This document shows positions 1 to 52,669 of a stretch of 52,669 nucleotides of DNA, in pieces. This DNA is from Candidatus Bipolaricaulota bacterium (GTDB lineage Bacteria; Bipolaricaulota; Bipolaricaulia; Bipolaricaulales; Bipolaricaulaceae): contig JAOACA010000006.1 of assembly GCA_026418075.1 (NCBI GenBank), positions 1-52,669 of the forward strand, read 5' to 3'. The number at the start of each line of letters is the position of its first letter. Positions within the stretch are counted from its first letter, which is position 1. The notes under the pieces are model-generated. The model saw nothing but the letters and a program-made list of their open reading frames with translations, searched no databases and was not told where the DNA came from. The position numbers and the translations under genes were made by a program.

Positions 1-39
1 GATGGACCAGAAGAGCACTCCTGCCAGAAGCCAGCGCAC
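1..39 (-). CDS. 5' end of a leftward gene, probable signal peptide or membrane anchor
   Basis: Only the first 13 codons are inside the window. They start at a GTG and encode MRWLLAGVLFWSI. One basic residue followed by a hydrophobic stretch is what the start of a signal peptide or membrane anchor looks like. A purine-rich GGGAGGGG sits just before the GTG. A TATACT box on the minus strand (60-65) and a small hairpin (42-60) lie upstream. The product cannot be identified from so few residues. Confidence 0.5.
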   Translation of the reverse strand, partial: MRWLLAGVLFWSI

Positions 40-41
40 GA

Positions 42-65
42 TCCCCTCCCGCAGAGGGGAGTATA
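42..65 (-). promoter_or_regulatory. Putative -10 box and 5'-leader hairpin of the leftward gene
   Basis: TATACT reads on the minus strand at 60-65. Just downstream in that direction is a perfect 7-bp inverted repeat, TCCCCTC/GAGGGGA (42-48 and 54-60, 5-nt loop), which would lie at or near the start of the transcript. No convincing -35 hexamer is visible. Confidence 0.35.
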
Positions 66-109
66 GCGTAGCTGCCCCGCCCTGAGAAGGCTTTGAGGCT
101 TGGGCGGAC

Positions 110-115
110 TATACT
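110..115 (+). promoter_or_regulatory. Putative -10 box of the disulfide oxidoreductase gene
   Basis: TATACT lies 23 nt before the ATG and upstream of a good Shine-Dalgarno sequence (about 125-132). No clear -35 hexamer is visible at 16-18 nt spacing. Confidence 0.4.
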
Positions 116-138
116 CACCCCCTCCAAGGAGGAACCCC

Positions 139-1545
139 ATGGACCGATACGATGTGGCAGTGGTGGGCCTGGGGCCAGCGGGGATGGCCGTCGCGGCCAT
201 GGCCGCCCACGTGGGCCTCAAGGTCGTGGGGATCGAGAAGCGGGCCCTGGGGGGCGAGTGCATGAACACGGGCTGCATCCCAAGCAAGGCCCTCCTCCGG
301 ACCGCCCACGTCCGGCACCTCCTCGCCCGGGCCGCGGACTACGCCCTCGCGGGCGAGGCAAACCTCGTCCCTAAGGAGCCCTTCCGAAAGATCGCCGAGC
401 ACCTCACCTACATCCGGGAGAAGAAGACCCGGGCGATGCTTGACAAGGTCGAGCTCGTCGTCGGCCGCGGCGCGGCCGCGTTCGTGGACCCCCACACGTT
501 GGAGGTGGACGGCCAGAGGTTCCGGGCGAAGCGGATCTTCCTCTGCACCGGGAGCCTCCCGGCGGTCCCCCCGATCCCGGGGATCGAGAGCGTCCCCTAC
601 CTCACGAACGAGAACCTCTTTCAGCTCGAGCGGATCCCCGCGCGGCTCGTGGTCCTCGGGGGCGGGGCGATCGGGTGCGAGATGGCCCAGGCGTTCCGGC
701 GGCTGGGATCCGAGGTGGCGATCGTCCACATGGACGCCCACCTCCTCCCCCACGGGGACCCCGACGCCGGGGACCTTCTCGAAGCCCAGTTCCAGGCCGA
801 GGGAATCCGCGTCCTCAACGGCCGCAGGATCCGCTCGGCCGAGAGGACGAAGGACGGGGTCGCCCTCACCACCGAGGCCGGGGAGCGGCTCGAGGGCGAC
901 GTCCTCCTCGTCGCCGCGGGCCGCCGGTGGGACTTCTCCGCCCTCCACCTCGAGCGCGCCGGGGTCGCCCACGGGCCCAAAGGGATCCCCGTCAACCGCT
1001 ACCTCCAGACGAGCCGGCGCCACATCTTTGCACCCGGCGATGCCAACGGGCTTTTCCTCTTCTCCCACGCCGCGATGCACCAGGGGATGCTCGCGTTCAT
1101 CAACAGCCTGGTCCCCGGCCCCCTGAAGCTCAACTTCCGGAAGTACGTCGTCCCGTGGACCGTGTTCACCGATCCCCCCGTGGCCCACGTGGGGCTCCTC
1201 GAACGGGAGCTCAAGGCGCGGGGGATCCGCTACGAGACGATCGAGACCCGCTACGAGGACTACGGGGCGGCGATCGCCGAGGGCGTCGCCGTGGGCTCGG
1301 TCAAGGCCTACGTCGGCACGACCGGCCGGGTGTACGGGGTCCGGATCGTGGGCGAGGGGGCGGGGGAGATGATCGGGGAGTGGGCGCTGGTGGTGCAGAA
1401 GCGGATCCGGATCCACCATGTGGCGTTCCTCCAGCACGCCTTCCCCACGATGAACTTTCTCACTAAACGCGTCGCCGAGGGGTGGCTCATGAACCGGACC
1501 CGGGGCCCCGGGGTGCGCCGACTGGTTCGCCTCCTGTGCCGATGA
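139..1545 (+). CDS. Pyridine nucleotide-disulfide oxidoreductase (Lpd/mercuric reductase-like), atypical C-terminus
   Basis: This is a 468-residue flavoprotein of the dihydrolipoamide dehydrogenase/glutathione reductase/mercuric reductase family. The FAD Rossmann motif VVGLGPAGMAVA lies near residues 8-19, the redox-active disulfide is CMNTGC (C-x4-C), the NAD(P) motif VLGGGAIGCEMA is near residue 175, and the second FAD motif is IFAPGDANG. The C-terminal block that in Lpd carries the His-Glu dyad (HAHPTLxE) reads HAFPTMNF here. Phe therefore replaces both His and Glu, so ordinary lipoamide chemistry is unlikely. A short Arg-rich tail follows. ATG 139 was chosen because AAGGAGG lies 7 nt upstream. 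A TATACT box at 110-115 is a plausible -10. The physiological substrate is unknown. A canonical Lpd is encoded separately at 49699-51084. Confidence 0.85.
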   Translation: MDRYDVAVVGLGPAGMAVAAMAAHVGLKVVGIEKRALGGECMNTGCIPSKALLRTAHVRHLLARAADYALAGEANLVPKEPFRKIAEHLTYIREKKTRAMLDKVELVVGRGAAAFVDPHTLEVDGQRFRAKRIFLCTGSLPAVPPIPGIESVPYLTNENLFQLERIPARLVVLGGGAIGCEMAQAFRRLGSEVAIVHMDAHLLPHGDPDAGDLLEAQFQAEGIRVLNGRRIRSAERTKDGVALTTEAGERLEGDVLLVAAGRRWDFSALHLERAGVAHGPKGIPVNRYLQTSRRHIFAPGDANGLFLFSHAAMHQGMLAFINSLVPGPLKLNFRKYVVPWTVFTDPPVAHVGLLERELKARGIRYETIETRYEDYGAAIAEGVAVGSVKAYVGTTGRVYGVRIVGEGAGEMIGEWALVVQKRIRIHHVAFLQHAFPTMNFLTKRVAEGWLMNRTRGPGVRRLVRLLCR

Positions 1546-1918
1546 TGCGTTCCCAAGAGCATGCGGCGCCCCGCCTGCGTCCTGCACGCCACCTGCTGAA
1601 GGGTTCGGGCCAGGGCGCCCGACGAGCCACCCTGGCCGGAGCGCTCCAGCGCGGCCTGAGGCCCCCCTTACCCTTCACTCCCTCTCTGGGTCAGAGAGGG
1701 AGTGGCTTGGGCGTCATGGCACCTGCGCCCTCCGCAGGTCGAACCGTGGGCCAGGAGCTGTCCATGGGCCAGCGAATTCGCTAGCATCAAGCGGGCCACC
1801 ATGGCCGGGGCCAGGGGGAGACCATCAGCGATGGCCGCTCGACGGGCAGGTAGGAAGAGCCGCCCCTCCTGCGCCCTCCGCCGGGTCCTATCACCGGGCC
1901 CCCCTTCGTGCTCCCCCA
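1546..1918 (+). other. Non-coding interval with two perfect hairpins
   Basis: I find no convincing gene in this 373-nt stretch. It contains a 12-bp perfect inverted repeat (1676-1704) and a second perfect one, ACCTGCG/CGCAGGT (1721-1727 and 1733-1739). Neither is followed by a T-tract, so intrinsic termination is not obvious. Short open frames here show no recognisable protein features. Confidence 0.5.
1676..1704 (+). repeat. GC-rich palindromic element, copy 1
   Basis: CACTCCCTCTCT (1676-1687) is the exact reverse complement of AGAGAGGGAGTG (1693-1704), with a 5-nt loop. The right arm and what follows (GAGAGGGAGTGG...GCGTCA) resemble the right arm and flank of the palindrome at 4478-4503, which suggests a dispersed repeat. 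Confidence 0.5.
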
Positions 1919-2563
1919 ATGAGGAGTGACTATTCAGAACAAGCCCAAGTCTGGGAGCGCCTGTTTTCCCTCTCCCCGCCGGATCGTTCGCTGGCGGACC
2001 AAGACTGGTCCTGGCTTACGGAGCGGCTCCGACGCGAGGGGGTAGAAAGCGTTCTAGATCTCGGCTGCGGAAGGGGACATTGGAGCGTGGCCCTGGCCCG
2101 CGCAGGCTTCCGCGTCACGGCCACCGATATTTCCCAACTCGCCATCGAGCGCCTCCGGGCCTGGGCCGCAGAAGAAAAGCTTCCCATCGAGACTTTCGTT
2201 GGCCCAGCCCAAGAGCTTCCTCTCGCCCAAAGGTTTGATGCGGTGATCGCCAACTCCGTTTTGGACCACATGTTCAAGGAGGAGGCCGAGGAGGCCATGC
2301 GCCGGCTCCGCGCGGTTCTGCGACCTGGGGGTCTTCTCCTCTTGGGCATGGACGGTCCCCCGGATGAGGAGGATAAGGCCTGGCCCCACGTGGTCTTCCC
2401 TGATGGGACTTGGCAGTTCCTGGGCGGGCGGCGGGATCACATGCTTTGGCGCTTCTGGCCCGATGAAGAGATCATCGTGTTGCTCTGTGGATTCCGGGTG
2501 GAGGAAAAGGAGATTCGCGCCAATGGCCGCCGGCGCTTCTGGGCCCGAAAACTGGGAAGTTGA
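1919..2563 (+). CDS. Class I SAM-dependent methyltransferase
   Basis: This 214-residue protein has the Rossmann methyltransferase fold. Motif I is VLDLGCGRGHWS (around residue 46), the acidic strand-2 end reads VTATDIS, motif II/III is in the FDAVIANSVLDHMF segment, and LRPGGLLLLGMDG follows as the post-motif. These support S-adenosylmethionine binding; the methyl acceptor cannot be told. The start at 1919 is the first ATG in frame; no good Shine-Dalgarno sequence precedes it, so the start is uncertain. The gene ends 7 nt before the frameshifted gene at 2571, so the two are probably cotranscribed. Base composition is less GC-rich than in the housekeeping genes downstream. Confidence 0.8.
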   Translation: MRSDYSEQAQVWERLFSLSPPDRSLADQDWSWLTERLRREGVESVLDLGCGRGHWSVALARAGFRVTATDISQLAIERLRAWAAEEKLPIETFVGPAQELPLAQRFDAVIANSVLDHMFKEEAEEAMRRLRAVLRPGGLLLLGMDGPPDEEDKAWPHVVFPDGTWQFLGGRRDHMLWRFWPDEEIIVLLCGFRVEEKEIRANGRRRFWARKLGS

Positions 2564-2570
2564 TCCCAGG

Positions 2571-3013
2571 ATGCGTGAGCTCGCTGCGCTTCTTCCCCAC
2601 GTCGTGGCCATGGTCGAAGAGAAGATGGGCGTACGCCTACACCCCCAGGAGATTGGGGGACGGGGTAGACAGGCGTTTCTTGTCCTTGTGCACGAGCTCC
2701 TCCATACCGGGATAACCTGGGCTTTGCCCGATCCGTCCGACCCCAGGGATCCCGGGGCCGACGCGGCCCACGAGCTCCTTGTGCGCATCCTTGAGGATGA
2801 AGAAATGGTGGGGGACCTTGGCCTTCCGGGCCGTACGCCCGCGAGCACGGGGAAGAAATTACCCACACCTTCCCCGGCCTGGCCCTCACCGCCTGTGACT
2901 ACGCCGAGCTCTCCCGGATAGGGCGTAAGAGGTTTGCCCCTTCGCGCGATCTCCAAGATTTTGCGGAATACCCGCGGTTGTTTGCCGCGCCGCGACTGCG
3001 CCTAGCCTCGTGA
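2571..3013 (+). pseudogene. Unknown protein gene interrupted by a one-base frameshift
   Basis: The frame opened by ATG 2571 reads a plausible globular protein (MRELAALLPHVV..., HELLVRILEDEE...). After about codon 80 it turns into low-complexity Pro/Ser/Thr sequence. In the neighbouring frame a protein-like continuation (YAREHGEEITHTFPGL..., then DYAELSRIGRKRFAP...) runs to TGA at 3011-3013. Restoring one G in the G5 run at 2810-2814 joins both halves into about 147 residues reading EEMVGGPWPSGPYARE across the junction. This is either a recent homopolymer mutation or a sequencing/assembly error. I do not recognise the family. It follows the methyltransferase gene by 7 nt. Confidence 0.55.
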
Positions 3014-3195
3014 CAGGGTACAGGCAGCGTAGCGCAAAGCCCGCCTGAGCCACGCAGCAGGGAAGCCTTCCCATGCGAACAGAAGAGCGAACGGAGGAAG
3101 GCCATCCCGCTGCGGGCCCTACACGAAAGAGTCAAGCCGGAGGGTCTAGTCAAGGCCCTCCGGCATCGGGATGCCGAGCAAGAGCGCAACGCCTC

Positions 3196-3891
3196 TCAGG
3201 GTCGGAACTCAAGAACGCCCCCCGTTTCCACGCTCCTCACCAGCCTCACCATGTGCTCCGGAGAGCGGTACTGGGTATCGGGGTAGAAGATGAGGGCCGA
3301 GACGCCCTCCACCATGTCCAGCTTGGCATCGGACGGAGAGGTCACAACCCTGATCAGGGCCACGAACCAGTTCAGCGTACCCAGGAGCTCCGGGGGAAGC
3401 TCGTTGATTCCCAGGGTCGGGGCATGCGCCATCCAGAGGAGGTAAGAGCCGTCATCGTAGGAACGCGCGGCTGACAAAGTCGGAACGCATCCCCCTCTGC
3501 CGAGAATCTGGAACTTGGCCAGCGCCTTCAGTCCACCGATGAAGGCCCCTTTCCGAAGCTGAGGGAACTTGAGCAAGGCTTGGAGCCCGCTCCACTCCGG
3601 AATGATGTAGGTCTCAAAATATTGGCCTTTCTGATCAAGACGCCCCGGCTCCGAAGGAGGCGGAGGCAGATGCTTGAATACCTGCTCCGCTAAGGACGCG
3701 AACGCAGGAGTTCCCAACCAGAGAACACAAGGATGCACCTCAGGGGCAGGGGTTGGCTCCGGAGGCGGCGGGGGGGGCGGCGGGGGAGGAGGCGGGGGGG
3801 GACCGGGAGGAGGCGCCAAGGCCACAAAGGAAACACTTCCACCCAAAACGCAAAGCCCAAGGACCACCGCTAGCTTCAGCGCCTTCTTCAT
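3196..3891 (-). CDS. Secreted protein with a polyproline linker, unknown function
   Basis: This 231-residue protein has a clear Sec signal peptide (MKKALKLAVVLGLCVLGG, Lys-rich start and hydrophobic core). A low-complexity linker of about 14 consecutive prolines follows, then a Pro/Glu/Thr stretch, and then a roughly 165-residue domain with no motif that I recognise. The polyproline probably separates an exported domain from the membrane or cell wall. Two Cys in the mature domain could form a disulfide. AGGAGGTG lies 6-7 nt before the ATG, and an AT-rich TATATA box lies about 20 nt upstream of it (3912-3917). A small palindrome (3171-3186) lies just after the stop. The gene sits alone between an apparently decaying gene and a frameshifted one. 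Confidence 0.6.
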   Translation of the reverse strand: MKKALKLAVVLGLCVLGGSVSFVALAPPPGPPPPPPPPPPPPPPEPTPAPEVHPCVLWLGTPAFASLAEQVFKHLPPPPSEPGRLDQKGQYFETYIIPEWSGLQALLKFPQLRKGAFIGGLKALAKFQILGRGGCVPTLSAARSYDDGSYLLWMAHAPTLGINELPPELLGTLNWFVALIRVVTSPSDAKLDMVEGVSALIFYPDTQYRSPEHMVRLVRSVETGGVLEFRP

Positions 3892-4026
3892 CGTTCACCT
3901 CCTTGTTCCGATATATACACCTACCGGGGCGACCCGGTTCCCGCCGGGAGGGGGGACAACCCCACTTACGCCGCCACCGCGCTTGAGATGGAAATGTAAC
4001 TCCGAGCGGACCGAATAAGCCCCCTC

Positions 4027-4319
4027 TCACCCGACTTGGGCGGCGGGCGGACACGAAGTTCGCCAAAGGACAGGGAGAAGACGGTATGGAGTCAGGCCGT
4101 GGAAGCTCAGGGTTGTGCCCTCCCGCATCTGGCCAGCCACGTCCACCGCGGCAGGGTCGCCCCACGCCTGGAAGGCCGGCGCACAGCAAGGCCCGCACGA
4201 AGCTTTCCGCATCGTCAAGCGGCGCCTTCAGCTCCCGGAACGCCTACTCCGCTAGCCCCAAACCCTGGTAGGCTAGCGCCTCCTCTCCGACGAAAAGCGC
4301 AGCGTTCGTCCTCGCCAGC
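4027..4319 (-). pseudogene. Possible decayed gene remnant, unknown family
   Basis: One minus-strand frame reads RTNAALFVGEEALAYQGLGL and then, after an in-frame TAG, AFRELKAPLDDAESFVRALL. A protein-like continuation in another frame (AFQAWGDPAAVDVAGQMREG...) reaches a stop at 4027. A stop codon plus a frameshift would therefore have to be repaired to give one chain of about 95 residues. The composition is protein-like, but I recognise no family. It could be a chance reading. Confidence 0.25.
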
Positions 4320-4477
4320 CATGTTCCTCCGCCCCTGGTGCCCCCAAGAAGATGCCCCCGGTTTGCCCGGGAGCATCCCTTAGGCCAGGAGAGAACCCCC
4401 TGGGTCGCCTTATCCCGGCGCCTCAAGTCGGGAATCCCTCTTCCTGTGGCGCCAGGATCGTCCCCTTCCCCACGAGG

Positions 4478-4503
4478 TCCCTCTCCCCCCAGGGGGAGAG
4501 GGA
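4478..4503 (-). repeat. GC-rich palindromic element, copy 2, just downstream of trpB2
   Basis: TCCCTCTCCCCC (4478-4489) pairs perfectly with GGGGGAGAGGGA (4492-4503), a 12-bp stem with a 2-nt loop. It begins 8 nt after the trpB2 stop and could stabilise or terminate that transcript, but no T-run follows. The right arm and flank resemble the element at 1676-1704. Confidence 0.45.
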
Positions 4504-4511
4504 GTGGGGCG

Positions 4512-5819
4512 TCACGACCCGCGCGGGAAGGAGCCCGCCAACGCGGCCTCGTAGGCCGCCATGTCGAAGTGCCCGTGGCCGGAGAACCCGATCAGGATCA
4601 CCTTCGCCTCGTCCTCTGCCGCGCAGCGGCGGGCGAGCTCGACCGCGGCGTGGACCGCGTGGGCCGTCTCCGGGGCGGGGACGATCCCCTCGGTTTGGGC
4701 AAACAGGGCCGCGCTCCGAAACACGTCCCCCTGGTCGTAGGCCACGGGCTCGACGACCCCGTCGGCCACAAGCCGGCTCACGATCGGGGCCATCCCGTGG
4801 TAGCGGAGGCCCCCGGCGTGGAGGGGCGGGGGGACGAAGTCCGCTCCGAGGGTGTGCATCTTGAGGAGGGGGGTCGTCCTCGCCGTGTCCCCGTAGTCGT
4901 ACCGGTACTCGCCCCGGGTCAGGCTCGGGCAGGCGGTGGGCTCGACAGCCAGGAGCCGGGGAAGGAGCCGCCGCCCGGCCCGCGCCTCCCCGAAGAACGG
5001 AAGCGCCAAGCCCGCGAAGTTCGATCCCCCGCCCACGCAGCCCACGACGACGTCCGGCCAGTCGCCCGCAACCTCCATCTGCCGGATCGCCTCCAGGCCG
5101 ATCACGGTCTGGTGGAGGAGGACGTGGTTGAGGACGCTTCCCAGGGCGTACTTCGTCCCGTCCCCCCGCCGGGCGTCCTCGATCGCCTCGGAGATCGCGA
5201 TCCCAAGCGACCCCGGGGAGTCGGGATCCCGCGCAAGCACCGCCCGCCCGGCCGCCGTGCGGTCGGAGGGGGAGGGATGGATCTCCGCCCCAAACAGCCG
5301 GATGAGGGTTCGCCGGTAGGGCTTCCCCTCGTAGGAGGAGCGGACCATGTACACCGTGCAGCGGAGCCCAAACGTCGCGCAGGCAAACGCCAGGGCGCTT
5401 CCCCACTGCCCAGCCCCGGTCTCGGTGGTGAGCCGCCTTGTGCCCTCGGCCCGGTTGTAGTAGGCCTGGGCGAGGGCGGTGTTCGCCTTGTGGGACCCGG
5501 TGGGGCTCCCCCCCTCGTACTTGAAGTAGATCCGGGCCGGGGTCCCCAGGGCCCGCTCGAGGCGCACCGCCCGCGCGAGGGGCGTGGGCCGCCAGCGGCG
5601 GTAGGCCTCCTGCACCGGCTCCGGGATCGGGATGAACCGGTCCGTCGCCACCTCCTGCTCGAGGCACGCCCGGGGAAAGAGGACGGCGAGGGCGTCCGGG
5701 GAAATGGGCGCGCCCGTCTGAGGATCGAGGGGCGGATCGAGGGGACGACCCAAGTCGGAAAGCACGTTGTACCAACTGCGGGGAAGCTCCTCCTGGTGGA
5801 GAAGAAAAACAGTCTTCAC
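4512..5819 (-). CDS. trpB2: Tryptophan synthase beta chain, TrpB2 type
   Basis: This 435-residue PLP enzyme would condense indole with serine to make tryptophan. The TrpB2 type has a longer N-terminal part than TrpB1 and is common in archaea and thermophiles, often without a matching alpha subunit. The PLP-lysine lies in [20 protein letters not shown], the glycine-rich phosphate loop is [11 protein letters not shown], and the [13 protein letters not shown] segment is typical. No trpA or other trp gene is in the window, so it may salvage indole or work with an unlinked alpha subunit. GTG 5819 is the start because AAGGAGG lies about 6 nt upstream. A 200-nt leader with its own promoter and a short Trp-containing ORF precedes it, suggesting control in the leader. 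Confidence 0.9.
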
Positions 5820-5947
5820 AAAAACCTCCTTGCGAACGGAACGGGTTCTACCTACGTACCTACGTGGAACTTCAGCCGACTCCGTTCGAAGGGCGCCACC
5901 AGGATTCGATTGGGGGGATGCAGAGGGACGAGGGGGAGAAGCGTCCG

Positions 5948-5965
5948 TAGCCCGCTAGCGGGCTA
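5948..5965 (-). promoter_or_regulatory. Perfect 18-nt palindrome in the trpB2 leader
   Basis: TAGCCCGCTAGCGGGCTA is self-complementary over all 18 bases. Its edge coincides with the stop codon of the short leader ORF, so ribosome position on that ORF could affect hairpin formation. It might instead be a protein-binding site. Confidence 0.4.
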
Positions 5966-5998
5966 GCCGAGCCAAAGGCACCTCCGGATGTTGGGCAT
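5963..5998 (-). CDS. Candidate 11-residue leader peptide of trpB2
   Basis: ATG 5998 opens MPNIRRCLWLG followed by TAG. AAGGAGG lies about 6 nt upstream, and the predicted transcription start of the promoter at 6025-6053 lies about 20 nt before the ATG. The peptide has one Trp codon (TGG), and the stop overlaps a perfect palindrome. This arrangement resembles an amino-acid leader or attenuator in front of trpB2, 143 nt downstream. Classical trp leaders carry two or more Trp codons, so the case is suggestive only. Confidence 0.4.
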   Translation of the reverse strand: MPNIRRCLWLG

Positions 5999-6024
5999 CG
6001 TCTCCTCCTTTTGGAGCGGGGCCG

Positions 6025-6053
6025 AAGGTACGCCCTCGCCGCGGCCCTGTCAA
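6025..6053 (-). promoter_or_regulatory. trpB2 promoter
   Basis: On the minus strand TTGACA (6048-6053) and TACCTT (6025-6030) are separated by exactly 17 nt. The start of transcription would fall near 6018, giving a leader of about 200 nt before the trpB2 GTG. Confidence 0.65.
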
Positions 6054-6060
6054 GGGGGAA

Positions 6061-6092
6061 AGAAAAGGCCCGCGGAGGCGACTCCGCGGGCC
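6061..6092 (-). terminator. Intrinsic terminator of the acyl-CoA ligase gene
   Basis: GGCCCGCGGAG (6067-6077) and CTCCGCGGGCC (6082-6092) form a perfect 11-bp stem with a 4-nt loop. On the minus strand the stem is followed by TTTTCTTT. It lies 22 nt after the ligase stop and directly upstream of the trpB2 promoter. Confidence 0.8.
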
Positions 6093-6114
6093 ATCCAAAC
6101 GATCCCCCTTCGAC

Positions 6115-7758
6115 CTACCGGCGCACGTAGAGGTGCCGCTTGATGTCCTGCTTCGTCGACTTCTCAAACGGCTGGTCCACCAGCGTGATGCAATCCTTAT
6201 CCCGCAGGCGCTTGAACGAGGCGAGGTTCCTTTGGGCCTCGCGGATCCGCTCCCAGATGAGGGCCCGCGCCTTGTCCTTGTCCTCGATCCCCTGCTTCTT
6301 CAACACCTGCCAGTTGGGGTACACCATCGCCGCCACCATCGGCTCCCCGCGGCTCCGGTCCTCGTAGACGAGGACCTCTTCGATCTCCGGAATGCGGGAA
6401 AACTCCCACTCCAGTTCCTCGGGGTGGACCTTCTTCCCCGACTCGAGGACGACGAGGTTCTTCTTGCGGCCCGCCAGGAACAGCCGCCCCTCGACGTCGA
6501 TCTTCCCGATGTCCCCGGTCCGGAACCAGCCGTCGGGGGTGAGGACCTCGGCCGTCCGCTCGGGGTTCTTGTAGTACCCAAGCATCACGTTCGGGCCCCA
6601 GGCGATGACCTCCCCGTAGCCGTCGAGGTCGGGCTTGTCGATCTTCACCTTGACCCCGGGGAGCGGCCGGCCGACGTTCCCCGGAACCGGGGTGAAGGGG
6701 TCGCTCACGGTGAGGACGGGGGCGGTCTCGGTGAGGCCGTAGCCCTCGATCATCCCCAGGCCCAGCCGGCGGAGCCCAGCCCCCACCTCGGCCGCCAGGG
6801 GGGCCCCCCCGGACACGAAGAACCGGAACTGGGGCCCAAGGAGCTTGTTCCGCAGAAACTTGCCCAGGGTCTTGGGAAAGTAGCGGTAGAGGAACCGCCG
6901 CACGGGGTCCCCTTGCACGTTCTCCTGGATCCGCCGCCACAGGGCGTGGTAGAGCTTGGGGACCCCCACCATCACCGTCACCCCCACCCGCCGGGCAAAC
7001 GCCACCAGGTTCCGGTAGTCATCCGTGTACGTCACCGTCCCCCCCACCCACAGGGGCGCGAGGAGCGTCGCCGTAAGCCCGTAGATGTGGTACCAGGGGA
7101 CGATCGTCACCACGTTGTCCTCGGGGGTGAACTCGATCACCTTGAGGAAGGCCTCGATGTTGGCGGTGAGGTTGCGGTGGCAGAGCATGACCCCTTTGGA
7201 GTCGTCCGTGGTCCCCGAGGTGTACATGAGGACGGCCAGGTCCTCGCTGTCGAGCGCAACCTCCGGCGGGGCCGCCTCCCGGGCCGGAAGCACGTCCCAC
7301 AGGGACACCGCCCCCAAGCTGGCGTCCACGGAGAGGACCCCCTGGAGGGACGGGACCTCCCGGGTGAGGGGGGTGAACTCGTGGTAGCGGTGGGGCGCGC
7401 AGAAGAGGAGCTTGGCCTCGGCCTCGCGCAGGATCCGGGACACCTCGGCCGGCTGGAGCCCGGCGTCGAGGGGCACCGCCACCGCCCCCAGGCGCTCGAT
7501 CGCGAAGAACGCCACCGCCCAGCCCACGGACGGCTTGGAGATGATCCCGACCCGGTCCCCCTTCCCGATCCCCTCCCCGGCGAGCCAGGCCGCGAGCTTC
7601 CCCGAGTAGTCCGCAAGCTCCCGGTAGGTCGCGTCCTGGAACTGGAGCACTCCTCCCCGGGAGACGGGGATCCGCACCGCCACCCGCCGGCCGTGCCTCT
7701 CCACCGAACGGGCGAAGAACTCCGGAATGGTCATGTGACGCTTGAACCGCGTCGCCAT
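6115..7758 (-). CDS. AMP-forming acyl-CoA synthetase (long-chain fatty acid-CoA ligase-like)
   Basis: This 547-residue adenylate-forming enzyme would activate a carboxylic acid to acyl-AMP and then acyl-CoA. The ATP P-loop is MYTSGTTDDSKGVML (around residue 185), the A5 motif is GYGLTETAPV, the A7 motif is GWFRTGDIGKID, the A8 hinge is GRKKNLVVLESGKKVHPEE, and the C-terminal catalytic Lys lies in KSTKQDIKRHLY. This order and length fit FadD/AAE-type long-chain ligases; chain-length preference cannot be read. ATG 7758 is preferred over the adjacent GTG 7761 because AAGGAGG is then about 6 nt away. The gene lies 28 nt after trxB on the same strand and ends in a strong terminator. Confidence 0.88.
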   Translation of the reverse strand: MATRFKRHMTIPEFFARSVERHGRRVAVRIPVSRGGVLQFQDATYRELADYSGKLAAWLAGEGIGKGDRVGIISKPSVGWAVAFFAIERLGAVAVPLDAGLQPAEVSRILREAEAKLLFCAPHRYHEFTPLTREVPSLQGVLSVDASLGAVSLWDVLPAREAAPPEVALDSEDLAVLMYTSGTTDDSKGVMLCHRNLTANIEAFLKVIEFTPEDNVVTIVPWYHIYGLTATLLAPLWVGGTVTYTDDYRNLVAFARRVGVTVMVGVPKLYHALWRRIQENVQGDPVRRFLYRYFPKTLGKFLRNKLLGPQFRFFVSGGAPLAAEVGAGLRRLGLGMIEGYGLTETAPVLTVSDPFTPVPGNVGRPLPGVKVKIDKPDLDGYGEVIAWGPNVMLGYYKNPERTAEVLTPDGWFRTGDIGKIDVEGRLFLAGRKKNLVVLESGKKVHPEELEWEFSRIPEIEEVLVYEDRSRGEPMVAAMVYPNWQVLKKQGIEDKDKARALIWERIREAQRNLASFKRLRDKDCITLVDQPFEKSTKQDIKRHLYVRR

Positions 7759-7786
7759 CACGATCCTCCTTGAACGAACAGAGGCT

Positions 7787-8725
7787 TCAAAACGCGCGAT
7801 TATACCCCTCGGCGGACAGGGCGGCCAAAGCCCCTTCGGAAGCGGCCACCACCGCCTGCGCCCGGCGGGTGGAGGGATCCCGGACGTCCCCGGCGGCGAA
7901 GACGCCAGGGACCTCGGTGCCCATGAGGGGGTCCGTCCGCACGTAGCCCTCCGGGGTAAGGGGGACCACCCCCCGCAGCCAGTCCGTGTTCGGCTTCCAG
8001 CCGATCTTCACGAACACCCCGTCCACAGGGAGCACGCGGAGGTCTCCGCTCGCCACATCGCGCAGGAGCACAGCGTCCACGTTCCTCTCCCCCCGCACCT
8101 CGGCCACCTCGACCCCCCACAGGACCTCGACCTTGGGGTTGGAGAAGACCTTCTCTTGGAGCGCAGCCTTGGCCCGCACGGCCCGGGGATCCCCCCGCCC
8201 GCGGTGGATCGCGAGGTACACCTTGCGGGCGAGGTGGGCGAGGTGGAGGGCCTCGGTGAACGCCCCGTCCCCCCCGCCCACGACGAGGACGGTCTTGTCG
8301 CGAAAGAAGAAGCCGTCGCAGACCGCGCAGTAGGAGACCCCCCGGCCGACGTGGTCCTTGGCCCCGGGGGCGGAAAGCTCCTTGGGCCGGGCCCCCGTGG
8401 CGGCGATCACCGCCCGGGCCCGGAAGACCTCGTCCCCCGCCCGGACCTCCCACAGCCCGCCCGATGGGACGAGGGCCGTAGCCTCGGCGGTGCGGAAATG
8501 AGCCCCGAGCCGCTCGGCCTGGGCCCGCATCTTCTCGGCCAGCTCGAATCCGGAGATCGGCTCGGGGAACCCCGGGTAGTTCTCGATCGCCGGGGTCTCG
8601 AGCATCTGCCCCCCCGGGAGGGCCCGCTCGAGGAGGAGGGTCCGCATCCCGGCCCGGGGGGCGTAGATCGCGGCGGACAGGCCCGCCGGCCCCCCGCCCA
8701 CGATCACCACGTCCCAGGTTTCCAT
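7787..8725 (-). CDS. trxB: Thioredoxin reductase
   Basis: This 312-residue FAD enzyme passes electrons from NAD(P)H to thioredoxin. It has the N-terminal FAD motif VIVGGGPAGLSAA, the redox site CAVCDG (C-x2-C, about residue 133), the second dinucleotide motif VVVGGGDGAFTEAL and the C-terminal FAD motif GVFAAGDVRD. The NADPH-selective HRRxxxR block is altered to HRGRGDPRA, so cofactor preference could be NADH or another donor. The order FAD-NAD(P)-FAD and the length fit low-molecular-weight TrxR. No Shine-Dalgarno sequence precedes the ATG. TATCAT (8733-8738) lies only 7 nt upstream, implying a leaderless mRNA, back-to-back with the xseA promoter. Confidence 0.9.
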   Translation of the reverse strand: METWDVVIVGGGPAGLSAAIYAPRAGMRTLLLERALPGGQMLETPAIENYPGFPEPISGFELAEKMRAQAERLGAHFRTAEATALVPSGGLWEVRAGDEVFRARAVIAATGARPKELSAPGAKDHVGRGVSYCAVCDGFFFRDKTVLVVGGGDGAFTEALHLAHLARKVYLAIHRGRGDPRAVRAKAALQEKVFSNPKVEVLWGVEVAEVRGERNVDAVLLRDVASGDLRVLPVDGVFVKIGWKPNTDWLRGVVPLTPEGYVRTDPLMGTEVPGVFAAGDVRDPSTRRAQAVVAASEGALAALSAEGYNRAF

Positions 8726-8732
8726 CGGAGGA

Positions 8733-8738
8733 ATGATA
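8733..8738 (-). promoter_or_regulatory. -10 box of trxB, leaderless arrangement
   Basis: TATCAT on the minus strand lies 7 nt before the trxB ATG, with no ribosome-binding site between. The -35 is not convincing. Confidence 0.5.
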
Positions 8739-8751
8739 CCCGGGGGGCGGG

Positions 8752-8780
8752 TTGCCTCCGCCGGGGAGCTGGGCTAGGGT
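8752..8780 (+). promoter_or_regulatory. xseA promoter, leaderless arrangement
   Basis: TTGCCT (8752-8757) and TAGGGT (8775-8780) are separated by 17 nt. The GTG start of xseA follows the -10 by 6 nt, so transcription would begin at or beside the start codon. Confidence 0.6.
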
Positions 8781-8786
8781 GAGGGC

Positions 8787-10415
8787 GTGGAGCGGGAAGT
8801 TCGCCCCGAGCGGACGGTGACCCTCGGCCCGGACGGCCGGCTCCGGATCGCGTTCCCTTACGACGAGCGCCTCGTCGCCCTCGTCAAGGGCCTCCCCGGC
8901 CGGACGTGGCACAACGGGGAGAAGTTCTGGACCGTCCCGGGGGAGCACGTCGCCCTCGTGGTCGAGCTCCTCCGGCCCGAGGGGTTCCGCTTCGCCCCCG
9001 AGGTCGTGAAGCTCTACGAAGCCGGGCGGGCCGAGCCCCCCGACCACCTCACCGTCTCCCAGCTCAACCTCCGGGCCCGGACCGCCCTCCTCTCCGCGTT
9101 TCCGTCCCCCCTGTGGGTCGTGGGCGAGGTGAGCGGGTTCAACCGGAACGCCCACCGCACGTGGGTCGGCTTCCAGCTCGTGGAGCGGTCCCCCGAGGGG
9201 AAGGCCGTCGCCCAGGTGGAGGCCGCCCTCGGGCCGGAGGACCGAAGGACCGTCGAGGCCCAGCTCCGCCGGGCCGGGGATCCGTTCAGGCTCGAGGACG
9301 GGGTCGTTGTCCGGGTCCTCGTCCGGGTGGACCTCTACCCGGAGTGGGGGCAGTACCGGGTCCTCGTCCAAGGGATCGACCCCCGCTACACCCTGGGCGA
9401 GGCCGCCCGCCGCCGGGAGGAGATCGTCCGCAAGCTCACCGCCGAGGGACTGATCGAGCGAAACAGGAGCCTCCCGTTCCCCGACCTCCCGCTGCGGGTG
9501 GGGCTCGTGACCAGCCTGGGGTCCGACGCCTACCACGACGTGCTGCGGACGCTCCGGGAGTCGGGGTACGCGTTCCAGGTGACGGTCCACGGGGCGCGGG
9601 TCCAGGGGCCGGCCACGGAGGCCTCCGTCCTCAACGCCCTGGACTGGTTCCGGGAGCGGGCGGCGGAGTTCGACCTCGTCCTCCTCTGCCGGGGGGGAGG
9701 GTCCCGGACGGACCTTGCGTGGTTCGACTCCGAGGCCCTGGGCCGGGCGGTGGCCCTGTTTCCCCTCCCGGTCGTCGTGGGGATCGGCCACGAGGAGGAC
9801 TGGTCGGTCCTCGACCACGTGGGGTGGCGGGAGAAGACCCCCACCGCCGCCGCCCAGTTCGTGGTTGCCAAAGTTCGGGACGCCCTGGACCGGGTCGAGG
9901 GGGCGTTGGGGGAGGTCGTGGCCCGGGGGAAGGCCCGGGTGGAGGGGGAGAGGGAGGCCCACCGGAGGCGGGCGGAGCGCCTCGCCCGGGGGATCCGGGT
10001 GCGGCTTGAGGGGGAGAACCGGGAACTCACCCACCGGGCCAGGAGGCTCCGCCGGGGGACCCGCGCCGCCCTCGCCCGGGCCCGGGAGCTCGTGGGCCGG
10101 CTCGCCAAAGGCCTCCACCCCGCCGCGGAGCGGCACCTCGGCCGCGCCGGCGAGCACCTCGTCCAGCTGGGCGGGGCCGTGCCCCGTCAGGCCCTCCTCC
10201 AGCTGAGGCGGGCCGGGGAGGGGCTCGAAGCGCGGGGGAGACGTCTCCATGCCCTGGACCCCCAGCGGGTCGTGGAGCGGGGGTACGCGATCCTCCGAAG
10301 CGAAGGGGGCCGCGTGGTCACCGATCCCGCCCAGGCCCCGGTCGGAAGCCGGCTCCGGGCCCACCTCCGCCGCGGGGTCCTCCTCCTCCGTTCGGAGGGA
10401 CAGGAAGGAGCGTAA
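8787..10415 (+). CDS. xseA: Exodeoxyribonuclease VII large subunit with extra N-terminal HARP-like domain
   Basis: Exonuclease VII degrades single-stranded DNA in both directions and works with the small subunit encoded next. Residues from about 90 give the OB-fold (LTVSQLNLRARTALL..., LWVVGEVSGF). The catalytic domain shows RGGGSRTDLAWFDSEALG, VVGIGHEEDWSVLDHV and KTPTAAAQFVV, all typical of XseA. A long charged coiled-coil region and the C-terminal block (LDPQRVVERGYAIL) follow. At 542 residues it is about 90 longer than usual. The additional N-terminus (LRIAFPYDERLVALVKGLPG..., GEKFWTVPG) resembles the HARP domain of SMARCAL1-type annealing helicases. GTG 8787 lies 6 nt after a -10 box. 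xseB follows after 3 nt. Confidence 0.9.
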   Translation: MEREVRPERTVTLGPDGRLRIAFPYDERLVALVKGLPGRTWHNGEKFWTVPGEHVALVVELLRPEGFRFAPEVVKLYEAGRAEPPDHLTVSQLNLRARTALLSAFPSPLWVVGEVSGFNRNAHRTWVGFQLVERSPEGKAVAQVEAALGPEDRRTVEAQLRRAGDPFRLEDGVVVRVLVRVDLYPEWGQYRVLVQGIDPRYTLGEAARRREEIVRKLTAEGLIERNRSLPFPDLPLRVGLVTSLGSDAYHDVLRTLRESGYAFQVTVHGARVQGPATEASVLNALDWFRERAAEFDLVLLCRGGGSRTDLAWFDSEALGRAVALFPLPVVVGIGHEEDWSVLDHVGWREKTPTAAAQFVVAKVRDALDRVEGALGEVVARGKARVEGEREAHRRRAERLARGIRVRLEGENRELTHRARRLRRGTRAALARARELVGRLAKGLHPAAERHLGRAGEHLVQLGGAVPRQALLQLRRAGEGLEARGRRLHALDPQRVVERGYAILRSEGGRVVTDPAQAPVGSRLRAHLRRGVLLLRSEGQEGA

Positions 10416-10418
10416 GCC

Positions 10419-10667
10419 GTGCCCGAGAGAAAAGAACCGAGCTACAGCGAGGCGGTAAAGCGGCTGGAGGAGATCCTCCACCGGATCGAGGAGGGGGAGG
10501 TGGACATCGACGAGCTGTCGGGGCTTGTGGCCGAGGCGGCGGAGCTCGTCGCCCTGTGCCGGCGGAAGATCACCGCCGCCGAGGTCCAGGTCCGGGAGAT
10601 CGCGGAGAAGCTCGAACGGGAGGCCTCCCCGGAGAAGGCGGAAGCTCCCGACGAGCCCCCGTTCTAG
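10419..10667 (+). CDS. xseB: Exodeoxyribonuclease VII small subunit
   Basis: This 82-residue, mostly helical protein is the partner of XseA. The core SYSEAVKRLEEILHRIEEGE followed by the DELSGLVAEAAELVALCRRK helix is the XseB signature, and the length is normal (70-85). The GTG start lies 3 nt after the xseA stop, so the two subunits are translationally linked. An acidic/Pro-rich tail ends the protein. Its TAG stop shares the tetranucleotide CTAG with the stop of the convergent pyk gene. Confidence 0.9.
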   Translation: MPERKEPSYSEAVKRLEEILHRIEEGEVDIDELSGLVAEAAELVALCRRKITAAEVQVREIAEKLEREASPEKAEAPDEPPF

Positions 10668-12040
10668 ACCGCAAGGACCCGGACGAGGTTCGTCCTCCCC
10701 ATCTCCCCGAACGGGAGGCCGGCGGTGAACACGACCCGCTCCCCCGGGCCGACGACCCCCGCCTTCCGGGCCGCCTCCAAGGACGCCCGCAGGAGCGCTT
10801 CCACGTCCCCCACCGGGGGGATGACGAGGGGAAGGACGCCCCACACGAGCCCCAGGCGCCGCCCCACCGCGGGGTGGGGCGTGGAGGCGACGACCGGGAT
10901 CCGCGGCCGGTGGGCGGCCACGAGCCGCGCCGTCCAGCCGGACACGGTGGCGCAGACGATCGCCCGCGCCCCGACCTCGGCGGCGATCCGGCAGGCGGCG
11001 GACGCCACCGCCGCCGACACCTCCCCGACAAGGTCCGGGGCCAGGCCCGGGATGCGGATCGGAATCTCCCCCTCCTCAGCGGCCCGGGCCGCCTGGACCA
11101 TCGCCCTCACCGCCTCCACCGGGTAGCGCCCGACCGCCGTCTCCTCGGAGAGCATGAGGGCGTCCGCCCCGTCCCACACCGCGTTGGCGACGTCGGCGAC
11201 CTCGGCCCGGGTGGGCACGGGCGCCTCGACCATCGAGCGCAGCATCTGGGTCGCCACGACGACGGGTTTCGCCCGGGAGTTCGCCAGGTCCACGAGGCGC
11301 TTCTGGACGAGGGGGACCTGGTAGAGGTCGACCTCCACCCCGAGGTCGCCCCGGGCCACCATCGCCCCATCGGCCAGGGCCACGAGCTCCTCCATCCGCC
11401 GGACCGCCTCCGCCCGCTCGACCTTGACCACGACCTGGGCGTCCCGGCCGAGGATCCCCCGGGCCTCGGCCACGTCCTCCGGCCGCTGCACAAACGACAG
11501 GGCCACGAAATCGAACCCCATCTCCCCGGCCCGGGCGAGGGACTCCCGGTCGAACGGGGTGAGGGCGGAGAGGGGGAGGACGGCGCCGGGGACGTTGACC
11601 CCCTTCCCCCCGTGGAGGACGCCCCCCCGCACCACCCGACAGCGGAGGCCCGCTCCCGCCTCCCTGTGAACGAGGAGCTCCAGGGCCCCGTCGGCGAGGA
11701 GGATCCGCGTCCCCGGGGGGAGGCCCTCCAGGGCCCCCGGGGGAACCACCGGGATCCCCCCTTCCCCAAGGAGGACCTCCTCGTCGATGCGGAGGGGGAC
11801 TGGCTCTGGAAGGTTTCCCACCCGGACCTTGGGGCCGCGGGTGTCGAGGAGGAGGGCGATCTCCCTCCCCGCCGCCCGGGCCGCCCCCCGGGCCAGGGCC
11901 GCCAGCCCGGCGTGGTCCTCGTGGTCCCCGTAGGAGCTGTTCACGCGGACGACGTCCACCCCGGCGGCGACCATCGCCCCAAGGACGTCCGCCTGGGCGG
12001 AGCTTGGGCCGAGGGTGGCCACAATCTTCGTCCGTTTCAT
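10664..12040 (-). CDS. pyk: Pyruvate kinase
   Basis: Pyruvate kinase makes ATP and pyruvate from phosphoenolpyruvate and ADP. The 458-residue protein opens with RTKIVATLGPSS and contains LLLDTRGPKVRVG, the active-site strand FDFVALSFVQRPEDV, VVVKVERAEAV (where the family usually reads KIE), GAMVARGDLGVEV and ATQMLRSMVEAPVPTRAEV, followed by the C-terminal allosteric-type domain. ATG 12040 was chosen because the chain then starts as in the family; a TAAGCT box lies 10 nt upstream. The gene is divergent from rnpA. It converges on xseB with a 4-nt overlap. Here it presumably supplies glycolytic ATP and pyruvate, alongside the KDPG branch encoded downstream. Confidence 0.93.
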   Translation of the reverse strand: MKRTKIVATLGPSSAQADVLGAMVAAGVDVVRVNSSYGDHEDHAGLAALARGAARAAGREIALLLDTRGPKVRVGNLPEPVPLRIDEEVLLGEGGIPVVPPGALEGLPPGTRILLADGALELLVHREAGAGLRCRVVRGGVLHGGKGVNVPGAVLPLSALTPFDRESLARAGEMGFDFVALSFVQRPEDVAEARGILGRDAQVVVKVERAEAVRRMEELVALADGAMVARGDLGVEVDLYQVPLVQKRLVDLANSRAKPVVVATQMLRSMVEAPVPTRAEVADVANAVWDGADALMLSEETAVGRYPVEAVRAMVQAARAAEEGEIPIRIPGLAPDLVGEVSAAVASAACRIAAEVGARAIVCATVSGWTARLVAAHRPRIPVVASTPHPAVGRRLGLVWGVLPLVIPPVGDVEALLRASLEAARKAGVVGPGERVVFTAGLPFGEMGRTNLVRVLAV

Positions 12041-12050
12041 GACGGAATGG

Positions 12051-12056
12051 AGCTTA
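12051..12056 (-). promoter_or_regulatory. -10 box of pyk, near-leaderless
   Basis: TAAGCT on the minus strand lies 10 nt before the pyk ATG and is preceded by GGGC, as in several other promoters of this window. Confidence 0.4.
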
Positions 12057-12080
12057 GCCCGGCGCCGAGCGCCTGACCAG

Positions 12081-12109
12081 TTGATCCGGCGCCCCCCAAC
12101 GGGTATCGT
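12081..12109 (+). promoter_or_regulatory. rnpA-greA promoter
   Basis: TTGATC (12081-12086) and TATCGT (12104-12109) are spaced by 17 nt. The rnpA ATG follows the -10 by 10 nt, leaving an untranslated leader of only about 4 nt. Confidence 0.65.
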
Positions 12110-12119
12110 TTCTTTGAAC

Positions 12120-12506
12120 ATGGGGGGCACCTTCGGGCGGGAGCACCGCCTCCGCCGGCGGCGGGAGGTAGCCCGGGTGTTTCGCCACGGTCAACGTCTG
12201 GAGGCCCCGCTTTTCACGTTTCGGATTCTGCGGAAAGAGGATCCGACCCCGCGGCTCCTCGTGGTCGCCGGGCGGCGCCTGGGAGGGGCGGTCGTCCGCA
12301 ACCGGGTGAAACGGGCCGTGCGGGAGGGGTTCCGCCTCCACAAGGAGGAGTTCCTCCACCTGGACACCGTGGTCGTCCCCCACCCCCCGGCGGCGGCCCT
12401 GCGCCCCGGGGAGCTGAGCGAACGGTTTGTGAAGGAGTTTCGGGAGGTGAGCCATGGCCAAGGAAACCCTCCTCACCAAAGAGGGCTACAAGAAGAAGAA
12501 GGCTGA
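12120..12506 (+). CDS. rnpA: Ribonuclease P protein component
   Basis: This is the small basic protein subunit of RNase P, which helps the catalytic RNA remove tRNA 5' leaders. The 128-residue chain shows FGREHRLRRRREVARVFRHG, the LLVVAGRRLGGAVVRNRVKR core with the family signature RNRVKRAVREGFR, and a length close to normal. Its 3' end overlaps greA by 53 nt, and the last 20 or so residues (HGQGNPPHQRGLQEEEG) are read out of frame through the greA start, so the tail is probably not conserved. The usual neighbour rpmH is absent; greA and lysS follow instead. The start lies almost on the predicted transcription start. Confidence 0.85.
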   Translation: MGGTFGREHRLRRRREVARVFRHGQRLEAPLFTFRILRKEDPTPRLLVVAGRRLGGAVVRNRVKRAVREGFRLHKEEFLHLDTVVVPHPPAAALRPGELSERFVKEFREVSHGQGNPPHQRGLQEEEG

Positions 12507-12939
12507 GCTGGAACAGCTGGAGTACCGGCTGTACCACGAGATCCCCGAGCGCCTCAAGGAGGCCAAGGACCACGGCGGGGGCGACGTCCGGGAGAACCGG
12601 GAGTACCTGTACCTCAAGCAGGAACAGGACATGATCGAGGCCGAGGTCCGGGCCCTGCGGGAGCTGCTCGAGTCGGCCCGGGTCATGACCGAGGACGACT
12701 TCCGGACCGACGAGGTGGGGATCGGATCCCGGGCGATCCTGGAGGACCTGGAAACGGGGGAGGTCGGGACGTACACCCTCGTCCCCCCCGCTGAAGTTGA
12801 CCTCCTGGACAACAAAATCGGGGTGGACTCTCCCGTGGGCCAGGCCCTCCAGGCCTACACCAAGGGGAAGACGATCACCGTCCAGGCCCCGGGGGGGAAG
12901 AAGATCCGGTACAAGATCCTCGGGATCGAGCGCCGCTAG
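12454..12939 (+). CDS. greA: Transcription elongation factor GreA
   Basis: GreA rescues backtracked RNA polymerase by stimulating transcript cleavage. The 161-residue protein has the N-terminal coiled coil (TKEGYKKKKAELEQLEYRL), the acidic tip region GGDVRENREYLYLKQEQ and the C-terminal FKBP-like domain (DLETGEVGTYTLVPPAEVD, DSPVGQALQAYTKGKTI). Length and domain order are those of GreA. GGGAGGTGAGCC precedes the ATG, which lies inside the rnpA coding sequence. It is part of the rnpA-greA-lysS run. Confidence 0.92.
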   Translation: MAKETLLTKEGYKKKKAELEQLEYRLYHEIPERLKEAKDHGGGDVRENREYLYLKQEQDMIEAEVRALRELLESARVMTEDDFRTDEVGIGSRAILEDLETGEVGTYTLVPPAEVDLLDNKIGVDSPVGQALQAYTKGKTITVQAPGGKKIRYKILGIERR

Positions 12940-12984
12940 CCGTGGGCCTTTGTCCGGAGACCATCGTGAACGAGGGAGGCGGGG

Positions 12985-14451
12985 GTGGCTGAGGCCGAGC
13001 TCGTCGCCTCCCGGAGGGAGAAGCTCGCCCGCCTCCGGGCCCGGGGAGTGTGCCCCTACCCCTACAGCTACCCCCGCACCCACACCACGGCCGACGTCCG
13101 GGCTGCCCACGGGACGCTCCCTCCCCACACCCGGACCGGGGCCGAGGTCCGCGTGGCCGGACGGATCACCGCCCTCCGCCGGATGGGCAAAGCGGCGTTC
13201 GCCGACCTCCGGGATCGAGCCGGGCGCCTCCAGCTCTACGCCTCCGTCGATCGCCTCGGTCCCGAGGCGTTTGAGCTGTTCTCGGACCTCGACCTTGGGG
13301 ATATCGTGGGCGCCGCCGGGGAGGTGTTCACCACGAAAACCGGGGAGCTTTCGGTGGACGTCCGGGAGTGCACGCTCCTCGCCAAATCCCTCCGGCCGCT
13401 CCCTGAGAAGTGGCACGGGCTCCGGGATGTGGAGACGAGGTACCGGAACCGGGCCCTCGATTTCATCGCCAACGAAGCGGCCCGACGGGCGGTCGAGGTC
13501 CGGGCCGCCGTCCTCCGCGCCTGCCGGAGCTACCTCGACGGGCAGGGGTTCCTCGAGGTGGAGACCCCGATCCTCCAGCCGGTCTACGGGGGGGCCACCG
13601 CCCGACCGTTCGTGACCCACCACCACGAGCTCGGGCGCGACCTCTACCTCCGCGTCGCCCCCGAGCTCTACCTCAAGCGGCTCCTCGTGGGGGGATTCGA
13701 GAAGGTGTACGAAATCGGCCGCAACTTCCGCAACGAGGGCATCTCCTCGATGCACAACCCGGAGTTCACCGCCCTCGAGGCCTACGAGGCCTACGGGGAC
13801 TACACGCGGGCGATGGAGCTTGCCGAGGAGCTCGTCACGGCGTGCGTCGGGGCCGTGGCCGGCTCCCCAAAGATTCCCTACCAGGGCCGGGAGATCGACT
13901 TCTCCCGCCCGTGGCGGCGGGCCCCCCTCCTCGAGCTCGTGGCGGAAACGAGCGGCTGCGACGTGGAAAAGCCCCTCCCTGAACTTGTTGCGGAGATCGA
14001 GAGGAAGGGGATCCCCCTCCCTCCCCCCCTCCGCCAGGGGCCCAAGGGGAAGGTCATCGAGCACCTCCTCGAGACCTGCGTCCAGGATACGCTCTGGAAC
14101 CCGACCTTCGTCGTCGACTTCCCGCTCGACATCTCCCCCCTCGCCAAGCGGAAGCGGGGGCGGGACGACCTGGTCGAGCGGTTCGAGCTCTACATCGCCG
14201 GCCGGGAGGTCGCCAACGCGTTCTCCGAGCTCAACGACCCCGACGACCAGCGGGAACGGTTCCTCCTCCAGGAGGCCCTCCGCGCCGCGGGGGACGCCGA
14301 GGCCCAGCCCCTGGACGAGGACTTCCTCCGGGACCTGGAGCTCGGGATGCCGCCCGCGGCCGGGATCGGGTTCGGCCTCGACCGCCTGGTCATGATCCTC
14401 GCCGACGCCCCCTCGATCCGGGAGGTGCTGGCGTTCCCGCCCCTGCGATGA
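12985..14451 (+). CDS. lysS: Lysyl-tRNA synthetase, class II
   Basis: This 488-residue enzyme charges tRNA-Lys. The N-terminal OB-fold anticodon-binding domain (VRVAGRITALRRMGKAAFAD) precedes the class II core: motif 1 around VEVRAAVLRACRSYLDGQGF, motif 2 FRNEGISSMHNPEFTALEAY, and motif 3 GIGFGLDRLVMILADAPSIR. Length is standard. GTG 12985 follows GGGAGGCGGGG. It is 45 nt after greA and its last 4 nt overlap the PAP2 gene (ATGA), so the genes are cotranscribed. Two tRNA-Lys genes (CTT and TTT anticodons) are in the window near 29.1 kb. Confidence 0.95.
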   Translation: MAEAELVASRREKLARLRARGVCPYPYSYPRTHTTADVRAAHGTLPPHTRTGAEVRVAGRITALRRMGKAAFADLRDRAGRLQLYASVDRLGPEAFELFSDLDLGDIVGAAGEVFTTKTGELSVDVRECTLLAKSLRPLPEKWHGLRDVETRYRNRALDFIANEAARRAVEVRAAVLRACRSYLDGQGFLEVETPILQPVYGGATARPFVTHHHELGRDLYLRVAPELYLKRLLVGGFEKVYEIGRNFRNEGISSMHNPEFTALEAYEAYGDYTRAMELAEELVTACVGAVAGSPKIPYQGREIDFSRPWRRAPLLELVAETSGCDVEKPLPELVAEIERKGIPLPPPLRQGPKGKVIEHLLETCVQDTLWNPTFVVDFPLDISPLAKRKRGRDDLVERFELYIAGREVANAFSELNDPDDQRERFLLQEALRAAGDAEAQPLDEDFLRDLELGMPPAAGIGFGLDRLVMILADAPSIREVLAFPPLR

Positions 14452-15032
14452 CCCTCTCCGTGGCTCTTCCCCTCCAACGCCTGGGCCGGCTTCTTGATCG
14501 GCTGGCGGACCGGGTGTGGACGTGGGACGAGGAGCTCCTGGAGGCGGTGAGCTCTTCCCAGGTGCTGGGGAAGTTCGACGCCCTGTTTCGCGCCGCGACC
14601 TACCTCGGCTACGGGTACCTGTGGATGGCCCTCGCCCTGGCCCTCATCGTGTTCGGCAACCGGGCCGACCAGCAGGCGGTCCTCGTCGGGCTGGGGGTGA
14701 TGATCGTGGCGGTGTTCCTGTCCCAGGGGCTCAAGGCCGTGACGGGGCGGCCGCGGCCGGTCTTCCACCGGAGGGGGTTCCACCACACGCTCCTCACCAG
14801 CACCTCGTTTCCGTCCAACCACACCACGGCCGCGTTTGCGATGGGGCACGTGGTGCTCGTGTTCTACCCGTGGTGGCCCAACGTCCTGGTGATCTACACC
14901 ATCGGGGGGGTGATTGCGCTATCGCGGATCTACTTGCGGGAGCACTTCCCGCTCGACGTCCTGGGAGGGGCGCTCCTGGGAACGGCGGTGTCCCACGGAC
15001 TGGTGCCCTTGCTGGCGCGGCTGGTGCAGTAG
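14448..15032 (+). CDS. PAP2-family membrane phosphatase
   Basis: This 194-residue integral membrane enzyme carries all three phosphatidic acid phosphatase 2 motifs: KAVTGRPRP (KxxxxxxRP), FPSNHTTAAFA (PSGH-type, with Asn replacing Gly) and SRIYLREHFPLDVLGG (SRxxxxxHxxxD). Hydrophobic segments at about 55-75, 80-100, 130-155 and 165-190 suggest four or more membrane spans with the active site facing outward. Likely substrates are lipid phosphates such as undecaprenyl pyrophosphate or phosphatidylglycerol phosphate; the exact one cannot be told. It overlaps lysS by 4 nt and is followed by the aminotransferase gene 13 nt later. Confidence 0.85.
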   Translation: MTLSVALPLQRLGRLLDRLADRVWTWDEELLEAVSSSQVLGKFDALFRAATYLGYGYLWMALALALIVFGNRADQQAVLVGLGVMIVAVFLSQGLKAVTGRPRPVFHRRGFHHTLLTSTSFPSNHTTAAFAMGHVVLVFYPWWPNVLVIYTIGGVIALSRIYLREHFPLDVLGGALLGTAVSHGLVPLLARLVQ

Positions 15033-15045
15033 AAGGGGGGAGCGA

Positions 15046-16272
15046 ATGAACCCGCACTTTGCGGAGCGGACGAAGTCGGCGCGGCGGTCGGTGATCCGGG
15101 AGCTGCTCAAGCTCACGGAACAGCCGAACATCATCTCGTTTGCGGGGGGGCTCCCCGATCCGGCGACCTTCCCAAGGGAGTTCTTGGCCCGGGTGGCCGC
15201 CGACGAGATCCTCAACAACCCCGGGAAGACCCTCCAGTACACGACCACGGAGGGAAAGCTCCCCCTGCGGGAGCCCCTCGCCCGGTGGTTTGCCGAGGAC
15301 GGGATGAACTTCCCGCCGGACCAAATCGTGATCACGAGCGCCTCCCAGCAGGGGCTCGACCTCGTCGCCAAGGTGTTCCTCGACCCCGGGGACGTGGTGT
15401 TCGTAGGGCTCCCCACCTACATCGGGGCGATCCAGGCCTTCCAGGCGATGCAGGCCCGGCTCGTAGGGGTGCCCCTGGAGGAGGACGGGATGGACCTCGG
15501 CCGGCTCGAGGAGGCGATCCGGGCCACCCGCCGGGCAGGGCTCACCCCGAAGTTCATCTACGAGGTCCCCGACTTCCAGAACCCCTCGGGGATCACCTGG
15601 TCGGAGGAGAAGCGGCGGGGGTTACTGGCGATCGCCCGGCGGGAGGACCTCGTGGTGGTGGAGGACATGCCCTACCGGAAGCTCCGCTACGTGGGGAAGG
15701 CGGTCCCGCCCCTGGCGGCCCTGGACGAGGACGGCCGGGTCGTCGTCCTGTTCACGTTCTCCAAGACCCTGGCCGCCGGGCTGCGCCTGGGGGCCCTGGC
15801 CGGACCCAAGGAGATCGTGGAGAAGGTCGTGACCCTGAAGCAGGCCACCGACCTCTGCACCTCGTCCCTCACCCAGCGCCTGGCGATCCGCTTCTTCCAG
15901 GAGTACGACGTGGAAGGGCACATGAAGAGGATCTGTGCCCACTACCGGGTAAAGCGGGACGCGATGCTTTCTGCTCTCGAGCGGTACATGCCCAAAGGAG
16001 GGGGAATCCGCTGGACGAGGCCCGAGGGGGGCCTGTTCCTGTGGGTCGAGCTCCCGGAAGGGATCGACACGGAGCGGATGCTCCCCCGGGCGATCGAGCA
16101 CAAGGTGGCCTACGTGATCGGGGCCCCGTTCTTCGTGGACGGGGGGGGCCACAACACGATGCGGCTCTCCTTCTCCAGCGCCACCTTGGAGCAGATCGAG
16201 GAGGGGATCCGGCGGCTCGGGCAGGTGGTGGCCGAGGAGCTCGCCGCCTCCCGCTCCCCCCAGCGGGCGTAA
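15046..16272 (+). CDS. PLP aminotransferase, LysN/Aro8-like (2-aminoadipate type)
   Basis: This 408-residue class I/II aminotransferase has NIISFAGGLPDPATFP near the N-terminus, QYTTTEGKLPLREPLARW, ITSASQQGLDLVAKVFLDPG, PDFQNPSGITWSEEKR, the PLP-lysine in LFTFSKTLAAGLRLG and the C-terminal Arg region NTMRLSFSSA. This pattern matches the alpha-aminoadipate/aromatic aminotransferase group (LysN, kynurenine aminotransferase II-like). Likely roles are lysine synthesis through aminoadipate or transamination of Leu, Met or aromatic residues; no lysine-pathway genes are adjacent. AGGGGGGAG precedes ATG 15046. The gene converges on the DUF488 gene with a 3-nt gap. Confidence 0.88.
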   Translation: MNPHFAERTKSARRSVIRELLKLTEQPNIISFAGGLPDPATFPREFLARVAADEILNNPGKTLQYTTTEGKLPLREPLARWFAEDGMNFPPDQIVITSASQQGLDLVAKVFLDPGDVVFVGLPTYIGAIQAFQAMQARLVGVPLEEDGMDLGRLEEAIRATRRAGLTPKFIYEVPDFQNPSGITWSEEKRRGLLAIARREDLVVVEDMPYRKLRYVGKAVPPLAALDEDGRVVVLFTFSKTLAAGLRLGALAGPKEIVEKVVTLKQATDLCTSSLTQRLAIRFFQEYDVEGHMKRICAHYRVKRDAMLSALERYMPKGGGIRWTRPEGGLFLWVELPEGIDTERMLPRAIEHKVAYVIGAPFFVDGGGHNTMRLSFSSATLEQIEEGIRRLGQVVAEELAASRSPQRA

Positions 16273-16275
16273 CGG

Positions 16276-16704
16276 TCAGCGGGGCGTTGGCCTTCCCCCG
16301 GAAAGGCGAACCGGGGTCGGGTCCACGACGGCTCCGAACTCCTCCTGGGCCATCGCCAGGAGGAGTTTCCGGTGGCAGGGCTTGTCGTCCCCTTCGTAGC
16401 AGACAAGGAACACGTCCCGATCCTTGGCCTGAGCGGAGAGCTCCCGGAGCCGGGCCAGGGCCCGGGAATCCCCGAGGATCTGGGCCCGGAACCGGCGCTC
16501 GTAGTCGCACTCCTCCCACGCGTAGTGGATGGGGCTGGCGTAGCCGGAGTCAGGGGTGAACCGCTTCTTGGCCGCGGTGAAATCGCGGAAGAGCTGCGCG
16601 CTTGGGGCAAGCTCGTCGTTCCCCCTCCCCCGCATGACGAGGACGACCTCAGCGTCCGGGGGAAGCTCCTTCACCTTGCTGAGGTAGGTCTGCCGCAGGG
16701 CCAC
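16276..16704 (-). CDS. DUF488-family protein
   Basis: This 142-residue protein has the hallmark DUF488 motif VFLVCYEGDDKPCHRKLL, in which a Cys and a C-H-R triad are conserved, and the central YAWEECDYERRFRAQIL segment. The family is widespread and poorly characterised; the Cys/His/Arg set suggests a redox or nucleotide-related reaction, which is inference. GTG 16704 is chosen because GGAGGGG lies just upstream; an upstream in-frame GTG at 16719 would add five residues. It is 40 nt downstream of the ABC ATPase gene on the same strand and probably shares its transcript. Confidence 0.75.
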   Translation of the reverse strand: MALRQTYLSKVKELPPDAEVVLVMRGRGNDELAPSAQLFRDFTAAKKRFTPDSGYASPIHYAWEECDYERRFRAQILGDSRALARLRELSAQAKDRDVFLVCYEGDDKPCHRKLLLAMAQEEFGAVVDPTPVRLSGGRPTPR

Positions 16705-16744
16705 GTCCCCTCCGAGCACGCTCCGTCCCCCGCCCGAGTGCGGT

Positions 16745-17848
16745 TCACACCACCGCCTGCTCGGTCTCCCGGTCGAAGATGTGGAGCCGCTCGGTCATCG
16801 CGATCAGGGTGAGGTCCTGGCCCGGGTGGATCGAAAGGTGCGGGTCGAGCTTGGCCACGATCTCGTCCCCGGCGCAGTCGGCGTAGACGATGAGCTCGTC
16901 CCCGAGGGGCTCCCGGACCCGGACCTTGGCCCCAAACGCCCGGCCCGCCGTGTCCCCCCGGACCATCTCCGGGGTCCGGATGTCTTCGGGCCGAAGGCCG
17001 AGGACCACCTCCTTGCCCACGTAGCTGCGGACCGTGGGCGTGGCCCGGCCCTCGGGAACGAGGAGCTTGAACCCCTTCCCCTGGAGGTAGAGCCGCCCGT
17101 CCTCGGCCAGGAGCCGGGCGTCGAGGAAGTTCATGGGGGGAGAGCCGATGAACCCGGCCACGAACATGTTCGCCGGCCGGTCGTAGATCGTCTGGGGATC
17201 GTCGTACTGCATCACCACCCCGTCCTTCATCACCGCCACCCGGTGCCCGAGGGTCATCGCCTCGACCTGGTCGTGGGTCACGTAGATCGTGGTCGTCTTC
17301 AGACGCTGGTGGAGCTCGGCCAGTTCCGCCCGCATCCGGACCCGGAGCTTGGCGTCGAGGTTGGACAGGGGCTCGTCGAACAGGAACACCTTGGGATCGC
17401 GGACGATCGCCCGGCCCAGGGCCACCCGCTGCCGCTGTCCGCCCGAAAGCTCCCGCGGCTTGGCCCGAAGCTTCTCCGTGATCCCGAGGAGCTCGGCCGC
17501 CTCCCGCACCCGGCGGTCGATCTCCTTTTTGGGGACCTTCCGGAGCTTCAGGCCAAACGCCATGTTGTTGTAGACGTCCATGTGGGGGTAGAGGGCGTAG
17601 TTTTGGAACACCATGGCGATGTCCCGGTCCTTGGGGGGGACGTCGTTGACGCGTCGGTCGCCGATGAAGATGTCCCCCGCGGTCGCCTCCTCCAGGCCGG
17701 CCACCATCCGGAGGGTGGTCGTCTTCCCGCACCCCGAGGGGCCGACGAGCACGACGAACTCCCCATCGCGGACCTCCAAGGTGATCCGGTCCACGGCCGT
17801 GAAGTTCCCGAACTTCTTCGTGACCTCCTTCAGCCGAACTTCCGCCAT
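16745..17848 (-). CDS. ugpC: Sugar ABC transporter ATPase (UgpC/MsmX type)
   Basis: This 367-residue ATPase belongs to the carbohydrate-uptake CUT1 ABC family. The Walker A is GPSGCGKTTTLRM, the Q-loop VFQNYALYPHM, the signature LSGGQRQRVALGRAI, the Walker B KVFLFDEPLSNLDAKLR, and the switch His lies in YVTHDQVEAM. The C-terminal third is the MalK-type regulatory OB domain (VVLGLRPEDI, VREPLGDELIVYA, HLSIHPGQDL). No permease or binding-protein gene adjoins it. The sugar transporter at 20538-23819 lacks an ATPase, so this protein is the likely energiser, perhaps shared by several transporters as MsmX is. The ATG is preceded by AGGAGGGCG. Confidence 0.92.
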   Translation of the reverse strand: MAEVRLKEVTKKFGNFTAVDRITLEVRDGEFVVLVGPSGCGKTTTLRMVAGLEEATAGDIFIGDRRVNDVPPKDRDIAMVFQNYALYPHMDVYNNMAFGLKLRKVPKKEIDRRVREAAELLGITEKLRAKPRELSGGQRQRVALGRAIVRDPKVFLFDEPLSNLDAKLRVRMRAELAELHQRLKTTTIYVTHDQVEAMTLGHRVAVMKDGVVMQYDDPQTIYDRPANMFVAGFIGSPPMNFLDARLLAEDGRLYLQGKGFKLLVPEGRATPTVRSYVGKEVVLGLRPEDIRTPEMVRGDTAGRAFGAKVRVREPLGDELIVYADCAGDEIVAKLDPHLSIHPGQDLTLIAMTERLHIFDRETEQAVV

Positions 17849-17902
17849 CCTCGCCCTCCTATCGCGGCCAGCTTAGCTCCCTCCCGATTCCTCCGCAACG
17901 GC

Positions 17903-18181
17903 TCACCCCCCGCTCAACGGGGAGAAGAAGGTGAGCGTGTCCCCGGGGGCAAGGGGGGTTCCGAGGCCCTGGAGGTGGGCCACGTTCCGCCCGTTCACGA
18001 ACACGTGGAGGTGGTCCCGGAGGGCCCCGCGGGAGAAGAGGAGGGGCTCCAGGAGGGGCTCCTGGGCGGCGAGGGCCCGCAGGGCCGCGTCCGCCGTCGT
18101 CCCCGCCGGAAGCTCGAGGGCCACCTCGTCCCGCCCCAGGGCCGCCCGGAACTCCCCAAACAGCTTCACCGTCACCCGCAC
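17903..18181 (-). CDS. MoaD/ThiS-family sulfur carrier protein
   Basis: This 92-residue beta-grasp protein begins MRVTVKLFGEFRAALGRDE and ends in DTLTFFSPLSGG. The C-terminal Gly-Gly is the site that is adenylated and thiocarboxylated in MoaD and ThiS. The length and the VFVNGRNV turn fit MoaD. It would donate sulfur to molybdopterin, the tungsten cofactor needed by enzymes such as the aldehyde:ferredoxin oxidoreductase at 38037-39920; no other moa genes are in the window. GTG 18181 lies 7 nt after a TATACT box with no Shine-Dalgarno, suggesting a leaderless mRNA. It sits between rarA and ugpC on the same strand. Confidence 0.8.
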   Translation of the reverse strand: MRVTVKLFGEFRAALGRDEVALELPAGTTADAALRALAAQEPLLEPLLFSRGALRDHLHVFVNGRNVAHLQGLGTPLAPGDTLTFFSPLSGG

Positions 18182-18188
18182 GCCCCGA

Positions 18189-18194
18189 AGTATA
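18189..18194 (-). promoter_or_regulatory. -10 box of the moaD-like gene, leaderless arrangement
   Basis: TATACT on the minus strand lies just after the rarA stop and 7 nt before the GTG of the moaD-like gene. There is no clear -35 and no ribosome-binding site. Confidence 0.45.
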
Positions 18195-18200
18195 GGGGAG

Positions 18201-19496
18201 TCAGGGCTTCTTTCCCCGGATGAGGGCCCGCAGGGCCTGGAGACGGCGGAGGATCCGCCCCTCCCAGCCGGCGTCCTTGGGACGGTAGTACTCCCGGTCC
18301 CGCAGGCCCTCGGGGAGGCTCGGCATCGGGGCCACCCCCCCGGGCTCGTCGTGGGCGTACCGGTAGCCCTGGCCGTAGCCCACGTCCCTCATGAGGTCCG
18401 TGACGGGGTTCCGGAGGTGCAAGGGGACCGGCTCGTCGATCGTCTCGGCCACGTCCCGCTGGGCCTCCAGGTGGGCGCGGTAGAGGGCGTTGGACTTCGG
18501 GGCGAGGGCGAGGTAGGCCGCGGCCTGGACGAGGGCCAGGGCGCACTCCGGCATCCCCACGTGCTCCACGGCCTGGGCCGCCGCCACGGCCAGGGGCAGG
18601 GCCTGGGGATCGGCGAGGCCCACGTCCTCGCTCGCCATCCGGATGAGCCGTCGAGCGAGGTAGCGGGGGTCCTCCCCCGACTCGAGCATCCGCACGAGCC
18701 AGTAGATCGCCCCATCGACGTCGGAGTTCCGGACCGCTTTGTGGAGGGCGGAGATCAGGTTGTAGTGCTCCTCCCCGGCCCGGTCGTAGCGGGGGGCCTT
18801 CCGCCCCACCGCGGCCGCCACCGCGTCCCGGGAGAGCTCCCCCGGCCCCAGGGCCGCCACCGCCGTCTCGAGGGCGGTGAGGAGCCGCCGGGCATCGCCA
18901 TCGGCGTACTGGATCAGGAACTCCGCCGCCGCGGGCTGGAGGGTGACCTTCCCCGCGTACCCCCGCCCGCCCTCCAGGGCCCGCTGGAGGAGAGCCCGGA
19001 GGTCGTCGGGGGAGAGGGGCTCGAAGGCGAACACCTGGGCCCGGGAGAGGAGGGCGGAGCGGAGGGCAAACGAGGGGTTCTCCGTGGTCGCCCCGATGAA
19101 GAGGACCGACCCCTCCTCGAGGAACGGGAGAAGGACGTCCTGCTGGGCCCGGTTCCAGCGGTGGACCTCGTCGAGGAACAGGAGGTCCCGGGCCCCGGTC
19201 CGGCGCCACCCCTCCCGGGAGGCCTCGAGGACCGCCCGGACCTCGGTCACCGTGGCCAGGGCCGCCGAGCGGAGGACGAAGTTTGCCCCCCACCGGGCGG
19301 CGAGGATCCGCCCCACCGTGGTCTTCCCCGTCCCCGGAGGGCCCCAGAAGACGAGGGGGATCCCCACCCCGCCCTCGGCGAGCGCCCGGAGCGGCCCCTT
19401 CTCCCCGAGGAGGTGGCGCTGGCCGACCACCTCGGAGAGGTCCCGGGGCCGGAGGCGCTCAGCGAGGGGCACTGCCCCCTGCCACAAGCTATCCAT
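18201..19496 (-). CDS. rarA: Replication-associated recombination protein A (AAA+ ATPase)
   Basis: RarA (MgsA/WRNIP1) acts at stalled replication forks. The 431-residue protein has AERLRPRDLSEVVGQ, the Walker A FWGPPGTGKTTVGRILA, the Walker B LLFLDEVHRWNRAQQDVLLP, sensor 1 FIGATTENPSFALRSALLSR (arginine-finger region) and, in the C-terminal half, YNLISALHKAVRNSDVDGA and the DVGLADPQAL block. Length is normal. ATG 19496 is chosen over an upstream in-frame ATG because the family starts about here; GGGAGGAGT lies in front and TACAAT 9 nt upstream. The gene is divergent from iclR. Confidence 0.92.
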   Translation of the reverse strand: MDSLWQGAVPLAERLRPRDLSEVVGQRHLLGEKGPLRALAEGGVGIPLVFWGPPGTGKTTVGRILAARWGANFVLRSAALATVTEVRAVLEASREGWRRTGARDLLFLDEVHRWNRAQQDVLLPFLEEGSVLFIGATTENPSFALRSALLSRAQVFAFEPLSPDDLRALLQRALEGGRGYAGKVTLQPAAAEFLIQYADGDARRLLTALETAVAALGPGELSRDAVAAAVGRKAPRYDRAGEEHYNLISALHKAVRNSDVDGAIYWLVRMLESGEDPRYLARRLIRMASEDVGLADPQALPLAVAAAQAVEHVGMPECALALVQAAAYLALAPKSNALYRAHLEAQRDVAETIDEPVPLHLRNPVTDLMRDVGYGQGYRYAHDEPGGVAPMPSLPEGLRDREYYRPKDAGWEGRILRRLQALRALIRGKKP

Positions 19497-19505
19497 ACTC
19501 CTCCC

Positions 19506-19511
19506 ATTGTA
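19506..19511 (-). promoter_or_regulatory. -10 box of rarA
   Basis: TACAAT on the minus strand, preceded by GGGGC, lies 9 nt before the rarA ATG. The intervening GGGAGGAGT could also serve as a ribosome-binding site on a longer transcript. Confidence 0.45.
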
Positions 19512-19554
19512 GCCCCATCCACCGGGACGAGGCCGTGACCCAAGCAGGCTGGGA

Positions 19555-19584
19555 TTGACACCGATGCGCAAACCTGCGTACCAT
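19555..19584 (+). promoter_or_regulatory. iclR promoter, leaderless arrangement
   Basis: TTGACA (19555-19560) and TACCAT (19579-19584) are 18 nt apart. The chosen iclR ATG at 19591 follows the -10 by 6 nt. Confidence 0.65.
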
Positions 19585-19590
19585 GCCGCG

Positions 19591-20373
19591 ATGGTCCACC
19601 GCGAACGCTACCTCAACACATCTCTGGCCAAAGCCCTTTCCGTCCTGGAGCTTTTCCAGGAAGGGGCCGCGGAGTTCACGCTGAGCGAGCTGGCCCGCAA
19701 GCTCGGAGCCCGCCCGGGAACCCTTTACCCCATTGTGTACACCCTCCAACGCTTTGGGTATCTGGACCGCGATCCAGAGACCAAACGTTATCGGCCTGGG
19801 TTGAAATTCCTCGTCCATGCCCATCACATCCTCAGCTCCCTCGACGTGCGGGAGAAGGCGAAACCGGTTCTGCGCCGCTTAGCCCGTGAGGCGCGGGCCA
19901 ACGCCCACTTGGCCATCGTCTATGAGGACGAAGTCCTGTACCTGGACCGCGAAGAAGCCGCGCCAAGTGTGGTCATCCCGTCGGTGATTGGCCGCCGAGT
20001 CCCGCTGCATTGCACCGCCTTGGGAAAGGTGCTCCTGGCCCACAACAACGAGCTGCAAGATCGTCTCCTGCAACGCGAGGCCCTCCCGGCCCTGACCCCC
20101 CACACGATCACCGACCCCGAAGAGCTGCGAGCGGAGCTGGCCACCGTGAGGGCCCAAGGCTACGCGGTGGATTGGGAGGAGTTCCACGTGGGAAACGTAT
20201 GTGTGGCGGCACCGGTGTGGAACTACCGCCGCCACGTGGTGGCGGCGCTCTCAATCTCCCTCGCCAAGGCCGGCCTGGAACAAACTTCTCTCGCTCGGCT
20301 CGTTGAGCTCGTGGTGAGCGGCGCCGCCGAGGTCTCCCACTCCCTCGGCTATACCCCCGCTGGATCCTCTTAG
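19591..20373 (+). CDS. IclR-family transcriptional regulator
   Basis: This 260-residue regulator has an N-terminal winged helix-turn-helix (LAKALSVLELFQEGAAEFTL, SELARKLGARPGTLYPIVYT) and a C-terminal IclR effector domain (ALGKVLLAHN, LRAELATVRAQGYAVDWEEF, VCVAAPVWN, VAALSISL). Both domains have the usual length. Start 19591 is preferred because the family begins close to there and a good promoter ends 6 nt upstream; an in-frame ATG at 19564 would lie inside that promoter. It is transcribed in the same direction as the carbohydrate operon that starts 165 nt later and probably controls it through the inverted repeat at 20392-20409. Confidence 0.9.
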   Translation: MVHRERYLNTSLAKALSVLELFQEGAAEFTLSELARKLGARPGTLYPIVYTLQRFGYLDRDPETKRYRPGLKFLVHAHHILSSLDVREKAKPVLRRLAREARANAHLAIVYEDEVLYLDREEAAPSVVIPSVIGRRVPLHCTALGKVLLAHNNELQDRLLQREALPALTPHTITDPEELRAELATVRAQGYAVDWEEFHVGNVCVAAPVWNYRRHVVAALSISLAKAGLEQTSLARLVELVVSGAAEVSHSLGYTPAGSS

Positions 20374-20386
20374 GACTGCCCCACGG

Positions 20387-20415
20387 TTGACCGGTGGGGA
20401 GACCCACCGTATACT
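20387..20415 (+). promoter_or_regulatory. Promoter of the carbohydrate operon
   Basis: TTGACC (20387-20392) and TATACT (20410-20415) are separated by 17 nt, the best promoter in the window. Transcription would start near 20422, giving a leader of about 115 nt before the binding-protein ATG. Confidence 0.75.
20392..20409. promoter_or_regulatory. Candidate operator: inverted repeat in the promoter spacer
   Basis: CGGTGGG (20392-20398) and CCCACCG (20403-20409) form a perfect 7-bp inverted repeat with 4 nt between, filling the -35/-10 spacer. A bound regulator would block polymerase. The adjacent IclR protein is the obvious candidate; binding is inferred. Confidence 0.5.
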
Positions 20416-20537
20416 CAAATCGCAAACTGTTATTGTCTAATCCAAAAGGAGGTGGGAGCAGGGACCACTTCGGCGACGAGGGGCAGGGCTAGGTAGGGTC
20501 CGGAAACTGGGATACGAGGATGTGTTGGAGGTGGAGC

Positions 20538-22016
20538 ATGAGGTGGAAGCTCGTGGTAGGGTGCTTCTTGGCGGTGCTGGGCACGGCCTGGGGCGTGGCC
20601 CAGACGGGACGGTTTGCGGGGGTGACGATCACGGTGTTCACCCAACCCCCGCCGTACATCGCCAAACCGGTGATGATGTTTGCTCCGGACTGGGAGAGAA
20701 TCACCGGGGCCAAGGTCCGCTTGATCACTGCCCCCTGGGGGGAGCTTTACCCCAAGATGTATTCCTCGTTCGCACTCGGACAAGGGCTGTTTGACATCGT
20801 GATCATGCCGGCCGCCTGGCTTCCTGACTTCGCAGAGGCCGGTTTCCTTGTCCCCCTGGACGACCTCATCGCGAAGGATCCGGCCATCGAGTGGAACGAC
20901 ATCATCCCTGTGTACCGGGAACGGATCGTGAGCTGGGGGGGCAAGGTCTACGCCGTGCCCATGGACGGAGATTCCCACATCTTCTACTACCGCAAGGACG
21001 CGCTGGAAAACCCGGAGTACCAGGCCCGGTTCAAGGCCAAGTACGGCTACGATCTGCCGGTGCCTCCGCGGACCTGGAAGCAGGTGCGCGACATTGCGGA
21101 GTTCTTCCACGGATGGGATTGGGATGGGGACGGCGTCATGAACTACGGGGTGGTGGAGCCGCGGCGCTATGCAGGCCAGGCGGACTGGTGCTTCTTCTCC
21201 CGCGCCGTGGGCTACGTTGCCCTCCCCGGCCAGCCCGGCGGCCTGTTCTTTGACCCGGTGACGATGAAACCCCGGATCAACTCCCCCGGCCACATCAAGG
21301 CCCTCGAGGACTACGTGGAGATCATGAAGTTCGGCGTCCCGGGGATGATCAACATGGACTCGGGTGAGGTGCGGAGCGTGTTTGCCTCGGGAGTGGCCGC
21401 CATGGCCATCGACTGGGGCGACATCGGCGTCATCTCCGAGGTCGGCAAGGAGTCCAAGGTCAAGGGGAAGGTGGGGTACGCAGTCCTGCCCGGGTCCATG
21501 GAGGTCTGGAACTTTGCCCAGAACCAATGGGTGACGCTGAAGGAGCCCAACCAGGCGGGGTACCTGGCGTTCGGTGGTTGGGTGGCGGCCATTGACCGCA
21601 ACAGCAAGAACATCGCGGCCGCCTACGACTTCATCTCCTACCTCTCCCGGCCGGCCAACAGCTACATCAGCGTCACCACCTCCGAAACGGGGTTTAACCC
21701 GTACCGGAAGAGCCACTTTGAGACCCTGGCTGGGTGGATCGGGTTTGGCTTCGGCCGCGACGCGGCGGCGGCGTACCTCAAGGCGATCAACGACACGATC
21801 GGACATCCGAACGTTCAGCCCGACCTGAGGATCCCCGGGGCCGCGAAGTACTTCGAGGCCCTCGACGCCCAGCTGGCCCTCGTGGTGGCTGGCCAGAAGA
21901 CCCCGAAGGCAGCCCTCGATGAGGTGGCCCGGATCTGGGAGCAGATCACCGAAGAGTACGGTCGTGCTGCCCAGCTCAAGGCCTACCGCCTGTCGTTGGG
22001 CCTGCCCTCTCCGTAA
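20538..22016 (+). CDS. Sugar ABC transporter substrate-binding protein
   Basis: This 492-residue family 1 (MalE/UgpB-like) extracellular solute-binding protein starts with a Sec signal peptide (MRWKLVVGCFLAVLGTAWG, cleavage near AWG-VAQ). Family features are the ITVFTQPPPYIAKPVMMFAP start of domain 1, FALGQGLFDIVIMPAAWLPD, the VPLDDLI segment, GKVYAVPMDGDSHIFYYRKD, and late YDFISYLSRP and YFEALDAQLAL blocks. The length is at the long end for the family. ATG 20538 follows GGAGGTGGAGC. It is the first gene of the operon and is separated from the permeases by a hairpin with a T-run. The ligand is unknown. Confidence 0.9.
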   Translation: MRWKLVVGCFLAVLGTAWGVAQTGRFAGVTITVFTQPPPYIAKPVMMFAPDWERITGAKVRLITAPWGELYPKMYSSFALGQGLFDIVIMPAAWLPDFAEAGFLVPLDDLIAKDPAIEWNDIIPVYRERIVSWGGKVYAVPMDGDSHIFYYRKDALENPEYQARFKAKYGYDLPVPPRTWKQVRDIAEFFHGWDWDGDGVMNYGVVEPRRYAGQADWCFFSRAVGYVALPGQPGGLFFDPVTMKPRINSPGHIKALEDYVEIMKFGVPGMINMDSGEVRSVFASGVAAMAIDWGDIGVISEVGKESKVKGKVGYAVLPGSMEVWNFAQNQWVTLKEPNQAGYLAFGGWVAAIDRNSKNIAAAYDFISYLSRPANSYISVTTSETGFNPYRKSHFETLAGWIGFGFGRDAAAAYLKAINDTIGHPNVQPDLRIPGAAKYFEALDAQLALVVAGQKTPKAALDEVARIWEQITEEYGRAAQLKAYRLSLGLPSP

Positions 22017-22027
22017 GCGCCCTGCTC

Positions 22028-22074
22028 GGCGGGGCTCCAGGGCCTCTCCTGGGGCCCCGCCGCCCTTCCTTTTT
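22028..22074 (+). terminator. Intercistronic terminator or attenuator after the binding-protein gene
   Basis: A 14-bp stem (22028-22041 with 22048-22061, one U-G wobble, 6-nt loop) is followed by TTCCTTTTT. It has the form of an intrinsic terminator but sits inside an operon. Partial termination would give more binding protein than permease, a common arrangement. Confidence 0.75.
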
Positions 22075-22085
22075 GAGGAGAGACC

Positions 22086-22973
22086 GTGATCGGGAAGACC
22101 GCGCAAAGGCAGGGTCGACTCTTCCTCGCCCCGACCGTCATCCTCCTTTTGTGCTTCACGATCTTTCCGCTTCTCTTCACAATTGCCCTCATGTTCGGGG
22201 AGGCCCGCTTCGTCGGAGGGGGGCTCCGCATCGAGTTCGTCGGGGGGAGAAACTGGGTCCGCCTCTTCGGAGACGAACGCTTTTGGAACGCCTTGGGGGT
22301 CACCGTCCGCATCGTCGCCATGGCGGTCAGCCTGGAATACCTCCTCGGATTGGGGCTTGCCCTGCTCCTGGACCGCAAGCTGCGCGGACAAGCGGTGTTT
22401 CGCGTTCTGTTCATCGTCCCCATGCTCCTCACCCCGATTGCCGTGGGGTACATGTGGCGGATGATCTTCGACGTGGGGCGGGGCCCGATCACTGGGATCC
22501 TGGAGCGCCTTGGCCTTGCGCCCGTGGGTTGGCTCACAGAAAGCTCGGTAGCTATCTACTCCATTGTCATTACCGACATCTGGCAGTGGACTCCGTTCAT
22601 GTTCCTCATCCTCTACGCCGCCCTCCAGGCAATTCCCAAGGACTACATCGAAGCCGCACGGGTGGACGGCGCGTCGGGGTGGCAGGTGTTCCGACGGATC
22701 ACCCTTCCCCTCCTGGCCCCCGCCTCGATCGCGGCCGTCCTCCTCCGCACAATCGAGTGCTTTAAAATTGTGGACACCATCTATATCATGACCGGCGGAG
22801 GGCCAGGCCGTAGCACGGAGTCGATGACCCTCTTTGGATATGCAATCGGGTTCCGGGCGTTCGATCTGGACTATGGGGCGACTATTTCCTTCAGCTTGTT
22901 CCTTGCGGTTCTTGTCTCCTCCATGGTCTTCGTCACCCTCACCCGGCGCTTGCGAGAAGTACGGATGGAGTGA
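22086..22973 (+). CDS. Sugar ABC transporter permease, MalF type
   Basis: This 295-residue inner-membrane permease has about six transmembrane segments (first at residues 13-35) and the cytoplasmic EAA loop EAARVDGASGWQVFRRITLP that contacts the ATPase. It fits the CUT1 MalF/UgpA subfamily; the N-terminal region with FVGGRNWVRLFGDERFWNAL is typical. GTG 22086 is preceded by GAGGAGAGACC. The second permease gene begins 3 nt after its stop. No ATPase gene is in the operon. Confidence 0.9.
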   Translation: MIGKTAQRQGRLFLAPTVILLLCFTIFPLLFTIALMFGEARFVGGGLRIEFVGGRNWVRLFGDERFWNALGVTVRIVAMAVSLEYLLGLGLALLLDRKLRGQAVFRVLFIVPMLLTPIAVGYMWRMIFDVGRGPITGILERLGLAPVGWLTESSVAIYSIVITDIWQWTPFMFLILYAALQAIPKDYIEAARVDGASGWQVFRRITLPLLAPASIAAVLLRTIECFKIVDTIYIMTGGGPGRSTESMTLFGYAIGFRAFDLDYGATISFSLFLAVLVSSMVFVTLTRRLREVRME

Positions 22974-22976
22974 AAC

Positions 22977-23819
22977 GTGAGGCAAAGACTGGGAACCGCT
23001 GCGGTGTACACGCTGCTGCTCCTCTGGGCCGTCGTCGTCGTGGCACCCCTGTTCTGGCTCATCACCACCTCGGTCAAAGACAAGAACGATGTGTTCCTAG
23101 GACCAAAGTTCTTCCCCGGTGTCGATTTCACCCCAACGGCCCAGTGGTGGATTCGCATCTTCACCGTGGAACGGGCGACCGTCCTCTACCCCTACCTCAA
23201 CAGCCTCATCGTCGCCACTACCAGCGCCATCTTCGCCACCGTCCTCGGAGCGCTGGCTGCCTACGCATTGACGCGGGTGCGGTTCAAATTCGGGCCGATG
23301 AGAAACGAGGACATCTTGTTCTGGATTGTCTCTCAGCGGATCATGCCCCCGATCATCGTGGTTTTCGCTATCTTTGTCATGTACCGCGTGACCCGCCTGC
23401 TGGACACCCACATTGGGCTGATCCTGGTCTACGTGGTGTTCAACCTCCCGCTGGCGGTGTGGATCATGTCCAACTTCCTCTCCCAGATACCCCGCTCGGT
23501 GGAGGAAGCGGCGTGGGTGGACGGGGCTTCCCTTACCACCACTCTGTTCCGCGTGGTGGTCCCGATGATTCTGCCAAGCCTCATGTCTACTTTCCTTTTG
23601 TGTTTCGTGTTTGCGTGGAACGAATTTTTGTTCGCGCTCATCCTCTCCTACTCCCGAACCCAGACGGTACCCCTGCTCATCGCCGCCCAACACTTCCAGC
23701 GGGGCCCCCAGTGGTGGGACATCTCTGTCCTCTCCACCCTGGCCGTCCTCCCACCCATCGCGATCACGGTGGGACTTCAGAAGTACTTTGTCAAGGGATT
23801 GATCCCCATTGGCAAGTGA
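22977..23819 (+). CDS. Sugar ABC transporter permease, MalG type
   Basis: This 280-residue permease has six predicted membrane spans and the EAA loop EEAAWVDGASLTTTLFRVVV. The first segment (TLLLLWAVVVVAPLFWLITT) followed by SVKDKNDVF is typical of MalG/UgpE proteins. It pairs with the upstream permease to form the channel. GTG 22977 lies 3 nt after the previous stop. The kinase gene follows after 6 nt, so transport and phosphorylation are encoded together. Confidence 0.9.
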   Translation: MRQRLGTAAVYTLLLLWAVVVVAPLFWLITTSVKDKNDVFLGPKFFPGVDFTPTAQWWIRIFTVERATVLYPYLNSLIVATTSAIFATVLGALAAYALTRVRFKFGPMRNEDILFWIVSQRIMPPIIVVFAIFVMYRVTRLLDTHIGLILVYVVFNLPLAVWIMSNFLSQIPRSVEEAAWVDGASLTTTLFRVVVPMILPSLMSTFLLCFVFAWNEFLFALILSYSRTQTVPLLIAAQHFQRGPQWWDISVLSTLAVLPPIAITVGLQKYFVKGLIPIGK

Positions 23820-23825
23820 ACGCCC

Positions 23826-25331
23826 ATGGCGAAGACCGTAATCCTTGCTCACGACCTCGGGACGACCGGGGACAAGGCAGTGGCCATCGACCTGCAGCGC
23901 GGGCAGATAAGCACCGCTTTCGCCTCCTATGAGACGGTATCGCCTTTCCCAGCATCCGCCGAACAGGATCCGCGCGCGTGGTGGGAGGCGGTCTGCCAGA
24001 CCTCCCACGCCATCTTGGCTTCGGGGCACTTCCACCCCAGCGAAGTAGCGGCCGTGGCCTTCTCTGGGCAGATGATGGGTTGCCTGCCCGTCGACGCAGG
24101 AGGGACTCCTCTCCGAAGGGCGATCATCTGGGCCGACCAGCGGGCAACCCAAGAGGCCCAGAACTTGGTAGCCCGCGTCGGCCTGGAGGAGATCTACCGA
24201 ACCACTGGCCATCGGGTAGGACCGGCGTACTCCGGGCCTAAGATGGCCTGGCTACGAACCCACGAACCTTCCTGCTACGCAAAAACCTACAAGTTCTTGC
24301 AGGCCAAAGATTTCGTGGTCCACCTCCTCACCGGAACCTGGGTCACCGACTACTCCGACGCCGGGGGAACAGGGCTCCTCAACCTCGCCGCCAAGGAGTG
24401 GTCCCCGTCCCTGGTCCAGGCCCTTGACCTTGAGCTCGACAAGCTCCCTACGCCGGTTTCCTCTCTCACGGTGGTGGGGGAAGTGACGAGAAGCGCAAGC
24501 CGCGTCACGGGAATCCCCGCGGGTACCCCTGTGGTAATCGGGGGAGGCGACGGGGTGTGCGCCACCGCGGGGGCCGGGGTGACCCAGGCCGGGGAGGGCT
24601 ACGTGTACCTGGGGTCCTCGGCGTGGGTGGCGGGCCTGTCCCCCACGCCCTGTCTGGACCCGCAGATGCGCACGTTCAGCTGGGTCTACCTGGACCCCCG
24701 GGTGTACTCCCCTAACGGGACCATGCACAACGCCGGAGCCGCGGTGGATTGGGTACGCAAGCTTCTGGGGCTCGCGGATTTCTCCGCGCTGGAAGAGGAA
24801 GCAGCGCGCAGTCTCGCTGGAGCCGACGGTCTTCTGTTCCTTCCCCACCTCCGGGGGGAAAGGAGCCCGTTTTGGAACCCCGCAGCCCGGGGCGCGTTCG
24901 TGGGCTTGTCCTCCCACACCGCGCGCGCCCACGTGTGTCGTGCGGCCCTGGAAGGGGTGGCGTTCAACCTCAAAGCCATCGCCGAGGCCCTGCACGAGAG
25001 CGGAGTGGCCCTCCCCACCCTCCGCGTGATCGGTGGAGGGGCCAAGAGCACGGTCTGGTGCCAGATTTTGGCCGACGTGCTTGGATGCACAATCCAGCGG
25101 GTGGCCTACCCACTCGAGGCCACCGCGTGGGGAGCCGCCGCCGCCGGAGCCGTGGGCGTGGGCCTCGCGCCCGACCTCACCCACGCCACCCAACGGCTCA
25201 TCACCGTAGAGGCCTCCTTCACCCCCGTCAACCCCGAAGCCTACCAAGCCCAGTACGCCTTGTTCCTGGAGCTGTACAAGCAGCTGTTTCCCCTGTGGGA
25301 AAAGCTTGTCCATGACCGGAACAACCCATGA
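23826..25331 (+). CDS. FGGY-family carbohydrate kinase (xylulokinase-like)
   Basis: This 501-residue sugar kinase has the ATP-binding start LAHDLGTTGDKAVAIDL, the xylulokinase-like SGQMMG, IIWADQRA, the catalytic-Asp region VVIGGGDGVCATAGAG, the second phosphate loop YLGSSAWVAG and the adenosine motif RVIGGGAKSTVWCQILADVL. Both actin-like halves are complete. FGGY kinases phosphorylate ketoses, polyols or sugar acids; the closest visible similarity is to xylulokinase, but substrate residues cannot be assigned. It lies between the transporter genes and the aldo/keto reductase, 6 nt after the permease. Confidence 0.9.
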   Translation: MAKTVILAHDLGTTGDKAVAIDLQRGQISTAFASYETVSPFPASAEQDPRAWWEAVCQTSHAILASGHFHPSEVAAVAFSGQMMGCLPVDAGGTPLRRAIIWADQRATQEAQNLVARVGLEEIYRTTGHRVGPAYSGPKMAWLRTHEPSCYAKTYKFLQAKDFVVHLLTGTWVTDYSDAGGTGLLNLAAKEWSPSLVQALDLELDKLPTPVSSLTVVGEVTRSASRVTGIPAGTPVVIGGGDGVCATAGAGVTQAGEGYVYLGSSAWVAGLSPTPCLDPQMRTFSWVYLDPRVYSPNGTMHNAGAAVDWVRKLLGLADFSALEEEAARSLAGADGLLFLPHLRGERSPFWNPAARGAFVGLSSHTARAHVCRAALEGVAFNLKAIAEALHESGVALPTLRVIGGGAKSTVWCQILADVLGCTIQRVAYPLEATAWGAAAAGAVGVGLAPDLTHATQRLITVEASFTPVNPEAYQAQYALFLELYKQLFPLWEKLVHDRNNP

Positions 25332-25343
25332 AAGGAGCACACG

Positions 25344-26360
25344 ATGGACTACAGGTTCTTAGGAAAAACCGGGCTGCGCGTGTCGGAAGTGGCTCTAGGG
25401 GTGCAGACCTTCGGCTGGTGCACGGAGGAAGCCGAGGCGTTTGCGATCCTGGACCGATTTGTGGCGGCCGGGGGAAACTTCCTCGACGTTGCCGACAGCT
25501 ACAACAAAGGCCAATCCGAGGCCATGCTCGGGAAGTGGTTGGCCTCCCGGAAGGGGCGGTCCAAGTTGGTCCTCGCCACCAAGGTGTACTTTCCAGTGGG
25601 AGAAGGCCCCAACGACACCGGCCTGTCACGGAAGCACATTCTAGACTCGCTCCATGAGAGTTTGCGCCGCCTGCAGACGGACTACATCGACCTCTACCAG
25701 GTCCACTGTTGGGATGGGGCCACGCCCCTCGAAGAAACCCTGGACACGCTCGATACCCTCGTCCGCGCTGGCAAAGTGCGGTACGTGGGGGTTTCCAACT
25801 TCACCGCCAGCCAGCTGGTGAAGGCGATCTACCTCTGCCGCCTCCACGGCTGGGAGGAGCCCGTCAGCACGCAGATGGAGTACAGTCTGCTTGTTCGAAC
25901 GGTGGAGTGGGAGGTGCTCCCCAGCTGCCGCGCGGAAGGGGTGGGGTTCCTCCCGTGGTCCCCGCTAGCCGGAGGATGGCTGACGGGCAAATACCGGCGG
26001 GACCGCGCGCCAGCACCGGACAGCCGGGCGGGACGGCGAGATCGGTGGGAGGACCTCCCGGAGCAGAGGGCTAGCGAGCGCACCTGGCGCATCATCGAAG
26101 CCCTGGTGGAGGTGGCAGCCCAGCGAGGGAAGACGCCGGCCCAAGTGGCCATCAACTGGCTCCTCCGACAGCCCGGGGTGGTTGCCCCCATCTTCGGGGC
26201 CCGGACCGTGGCCCAGCTGGAGGAGAACCTGGGCAGCGTAGGGTGGCAACTGGAACCTGCGGAAGTGGAACGACTTTCCCAGGCCAGCGCCATCCCCCTC
26301 CCTTACCCCTACGACTTCATCGCCCGGTACGCGCGGAAGCGGGAGGGAGCCGTCGGATGA
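25344..26360 (+). CDS. Aldo/keto reductase
   Basis: This 338-residue (beta/alpha)8 oxidoreductase uses NADPH or NADH to interconvert carbonyls and alcohols. The tetrad is visible: Asp and Tyr in LDVADSYNKGQSE, Lys in LVLATKVYF and His in DLYQVHCWDG. The start MDYRFLGKTGLRVSEVALG and the cofactor-binding end (PAQVAINWLLRQPGVVAPIF) fit the YajO/MocA-like group. A possible role is oxidation or reduction of the imported sugar or an intermediate. GGAGCACACG precedes the ATG. The TGA stop overlaps the epimerase ATG (ATGA). Confidence 0.9.
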   Translation: MDYRFLGKTGLRVSEVALGVQTFGWCTEEAEAFAILDRFVAAGGNFLDVADSYNKGQSEAMLGKWLASRKGRSKLVLATKVYFPVGEGPNDTGLSRKHILDSLHESLRRLQTDYIDLYQVHCWDGATPLEETLDTLDTLVRAGKVRYVGVSNFTASQLVKAIYLCRLHGWEEPVSTQMEYSLLVRTVEWEVLPSCRAEGVGFLPWSPLAGGWLTGKYRRDRAPAPDSRAGRRDRWEDLPEQRASERTWRIIEALVEVAAQRGKTPAQVAINWLLRQPGVVAPIFGARTVAQLEENLGSVGWQLEPAEVERLSQASAIPLPYPYDFIARYARKREGAVG

Positions 26361-27304
26361 GGCTGGGCGCCCACGCCTTCCTGTGGGTAGGCGAGGCAAG
26401 CACAGAGCCTATCGTCTACGCCGTGGGTCAGGCAGCCGATGAAGGGCTGGAGTTCGTCGAAATCCCCATCCTGCGGCCCAAGGAGATTCATCCTGCCCGG
26501 ATCTCCTCCGCCCTGCGAAAACACGGGCTTGGCTGCACGTGCTCCTTGGTCCTCCCCCCGGAGGCCGCGCTCCCGGAGAACCCCCGAGGCGCGATGGCCT
26601 TCCTCCTCCAGGCAGTCGACGTCGCCGCCAGCCTGGGCAGCCCCATCGTGACCGGGGTGGTCTACAGCGCGCTGGGAACCACCACCCCGCCGACCCCGCA
26701 GACCCTGGAAACGGTGGCCACGGTGCTCAAGCACGTGGCACAAGCCGCCGCCGCGCGCGGGGTACGGATCGGGGTCGAACCCGTCAACCGGTATGAGACC
26801 AGCCTCGTCAACACCGCCGAACAAGCTCTGAAGCTCATCACCGCGATCCAAGAACCCAACGTGTTCCTCCACCTCGACACCTACCACATGAACATAGAGG
26901 AACGGGGATTCCGCCAGGCAATCCTCAGGGCAGGAAAGCAGCTTCAGTACCTTCACCTGTCGGAAAGCCACCGCGGCGAGCCGGGAACGGGCACGGTCGG
27001 TTGGGAGGAGGTGTTTGCAGCCTTGGCCGAGGTCGGGTTCGACGGGGACCTGGCCCTCGAGGCGTTCTTGGCCCCCAGCGCGGCCCTCGCCCAGGCCACC
27101 CGCATCTGGACCCCTCACCCCATCGAACCCCGCGCAGTGGTTCGCGCCGGACGGACGCTCGTTCAGTGGCTGGCGAAAGCTCATGGGTTGCCTCCGCCAG
27201 CACCGCCGACCCCTCCCCAGGGGGGAGGACCGCCGGCCGAAGCCCGCGCCAGGATCCGGCCTGTGCAGCCTGAGCGGCGGGCGCACACGACACCCCACCG
27301 CTGA
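26357..27304 (+). CDS. Xylose isomerase-like TIM-barrel sugar epimerase
   Basis: This 315-residue protein resembles D-tagatose/D-psicose (allulose) 3-epimerases. The metal ligands can be placed: Glu in GVEPVNRYE, Asp in LHLDTYHMNIEE, His in LSESHRGEPG and Glu in LALEAFLAP. These enzymes epimerise ketoses at C3 with Mn or Co. After about residue 280 there is a Pro/Gly/Arg-rich tail that includes a palindromic CCCCTCCCC/GGGGGGAGG-like stretch (about 27210-27230), so the original stop may have been lost or a repeat inserted. The gene overlaps the aldo/keto reductase gene by 4 nt and is followed by the KDPG aldolase gene after 13 nt. Confidence 0.82.
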   Translation: MRLGAHAFLWVGEASTEPIVYAVGQAADEGLEFVEIPILRPKEIHPARISSALRKHGLGCTCSLVLPPEAALPENPRGAMAFLLQAVDVAASLGSPIVTGVVYSALGTTTPPTPQTLETVATVLKHVAQAAAARGVRIGVEPVNRYETSLVNTAEQALKLITAIQEPNVFLHLDTYHMNIEERGFRQAILRAGKQLQYLHLSESHRGEPGTGTVGWEEVFAALAEVGFDGDLALEAFLAPSAALAQATRIWTPHPIEPRAVVRAGRTLVQWLAKAHGLPPPAPPTPPQGGGPPAEARARIRPVQPERRAHTTPHR

Positions 27305-27317
27305 GGAGGGAGAGCTT

Positions 27318-27983
27318 ATGGAGAAAATTTCGGTACTGCAACGTATCCGAGAAACGGGAGTAATTGGGATCATCCGAATTTCCACGAAATCGGATCTTCT
27401 GGCCCTGGCGACTGCGGCAACGCGGGGAGGGTTGAGTGTGGTGGAGATCACCTTGACGTCCCCTGGAGCCCTGAGCGCCATCGACGAGGGACGGAGGAGC
27501 CTTTCCGAGGTCATCCTGGGAGCAGGCTCGGTCCTCGATGCCCCCACGGCGCGGGCGGCGATCCTGGCGGGAGCCCAGTTCCTCGTCACCCCTACGGTGC
27601 GGGGAGAGGTGGCGGAGGTGGCTCACCGGTACGGGGTACCGGTGATCGTTGGGGCGATGACCCCCACCGAGATTCTCACTGCTTGGGAACAGGGGGCTGA
27701 CCTGGTGAAGGTGTTCCCGGCCAGCGTGCTGGGCCCCCGCTACCTCCACGAGGTCCATGGCCCGCTGCCCCAGGTGCCCCTTGTCCCCACGGGGGGCATC
27801 ACCGCCGAAACCGCCCCCGCGTTTGTACGGGCGGGAGCGTACGCCGTGTGCGTGGGCTCCTGGCTTCTGGGCTCGCTGTCCGTCGAAAAACTTGATTACA
27901 CCGTCATCACCGAGCGTGCCCGCCAGATCGTCGGCGCCGTTCGGGACGCCCGCAGGAGCTTGGAAGGCAAGACCACTGAATGA
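27318..27983 (+). CDS. eda: 2-keto-3-deoxy-6-phosphogluconate aldolase
   Basis: This 221-residue class I aldolase splits KDPG into pyruvate and glyceraldehyde-3-phosphate. The conserved catalytic Glu lies in VVEITLTSPGA, the Schiff-base Lys in ADLVKVFPAS, and the phosphate-binding GG in VPTGGITAET. Length is standard. ATG 27318 follows GGAGGGAGAGC. It lies directly before the KDG kinase gene (10 nt), so the pair would convert 2-keto-3-deoxygluconate, or a similar deoxy-keto acid, to pyruvate and triose phosphate. Confidence 0.92.
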   Translation: MEKISVLQRIRETGVIGIIRISTKSDLLALATAATRGGLSVVEITLTSPGALSAIDEGRRSLSEVILGAGSVLDAPTARAAILAGAQFLVTPTVRGEVAEVAHRYGVPVIVGAMTPTEILTAWEQGADLVKVFPASVLGPRYLHEVHGPLPQVPLVPTGGITAETAPAFVRAGAYAVCVGSWLLGSLSVEKLDYTVITERARQIVGAVRDARRSLEGKTTE

Positions 27984-27993
27984 GGAGGCGATA

Positions 27994-28977
27994 ATGGCCG
28001 CGCTTGTCACGTTTGGGGAAGCGTTGATCCGGCTTTCTCCCCCCGGGTTCCAGCGCCTGGAGCAGGCCTCGTCCCTCGACCTCCACGTGGGCGGAGCCGA
28101 GCTCAACGCGGCGGTGACGGCCCACCGCCTGGGCCTCTCCGCCCGCTACATCACCCGCCTCCCCCGCAACCCGCTGGGGCACCTCATCGCCCATCGGGTC
28201 CAGGGACAGGGCGTGGACACCGCCCACATCGTGTGGACCGACACGGGCCGGGTTGGCCTGTACTTTGTGGAGTTCGGGGCCAGCCCAAGAGCAAGTTCTG
28301 TCGTGTACGACCGGCGCGGATCGGCCATGGCCGAGATCCGTCCGGGGGAGGTGGACTGGGAGTCCGCGATGAGGGGTGCGCGGGCCTTCCACACCACGGG
28401 CATCACCCCAGCCCTTTCTCCGTCCGCGGCCTCCGCCACAGCGGAGGCGGTGCAAACCGCCAAGGCCCTGGGGCTGGTGGTATCCATCGACCTCAACTAC
28501 CGGGCTCGCCTGTGGTCGCCGGAGGAGGCGCGCCGGGTCATGGCCCCCTTGGTGGCTCAGGCCGATCTCCTCCTCACCACCGAAGAGGACGCAGAGCGGG
28601 TGTTTGGCATCCGAGACCCCGATCTTGGGAGGGTGGCCGAACGGTTGGCCAAGGAATTCGGCTCGAAGGTGGTGGCGGTCACGATCCGAGAGACCCCCTC
28701 GGTGTGGCGCAACACCTGGTCCGCCCTGGCCTACACCCAAGGCGAGGTCGTCCGTGGGCCGGTGTTCGACCTGGAAATCGTGGACCGGGTCGGGGCAGGG
28801 GACGCCTTCGCCGGTGGCTTCCTCTACGGGTTCCTCCAGGGCACGGTGGGGGATGGGCTCCGTTACGGGCTGGCCGCTTCCGCCCTCAAGCACACGATCC
28901 CGGGGGACCTCCTCTGGGCCACAAAGGACGAGGTGGAGCAGGTCCTGAGGGGAGGAGGGTTGCGGATCGTCCGCTGA
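27994..28977 (+). CDS. kdgK: 2-keto-3-deoxygluconate kinase (PfkB family)
   Basis: This 327-residue PfkB/ribokinase-family enzyme starts with LVTFGEALIRLSPP and has the substrate region VGGAELNAAVTAHRLGL, VSIDLNYRARLWS and the PfkB signature VDRVGAGDAFAGGFLYG with the catalytic Asp. NYRARLW is typical of KDG kinases. It would phosphorylate KDG at the 6-OH, feeding the upstream aldolase. GAGGAGGCG precedes the ATG. It is the last gene of the operon; no dehydratase that would make KDG is in the window. Confidence 0.88.
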   Translation: MAALVTFGEALIRLSPPGFQRLEQASSLDLHVGGAELNAAVTAHRLGLSARYITRLPRNPLGHLIAHRVQGQGVDTAHIVWTDTGRVGLYFVEFGASPRASSVVYDRRGSAMAEIRPGEVDWESAMRGARAFHTTGITPALSPSAASATAEAVQTAKALGLVVSIDLNYRARLWSPEEARRVMAPLVAQADLLLTTEEDAERVFGIRDPDLGRVAERLAKEFGSKVVAVTIRETPSVWRNTWSALAYTQGEVVRGPVFDLEIVDRVGAGDAFAGGFLYGFLQGTVGDGLRYGLAASALKHTIPGDLLWATKDEVEQVLRGGGLRIVR

Positions 28978-29017
28978 TCGGGCCCGACCTCCCTGCCCTT
29001 CGGCGGCCCCCGGAGGG

Positions 29018-29047
29018 TTGACGCTCCCTCCGGCCCCGCCGTACCAT
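29018..29047 (+). promoter_or_regulatory. Promoter of the tRNA-dnaA array
   Basis: TTGACG (29018-29023) and TACCAT (29042-29047) are 18 nt apart. The -35 sits in the loop of a perfect 8-bp inverted repeat, CCGGAGGG/CCCTCCGG (29010-29017 and 29026-29033), which could be an operator or a processing hairpin at the end of the kdgK transcript. Confidence 0.55.
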
Positions 29048-29096
29048 CCCGTGGTCCTGGCCCGGGAAGCCTCCCGACGGGGGCGGGCCAGGCCAG

Positions 29097-29172
29097 GGGT
29101 CGTTAGCTCAGCTGGTAGAGCAGCGGACTCTTAATCCGCGGGCCGGGGGTTCGAATCCTCCACGACCCACCA
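29097..29172 (+). tRNA. tRNA-Lys (anticodon CTT)
   Basis: The acceptor arms GGGTCGT and ACGACCC pair fully. The anticodon arm GCGGA-CTCTTAA-TCCGC gives CTT, and the T-loop TTCGAAT is normal. CCA is encoded at 29170-29172. Confidence 0.95.
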
Positions 29173-29183
29173 CCCACCCCCAC

Positions 29184-29256
29184 GGGTCGTTAGCTCAGTC
29201 GGTAGAGCACCGGCCTTTTAAGCCGGGAGTCGCAGGTTCGATTCCTGCACGACCCA
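29184..29256 (+). tRNA. tRNA-Lys (anticodon TTT)
   Basis: It has the same acceptor arm as its neighbour (GGGTCGT/ACGACCC). The anticodon arm CCGGC-CTTTTAA-GCCGG gives TTT. CCA is not encoded. With the first gene it covers both Lys codons and suggests a tandem duplication. Confidence 0.95.
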
Positions 29257-29263
29257 CAGCGCT

Positions 29264-29336
29264 GTCCCCGTCGTCCAGCGGTCTAGGATACCGGGCTTTC
29301 AATCCGGAAACGGGGGTTCGAATCCCCCCGGGGACA
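29264..29336 (+). tRNA. tRNA-Glu (anticodon TTC)
   Basis: Acceptor GTCCCCG pairs with CGGGGAC. The anticodon loop CTTTCAA gives TTC, and the T-arm is GGGGTTCGAATCCCC. CCA is not encoded. Confidence 0.95.
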
Positions 29337-29361
29337 CTTGCCGACCCCACGCAGGGAGGGG

Positions 29362-29367
29362 TACACT
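29362..29367 (+). promoter_or_regulatory. Possible internal promoter before tRNA-Val
   Basis: TACACT lies 3 nt before tRNA-Val, with TTGCCG 18 nt further upstream. The spacing would place the start of transcription at or just inside the mature tRNA, so it is doubtful. Confidence 0.25.
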
Positions 29368-29370
29368 CCC

Positions 29371-29442
29371 GGGCGAGTAGCTCAGTGGGAGAGCATCCGG
29401 CTTACATCCGGAAGGCCAGAGGTTCGATCCCTCTCTCGCCCA
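29371..29442 (+). tRNA. tRNA-Val (anticodon TAC)
   Basis: Acceptor GGGCGAG pairs with CTCGCCC. The anticodon arm TCCGG-CTTACAT-CCGGA gives TAC, and the T-loop is TTCGATC. CCA is not encoded. Confidence 0.95.
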
Positions 29443-29447
29443 CAACC

Positions 29448-29526
29448 GGGGACGTGGTCTAGGCTGGACTAGGACACCGGATTGTCACTCCGGAGATCGC
29501 GGGTTCAAATCCCGTCGTCCCCGCCA
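29448..29526 (+). tRNA. tRNA-Asp (anticodon GTC)
   Basis: Acceptor GGGGACG pairs with CGTCCCC and the discriminator is G. The anticodon arm CCGGA-TTGTCAC-TCCGG gives GTC. The D-arm is somewhat long. CCA is encoded at 29524-29526. Confidence 0.92.
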
Positions 29527-29531
29527 GCCCC

Positions 29532-29607
29532 GGCGAGGTAGCTCAGGTGGTAGAGCACACGGCTGAAAACCGTGGTGTCCCCAGTTCGACTCTGGGCCTC
29601 GCCACCA
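29532..29607 (+). tRNA. tRNA-Phe (anticodon GAA)
   Basis: Acceptor GGCGAGG pairs with CCTCGCC. The anticodon arm CACGG-CTGAAAA-CCGTG gives GAA. CCA is encoded at 29605-29607. Only 42 nt separate it from dnaA. Confidence 0.95.
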
Positions 29608-29649
29608 GGAAGTCGTAGCTCGCCTCAGGCGAGGTCGGGGAGGCCACGG

Positions 29650-30975
29650 ATGGCGGATCGCGCGGGGGACATCTGGGGAAGGGTGAAGGCCATCCTCGCC
29701 AAGGAGATCCCCCCCGCGAACTTCGCCGCCTGGATCTCCGACGCCGAGGCCCGGGGCCTGGACGGGGACACCCTCGTCCTCGAGGTCCCATCCCCCCTGG
29801 CCAAAAGCGGGATCGAGCGCCGGTACCGGTCCCTCGTGGAGCGGACGGTGGAGGAGGTGGCGGGCCACCCCCTGGAGCTTCGGGTCATCGTGGCCGACCG
29901 CGCTCCCTCCCCTCCCCCCGAGCCCCCTTACAGCCGCCGCTACCAGGGCTCCCTCCCCTTGAACCCGGAGTACACGTTCGACACCTTCGTCCAGGGGAAG
30001 AACTCGCAGCTTGCGTTCGCGGCGGCCCAGGCGGTGGCCGAGGCCCCGGCCAGGGCCTACAACCCTCTGTTCATCTACGGAAGCGTGGGCCTTGGGAAAA
30101 CCCACCTCCTCCACGCCATCGCCGCCCACACCCTCTCCCTCCCCGCCGACACCACCGTCGTCTACACGACCTCGGAACGGTTCGCGATCGAGCTCATCCA
30201 GTCCATCGGCGCCAACACCACCGAGCAATTTCGCTCCAAGTACCGGACCGTGGACATCCTCCTCATCGACGACGTTCACTTCCTCAAAAACAAGGAGGGA
30301 ACGCAAGAGGAGCTCTTTCACACCTTCAACGAGCTCTACGGAAATGGAAAGCAGATCGTCCTCTCCTCCGACCGGCCGCCGGATGAGCTCCAGGGCCTGC
30401 AGGAGCGGCTTGTGTCCCGGTTCCGGTGGGGGCTTGTGGCCGACATCCAGCCCCCGGACTTCGAGACGCGGGCGGCAATCCTCCGGGAGAAGGCCCGGCG
30501 GCGGGGCCTGGAGGTCCCCGACGAGGTGGTGGAGCTCATTGCCACGCGGATCACCACCAACGTCCGCGACCTCGAAGGAGCCCTCATCCGCGCCCTCGCC
30601 CACGCCGAACTGTGCCAGGGCCCCCTCACCCCGGCCTTGCTCGAGGACATCCTCCCCAAGGAGGACCTATCCCGGAAGCTCACCGTGGACGCGATCAAGC
30701 GCGAGGTGGCGGCTGCGTACCGGATCCCGGTGGCGGAAATCGAGGGCCCGTCTCGCAAAAAGGAGATCGCCCAGGCCCGCCAAATCGCGATCTACCTCGC
30801 GCGGGAACTCACCGAGACCTCGTTCCCCGCCCTGGGGCGGGCCTTTGGCGGCCGCGACCACACCACGATCATGCACTCCTACCAGAAGGTGCAGGAGCTC
30901 CTTCGGCAAATTCCCCTCCTCCGAAGCGAGATCGACGCCCTTCGGGCCGCGATCCAGAAAAAGTACGGATCATGA
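29650..30975 (+). CDS. dnaA: Chromosomal replication initiator protein DnaA
   Basis: DnaA is the AAA+ ATPase that binds oriC and opens it. The 441-residue protein has the N-terminal domain I (IWGRVKAILAKEIPPANFAA), a short linker, Walker A FIYGSVGLGKTHLLHAIA, Walker B ILLIDDVHFLKNKEGTQEE, the LVSRFRWGLVADIQPPDFET sensor/arginine-finger region, and domain IV with the DNA-binding signature GGRDHTTIMHSYQKV. ATG 29650 follows GGGGAGG. There is no terminator and no clear promoter between tRNA-Phe and dnaA; only a small CTCGCC/GGCGAG hairpin (29619-29633). A cluster of DnaA boxes lies directly downstream. dnaN is not adjacent. Confidence 0.95.
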   Translation: MADRAGDIWGRVKAILAKEIPPANFAAWISDAEARGLDGDTLVLEVPSPLAKSGIERRYRSLVERTVEEVAGHPLELRVIVADRAPSPPPEPPYSRRYQGSLPLNPEYTFDTFVQGKNSQLAFAAAQAVAEAPARAYNPLFIYGSVGLGKTHLLHAIAAHTLSLPADTTVVYTTSERFAIELIQSIGANTTEQFRSKYRTVDILLIDDVHFLKNKEGTQEELFHTFNELYGNGKQIVLSSDRPPDELQGLQERLVSRFRWGLVADIQPPDFETRAAILREKARRRGLEVPDEVVELIATRITTNVRDLEGALIRALAHAELCQGPLTPALLEDILPKEDLSRKLTVDAIKREVAAAYRIPVAEIEGPSRKKEIAQARQIAIYLARELTETSFPALGRAFGGRDHTTIMHSYQKVQELLRQIPLLRSEIDALRAAIQKKYGS

Positions 30976-31200
30976 GGTTTCCCACAAGGCGGCGGGGAAG
31001 ACCTTGGGGAAAAACCCGGTCTCACCTGTGGACAACCGTCCAGAAGACGGGGAAAAGGGGTGGGGGAAACTCGAGGAGAACCTTTTCCCCAAACGAAACA
31101 CCCACGCCACGCCCGTTGTCCCCAGGTTTTCCCCAGCCCTCTCCCCAGGCCTGCCGGCGGACCCCATCGCCCTCCCCGGCGTTATCCCCACGGGGTATGG
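30976..31200. other. Candidate chromosomal origin (oriC) with a DnaA-box cluster
   Basis: This gap between dnaA and the DciA-like gene holds at least eight nonamers related to TTATCCACA. In the plus orientation: TTTCCCACA (30978-30986), TTTTCCCCA (31083-31091), TTGTCCCCA (31116-31124), TTTTCCCCA (31127-31135) and TTATCCCCA (31182-31190). In the minus orientation: TTTTCCCCA (31005-31013), TTGTCCACA (31027-31035) and TTTTCCCCG (31048-31056); TTTCCCCCA (31061-31069) is weaker. Most carry C for A at position 7, and orientation switches near the middle. No AT-rich unwinding element is obvious. Confidence 0.7.
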
Positions 31201-31225
31201 GCCCTCTACTACGGGAACAAGAAGT

Positions 31226-31762
31226 ATGACTCCGAAAGACCCGTGGGTGTGGTTGGAGGCGCTGGCCCGTTCCTGGGGGTCCCCCCGCGGCCTCGAAGAG
31301 CAGGAGGCCGTCCTGCGGTGGGGGGAGATGGGGTTGGAAGGGCTTGCCCGGGCGATGTACGTCGAGGACGGAATCCTCCACCTCTCCGTGCCCAGCCCCG
31401 TCGTTGCAGCGGAGCTCCGCACCGTGCAAGGGAAGATTGTCGAGGAGCTCTCTCGGTTGGCGCCCCGGAGCGCGGTGACCCGCCTGCGGTTCCACCTCGC
31501 GGCGTGGCCGGGGCAGCCCCGGGAGGTGGCCGTCCCCCCTCCCTCGCGGGAGGAGGTGCGGCGTGCGGGAAGGCTCGTTCCCAGAGGGCTTCCCAGGCCC
31601 ATCCGGCGGGCGGTGGCCGAGGCGTTGGCGTGGGCCGAGGCCCGGGACCGGGCGATCCTCGCCGCAGGGGGTTGGACCTGCCGGCAGTGCGAGCTCGCCC
31701 TCCTTCCTGAGGTCGAGCGGTGCCCCGGCTGCGGGATGGAGCGGCCGCCGAGGCGGGGCTAG
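31226..31762 (+). CDS. DciA-like (DUF721) protein with a C-terminal zinc ribbon
   Basis: This 178-residue protein contains a DUF721/DciA-type domain. The strand-helix segment DGILHLSVPSPVVAAELRTV followed by QGKIVEELSRLAP matches the core that in DciA binds and loads the replicative helicase DnaB. The C-terminus has a four-cysteine knuckle pair, TCRQCELALLPEVERCPGCG (C-x2-C...C-x2-C), so a zinc ribbon is likely; ordinary DciA lacks this. The position directly after dnaA and the putative origin supports a replication role. ATG 31226 has only a weak AAGAAG upstream. The HslV-type protease gene follows after 9 nt. Confidence 0.65.
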   Translation: MTPKDPWVWLEALARSWGSPRGLEEQEAVLRWGEMGLEGLARAMYVEDGILHLSVPSPVVAAELRTVQGKIVEELSRLAPRSAVTRLRFHLAAWPGQPREVAVPPPSREEVRRAGRLVPRGLPRPIRRAVAEALAWAEARDRAILAAGGWTCRQCELALLPEVERCPGCGMERPPRRG

Positions 31763-31765
31763 ACT
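31760..31765 (+). promoter_or_regulatory. -10 box of the hslV-like gene, leaderless arrangement
   Basis: TAGACT, preceded by GGGGC and overlapping the stop of the DciA-like gene, lies 6 nt before the hslV-like ATG. The -35 is unclear. Confidence 0.4.
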
Positions 31766-31771
31766 CAGGGG

Positions 31772-32311
31772 ATGGCGATCGTGGCGAGCACGGTATTGGC
31801 ACTCCATTCCCCCGAGGGGCGGATCGCGGTGATGGCCTGCGACGGGCAGGCGACGATGGAGGCGCGGGTGGTGAAGCGGGCGGCGCGGAAGATCCACCGC
31901 CTTCACGGGGGAAAGGTCCTCGCCGGCTTCTCCGGGGGCACTGCCGATGGGACAGCCCTCCTTGAGCGCCTGGAGGCGAAGCTCGCGGGTGGGGCCCCCC
32001 TCCGGCAAGCCGGGGTGGAGCTTGCCCGGGAGTGGCGGACGGACCGGGCCCTCCGCCGGGTGGAGGTGGCCCTCGTCGCCGTCTCCTCTGAGGGGCTGTT
32101 CCTCGTCACCGGGGAGGGGGATGTGCTCGAGCCGGACGATGGCCTTGTGGGGATCGGGTCAGGGGGAGGGTACGCGGTGAGCGCGGCCAAGGCCCTCCTC
32201 CGGCACGCCCGGCTGCCGCTGCCCGAGGTGGCCCGGGAGGCCCTGCGGATCGCCGCCGAGATCGACATCTACACGAACGACTGCGTGGCATTGGAAACCC
32301 TAACTTGGTAG
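31772..32311 (+). CDS. hslV: ATP-dependent protease subunit HslV (ClpQ-like), probable Ser nucleophile
   Basis: This 179-residue proteasome-type peptidase would form the core of the HslUV protease. It keeps CDGQATM (GDGQ-type), VVKRAARKIHRL, KVLAGFSGGTADGTALLERLE, VELAREWRTDRALRR, VGIGSGGGYA and the IYTN end, all family hallmarks. HslV normally begins, after Met removal, with a catalytic Thr (TTIV...). Here the N-terminus is MAIVASTVLALH, and the best alignment puts Ser6 at the nucleophile position after a five-residue propeptide. Bacillus CodW is a known case of a serine HslV. hslU is not in the window. The start lies 6 nt after a TAGACT box with no Shine-Dalgarno. Confidence 0.85.
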   Translation: MAIVASTVLALHSPEGRIAVMACDGQATMEARVVKRAARKIHRLHGGKVLAGFSGGTADGTALLERLEAKLAGGAPLRQAGVELAREWRTDRALRRVEVALVAVSSEGLFLVTGEGDVLEPDDGLVGIGSGGGYAVSAAKALLRHARLPLPEVAREALRIAAEIDIYTNDCVALETLTW

Positions 32312-32438
32312 CCCTGCTCTTCCAGGCACACGTCTCGCCGAGCAATCCGTGCGGATAGAGTTCGGGGGGCTTCGCTGGCGGAGGTAGGATCCAAGGAGCT
32401 CGTCATCTGGGGGCGGGACGTAGAGCGAGGGAGGGAGA

Positions 32439-33926
32439 GTGAAGCGCTACGGTAGGGCAGCCTGGGCTCGCCTCCTCGTGGGTTCTCTTCTCTCTAGCCT
32501 CAGCGCGATCCTGCTGACCCTCTCCTTTCCACCCTACGGCCTCTGGCCGCTCATCTGGGTGGCCATCATCCCTATGCTCCTGGCCCAGTTCCGCGTCCTG
32601 CCGCCCAAAATCTCCAGTCTGGCCTCCGCCATCACCATCGGCGGCTGGCTGGGCGGCTACCTGACCCCCATCTTCGCCGGAAGCGGCCTCACCATCACCT
32701 GGCTCCCCCTCCTCATCGCCGGCATCAGTTACCTGGCCGATAGCGGCGTGCGCGCCTTCCACGAGCGCACCGGCTACCGCTGGTTCGTCCCCTACGGCGC
32801 GCTCAACTGGGTGGGCTTTGAGATGATTCGTGGCTTCATCCCCATTATGGGCACGTGGGGGTTTGTCGCCAACACCCTCTACAGCCAGCCCTGGCTCATC
32901 CAACCGGTGAGCATCTTCAGTATCTTCGGCCTGGGATTGGTCATCATGTTTGTCAACTTCGGGCTGGCCCTGGGCGCGCTCTATCTCTTTGACCGGCGCT
33001 GGAAACCCGACCCGGGTATCCCGTCCCTGGCCGGGCGGTCGGTGCGCGGCTGGATTCTGGGCGTACTGGCCGCGCTGGTCGCCTGGACCGGTCTCAGCCT
33101 GGCCCTCTTCCGCACGCCCACCACCCCGACGGTCCGCGTCGCTGCGCTGCACTACGACGCAGGCACAGTCCCCTGGAGTGCAGTGGACAAATTCAGCGCA
33201 CTCACCCGACAGGCGGCTCAGGACGGCGCCCGTATCGTTGTCTGGCCCGAAATCGCCATCCAGGGCGATCCACAGGTGACAAACACTGACAACTTCCGCC
33301 AACTGGCCGCCGAGACGGATACCTACCTGGTCCTGGGTTACATCGCCCCGATGACCGAGCAGACCTGGCGGAACGAGACCACCGTCCTGGCGCCGGACGG
33401 CCGTTTCCTGGGCGTCTACGGCAAGGACCACCCGATGACCTTTGCTGGGGAACAGAGCCCGACGCGCGGGACCTATCCGGTGTACGACACCCCTCTGGGC
33501 CGCCTCGGCACCATCATCTGCTACGACCTGGACTTCACCGACACCGCCCGCAAAATCACCCGCAACGGCGCGCAACTGATTCTGGTTCCGTCCCACGACT
33601 GGCCTCAAATCGGCGCGAAGCACTACACCCACCTGGTCTTCCGCGCGGTGGAGAACCGCGTGAGCATGGTCAAAGCCGACAACAGCGGCAACGACTCGGT
33701 CATCATAGACCCGTACGGGCGCATCATTGCCTCTGCAATCACCATCGGCGGCGACCGGACCGGCCAGGCGGTGGTCGCCGACGTCCCCCTGGGCACGGGC
33801 GACTCCCTGGCCGTCCGCCTGGGCGACTGGACCGGCTCGATCGCCCTGGCAGGGATGGCTTTCTTCGTTCTCTACGATCCCATCACCAGACCAAGGGGGA
33901 GGCGAAAGGCAGGGCCGGGAACGTAG
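32439..33926 (+). CDS. Apolipoprotein N-acyltransferase-like membrane nitrilase
   Basis: This 495-residue protein has six or so N-terminal transmembrane segments (residues about 10-230) and a C-terminal carbon-nitrogen hydrolase domain. The Glu-Lys-Cys triad is visible as VVWPEIAIQGDP, VYGKDHPMTFAGEQ and TIICYDLDFTDTA. This is the architecture of Lnt, which adds the third acyl chain to lipoproteins, but the active-site block reads ICYDLDF rather than the usual ICYE. Substrate assignment is therefore tentative. GTG 32439 follows GGGAGGGAGA. Codon choice (more CTG and GCC, fewer CTC and CGG) differs from the neighbours and hints at horizontal transfer. The upstream 127 nt hold no clear promoter. 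Confidence 0.75.
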   Translation: MKRYGRAAWARLLVGSLLSSLSAILLTLSFPPYGLWPLIWVAIIPMLLAQFRVLPPKISSLASAITIGGWLGGYLTPIFAGSGLTITWLPLLIAGISYLADSGVRAFHERTGYRWFVPYGALNWVGFEMIRGFIPIMGTWGFVANTLYSQPWLIQPVSIFSIFGLGLVIMFVNFGLALGALYLFDRRWKPDPGIPSLAGRSVRGWILGVLAALVAWTGLSLALFRTPTTPTVRVAALHYDAGTVPWSAVDKFSALTRQAAQDGARIVVWPEIAIQGDPQVTNTDNFRQLAAETDTYLVLGYIAPMTEQTWRNETTVLAPDGRFLGVYGKDHPMTFAGEQSPTRGTYPVYDTPLGRLGTIICYDLDFTDTARKITRNGAQLILVPSHDWPQIGAKHYTHLVFRAVENRVSMVKADNSGNDSVIIDPYGRIIASAITIGGDRTGQAVVADVPLGTGDSLAVRLGDWTGSIALAGMAFFVLYDPITRPRGRRKAGPGT

Positions 33927-34034
33927 GTCTCGGGGGACGCCCTGGGAGCAGGGCCTGGCCGTTGGCTGTACGGAAGGGACAGGCCCCGGACGTTCCTATC
34001 TGAATGGGGATCCATGGACTCGGAGGGTACGCTG

Positions 34035-34063
34035 TTGCTTTGGTGGAACGGACGCGGTAAGGT
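34035..34063 (+). promoter_or_regulatory. thrS promoter
   Basis: TTGCTT (34035-34040) and TAAGGT (34058-34063) are separated by 17 nt. Transcription would start about 20 nt before the thrS ATG. The remainder of the 163-nt gap holds small inverted repeats (33938-33953). Confidence 0.5.
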
Positions 34064-34089
34064 TCGGCACACGCTGTAGGAGGTGCGGG

Positions 34090-36012
34090 ATGGTCCGTGT
34101 GGTCTTGCCAAGCGGGAAGGCGGTGGACCTCGACCGGGGCGATCTCCTCACGGTCCTGCGGGAGCGGGGGGAGACGGCCGCCGCCCTCCTCGCCGGCGGG
34201 GAGCTCCGCGACCTCCGGGATCCCCTCCCCGCCGCGGGAGAGGTCCACGTCCTCGGGCTTGACCACCCCGCGGCCCTGGAGGTCCTCCGCCACACCGCGT
34301 CCCACGTGCTTGCCCACGCCGTGACCCGGCTCTACCCCGGGGTCCGGCTCGCCATCGGCCCGGCGATCGAGGACGGGTTCTACTACGACTTCCGCTTTCC
34401 CGACCCCGTGAACCGGGACGATCTCCCCCGGATCCAGACCGAAATGGAGAAGATTGTCCGGGAGGACCTCCCGATCGAGCGGGTCTGGCTCCCCCGGGCC
34501 GAGGCCGAGGCCCTCCTCCGGGAGCGCGGTGAGGACTACAAGCTCGAGCTCCTCCGCGAGATCCCCGACGAGCGGATCTCGTTTTACCGCCAGGGGGAGT
34601 TCATCGACCTCTGCCGGGGACCGCACCTTCCCTCCACGGGCCTCGTCCGCCACTTCGCCCTCCTCGACCTCGCCGGGGCCTACTGGCGGGGGGACGCCGC
34701 CCGGGACATGCTGACGCGGGTCTACGGGACCGCGTTCCCCACCGCCGAGGCCTTGGCGGAGCACCTCCGGTGGCGGGAGGAAGCCCGGCGGCGGGACCAC
34801 CGGACCTTGGGGCCCGAGCTCGACCTCTTCTCGATCCAAAACGAGACCGTGGGGGCGGGGCTTGTGCTTTGGCACCCCAAGGGCGCCGCGGTCCGCCACC
34901 AGATCGAGACCTTCTGGAAGGAGGAGCACTACCGGGCCGGCTACCAGCTCGTCTACACCCCCCACATCGGCCGATCGCGCCTCTGGGAGACCTCAGGGCA
35001 CCTCGACTTCTACCGGGAGGGGATGTACGCCCCGATGGCCGTGGAGGGGCAGGAGTTCTTCCTCAAGCCGATGAACTGCCCGTTCCACATCGCGATCTAC
35101 AAGACGAGGACCCGCTCCTACCGCGACCTTCCCATCCGGTACGCGGAGCTTGGGACCGTGTACCGGTTCGAGCGCTCGGGGGTTCTCCACGGGCTTCTGC
35201 GCGTGCGGGGGTTCACCCAGGACGACGCCCACATCATCTGCCGGCCGGACCAGATCGAGGACGAGGTCCGCTCCTGCCTCGACCTCACCTTGCGGATCCT
35301 CGGGGCGTTCGGGTTCCGCGACTTCAAGGTCGCCCTCTCGGTGCGGGATCCAGCCCAAAAGGAGCACTACATCGGAAGCGACGCGATGTGGGACGAGGCC
35401 GAGCGGTCCCTGGTCCGGGCCCTGGAGGGAAAGGGCCTTCCCCACACCCGGATGGAGGGGGAGGCCGTGTTCTACGGCCCCAAGATCGACATCCACGTCC
35501 TCGATTCCCTCAAGCGGTCCTGGCAGCTCACCACGATCCAGTTCGATTTCAACGAGCCGGAGCGGTTCGACATGGCCTACATCGGGGAGGACGGCCAGGC
35601 CCACCGGCCGTACATGGTCCACCGGGCGCTTCTGGGGTCCCTCGAGCGGTTCTTCGGGATCCTGATCGAGCACTACGGGGGGGCGTTCCCGGCCTGGCTC
35701 GCTCCGGTCCAGGCGGCGGTGCTCCCGGTCACCGAGGCCGAGATCCCCTACGCCGAGGGGGTGGCGGCGGAGCTCCGGGCGGCGGGGATCCGGGCCGAGG
35801 CGTGGACGAAGGAGCGGAAGACCCTGCGCTGGCTCATCCGCGAGGCCCAGCTGCAGAAAATACCGTACATGCTTGTCTGCGGGGCGCGGGAGGCCGCCTC
35901 CGGGGTGGTTGCCCTCCGCCTCCGGACCGGAGAGGACCTCGGGCCCCACCCCGTGGCTGCGGTGGCCGAGCGGATTCGAAGGGCCGTGGAGGAACGGAGC
36001 CCAACGCTTTAG
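34090..36012 (+). CDS. thrS: Threonyl-tRNA synthetase
   Basis: This 640-residue class II synthetase charges tRNA-Thr. It has the TGS domain (VRVVLPSGKAVDLDRGDLL), the editing domain with HTASHVLAHAVTRLYP, FYYDFRFPDP and the C-x2-type zinc region DLCRGPHLPSTG, and the catalytic core with KPMNCPFHIAIYK (Zn-binding Cys), YRFERSGVLHGLLRVRGFT (motif 2) and RPYMVHRALLGSLERFFGIL (motif 3). The C-terminal anticodon-binding domain (AWLAPVQAAVLPVTE...) is complete. Length is standard. ATG 34090 follows TAGGAGGTGCGGG. The FBP aldolase/phosphatase gene starts 9 nt after the stop. Confidence 0.96.
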   Translation: MVRVVLPSGKAVDLDRGDLLTVLRERGETAAALLAGGELRDLRDPLPAAGEVHVLGLDHPAALEVLRHTASHVLAHAVTRLYPGVRLAIGPAIEDGFYYDFRFPDPVNRDDLPRIQTEMEKIVREDLPIERVWLPRAEAEALLRERGEDYKLELLREIPDERISFYRQGEFIDLCRGPHLPSTGLVRHFALLDLAGAYWRGDAARDMLTRVYGTAFPTAEALAEHLRWREEARRRDHRTLGPELDLFSIQNETVGAGLVLWHPKGAAVRHQIETFWKEEHYRAGYQLVYTPHIGRSRLWETSGHLDFYREGMYAPMAVEGQEFFLKPMNCPFHIAIYKTRTRSYRDLPIRYAELGTVYRFERSGVLHGLLRVRGFTQDDAHIICRPDQIEDEVRSCLDLTLRILGAFGFRDFKVALSVRDPAQKEHYIGSDAMWDEAERSLVRALEGKGLPHTRMEGEAVFYGPKIDIHVLDSLKRSWQLTTIQFDFNEPERFDMAYIGEDGQAHRPYMVHRALLGSLERFFGILIEHYGGAFPAWLAPVQAAVLPVTEAEIPYAEGVAAELRAAGIRAEAWTKERKTLRWLIREAQLQKIPYMLVCGAREAASGVVALRLRTGEDLGPHPVAAVAERIRRAVEERSPTL

Positions 36013-36021
36013 GGGGGAGCG

Positions 36022-37134
36022 GTGATCACGATCAGCGCGATCAAGGCGGACATCGGGAGCATCGGGGGGCACACCTGCCCGTCGGAGGGGATGCTCGGGG
36101 CGGCGCGGGCCGCGCTGCAGGACGCGGTGAAACGGAAGCTCCTCACCGACTTCGCGGTCACCTTCACCGGGGACGACCTCTGCCTCCTCATGGTCCACCG
36201 GAACGGAAGCGCTCACCCGGACGTTCACAACCTGGCCTGGGAGGTGTTCCGGCGGTGCACGGAGATCGCCCGGGAGGAGGGCCTGTACGCTGCAGGCCAG
36301 GACCTCCTCAAGGACGCTCCAAGCGGGAACGTCCGGGGGGCCGGCCCCGGCGCGGCGGAGATCACCTTTGACGAGAAGGCCCCCGAGCGGAGGGCCGAGG
36401 CGTTCCTCGTCTTCACCGCCGACAAGTGCGGCCCCGGCGCGTTCAACTTCCCCTTGTGGGCCGTGTTCACAAGCCCCCTCTACAACGCCGGGCTCATGCT
36501 CCCCGCGATGAAGAAGGGGTTCACGTTCCGGGTGATCGACATGGAGCACGCCCAAGGCGATCGGGTGATCGACCTCGTCTCCCCGGAGGAGCACGTGGAC
36601 CTCGCGATCCTCCTCCGCGACGAAAACCGGTTCGGGATCCAGGCGATCCACTCCCGGCTCCACCCGGCCCAGCAGGTCGTGGCGGTGTCCACGGACCGGC
36701 TCCACACGATCGCCGGGGAGTACAAGGGGAAGGACGACCCGGTGGCGATCGTCCGGACCCAAGGGATCTTCCCCGCCCCGGAGGAGGTGGTGAGCCCGTA
36801 CGTGGTGGCGCCCTACGTGGCCGGGGGGGCGCGGGGGAGCCACACCATGCCCCTCATGCCTGTGCCGATCAACACCCCCGTCACCGGGCCCTACTGCCTG
36901 CCCCTCGTCGCCTGCGTGGCCTACTCCGTGAACCGGGAGGGGAAGCTCTCCCCGGGGGTGGACGTGTTCGGCAATCCGGCCTGGGACGCGGTGCGGCTCA
37001 AGGCCCAGGAGAAGGGGCTCCTCCTGCGGGAGCAGGGGTTCGTGGGGGCGGCGATGCTCCCGATGACGGAACTGGAGTACAGCGCGTTCCGGAAGTCCCT
37101 GGCCGAGCTCGAGGCCCGGTTCCGCACCCTCTAG
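36022..37134 (+). CDS. fbp: Bifunctional fructose-1,6-bisphosphate aldolase/phosphatase (type V FBPase)
   Basis: This 370-residue enzyme condenses triose phosphates to fructose-1,6-bisphosphate and removes the C1 phosphate, making gluconeogenesis unidirectional. It starts ITISAIKADIGSIGGHTCPS and carries the family blocks FTGDDLCLLMVH, DLLKDAPSGNVRGAGPG, AFNFPLWAVF, the Schiff-base region TIAGEYKGKDDPVAIVRTQG (Tyr and Lys) and FGNPAWD. Type V enzymes occur in archaea and a few deep-branching thermophilic bacteria, which informs the taxonomic guess. GTG 36022 follows GGGGGGAGC. It is linked to thrS (9 nt) and to the channel gene (2 nt downstream). Confidence 0.95.
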   Translation: MITISAIKADIGSIGGHTCPSEGMLGAARAALQDAVKRKLLTDFAVTFTGDDLCLLMVHRNGSAHPDVHNLAWEVFRRCTEIAREEGLYAAGQDLLKDAPSGNVRGAGPGAAEITFDEKAPERRAEAFLVFTADKCGPGAFNFPLWAVFTSPLYNAGLMLPAMKKGFTFRVIDMEHAQGDRVIDLVSPEEHVDLAILLRDENRFGIQAIHSRLHPAQQVVAVSTDRLHTIAGEYKGKDDPVAIVRTQGIFPAPEEVVSPYVVAPYVAGGARGSHTMPLMPVPINTPVTGPYCLPLVACVAYSVNREGKLSPGVDVFGNPAWDAVRLKAQEKGLLLREQGFVGAAMLPMTELEYSAFRKSLAELEARFRTL

Positions 37135-37136
37135 CC

Positions 37137-38036
37137 ATGCCCGTTCGTCTGGCGTGGATTCCTGCGGTCCTGGCCCTGTCCGTCCTGGGCCTGGCCAAGC
37201 CGGCCGAGGTTCGGGTTGGGGTCTACGTCCTCAACCTCGGGCGGTTCGACCTGGGGAGTGGATCCTACACCGTGGACTTCTACCTCTCCCTCAAGGCGGA
37301 TCGGCCAATTCCGCTGGACGAGTTTGAGTTCATGAACGGCCGGGCCGCGACGGTGGACCGGCTGATCGACACCCCGACGGAAAAATTCTTCCGGATTCAG
37401 GCCAACCTCTCCCAGAACCTCGACCTCCGGCGGTACCCGTTTGACGAGCACCTCCTCACGATCGAGATCGAGGACAAGCGGCGGACGACCGACGACCTCG
37501 TGTACGTGGCCGACCGGGACGCCAGCGGGGTGGACCCGAGCGTGATCGTGGTGGGGTGGAAGCTCGTCGGCTGGGAGACCGCGGTCACGGCCCACGACTA
37601 CGAGGTGTACGGGGAAACGTACTCCCGCTACGTGTTCGGGCTCCGGATCCAGCGGGTGTTCCTCAACGCGGTGATCAAATCGTTCCTCCCCATCGCCTGC
37701 ATGCTCCTGGTGGGGTTCTTGTCCCTGCTCCTTGCCCCGGACAAGGTGACGACCCGGCTCTCGTTGAACATCTCGACCCTGCTGGGGGCGGTGATGTTCC
37801 ACGTGAACCTCACGAACTCGATTCCCCCTGTGGGCTACCTCACCCTTGCCGACCGGGTGATGATCGCGACCTACCTCGTGCTCTTCTTGATCCTTCTCAG
37901 TGGGGTGGCGATCCTGCGCTGGGCGGAACGGGAGGACCGCAAAGCGCAGGCTCTCCGGCTTTACCACCAAGCGCTGGGGATCCTCCCGCCGGTCGCCCTC
38001 GGGCTCTACGTCCTTGTGTTCGTCCTGCCCCTGTAG
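37137..38036 (+). CDS. Pentameric ligand-gated ion channel homologue (GLIC/ELIC-like)
   Basis: This 299-residue protein begins with a signal peptide (VRLAWIPAVLALSVLGLA), then a beta-rich extracellular domain with DLGSGSYTVDFYLSLKAD and the pLGIC hallmark LRRYPFDEHLLTIEIED. Four membrane segments follow: M1 FLNAVIKSFLPIACMLLVGF, M2 TRLSLNISTLLGAVMFHVNL, M3 ADRVMIATYLVLFLILLSGV and M4 ILPPVALGLYVLVFVLP. As in other prokaryotic members there is no Cys-loop disulfide, and the M3-M4 loop is short. It would form a pentameric cation or anion channel; the agonist is unknown. The start lies 2 nt after fbp with no clear Shine-Dalgarno. Its stop abuts that of the convergent AOR gene. Confidence 0.85.
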   Translation: MPVRLAWIPAVLALSVLGLAKPAEVRVGVYVLNLGRFDLGSGSYTVDFYLSLKADRPIPLDEFEFMNGRAATVDRLIDTPTEKFFRIQANLSQNLDLRRYPFDEHLLTIEIEDKRRTTDDLVYVADRDASGVDPSVIVVGWKLVGWETAVTAHDYEVYGETYSRYVFGLRIQRVFLNAVIKSFLPIACMLLVGFLSLLLAPDKVTTRLSLNISTLLGAVMFHVNLTNSIPPVGYLTLADRVMIATYLVLFLILLSGVAILRWAEREDRKAQALRLYHQALGILPPVALGLYVLVFVLPL

Positions 38037-39920
38037 CTAGGGGCCGGAGGCGCCCACCGCGTCGGCGACGTCGGGGAGGTCAAGGGAGGCGAGTCTCCCC
38101 TTGAGGGGGATCCCGTCCCGGCTCCACCCTCTCGCCTCGTAGTAGTCGTCGAGAAGGGCTTGGAGCTCCTCGGGGCTCACCCGGTCCCCGGCCGAGGGGC
38201 CCTCGGGGATCGGGAGCTCCATCACCCGCGGGGGGAGGTGGTCGTCCTTCCGGGAGAAGCCCTCGCGGGCGTTGAACGCCCGGGCGAGGTTCACCGCCCG
38301 CTCCCCGACCGTGAGGAGCTCCGCCCCCGTGAGCTCCAGGCCCGTCTGGGCCGCGACCATCTCCGGGAGCGCCTCGAGGAAGTAGATGTGGCGGGTGAAC
38401 TTGCACACGCCCAAGGTGTCGTACACCGCCATCAGGTCCTCGAGGAGCTTCACCTCGAACCCCTTCCCCCGGAGGGAGTGGCGGTCGGAGGTGAGCTTCC
38501 ACCACGAGCCCCCGTACTCCAGGCCGTACACCCCGCCTGTGAGGTGGTCCCCGCCCCGGTAGGCTACGGCGAACGCGAGGGCCGTGCCCTTCGAACCCCG
38601 GATGTCGTAGGCGGGGAGCTCCATCCCCTTGATGTGGATCGCAAACGACGCCCCCTTCCCGAGCCGCTCGCAGGCGGCCTTGACCCCGTCGGCGAGGAGG
38701 GCCCCGGCCCGCCCCTCCCGCCGCCCCATCTTCTCGAGGACCGCGATCATCGCGTCCCCGTCCCCGAACTTGAGGTCGATCCCGTCAAGGTCCTTCTTCG
38801 AAAGGAGCCCCCGCTCCACGGCCTCCATCGCCCAGGCCACGGTGACCCCGGCCGAGATCGTGTCGAGGCCCAGGACGTCGCAGACCTCGTTCGCTTTGGC
38901 CACGGCCTCGATCGAGGCCACCTCGGGTGCCCCCCCGAGGGAGTACAGGGTCTCGTACTCCGGGCCGTCGACCTCGGTCCCGGCGTACTTCCCCTCCTTG
39001 ATCTGAAAGAGCTGGCCGCAGGGTTTGGTGCACCCCGGGCAGGCAACGTTCTTCGCCACGTACTTCGGGGCCCAGTAGTACGGGTCGAGCTCGATCTTGC
39101 CGCCCCCCGCCCGGGCGTAGGCGCTCTTGAAGTACCCCCACTGCCAGTTCCGGGACGGGAACGTCCCCGGCTGGCGGTTCATCCAGTCGAGGAACTCCCC
39201 GCTTCCGTACTTCATGTCGTCCCTCGTGACGGGGTGGTCGCGGATGATCGGGGCCCAGCGGGCGACGAGCTCCTTGAGCTTCTCGGGGTGAGCGGTGGGG
39301 ACCGGGCCGGTCCCCTTGATGGCGATCGCCTTCAAGTTCTTGGCCCCGAACACCGCGCCGCCGCCCCCCCGTCCGGCCTGGCGGCCGTCGCACTCCAGGA
39401 TCGAGATGAGCGAGCGGGCCTCCCCGGCCGGGCCGATCACCACCGTCCGGTAGCCCTCCCCCAGCCGCTCCCGGAGGACGGCCCGGGTGGCCCGGGTATC
39501 CAGGCCCCACAGGGCGGAGGCGTCCTCGAGCCGGGCCTTCTCGTCCTCGATCACGAGGAGGACCGGCTTCTTGCTCGCCCCGGTGACGACGAGGGCGTCC
39601 CACCCCGCCTTTCGGAGGGCAACCCCGGCCCACGCCCCGGCCACCGACCGGGCGATCGTGCCCGTGAGGGGGGAGCGGAAGGTGAACGCGGTCTTGGAGG
39701 CGGTGGAGATCCCGGTCCCCAGGAGGAGCCCGGGGGCCATGGCCACCGTGTTCCCCGCCCCCAACGGGTCCGTCCCCTTCGGGATCCGCTCCCAGGCGAG
39801 GTACGCCCCGAGGCCGAACCCTCCGAAAAACAGGCGGTACGCCCGCTCGGGAAGGGTCTCCATCCCGATCCGGCCCTGCGTGAGGTCCACCGTTAGGATC
39901 TTCCCCGCCACTCCGTCCAT
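38037..39920 (-). CDS. aor: Tungsten-type aldehyde:ferredoxin oxidoreductase
   Basis: This 627-residue enzyme oxidises aldehydes to acids and reduces ferredoxin, using a tungsten bis-pterin cofactor and one [4Fe-4S] cluster. It begins GVAGKILTVDLTQGRIGMET, has FFGGFGLGAYLAWERIP and GIGPAGE-like VIGPAGEARSLISILECDGR, RQAGRGGGGAVFGAKNLKAI (cofactor binding), the cluster cysteines ACPGCTKPCGQLF (C-x2-C-x3-C) and the late fourth Cys in TLGVCKFTRH. Length and blocks fit the AOR family. ATG 39920 follows GAGGAGGGGGGAGACG. A TATACT box (39957-39962) lies upstream. Its pterin would need a MoaD-type protein such as that encoded at 17903-18181. Confidence 0.93.
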   Translation of the reverse strand: MDGVAGKILTVDLTQGRIGMETLPERAYRLFFGGFGLGAYLAWERIPKGTDPLGAGNTVAMAPGLLLGTGISTASKTAFTFRSPLTGTIARSVAGAWAGVALRKAGWDALVVTGASKKPVLLVIEDEKARLEDASALWGLDTRATRAVLRERLGEGYRTVVIGPAGEARSLISILECDGRQAGRGGGGAVFGAKNLKAIAIKGTGPVPTAHPEKLKELVARWAPIIRDHPVTRDDMKYGSGEFLDWMNRQPGTFPSRNWQWGYFKSAYARAGGGKIELDPYYWAPKYVAKNVACPGCTKPCGQLFQIKEGKYAGTEVDGPEYETLYSLGGAPEVASIEAVAKANEVCDVLGLDTISAGVTVAWAMEAVERGLLSKKDLDGIDLKFGDGDAMIAVLEKMGRREGRAGALLADGVKAACERLGKGASFAIHIKGMELPAYDIRGSKGTALAFAVAYRGGDHLTGGVYGLEYGGSWWKLTSDRHSLRGKGFEVKLLEDLMAVYDTLGVCKFTRHIYFLEALPEMVAAQTGLELTGAELLTVGERAVNLARAFNAREGFSRKDDHLPPRVMELPIPEGPSAGDRVSPEELQALLDDYYEARGWSRDGIPLKGRLASLDLPDVADAVGASGP

Positions 39921-39968
39921 CGTCTCCCCCCTCCTCGTTGGTGATCGAGCGGGCCGAGTATAGCGTCC

Positions 39969-40172
39969 CTAGCCCCGCAGGAGCCGCTCGAGGTACGCCC
40001 GGATCTCCTGGAGGCCGTAGATCGTCCGCCGGGCCTCGAGGTCATCGAGCCACGCCTCGGCCACCGTCTCGTCTCGGATCACGTCCACATCGTCCACGTC
40101 CAGGGCGGCGAGGAGCCGCCGCGCCTCGGCCTCGACGTCCTCGTCGTGCGCCCGCAGGATGAACCTCCGCAC
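39969..40172 (-). CDS. Small hypothetical protein, 67 residues
   Basis: This charged, probably helical protein begins MRRFILRAHDEDVEAEARRL and ends EIRAYLERLLRG. It is rich in Asp, Glu and Arg, with no Cys and no membrane segment. GTG 40172 has GGAGGTGG upstream, and TACACT lies further up, so it looks like a real gene. The family is not recognised. It lies 48 nt before the AOR gene on the same strand and may be cotranscribed with it. Confidence 0.55.
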   Translation of the reverse strand: MRRFILRAHDEDVEAEARRLLAALDVDDVDVIRDETVAEAWLDDLEARRTIYGLQEIRAYLERLLRG

Positions 40173-40208
40173 CGTCCACCTCCAGGGGCGAGTGTAGCGC
40201 CCCCCGCA

Positions 40209-41636
40209 CTAGACGGAGAGGGGCCACAGCTTGGCCGTCCCGTCCCGGGAACCGGAGGCGAGGAGGCGTCCATCTGGGCTGAACGCCAGGCCGGAAACCC
40301 AGTCCGTGTGCCCGGCGAGCTCGGCCAGGGGTTCGAGCGAGGGGAGGGACCAGAGGTGGACCTTCCCGTCCCACGTTCCCACAGCGAGGGCTCGGGAATC
40401 CCCGCGGAAGACGAGGGACCCTACCCTCTCCCCGGGCCCCCCCACGACCACCCTCTCTCCCCCAGGGCCGAGGACCCGAACCGCTCCCTCCGCCGTCCCT
40501 ACCGCCCTCCACCGCCCGTCGGGGCTCTTGGCCGTGGGAATCCCCAGGGCCGCCGGGGCCTCGGGGGCGGGGGACACGAACTCGAGGAGCCTCCCCGTCG
40601 CCACCTCCCACCGAAACAGGGTCCCCTCCCGCGTCCAGGCATCGAGGGTCAACCCGTCCGGGCTGAACGCGACCTGTCCCACCCAGCCTGCCCGGGGCAG
40701 GGCCACGCGGAGGGGCTTCTGCTCCGGCCACGACCACAGGCGGAGGAGCCCGTCCTCGCAGGCGGTGGCGAGGACCTCCCCCCGGGGGGAGAAGGCAAGG
40801 GCGTTCACCCACCCGCCGTGCCGGTCCAAGGTCCCCACGGCCCTCCCGGTGGATGGGTCCCACCCCCGCACCGTGTGGTCGGTGGATGCCGAGGCCAGGA
40901 ACTTCCCATCCGGAGTGAACGCGACCCCCAGGACCGGTGCCCCGTGGCCGCGCAGGACCTGAAGGAGCCTCCCGGAGCTGACCTTCCACAGGCGAACGGT
41001 TTTGTCCACGGAGCCCGAGGCGAGGAGGTCTCCGCGGGGGCTGAAAGCAACGGCGAGCACGTGGTCCACATGGCCGTCCAGGACCCGGAGGGGCTTCCCG
41101 TCGGGCAGGGCCCAGAGCCGGATCGTCTGGTCCCAGGAGGCCGAGGCGAGGAGCCCCCCGTCCGGGCTTATCGCCACCGCCGAGACGGACCACCGGTGCC
41201 CCCCGAGCTCCGCGCGGAGTTCCCCCGTCGTGGCGTCCCACAGCTTGATTTGGGCGTGGGTCCCCGCTCCTCCGGAGGCCACCACCGCGCCCGTCGGGGA
41301 GAAGGCCACCGACCACATCTCGTCCGCGCTCCCCGTTCTCCGCCAAAGCTCCGTTCCCGTCTGGACGTCCCACACCCGAACCGTCCCGTCCTCCGAGGCC
41401 GAGGCGATCCGCTCCCCGTCGGGGCTGAACGCCAGGGAGGTCACGGCCTGGGCGTGGCCCTCCAGGGTCCGGACCACGTGCCAGGACGAGGTTTCGATGA
41501 GCTCGATGCTGCTTCCTCCCCGGCCGGCGGCGGCAAGGAGCGCTCCATCCGGGGCGAAGGCCAGGGTGAGGACGCGGCCAAACCCCAGGGTCCGGACGGG
41601 AAGCTGGGATCCCCGGGCGTCTAGTTCAGCTTCCAC
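40209..41636 (-). CDS. WD40-repeat protein, about eleven repeats
   Basis: This 475-residue protein consists almost wholly of WD40 repeats. Examples are HAQAVTSLAFSPDGERIAS...VRVWDV, HRWSVSAVAISPDGGLLAS...IRLWAL, HVDHVLAVAFSP...VRLWKV, HGAPVLGVAFTPDGKFLAS and HTDWVSGLAFSPDGRLLAS...AKLWPL. I count about eleven, enough for one seven-bladed propeller plus part of a second, or a larger double propeller. No signal peptide, kinase or caspase domain is attached, so it is probably a cytoplasmic scaffold. GTG 41636 lies 7 nt after a TACACT box (leaderless). It is divergent from the MacB-like ABC operon. Confidence 0.85.
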   Translation of the reverse strand: MEAELDARGSQLPVRTLGFGRVLTLAFAPDGALLAAAGRGGSSIELIETSSWHVVRTLEGHAQAVTSLAFSPDGERIASASEDGTVRVWDVQTGTELWRRTGSADEMWSVAFSPTGAVVASGGAGTHAQIKLWDATTGELRAELGGHRWSVSAVAISPDGGLLASASWDQTIRLWALPDGKPLRVLDGHVDHVLAVAFSPRGDLLASGSVDKTVRLWKVSSGRLLQVLRGHGAPVLGVAFTPDGKFLASASTDHTVRGWDPSTGRAVGTLDRHGGWVNALAFSPRGEVLATACEDGLLRLWSWPEQKPLRVALPRAGWVGQVAFSPDGLTLDAWTREGTLFRWEVATGRLLEFVSPAPEAPAALGIPTAKSPDGRWRAVGTAEGAVRVLGPGGERVVVGGPGERVGSLVFRGDSRALAVGTWDGKVHLWSLPSLEPLAELAGHTDWVSGLAFSPDGRLLASGSRDGTAKLWPLSV

Positions 41637-41643
41637 GTCGGCC

Positions 41644-41671
41644 AGTGTAGCCCCCTCAGGACGGGGCTCAA
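41644..41671 (-). promoter_or_regulatory. WD40 gene promoter, leaderless arrangement
   Basis: On the minus strand TTGAGC (41666-41671) and TACACT (41644-41649) are 16 nt apart, and the GTG start lies 7 nt downstream. A TACAAT on the plus strand (41680-41685) may serve the divergent ABC operon. Confidence 0.55.
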
Positions 41672-41711
41672 CCGCTGGGTACAATGGTAGACATTCCTCC
41701 GAGGAGGGGAG

Positions 41712-42446
41712 ATGGGTCAAGGCTCGTTTTGCTACGTGAAGGGAACGCCGGTCCTCGAGGCCCGGGAGCTCACCAAGTTCTACACCCTGGGGAAGGAAAA
41801 GGTGCGGGCCCTCGATCGGGTGGACTTCACCGCCCGCCAGGGCGACTTCACGGTGGTGAACGGCCCCTCGGGAAGCGGGAAGTCCACCCTCCTCAACCTC
41901 CTTGCCCTCATCGACCGGCCGAGCGCGGGGGAGGTGCTCTTCGAGGGCAAGCCCACGAGCACCCTTCCCGAGCGGGCGCTGGCGCATCTGCGCCGGGAGA
42001 AGATCGGGCTTGTGTTTCAGACGTTCAACCTGATCCCCGTCCTCTCGGCGGCGGAGAACGTGGAGTACCCGCTCCTCCTCACGAGGACCCCGCGGGCGGA
42101 GCGGCGGGAGCGGGTGCGGGCGATCCTCGCGGAGGTGGGGCTTTCGGACCTTGCCCGCCGGCGGCCGGACGAGCTCTCCGGCGGCCAGCGGCAGCGGGTA
42201 GCCGTGGCCCGGGCCCTCGTGACCCAGCCCCGGGTCGTCCTCGCCGACGAGCCCACTGCCAACCTCGACTCGGCCACGGGAAAGCAGATCATGGAGCTCC
42301 TCCAGGGCCTGAACCGGGAGCACTGCGTCACCTTCGTCGTCGTGACCCACGATCCGGCGGTGGTCCCCTACGCCGAGCGGGTCCTCACGATCCGCGACGG
42401 GAGGATCGGAGGGGAGGAGCGGCGTGGCGAGCCTCGCCCTGCGTAA
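41712..42446 (+). CDS. ABC transporter ATPase, MacB/LolD type
   Basis: This 244-residue ATPase has Walker A VNGPSGSGKSTLLNLLA, Q-loop LVFQTFNLIPVLSA, signature ELSGGQRQRVAVARAL, Walker B VVLADEPTANLDSATG and the switch VVVTHDP. FNLIPVLSAAENVEYPL is typical of the LolD/MacB/FtsE class that works with FtsX-like permeases. It would couple ATP hydrolysis to lipoprotein extraction or peptide export. GAGGAGGGGAG precedes ATG 41712. Its 3' end overlaps the first permease gene by 23 nt, and the two permeases and a LolA-like protein follow in the same operon. Confidence 0.92.
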   Translation: MGQGSFCYVKGTPVLEARELTKFYTLGKEKVRALDRVDFTARQGDFTVVNGPSGSGKSTLLNLLALIDRPSAGEVLFEGKPTSTLPERALAHLRREKIGLVFQTFNLIPVLSAAENVEYPLLLTRTPRAERRERVRAILAEVGLSDLARRRPDELSGGQRQRVAVARALVTQPRVVLADEPTANLDSATGKQIMELLQGLNREHCVTFVVVTHDPAVVPYAERVLTIRDGRIGGEERRGEPRPA

Positions 42447-43632
42447 CCTGTCCCGGAACCGCCGCCGAACCCTCCTCTCGGCGGGGATCGTCGCCCTGGG
42501 CTGCGCCCTTTCCCTTGCCGTCCTGGGGTTCGTCGAGCGGTCGCGGGCCCTGATCCAGGAGTCCACGGTCCAGCAGTTCGGGAACCTTCAGATCGCGGAT
42601 CCGAAGGTCCTGGAGGGCAGGGCCGAGGGATTCGCGTCCCTCCTCCCGCCGGGGGACCGGGCCCGGGTGGAGGCGCTGGCCCGCGCCGAGCGGGGCGTCG
42701 TGGGGACCACGGTTCAGCTCTCCTTCTCCGGGCTCCTCGCCGTGCGGCGGACGACGGCGGTCGTCCGGGCGGTGGGGGTGGTTCCCCAAAACGGGGTCCT
42801 GGACTACGACCGCCTGGTGGTGGAGGGGCGGGGCCTCCGGCCGGGGGACCTCGGGGCCCTCCTCGTGGGCCGGACCCTGGCCGAGGAGCTTGGGCTCCGG
42901 GTGGGGGACTTCGTGAACCTCACCGCGACCACGGTGGCCGGGGCGTTCAACGTGAGCCCCCTCGAGGTCGTGGGCGTGTTCCGGTTCTCCTCGGCGGAGG
43001 TCGAGCGGGCCCAGGTGTTCGTCCCCCTTGCCTTCGCCCAGCTCCTCCTCGCCACGGACGGGGTGGAGAGGGTCGTGGTGCGCGTGGATCGCCTCGGCCG
43101 GACGTGGGAGGTGGCCCGCGGGATCGAAGGAAAGCTCTCCGCAGGCGGACTCCCCCTTGCGGTGCGGACGTGGGACGTCCTCTCCCCGTTCTACCGGGGG
43201 CTTTCGGGCTTCTTCGACCTCCTGTTTGGGTTCCTCGTGGCGGCGGTGTTCGTCCTCGTGTTCTTCGTGATCCTCCAGATCCTTACCCTGTCGTTCCTCG
43301 AGCGGATGCGGGAGCTCGGGACGATCCGGGCCCTGGGGACCACGCAGGGGGAGGTGTTCTCCCTCCTTGTCGGGGAGGGGCTGTGGCTGGGGGTGCTGGG
43401 GGGAGGGGTCGGCGTCCTGGGGGGGATCGCCCTGGCCGCCCTGTTCAACGCCGCGGGGATCCCCTGGCAGCCCCCGGGGACGGTGGAGGCGGTGGCGCTG
43501 GGGGTGGACCTCACGCCCCGGGTGGTGGGGATCCCGTGGGGGGTGAGCGTGCTGTCCACGGCCCTGTCGGCGGTTCTGCCCGCCTACCAGGCGACGCGGG
43601 TTCCGCCGGCTGAGGCCCTGCGGGCGGTGTAG
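42424..43632 (+). CDS. FtsX/MacB-like ABC permease, first paralogue
   Basis: This 402-residue permease has one N-terminal membrane helix (RTLLSAGIVALGCALSLAVL), a large extracytoplasmic domain (residues about 40-260) and three C-terminal helices (FLVAAVFVLVFFVILQILTL and others) with the FtsX signature FLERMRELGTIRALGTTQGE. Size and layout fit LolC/LolE/MacB-C. It shares clear internal similarity with the next gene (GAFNVSPLEVVG vs GAFNAATVTVVG; VPLAFAQLLLATDGVERV vs VPLGFAQRLLRTDGVERV), so the pair arose by duplication and probably forms a heterodimer. GTG 42424 overlaps the ATPase gene. Confidence 0.88.
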   Translation: MASLALRNLSRNRRRTLLSAGIVALGCALSLAVLGFVERSRALIQESTVQQFGNLQIADPKVLEGRAEGFASLLPPGDRARVEALARAERGVVGTTVQLSFSGLLAVRRTTAVVRAVGVVPQNGVLDYDRLVVEGRGLRPGDLGALLVGRTLAEELGLRVGDFVNLTATTVAGAFNVSPLEVVGVFRFSSAEVERAQVFVPLAFAQLLLATDGVERVVVRVDRLGRTWEVARGIEGKLSAGGLPLAVRTWDVLSPFYRGLSGFFDLLFGFLVAAVFVLVFFVILQILTLSFLERMRELGTIRALGTTQGEVFSLLVGEGLWLGVLGGGVGVLGGIALAALFNAAGIPWQPPGTVEAVALGVDLTPRVVGIPWGVSVLSTALSAVLPAYQATRVPPAEALRAV

Positions 43633-43634
43633 GG

Positions 43635-44846
43635 ATGACCCTCACCATCGCGGCGCGCAACGTGCTCCGCAACCGGCGGCGGACCCTGATCAGCCTCCTC
43701 GTGATCGCGGTCGGCCTCACGATCCTCTCCTTCGTCCTGGGGTTCGTGGGGGAGGCGATCCGGGCCACGGAGCGGTCGCTCGTGATGGAGCTTGGGGCCC
43801 TCCAGATCGGGGATCCCCGGGTGTTGGACGGCCGGGCTTCGGGGCTGGAGGGGCTGATCCCGCCCGAGGTCCTGGAACGGGCCCTCGCCCTCGTTCAGGC
43901 CCTTCCCGGGGTGACCGGGGTGACGAGCCAGATCCGGTTTGCAGGCCTGGTGGGCGATGCCGAGGGGAGCACCCTCCTCCTCGCCCGGGGAGTTGTCCCC
44001 GAGGACTGCATGGACGAGTACGCCTGCGTCCTGGCCTCGGGCCGGGCCCTCGGGGACCCCGTGGCCCGGGAGATCGTCCTCGGGGCGCGTCTCGCCGCGC
44101 GGCTGGGGGTGGAGGCAGGTGACCGGGTGAACGTGGCCACGGGGACCGCCGCCGGTGCGTTCAACGCCGCCACCGTGACCGTGGTGGGGACGGTGAGGCT
44201 GGCGGACAGCCAGGCGGAGGAACGGCTGGGGCTCGTCCCCCTGGGGTTCGCCCAGCGCCTCCTCCGCACGGACGGGGTGGAGCGGGTCCTCGTCTGGCTG
44301 GACGACCTCGACCAAGCTCCCGCCGCTGCCGCGGCGCTTGCGGACTCGTTCTCCGCAGCGGGGGTCCCCCTTGGGGTGCGGCGGTGGGACGAGCTCACCC
44401 CGTTTTTCTCCTCGATTGCGACCTTCTGGCGCGCGTTCTCGGGGTTCACGACCCTTGCGGTGTTCGTCCTCGTCTTCTTCAGCGTGCTCGAGGTCCTCAC
44501 GATTGCGTTCTTGGAGCGGACGCGGGAGGTGGGGACGGTGCGGGCCCTCGGGGCCTCCCGGGGCCGGGTGTTCGTCGGGTTCGTGTCCGAGGGGCTCCTC
44601 CTCGGGGCCCTGGGGGGGCTGCTGGGCGTGGCCTCGGGGATCGCCCTCTCCCTCCTCTTCAACGCCCTCGGGCTCTCGTTCGTCCCCCCGGGGGGAAACA
44701 TGCCCCAGCCGATCCGGGTGTCCGTGGGGGCGGCCACGGTGGGTCCCCCCTTCCTCGTGGCCCTGGGGGCCACGCTGCTGGCCAGCCTCTACCCGGCGGG
44801 GAAGAACGCCCGCCTCACCGTGGTCGAGGCCCTGCGGGCCTTGTGA
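43635..44846 (+). CDS. FtsX/MacB-like ABC permease, second paralogue
   Basis: This 403-residue paralogue of the preceding permease has the same topology: an N-terminal helix (TLISLLVIAVGLTILSFVLG), a periplasmic-type domain and three C-terminal helices with FLERTREVGTVRALGASRGR. ATG 43635 lies 2 nt after the previous stop. With the ATPase it would make a LolCDE-like complex. The following gene encodes a LolA-like protein, consistent with lipoprotein or outer-envelope traffic. Confidence 0.88.
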   Translation: MTLTIAARNVLRNRRRTLISLLVIAVGLTILSFVLGFVGEAIRATERSLVMELGALQIGDPRVLDGRASGLEGLIPPEVLERALALVQALPGVTGVTSQIRFAGLVGDAEGSTLLLARGVVPEDCMDEYACVLASGRALGDPVAREIVLGARLAARLGVEAGDRVNVATGTAAGAFNAATVTVVGTVRLADSQAEERLGLVPLGFAQRLLRTDGVERVLVWLDDLDQAPAAAAALADSFSAAGVPLGVRRWDELTPFFSSIATFWRAFSGFTTLAVFVLVFFSVLEVLTIAFLERTREVGTVRALGASRGRVFVGFVSEGLLLGALGGLLGVASGIALSLLFNALGLSFVPPGGNMPQPIRVSVGAATVGPPFLVALGATLLASLYPAGKNARLTVVEALRAL

Positions 44847-44859
44847 AAAGGAGGTCAAC

Positions 44860-45564
44860 GTGCGGTCGTTGGTGATTTCCGTTCTTGGGATGGTCGTCTT
44901 TGGGGTGTTGGCCCTGGGGGATGAGGCGGAACTTCTCCGGGCCCTCGACCGGGCGCGGTTCCTGGACTCCCCGGCCGGCCAGCTCACGGCCGTCATCCGC
45001 TCCGAGGCGGACGGGAAGGTCACGGAGGCCGAGGTGGCCCTCGCCTTCCGGGAGATCCGGGGGGGAAGTTACGTGCGAATCCAGTTCCTGAGGCCGGCGG
45101 ATGTTGCCGGACAGGTGTTCCTCGTCACCCCGGAGGGGACCTACTTCTGGCAGCCGGAGCTCGCCGGCCCCATCCGGACGAGCGGGGCCCAGGCGGCGTT
45201 TGGGGACGCGGCGGTGGGGCAACTTGCGGGGATCCGGTTTGCCGACGACTACCGGATCGTCGCCCGGCGGGACGGGGAGCTCGAGCTCCGGGCCACGCGG
45301 CCCGCGGTCCCGTTCCAGGGGGTGGTAGTCCTCTTGGATGGAACGACCGGCCGGCCCCGGGAGCTGCGGCTCCTCGCCCTCACCGGGATCGTCCTCTACC
45401 GGGTGTTCCTTACGGACTACGCCGAACTCGGGGGGGACCTCTACGTGCGGGAGCAGGTGGTGGAGAACCCGCTCCTCGGGACCCGGACGACCCTCACGAT
45501 CACCCGCGCGGGCCGGGATCCCCTCCCGGAGGAGGCGTTCGACCCCGGGCGCCTGGGCCGCTAG
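44860..45564 (+). CDS. Outer-membrane lipoprotein-sorting (LolA-like) protein
   Basis: This 234-residue exported protein has a signal peptide (MRSLVISVLGMVVFGVLALG) and a mature part of beta-strand pattern with RIQFLRPADVAGQVFLVTPE, TYFWQPELAGPI, AVPFQGVVVLLDG and YVREQVVENPLLGTRTTLTI. These resemble the 'outer membrane lipoprotein-sorting protein' family related to LolA/LolB, which is often encoded beside MacB-like transporters. AAAGGAGGTCAAC precedes GTG 44860, 13 nt after the permease stop. Its TAG stop shares CTAG with the stop of the convergent NYN gene. Confidence 0.82.
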   Translation: MRSLVISVLGMVVFGVLALGDEAELLRALDRARFLDSPAGQLTAVIRSEADGKVTEAEVALAFREIRGGSYVRIQFLRPADVAGQVFLVTPEGTYFWQPELAGPIRTSGAQAAFGDAAVGQLAGIRFADDYRIVARRDGELELRATRPAVPFQGVVVLLDGTTGRPRELRLLALTGIVLYRVFLTDYAELGGDLYVREQVVENPLLGTRTTLTITRAGRDPLPEEAFDPGRLGR

Positions 45565-46388
45565 GGGCGGCAGCCTTTGATGATGTAGCCCCCCGACTTC
45601 TCGTCCCGCTCCAGCTCCAAGATCCCCCGGGCCCCGGCCTCCTCGAGGAGCTGCCCAAACGAGCTGAACCCGTGGTAGGACTCGTCGAACCCCGGGTTCC
45701 GCCGCTTGATTGTCTGCTTGATCATCGAGCCCCAGATGTTCTCTCCCTCCCCCCGCTCCTTGAGGAGGGCCTTGTAGGTCTCCACCACGAGGTTCCACGC
45801 CTCCTGCTTCTTGGGGTCGACGGGGGGGAGGGGCTGCTCGTCCTTCTTCGCCGCCGGCTTCTTCTTGGAGGGTGCCTTGGGCTGCGGTTTGGCAGCCTGG
45901 CGCGCGGTGCGCACCAGGTCGTCGTAGAAGATGAACTCGTCGCAGTTGGCGATGAGGAGGTCCGAGGTCGACTTCTTCACCCCGACCCCGATCACGGTCC
46001 GGTTGTTCTCCCGGAGCTTGCTCACCAGGGGGGAGAAGTCGGAGTCGCCGCTGATGATGACAAAGGTGTCCAGGTGGGGCTTCGTGTAGCAGAGGTCGAG
46101 GGCGTCGACGACCATCCGGATGTCGGCGGAGTTCTTCCCCGACTGGCTCACGTGGGGGATCTCGATGAGCTCAAACGCGGCCTCGTGCATCCGGGCCTTG
46201 AACTCCTTGTAGCGGGCCCAGTCGCAGTAGGCCTTCTTCACCACGATGCTTCCCTTGAGGAGGAGGCGCTCGAGCACCAGCCCGATGTCGAACGCGGGGT
46301 AGTTGGCCTCCTTGACTCCGAGGGCGATGTTCTCAAAGTCCAGAAACACCGCCATGTTGACGGTATCCGCCGTTTGCGGATTCTTCAT
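45561..46388 (-). CDS. NYN-domain ribonuclease with a C-terminal LOTUS (OST-HTH) domain
   Basis: The protein has 275 residues. The N-terminal NYN (PIN-like, LabA-type) domain shows MAVFLDFENIALGV, KAYCDWARYKEFKARM, SGKNSADIRMVVDALDL, VIISGDSDFSPLVSKLRE and VIGVGVKKSTSDLLIANCDE. The conserved Asp residues expected to bind Mg are present. A Lys/Pro/Ala-rich linker (about residues 180-200) leads to a LOTUS domain (IWGSMIKQTIKRRNPGFDES, FGQLLEEAGARGILEL). This architecture is linked to RNA binding and turnover. ATG 46388 is preceded by TAGGAG; an internal Met at residue 12 is an alternative start. A strong hairpin in its 5' leader (46408-46433) follows a TACAAT box (46440-46445). Confidence 0.85.
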   Translation of the reverse strand: MKNPQTADTVNMAVFLDFENIALGVKEANYPAFDIGLVLERLLLKGSIVVKKAYCDWARYKEFKARMHEAAFELIEIPHVSQSGKNSADIRMVVDALDLCYTKPHLDTFVIISGDSDFSPLVSKLRENNRTVIGVGVKKSTSDLLIANCDEFIFYDDLVRTARQAAKPQPKAPSKKKPAAKKDEQPLPPVDPKKQEAWNLVVETYKALLKERGEGENIWGSMIKQTIKRRNPGFDESYHGFSSFGQLLEEAGARGILELERDEKSGGYIIKGCRP

Positions 46389-46407
46389 GCTCCTATGTCG
46401 ACCACCT

Positions 46408-46445
46408 GCGCGGTCCAAGGATGGACGCCGCGCAATTCGATTGTA
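46408..46445 (-). promoter_or_regulatory. NYN gene -10 box and 5'-leader hairpin
   Basis: TACAAT lies on the minus strand at 46440-46445. Just downstream, GCGCGG+TCCA pairs with TGGA+CCGCGC (46408-46417 with 46422-46433; 4-nt loop, 2-nt bulge), so the hairpin would form the very 5' end of the mRNA. Confidence 0.45.
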
Positions 46446-46464
46446 CCTCCCGCCCGGAGGCTAG

Positions 46465-46707
46465 CTACCGCGCCGGGGGTCGGTGGCGGGCAGCGGCGAG
46501 GAGATCCGAAACCCGGATGGAGTTTCGGTACTCCTCGGCCAGGGCCCGGGCGAGGTCCCGGGGGAGCCCGTGGCGGCGGAGCCGCCGGCGGAAGCGGGCA
46601 GCCGCCCGTCTCCGGGCCCAGAGGGAGCTTGTTCCGAGGGCGACCAGGGCGGCGAGGAGCCGGAGGAGGGCCCCCGCCGCCCGGATCCCGCTCCAGAGGG
46701 ACCTCAG
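46465..46707 (-). CDS. Small membrane protein with an apparent CTG start, last gene of the ECF operon
   Basis: A protein-like frame of 80 codons begins LRSLWSGIRAAGALLRLLAA, giving a hydrophobic membrane segment (about residues 10-30), and continues with the basic segment ARRRAAARFRRRLRRHGLP and RDLARALAEEYRNSIRVSDLL. It has no ATG, GTG or TTG in a suitable place. A CTG overlaps the stop of the upstream gene as CTGA, like the common ATGA coupling, with GAGGAGGAC just before it. The 'LPRDLARALAEEY' part resembles the C-terminal tail of small proteins found with such operons. It would be missed by standard gene calling. Confidence 0.55.
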   Translation of the reverse strand: MRSLWSGIRAAGALLRLLAALVALGTSSLWARRRAAARFRRRLRRHGLPRDLARALAEEYRNSIRVSDLLAAARHRPPAR

Positions 46708-47033
46708 CTGTCCTCCTCCTCCCCGTCGCCCTTCTCCGCGGTCCGGACCTTGAGCTGGAGGTCCTTGTCGGCCTTGAGCCCCTGGAGCACCTCCCGGAGG
46801 TTGATCATGTACCCCCGGGCCATCTCCAGGGCCTCCTCCTTGGGGATCCCGGCCTCGACGAGCTTCTTGTAGAACGTCCCCACCGCGTCGGCCATCCCCT
46901 CCGCGGCCTCCTTGGAGTACAGCACGTTGCGGAGCTCCCGGAGAAGTCCGGGGACCTTCTCCGCCACAACGTCCAGAACCTCCCTCAGCTCCTCGACGTC
47001 CGTCCGTTCCTCTTTTCTCTCCTCGGCGCTCAT
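46704..47033 (-). CDS. Hypothetical helical protein in the ECF sigma operon
   Basis: This 109-residue soluble protein is rich in Glu, Lys and Leu: an acidic N-terminus (EERKEERTDVEELREVLD), a central helical part (SKEAAEGMADAVGTFYKKL, AGIPKEEALEMARGYMINLR) and an acidic tail (GDGEEEDS). AAAGGAGGTCGAGG precedes the ATG. It lies 13 nt after the anti-sigma gene. The family is not recognised with certainty; the helical, membrane-free character suggests a regulatory partner of the sigma/anti-sigma pair or of the small membrane protein that follows. Confidence 0.75.
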   Translation of the reverse strand: MSAEERKEERTDVEELREVLDVVAEKVPGLLRELRNVLYSKEAAEGMADAVGTFYKKLVEAGIPKEEALEMARGYMINLREVLQGLKADKDLQLKVRTAEKGDGEEEDS

Positions 47034-47046
47034 CCTCGACCTCCTT

Positions 47047-47397
47047 TCAGATCCCCATGATCGGGATCTTCTGTCCCAGAACGGCCAGGTTTCCGGTGAT
47101 CCTGGGACGACCGGGACTGGCCTGAACCTCGATCTGAACTCCTCCGAGGGCTGGGCCCACGTTCAGCGCGAGCACCGGCAGCCCCACCGTCCGCGCCGCC
47201 ACGGGAAGCCACGCCCCGGGGGGGAGCCGGGGGGCCCGCGCCCGCCGCAGGACGTGGGCGAGCTTCAGGGCTTCGACGAGCTCGGCCTGGCAAGGGGGAC
47301 AGCCCGCCATGTGCGCCACCAGGGCGTTCCCCTCGTCTTCGGACAAGGTCTGCGCCGCGTAGAAGGGGATGTGCGTTCGCGCCTCGTCGCACGTCAC
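47047..47397 (-). CDS. Anti-sigma factor with zinc-finger (ZAS) domain
   Basis: The 116-residue protein begins with MTCDEARTHIPFYAAQTLSE and has the ZAS motif HMAGCPPCQAELVEAL (H-x3-C-x2-C), typical of anti-sigma factors that hold ECF sigma factors. A moderately hydrophobic stretch (AWLPVAARTVGLPVLALNVG) may touch the membrane but is short for a helix. The remaining C-terminus (VQIEVQASPGRPRITGNLAV) could be a small extracytoplasmic sensor. GTG 47397 overlaps the sigma gene stop by 4 nt. Confidence 0.8.
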   Translation of the reverse strand: MTCDEARTHIPFYAAQTLSEDEGNALVAHMAGCPPCQAELVEALKLAHVLRRARAPRLPPGAWLPVAARTVGLPVLALNVGPALGGVQIEVQASPGRPRITGNLAVLGQKIPIMGI

Positions 47398-47897
47398 AGC
47401 CTGAGCACCTCCGCGAGCTTCTTCTTCGCGTGGAACATCCGCGACTTCACCGTCCCCTCCGGGACGCCCTGCACCTGGGCGATCTCCGCGTAGGAGAGCC
47501 CTCCGTAGAACGCCAGAACCACCACCTCCCGCTGCTCCGGTGGGAGCTTGTCCAGGGCGCGCCGGACCCGGACCGCAAGCTCTGCCCCCGGGGCCGGGTC
47601 GGGTTCGTCCCGAACCTCTGGCTCCCGAGCCCCCTTGGCCTCACCCCGCAGGAGGCGGAACGCCTGGTGGCGGGCAATCCCGAAGATCCAGGTGGAGACC
47701 AACGATCTCCCCTCGAACCTCCCCGCCCCCTTCCACAGGGCGACCATCGTTTCTTGAACCACCTCCTCGGCGAGGTGGCGGTCCCGGAGGAGGGAGAGGG
47801 CGTAGCGGAACACGCGGTCCGCGTACCGGTTGTAGAGCTCCCGGAACGCCCGGGCGTCCCCATCCGCCACCTCGGCCACCAGTTTCCGATCGTCCAC
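47394..47897 (-). CDS. ECF-type RNA polymerase sigma factor (RpoE-like)
   Basis: This 167-residue group IV sigma factor has region 2 (FRELYNRYADRVFRYALSLL, RHLAEEVVQETMVALWKGAG) and region 4 (RRALDKLPPEQREVVVLAFY, LSYAEIAQVQGVPEGTVKSR). GTG 47897 is chosen because the family begins close to there; an upstream in-frame ATG (47963) would add a Pro/Arg-rich stretch. TAGGGT (47908-47913) lies 10 nt before this GTG. It heads a four-gene operon: sigma, ZAS anti-sigma, helical protein, small membrane protein. The signal is unknown. Confidence 0.88.
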   Translation of the reverse strand: MDDRKLVAEVADGDARAFRELYNRYADRVFRYALSLLRDRHLAEEVVQETMVALWKGAGRFEGRSLVSTWIFGIARHQAFRLLRGEAKGAREPEVRDEPDPAPGAELAVRVRRALDKLPPEQREVVVLAFYGGLSYAEIAQVQGVPEGTVKSRMFHAKKKLAEVLRL

Positions 47898-47907
47898 GGG
47901 CTCCCTT

Positions 47908-47913
47908 ACCCTA
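47908..47913 (-). promoter_or_regulatory. -10 box of the ECF operon
   Basis: TAGGGT on the minus strand lies 10 nt before the chosen GTG of the sigma gene. AAGGGAG between them could be a weak Shine-Dalgarno. Confidence 0.35.
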
Positions 47914-48052
47914 CCTCTCCTGGGGCTCGGAGGTGGGTGCCTGCTTGGGGCGGTGGGGTTCAATCGCCCCTCGCCTGTCCCGTACCGTCATCGAGTGGAA
48001 TGCGCTATCCTTGTCCCTTCCCTGCCCACGGGGCGGGGAGAGGGAGGAGGAG

Positions 48053-49702
48053 ATGCCCAAGCTGAGCGAAGCCGAGTTCTACGCCAAGGTCGAGGGGTTC
48101 TTCCATCAGATGATGGCCGAGGTCCCCTTGGCCGCCACCGCGTTCGGGGACCACCGGTTCGACCACCGGTTGGGGAGCCACACCCCGGAGGCCCGGGCCC
48201 GCCAGGAGCGGATGCTCCGCGAGGCCGTGGCCGAGCTCGAGGCGGCCGACCCCGCGGGGTGGTCCCCCGATGCCCGGATCGACCGGACCCTCATGCTCCG
48301 GCTCGCCCGGTCGTTCCTGCGGGAGTTTGAGAAGACGAGGGACTGGGAGCGGAGCCCGGGGATGTACGTGAACGAGTGCCTGGGCGGGGTGTTCCTCCTC
48401 CTCATGCGGGACTTCGCCCCGTTCCGGGTCCGGATGCGGAGCGCGCTCGGGCGCCTGCGGGAGGTGCCGCGGGTCCTCGCCGAGGGGAAGGCGAACCTCG
48501 TCCCGGAGCGGGTGCCGAAGGTGTGGGCGGAGATCGCCCTCGAGGGGGCGAAGCGGGGCCTCCCCGTGTTCCGGTTCGTGATTCCCCTCTTCGCCCTCCG
48601 GACCCCGTGGCTCTTCCCCCAGGTCCTCCTCGCCAGCCGCCGGGCCGCCCGGGCCCTCCGCGACTACATCGCGTTCCTCGAGGGGGAGGTCCTCCCCAAG
48701 GCGAAGGGGGACTTCGCCGCCGGCAAGGCCCTGTTTGAGGAGCTCCTCCGGGAGGACCACATGCTCGACTACTCGGCGGAGGAGCTTCTGGACCTGGGGT
48801 GGAGGCTCTTCCGGGAGACCAGGGACCAGATGGAGGCCCTGGCCGCGACGATCGCCCCCGGGAAGACCGCCCGGGAGATCATCGAGGGGGCAAAAAGCGA
48901 CCACCCCTCCCCCCGGGAGCTCCTCCGGACCTACCGGGAGGAGATGGCCCGGGCGCGGAAGTTCGTCCAGGAGCGCGAGATCGTCACCATCCCCGAGGGG
49001 GAGACCCTCCAGATCCGGCCCACCCCGCCCTCGATGCGGCCGGTGATGCCCTACGCCGCGTACATGATGCCCGGGCCCCTGGAGAAGAAGCAGGAGGGGA
49101 TCTTCCTCGTGACCCCGGTCGAGCGGTGGCTTCCCCGGAAGGCCAAGGAGGCCAAGCTCCGCGGCCACTGGCGGGCGAAGATCCCGATCACCGCCCTCCA
49201 CGAGGCCTACCCCGGTCACCACCTCCAGCTCGTCTACGCCAACCGGTACACGAAGACCCTCCCCCGCAAGCTCGGGAGCGCCCTCTCGTCCCTGTTCGTC
49301 GAGGGGTGGGCGTTCTACTGCGAGGAGCTCATGGAGCGCTTGGGGTTCCTCAATCAGCCGATCCAGAAGCTCGCTCGGCTCCAGGACCAGCTGTGGCGGG
49401 CGGCGCGGATCATCCTCGATGTCTCCCTCCACACCGGGAAGATGACCGTGGACGAGGCGATCGCGTTCCTGGTGAAGGAGGTGGGCCTGGAGGAGCCGAA
49501 CGCGCGGGCCGAGGTCCGGCGGTACACGGGCTCCCCCACCCAGCCGATGAGCTACCTCGTGGGGAAGCTCGAGATCCTCAAGGTGATCGAGGAGTACCAG
49601 CGGCGGAACCCGGGGAAGTCCCTCCGCGAGATCCACGACGCGATCCTCGCCTGCGGGTCGCTTCCCCCCAAGCTCCTCCGGGAGAAGCTCCTCTCGGCCT
49701 AA
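48053..49702 (+). CDS. DUF885-family putative metallopeptidase
   Basis: This 549-residue protein of the DUF885 family is related to M32-like zinc peptidases. The zinc-binding HExxxGHH motif is ITALHEAYPGHHLQLVYANR, followed by the typical LSSLFVEGWAFYCEELMERL, and RYTGSPTQPMSYLVGKLEIL near the C-terminus. The N-terminal half (PLAATAFGDHRFDHRLG) is the family's helical region. No signal peptide is seen, so a cytoplasmic peptidase is likely; substrates are unknown. ATG 48053 follows GGGAGGAGGAG. Its TAA stop shares CTAA with the stop of the convergent lpd gene. Confidence 0.85.
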   Translation: MPKLSEAEFYAKVEGFFHQMMAEVPLAATAFGDHRFDHRLGSHTPEARARQERMLREAVAELEAADPAGWSPDARIDRTLMLRLARSFLREFEKTRDWERSPGMYVNECLGGVFLLLMRDFAPFRVRMRSALGRLREVPRVLAEGKANLVPERVPKVWAEIALEGAKRGLPVFRFVIPLFALRTPWLFPQVLLASRRAARALRDYIAFLEGEVLPKAKGDFAAGKALFEELLREDHMLDYSAEELLDLGWRLFRETRDQMEALAATIAPGKTAREIIEGAKSDHPSPRELLRTYREEMARARKFVQEREIVTIPEGETLQIRPTPPSMRPVMPYAAYMMPGPLEKKQEGIFLVTPVERWLPRKAKEAKLRGHWRAKIPITALHEAYPGHHLQLVYANRYTKTLPRKLGSALSSLFVEGWAFYCEELMERLGFLNQPIQKLARLQDQLWRAARIILDVSLHTGKMTVDEAIAFLVKEVGLEEPNARAEVRRYTGSPTQPMSYLVGKLEILKVIEEYQRRNPGKSLREIHDAILACGSLPPKLLREKLLSA

Positions 49703-51084
49703 GCGCTGTGGAGGGGGCGGCCGAGGAGGGAGAGGGCCGCCTCCCACAGCCCCTCGGCGAACGTGGGGTGGGCGTGGACCGTTGCGGCGAGGTCCTCGGC
49801 CCGGAGCCCGGCCTCGATCGCGAGCGCGGCCTCGGCGACGAGGTCCGAAGCGTGGGACCCGACGATCTCCGCCCCCAAAAGGCGCCCGTCCCCATCGGCC
49901 ACGAGCTGGACGTGGCCCTCGGGCTCCCCTTCGGCCCACGCCCGGCCGAGGGCGGCGAGGGGGAACCGGGCCGTCTTGAGGCCCCGGGGGGCCGCCTCGT
50001 CCACCGGGACCCCCACCAAGCCCACCTCGGGCTGGGTGAAGATCGCCTGGGGGATCGCCGGTTCCCGGGTCTCCGCTGGCCGCGGGGCCCGGCCGAGCTC
50101 GGCGGCGATCCCATCGGCCACGAGAAGCCCCTCGTGGGACGCCTTGTGGGCGAGGAGCCAGCCGCCCCGGAGGTCCCCGATCGCGTACACCCCCGGCGCG
50201 GCGGCGAAGCGGGAGTCCGTGACGACGAAGCCCCGTTCGACCCGTACTCCCACCGTCTCCAGCCCGAGGCCGTTGGGGGTAGGTCTCCGGCCGACGGCGA
50301 CGAGGACCGCCTCGGCGGGGACTTCCTCCTCCTTGTCCCCGCTCCGGATGACGATCCCGTCCGAGGTCAGCCGCTCCGCCCGGGCACCCAGCCGGACCTC
50401 GATCCCCTGGGACGCGAGGCTTCGGCGGAGGACGCTCTCCCCCCGCCGGGAGAGCCCGACCCCGGGGAGGAGCCGGTCCAGGGCCTCGACGACCGCAACC
50501 TCGCTCCCCAGCCTCCGGTACACCGTGGCGAGCTCGAGCCCGATCACCCCGCCCCCGACGACGACGAGCCGCTCCGGGATCCGGGGGAGCCAGAGCGCGT
50601 CGCTCGACGACCACACCCGCTCCCCGTCGAACGGAAGCCCGGGGAGCGCGATCGGGGCAGAGCCCGTGGCAAGGACCACCGCCCGGGCGCGGATCTCCCT
50701 CTCCCCATCGGCCGTCCGCACCCGGACCCGGCCCGGGCCGGCGAGGGATCCCTCCCCGGGAAGGACCTCCACCTTCGCCGAGGAGAGGAGCCCGGCGATC
50801 CCGGTCCGGAGCTTGGCCACGACCTCCCCAAGCCATCCCCGCATCCGGTCGAGGTCCACCTCGGGGGAGAGGGCGACCCCCATCCGGGCGAGCGCCTCCT
50901 TCCGGCCCAGGGGCGCTGTCGCCGCGTAGAGGGCCTTGGTGGGGATGCAGCCCTCGTTCAGGCACGTCCCCCCGAGGTGGGCCCGCTCCACGAGGACCGT
51001 CTCCACCCCGAGCGCCCCGAGCCGCCGTGCGGCCACGTACCCGCCGGGCCCGCCCCCGATCACCACGACCTCGGTCGTCTCCAC
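49699..51084 (-). CDS. lpdA: Dihydrolipoamide dehydrogenase
   Basis: This 461-residue E3 flavoprotein regenerates lipoamide for 2-oxo acid dehydrogenases or the glycine cleavage system. It has VVVIGGGPGGYVAARR, the active disulfide GGTCLNEGCIPTKALY, the NAD motif VVVGGGVIGLELATVY, GVYAIGDLRGG and the complete C-terminal dyad HAHPTFAEG (His and Glu present), unlike the homologue at 139-1545. No E1/E2 or lipoyl protein gene adjoins it. GTG 51084 lies 8 nt after TAGACT with no Shine-Dalgarno, so the mRNA is probably leaderless. It is divergent from the PKD lipoprotein gene. Confidence 0.92.
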   Translation of the reverse strand: METTEVVVIGGGPGGYVAARRLGALGVETVLVERAHLGGTCLNEGCIPTKALYAATAPLGRKEALARMGVALSPEVDLDRMRGWLGEVVAKLRTGIAGLLSSAKVEVLPGEGSLAGPGRVRVRTADGEREIRARAVVLATGSAPIALPGLPFDGERVWSSSDALWLPRIPERLVVVGGGVIGLELATVYRRLGSEVAVVEALDRLLPGVGLSRRGESVLRRSLASQGIEVRLGARAERLTSDGIVIRSGDKEEEVPAEAVLVAVGRRPTPNGLGLETVGVRVERGFVVTDSRFAAAPGVYAIGDLRGGWLLAHKASHEGLLVADGIAAELGRAPRPAETREPAIPQAIFTQPEVGLVGVPVDEAAPRGLKTARFPLAALGRAWAEGEPEGHVQLVADGDGRLLGAEIVGSHASDLVAEAALAIEAGLRAEDLAATVHAHPTFAEGLWEAALSLLGRPLHSA

Positions 51085-51092
51085 GGGGATCG

Positions 51093-51098
51093 AGTCTA
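51093..51098 (-). promoter_or_regulatory. -10 box of lpdA, leaderless arrangement
   Basis: TAGACT on the minus strand, preceded by GGGG, lies 8 nt before the lpdA GTG. No convincing -35 is seen. Confidence 0.4.
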
Positions 51099-51116
51099 CC
51101 CCATCCCTGGACGTCG

Positions 51117-51146
51117 TTGGCCCTTGTTCGCTTGGGGGGATAAGCT
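51117..51146 (+). promoter_or_regulatory. Promoter of the PKD lipoprotein gene
   Basis: TTGGCC (51117-51122) and TAAGCT (51141-51146) are 18 nt apart. The GTG start at 51163 is preceded by GGAGG. Confidence 0.4.
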
Positions 51147-51162
51147 CCCCGCGGAGGTTTCC

Positions 51163-51777
51163 GTGAAAAGAATCCAGTGGTTGCTTGTCCTGCCCCTGGC
51201 CCTTGCCCTGGGCGGGTGCCTGGGGCCCGCGGGCGCCCTCCGGGCCGCCCTGTCCGTGAGCCCGGCCCAAGGCCCGTACCCGCTTGCCGTCACCTTCGAC
51301 GCCCGGGGCTCGGCCGGGGAGATCGTGGAGTACCTGTGGGTGTTCGGGGACGGGGCGACCCGGGCCGGGCCCGAGCCCGTGGTCGAGCACACCTACGCCG
51401 CCCGGGGGACGTACGAGGCCTACCTCACCGTGGTCGGCCGCGGGGGGGAGACGGACCAGGCACGGGCCTCCGTCCGCGTCCACTCCCAGCGCCCCCTCGC
51501 CCGGTTCAACGTCTCCCCAGCGAGCGACGTCCGGGTGGGGATGACCGTGACCTTCGACGCGGGCGCCTCGAGCGACCCCGACGGGACGGTGGCCGAGTAC
51601 CGGTGGGACTTCGGGGACGGGACGCGCGAGGGGACGAGCTCCCCCGAGGTGGTCCACATCTACCGCGAACCCGGGGTCTACTCCGTGAGCCTGGTGGTGG
51701 TGGACGGGGAGGGGGACGAGTCGCTTCCCGCCATCCGGCCGGTCGCGGTGAGCCCCGGCGGCTGCTGTGGAAAGTGA
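51163..51777 (+). CDS. Lipoprotein with two PKD domains
   Basis: The 204-residue product starts KRIQWLLVLPLALALGGC, a lipoprotein signal peptide with lipobox LGGC, so the mature protein would be anchored by a lipidated Cys. Two PKD (polycystic kidney disease-type beta-sandwich) domains follow, each with the signature W-x-FGDG: YLWVFGDGATRAG and YRWDFGDGTREGT, with VTFDARGS and VTFDAGASSDPDG before them. PKD domains mediate surface adhesion or protein-protein contacts. A Gly/Cys-rich end (GGCCGK) closes it. Its last 11 nt overlap the start of the ATL-endonuclease V gene. Confidence 0.85.
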   Translation: MKRIQWLLVLPLALALGGCLGPAGALRAALSVSPAQGPYPLAVTFDARGSAGEIVEYLWVFGDGATRAGPEPVVEHTYAARGTYEAYLTVVGRGGETDQARASVRVHSQRPLARFNVSPASDVRVGMTVTFDAGASSDPDGTVAEYRWDFGDGTREGTSSPEVVHIYREPGVYSVSLVVVDGEGDESLPAIRPVAVSPGGCCGK

Positions 51778-52669
51778 GCTCCAGGTCCCCGACGTCCTGG
51801 GGGCGCTCCGGGCCCTCGTCGGGGGGATCCCCCCGGGGAAGGTGACCACGTACCGGGCCCTGGCCGACGCCCTCGGGGACCCCGAGGTTGTCCGGTTCGT
51901 GGCCGGGTGGCTTGCCTCCCCGGAGGCGGAGGGGCTCCCCGTCCACCGGGTGGTCCACGCCTCGGGGGCCGTGGGGCGGAGCTGGGGGGGGACCGTGGCC
52001 GAGGCCGCCGCGCGGCTGCGGGCGGAGGGGGTGCGGGTCGTCGGGGACCGGGTCGAGCCCCTGGCCCGGTACTTCGGGGGGGAGTTCTCCTCGGACCGCC
52101 CCCTCGCCCGGCTCCAGGAGGAGCAGCGGGCGATCGCCCAGCGGGTTGTGCTGGAGCCCCTCCCCGAGGTCCGGGCCCTGGGGGCCCTCGACGTCGCCTA
52201 CCGGGAGGGGGAGGCGGTGGCCGCGTTCGTCCTCGCCGACCCCGACGGCGAGGTCCGCGATGGGCTCACCGTGGCCGTTCCCGTGGCCTTCCCCTACATC
52301 GCGGGCTACCTCTCCTACCGGGAGCTTCCGGCGCTCCTCTCCGCGGTCCGGGCGGCGGACGAGGCGGGGTGGGAGGCCGACGTCCTCCTCGTGGACGGGA
52401 ACGGGATCCTCCATCCCCGGCGGGCGGGGCTCGCTAGTCACCTTGGGGTCCTCCTCGACCGGCCGGCGGTGGGGGTGGCCAAGGGCCACCTCTGCGGGCA
52501 CGTGAACACGGAGGGGATGGCGATCGGCGAGTGGCGGCCCGTGGTCCTGGAGGGGGACACCGTGGGCGCCGCCCTGCGCACGGACCGGAATCGGACGCTC
52601 TTCGTCTCCCCCGGCCACCGGGCCGACCTGGGGACGGCGATCGACCTCGCCCTCCGGCTGACCGAGGGG
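51767..52669 (+). CDS. Alkyltransferase-like domain fused to endonuclease V (3' end outside the window)
   Basis: The first 301 codons are present, from GTG 51767. Residues about 1-75 resemble the DNA-binding half of O6-alkylguanine alkyltransferase (GGIPPGKVTTYRALADALGD, LPVHRVVHASGAVG). The acceptor Cys of PCHR is replaced by Val (PVHR), as in alkyltransferase-like proteins, so this part probably binds damaged bases without repairing them. Residues about 95-301 are endonuclease V, which nicks next to deaminated bases such as inosine: LGALDVAY (catalytic Asp), FPYIAGYLSYRELPA (Tyr wedge and Glu), LLVDGNGILHPRRAGLASHL (Asp) and VGVAKGHLCG (Lys). All catalytic residues are visible. Ferroplasma-type AGT-endoV fusions are a known precedent. 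The gene overlaps the lipoprotein gene by 11 nt. Confidence 0.88.
   Translation, partial: MESELQVPDVLGALRALVGGIPPGKVTTYRALADALGDPEVVRFVAGWLASPEAEGLPVHRVVHASGAVGRSWGGTVAEAAARLRAEGVRVVGDRVEPLARYFGGEFSSDRPLARLQEEQRAIAQRVVLEPLPEVRALGALDVAYREGEAVAAFVLADPDGEVRDGLTVAVPVAFPYIAGYLSYRELPALLSAVRAADEAGWEADVLLVDGNGILHPRRAGLASHLGVLLDRPAVGVAKGHLCGHVNTEGMAIGEWRPVVLEGDTVGAALRTDRNRTLFVSPGHRADLGTAIDLALRLTEG

Follow-up and report, generated by a model that had tools for sequence, protein, structure and literature searches.

Two kinds of protein that join an AGT-fold domain to endonuclease V (EndoV) have been described. The AGT-EndoV fusion of Ferroplasma acidarmanus has alkyltransferase activity (Kanugula et al. 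2005, as summarized in PMC10779285 and PMC3489907), and a 2023 review (PMC10779285) cites Tubbs et al. (2009) for archaeal fusions of an ATL domain to EndoV. The same review gives the lack of an N-terminal AGT domain, the lack of an Asn hinge and the presence of a C-terminal extension as traits of ATL proteins, states that R69 of Atl1 contacts the flipped base, and relays the speculation that EndoV in these fusions acts like the endonuclease of nucleotide excision repair (NER) or speeds scanning. Our literature search, which had most subscription journals outside its range, found nothing on such a fusion in Bipolaricaulota or Planctomycetota. As archaeal ATL-EndoV fusions are already known, the gene analyzed here is a bacterial example of a known arrangement. 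From its sequence and a structural model, we propose that its product is probably an ATL-EndoV fusion whose N-terminal domain is a non-repairing DNA-binding, and possibly lesion-reading, module serving EndoV in cis.

The window, by which we mean the whole stretch of 52,669 nucleotides analyzed from a Candidatus Bipolaricaulota bacterium, ends where its contig ends, and the fusion gene runs into this end approximately 17 codons short of a stop, as judged against the family locus L053. The product as read is at least 301 residues long; the missing 3' end was searched for in the gene's own genome, which is 86% complete, and was not found. An earlier note on this DNA had described one chain joining an AGT/ATL DNA-binding domain to EndoV, and this was confirmed by matches to PF01035 and PF04493 within a single open reading frame, both well above their cut-offs (27 for PF01035; Table 1). 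These are the only matches to either family in the 86% complete genome. The NCBIfam models likewise identify the C-terminal part as EndoV, while the N-terminal part matches ogt/Ada models, in all cases under the curated cut-offs.

Table 1. Features of the fusion gene and its upstream neighbour, in window coordinates
Feature	Position	Strand	Remarks
Lipoprotein with two PKD domains	51163..51777	+	3' end overlaps fusion start by 11 nt
ATL-like/endonuclease V fusion gene	51767..52669	+	GTG start; open to last base of window
AGT/ATL DNA-binding domain, PF01035, aa 17-89	51815..52033	+	Pfam 54.4 bits, E 1.2e-14
Tyr29, flipping Tyr position (human AGT Y114, Atl1 Y25)	51851..51853	+	
Arg43, Arg finger position (human AGT R128, Atl1 R39)	51893..51895	+	kept in window protein
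Val59, alkyl-acceptor site (human AGT C145, Atl1 W56)	51941..51943	+	codon GTC, context LPVHRVV
Arg71, adjoins column of Atl1 R69 and human Y158	51977..51979	+	
Glu87, position of human AGT E172	52025..52027	+	
Endonuclease V domain, PF04493, aa 123-300	52133..52666	+	Pfam 168.5 bits, E 1.8e-49
EndoV catalytic residue span (D142, E186, D210, K239, H284)	52190..52618	+	

The position of the gene at the end of a contig might suggest a chimeric assembly, or two genes misread as one; however, the stop-free fusion recurs in dozens of independent assemblies, single-contig genomes included. Its nearest relative, which is 87% identical and comes from another assembly, is also a Cys-less fusion. Because this relative and all family members carry the Cys-less fusion, a chimera or a sequencing error is untenable, and we regard either as practically inconceivable.

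The hallmark of AGT/MGMT proteins, a nucleophilic Cys in a PCHR motif, is absent from the window protein, which has PVHR in its place. The earlier note had read this substitution correctly, and none of the 30 aligned family proteins has Cys at this site, the residue being Val in 23 and Ala in three, while Gly, Leu, Ile and Ser each occur once. Since Val replaces the acceptor Cys, the N-terminal domain would be unable to accept an alkyl group. Other positions of the domain are strongly conserved: P58, H60, R61 and E87 are invariant in all 30 family members, including the two residues, H60 and E87, that activate the Cys in AGT, and position 71, one column off Atl1 R69, is always Arg or Lys. Comparison of dN/dS between the two domains revealed equal values, with a median of 0.30 in both and roughly 0.1-0.3 for close pairs. 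Given these equal ratios and the invariance of H60, R61 and E87, the Cys-less domain is not decaying; purifying selection acts on it just as it does on the nuclease.

Comparison of the N-terminal domain with the AGT and ATL families placed it closest to solved ATL proteins, both by profile and by predicted fold. A profile of the family domain scored 46.5 bits against the Vibrio parahaemolyticus ATL 2kif and 46.0 against Atl1, versus 36.0 against Ada and 33.2 against human AGT, with 3gva also among the closest solved ATL relatives. In an AlphaFold2 model of the fusion (mean pLDDT 96.2, pTM 0.91), the domain is predicted to keep the minor-groove helix-turn-helix fold of AGT and ATL proteins, and Foldseek aligned it to 2kif with a TM score of 0.77 and to the Atl1-DNA complex 3gx4 with a TM score of 0.69. 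It is homologous to the C-terminal domain of AGT without being preceded by the AGT N-terminal domain, and sequence alignment revealed that the Asn hinge is missing and that its C-terminal extension aligns with that of E. coli YbaZ. Two observations count against reading it as an ATL domain. The acceptor residue is Val, or in some relatives Ala, Gly, Leu, Ile or Ser, rather than the Trp of most ATLs, and the base-flipping residues vary: eight of the 30 family proteins, including most of those from the window's own genus, have Pro, Ala or Gly in place of Arg43, and six have Phe or His in place of Tyr29. In five proteins of that genus the Arg finger is gone while the remainder of the domain is kept.

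The C-terminal part of the protein appears to be an intact nuclease. The claim that EndoV retains all of its catalytic residues was borne out by alignment of D142, E186, D210, K239 and H284, which we take to correspond to D43, E89, D110, K139 and H214 of T. maritima EndoV, and Foldseek aligned this part with the T. maritima and E. coli enzymes with E values of about 1e-18. The domain would be expected to nick DNA on the 3' side of inosine and other deaminated bases. No second EndoV was found in the window's genome (86% complete) and none was seen in its relatives.

What the N-terminal domain contributes to this nuclease can be read in more than one way. The earlier note had proposed a one-piece sensor-incision enzyme, in which the ATL-like pocket would hold a flipped O6-alkylguanine while the tethered EndoV nicks the adjacent DNA, so that repair of both alkylated and deaminated DNA would start from a single protein. 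The pocket fold is kept, Arg43 and Tyr29 are present in the window protein, and the invariant Arg or Lys at position 71 lies beside the position of the base-contacting R69 of Atl1, all of which is in keeping with such an enzyme; on the other hand, the Arg finger is missing in over a quarter of the relatives, and EndoV would have to cut at a base held in the pocket of another domain. We therefore consider this mechanism rather doubtful: the weaker form of the interpretation, a non-repairing DNA- or lesion-binding module attached to EndoV, is plausible, while incision at alkylated bases is hypothetical. The lack of the Arg finger in several close relatives also weakens the case that the domain would act as a full lesion-flipping module. 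Conversely, the domain might be a former AGT that reads no lesion at all and serves as a generic clamp, merely raising the affinity of EndoV for DNA or its sliding along it. The variable acceptor residue, the partial loss of the Arg finger and the missing Asn hinge would all suit a clamp, as would the fact that the cell has this single EndoV, but the strict conservation of P58, H60, R61 and E87, and of a basic residue at position 71, is not obviously needed by one. On balance, a plain clamp is conceivable but somewhat improbable, and our preferred reading remains that of a DNA-binding module that may also read lesions on behalf of EndoV.

Among 37 family genomes, the window's own included, 31 carry the fusion (in G027 only the first part is present, at a contig end), and the 30 aligned family proteins form one fully supported clade beside fusions from Planctomycetota, most of which retain the Cys. 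When public genomes were scanned, full-length fusions also turned up in Planctomycetota, Thermoplasmata, Fraserbacteria and Aenigmatarchaeota. In other parts of the phylum, the fusion has either Cys with altered neighbours (PCWR, PCYK) or Ser (PSHR, PSYR). Fifteen of the fusions examined keep the Cys with the catalytic His replaced (PCWR, PCWK or PCYK), and in the genomes of family f5 a fusion of this kind is the only AGT-type protein found. The earlier note had held that the archaeal AGT-EndoV fusions keep the Cys, and had set the window protein apart on this basis. Our survey of the acceptor site, in which Val proved the commonest residue in the family, does not support this contrast: among the 70 Thermoplasmata fusions sampled, 18 have A, G, S, T, L, V or F instead of Cys, and archaeal ATL-EndoV fusions are cited in PMC10779285; because the archaeal sample combined the 30 best-scoring matches with 40 chosen lower ones, the Cys-less fraction is not an unbiased estimate. 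Strongly altered acceptor motifs (PFWR, PVWR, GAHR, GSHR) followed by a shortened loop were observed in 14 Thermoplasmata fusions.

In an EndoV-only tree of 151 proteins, the Cys state changes about nine times, with at least four of these changes forced by well-supported branches. A tree of the single N-terminal domain (105 columns) accepts both a clade of all fusions and a clade uniting the family domain with ATL proteins. Loss of the Cys in place agrees with the tree of EndoV alone and with that of the whole proteins, which makes replacement by an ATL domain the less likely course. An aromatic residue at position +13 (human Y158) is found in 88 of 90 Cys proteins versus 7 of 61 Cys-less ones, and in independent pairs the direction of the change is almost always the same, although there are not enough pairs to reach significance. 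Loss of the Cys together with the +13 aromatic suggests remodelled pockets, an observation that also lends something to the sensor-incision proposal. That a one-step start of O6-alkylguanine excision repair was reached several times, each time when an AGT-EndoV fusion gave up its suicide Cys, nevertheless strikes us as unlikely.

A separate Cys-type Ogt (PCHR) is encoded in 28 of the 31 fusion-bearing family genomes. Three lack a full copy: G019, in which a contig end truncates the Ogt gene, G035, which is 69% complete, and the genome of the window. On this pattern, Ogt may be what carries out direct reversal in genomes whose fusion has lost its Cys, although the pattern is not independent of ancestry. 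In raw counts, 32 Cys-less fusions occur with Ogt and five without, compared to 22 and 16 for Cys-bearing fusions, and most Planctomycetota genomes keep a Cys-bearing fusion and Ogt together. The stricter idea that loss of the Cys requires a separate Ogt in the same genome received no support from independent tree pairs and was set aside.

A stand-alone ATL with a PWQR motif is present in six of the eight fusion-bearing congeners of the window, and also in genus g5; it was not found in the fusion-bearing congeners G003 and G006. PWQR replaces PWHR in 11 stand-alone ATL genes of these two genera. The N-terminal domain might itself act as a free-standing ATL would, flagging O6-alkylguanine and bringing in UvrA for nucleotide excision repair, with EndoV acting on its own. 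Its similarity to ATL proteins and the presence of a UvrA gene in the window's genome would allow this, but the covalently attached nuclease would then be superfluous and most of the congeners already own a separate ATL, so that we judge this reading very unlikely; the same separate ATL also speaks against the sensor-incision enzyme.

Directly upstream, the gene for the PKD lipoprotein, a surface-type protein, adjoins the fusion in all 28 family loci that could be read, with the same overlap in most, and it was not found next to the fusions of other lineages.

What is new here is the bacterial spread of this old fusion, the repeated loss of its Cys together with a change in the pocket, and the coupled PKD-lipoprotein gene upstream. 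As Cys-less and Cys-bearing fusions under purifying selection occur in one tree, they offer natural pairs for tests of ATL against AGT function, which could show whether alkylation damage passes directly to EndoV; incision at O6-alkylguanine, if true, would open a new way into excision repair.

Set against known systems, the window protein combines features of several. With S. pombe Atl1, E. coli YbaZ and the V. parahaemolyticus ATL, its N-terminal domain shares the fold, the absence of the acceptor Cys, of the Asn hinge and of the AGT N-terminal domain, the C-terminal extension, and the Arg finger and Tyr; those proteins, however, stand alone and mostly have Trp at the acceptor site, whereas this domain is tethered and has Val. 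With T. maritima and E. coli EndoV it shares the catalytic residues and the fold, but those enzymes have no N-terminal DNA-binding domain and a PYIP wedge, in contrast to the PYIA of the fusion. As the Ferroplasma protein is described in the two summarizing sources, the same two domains follow one another in a single chain, AGT then EndoV, but it keeps the acceptor Cys and alkyl transfer where the window protein has Val59. The archaeal ATL-EndoV fusions, as cited in the 2023 review, likewise join a Cys-less AGT-fold domain to EndoV; in comparison to what is cited there, the window fusion is bacterial, has Val in place of Cys, and belongs to a Bipolaricaulota family that is Cys-less throughout.
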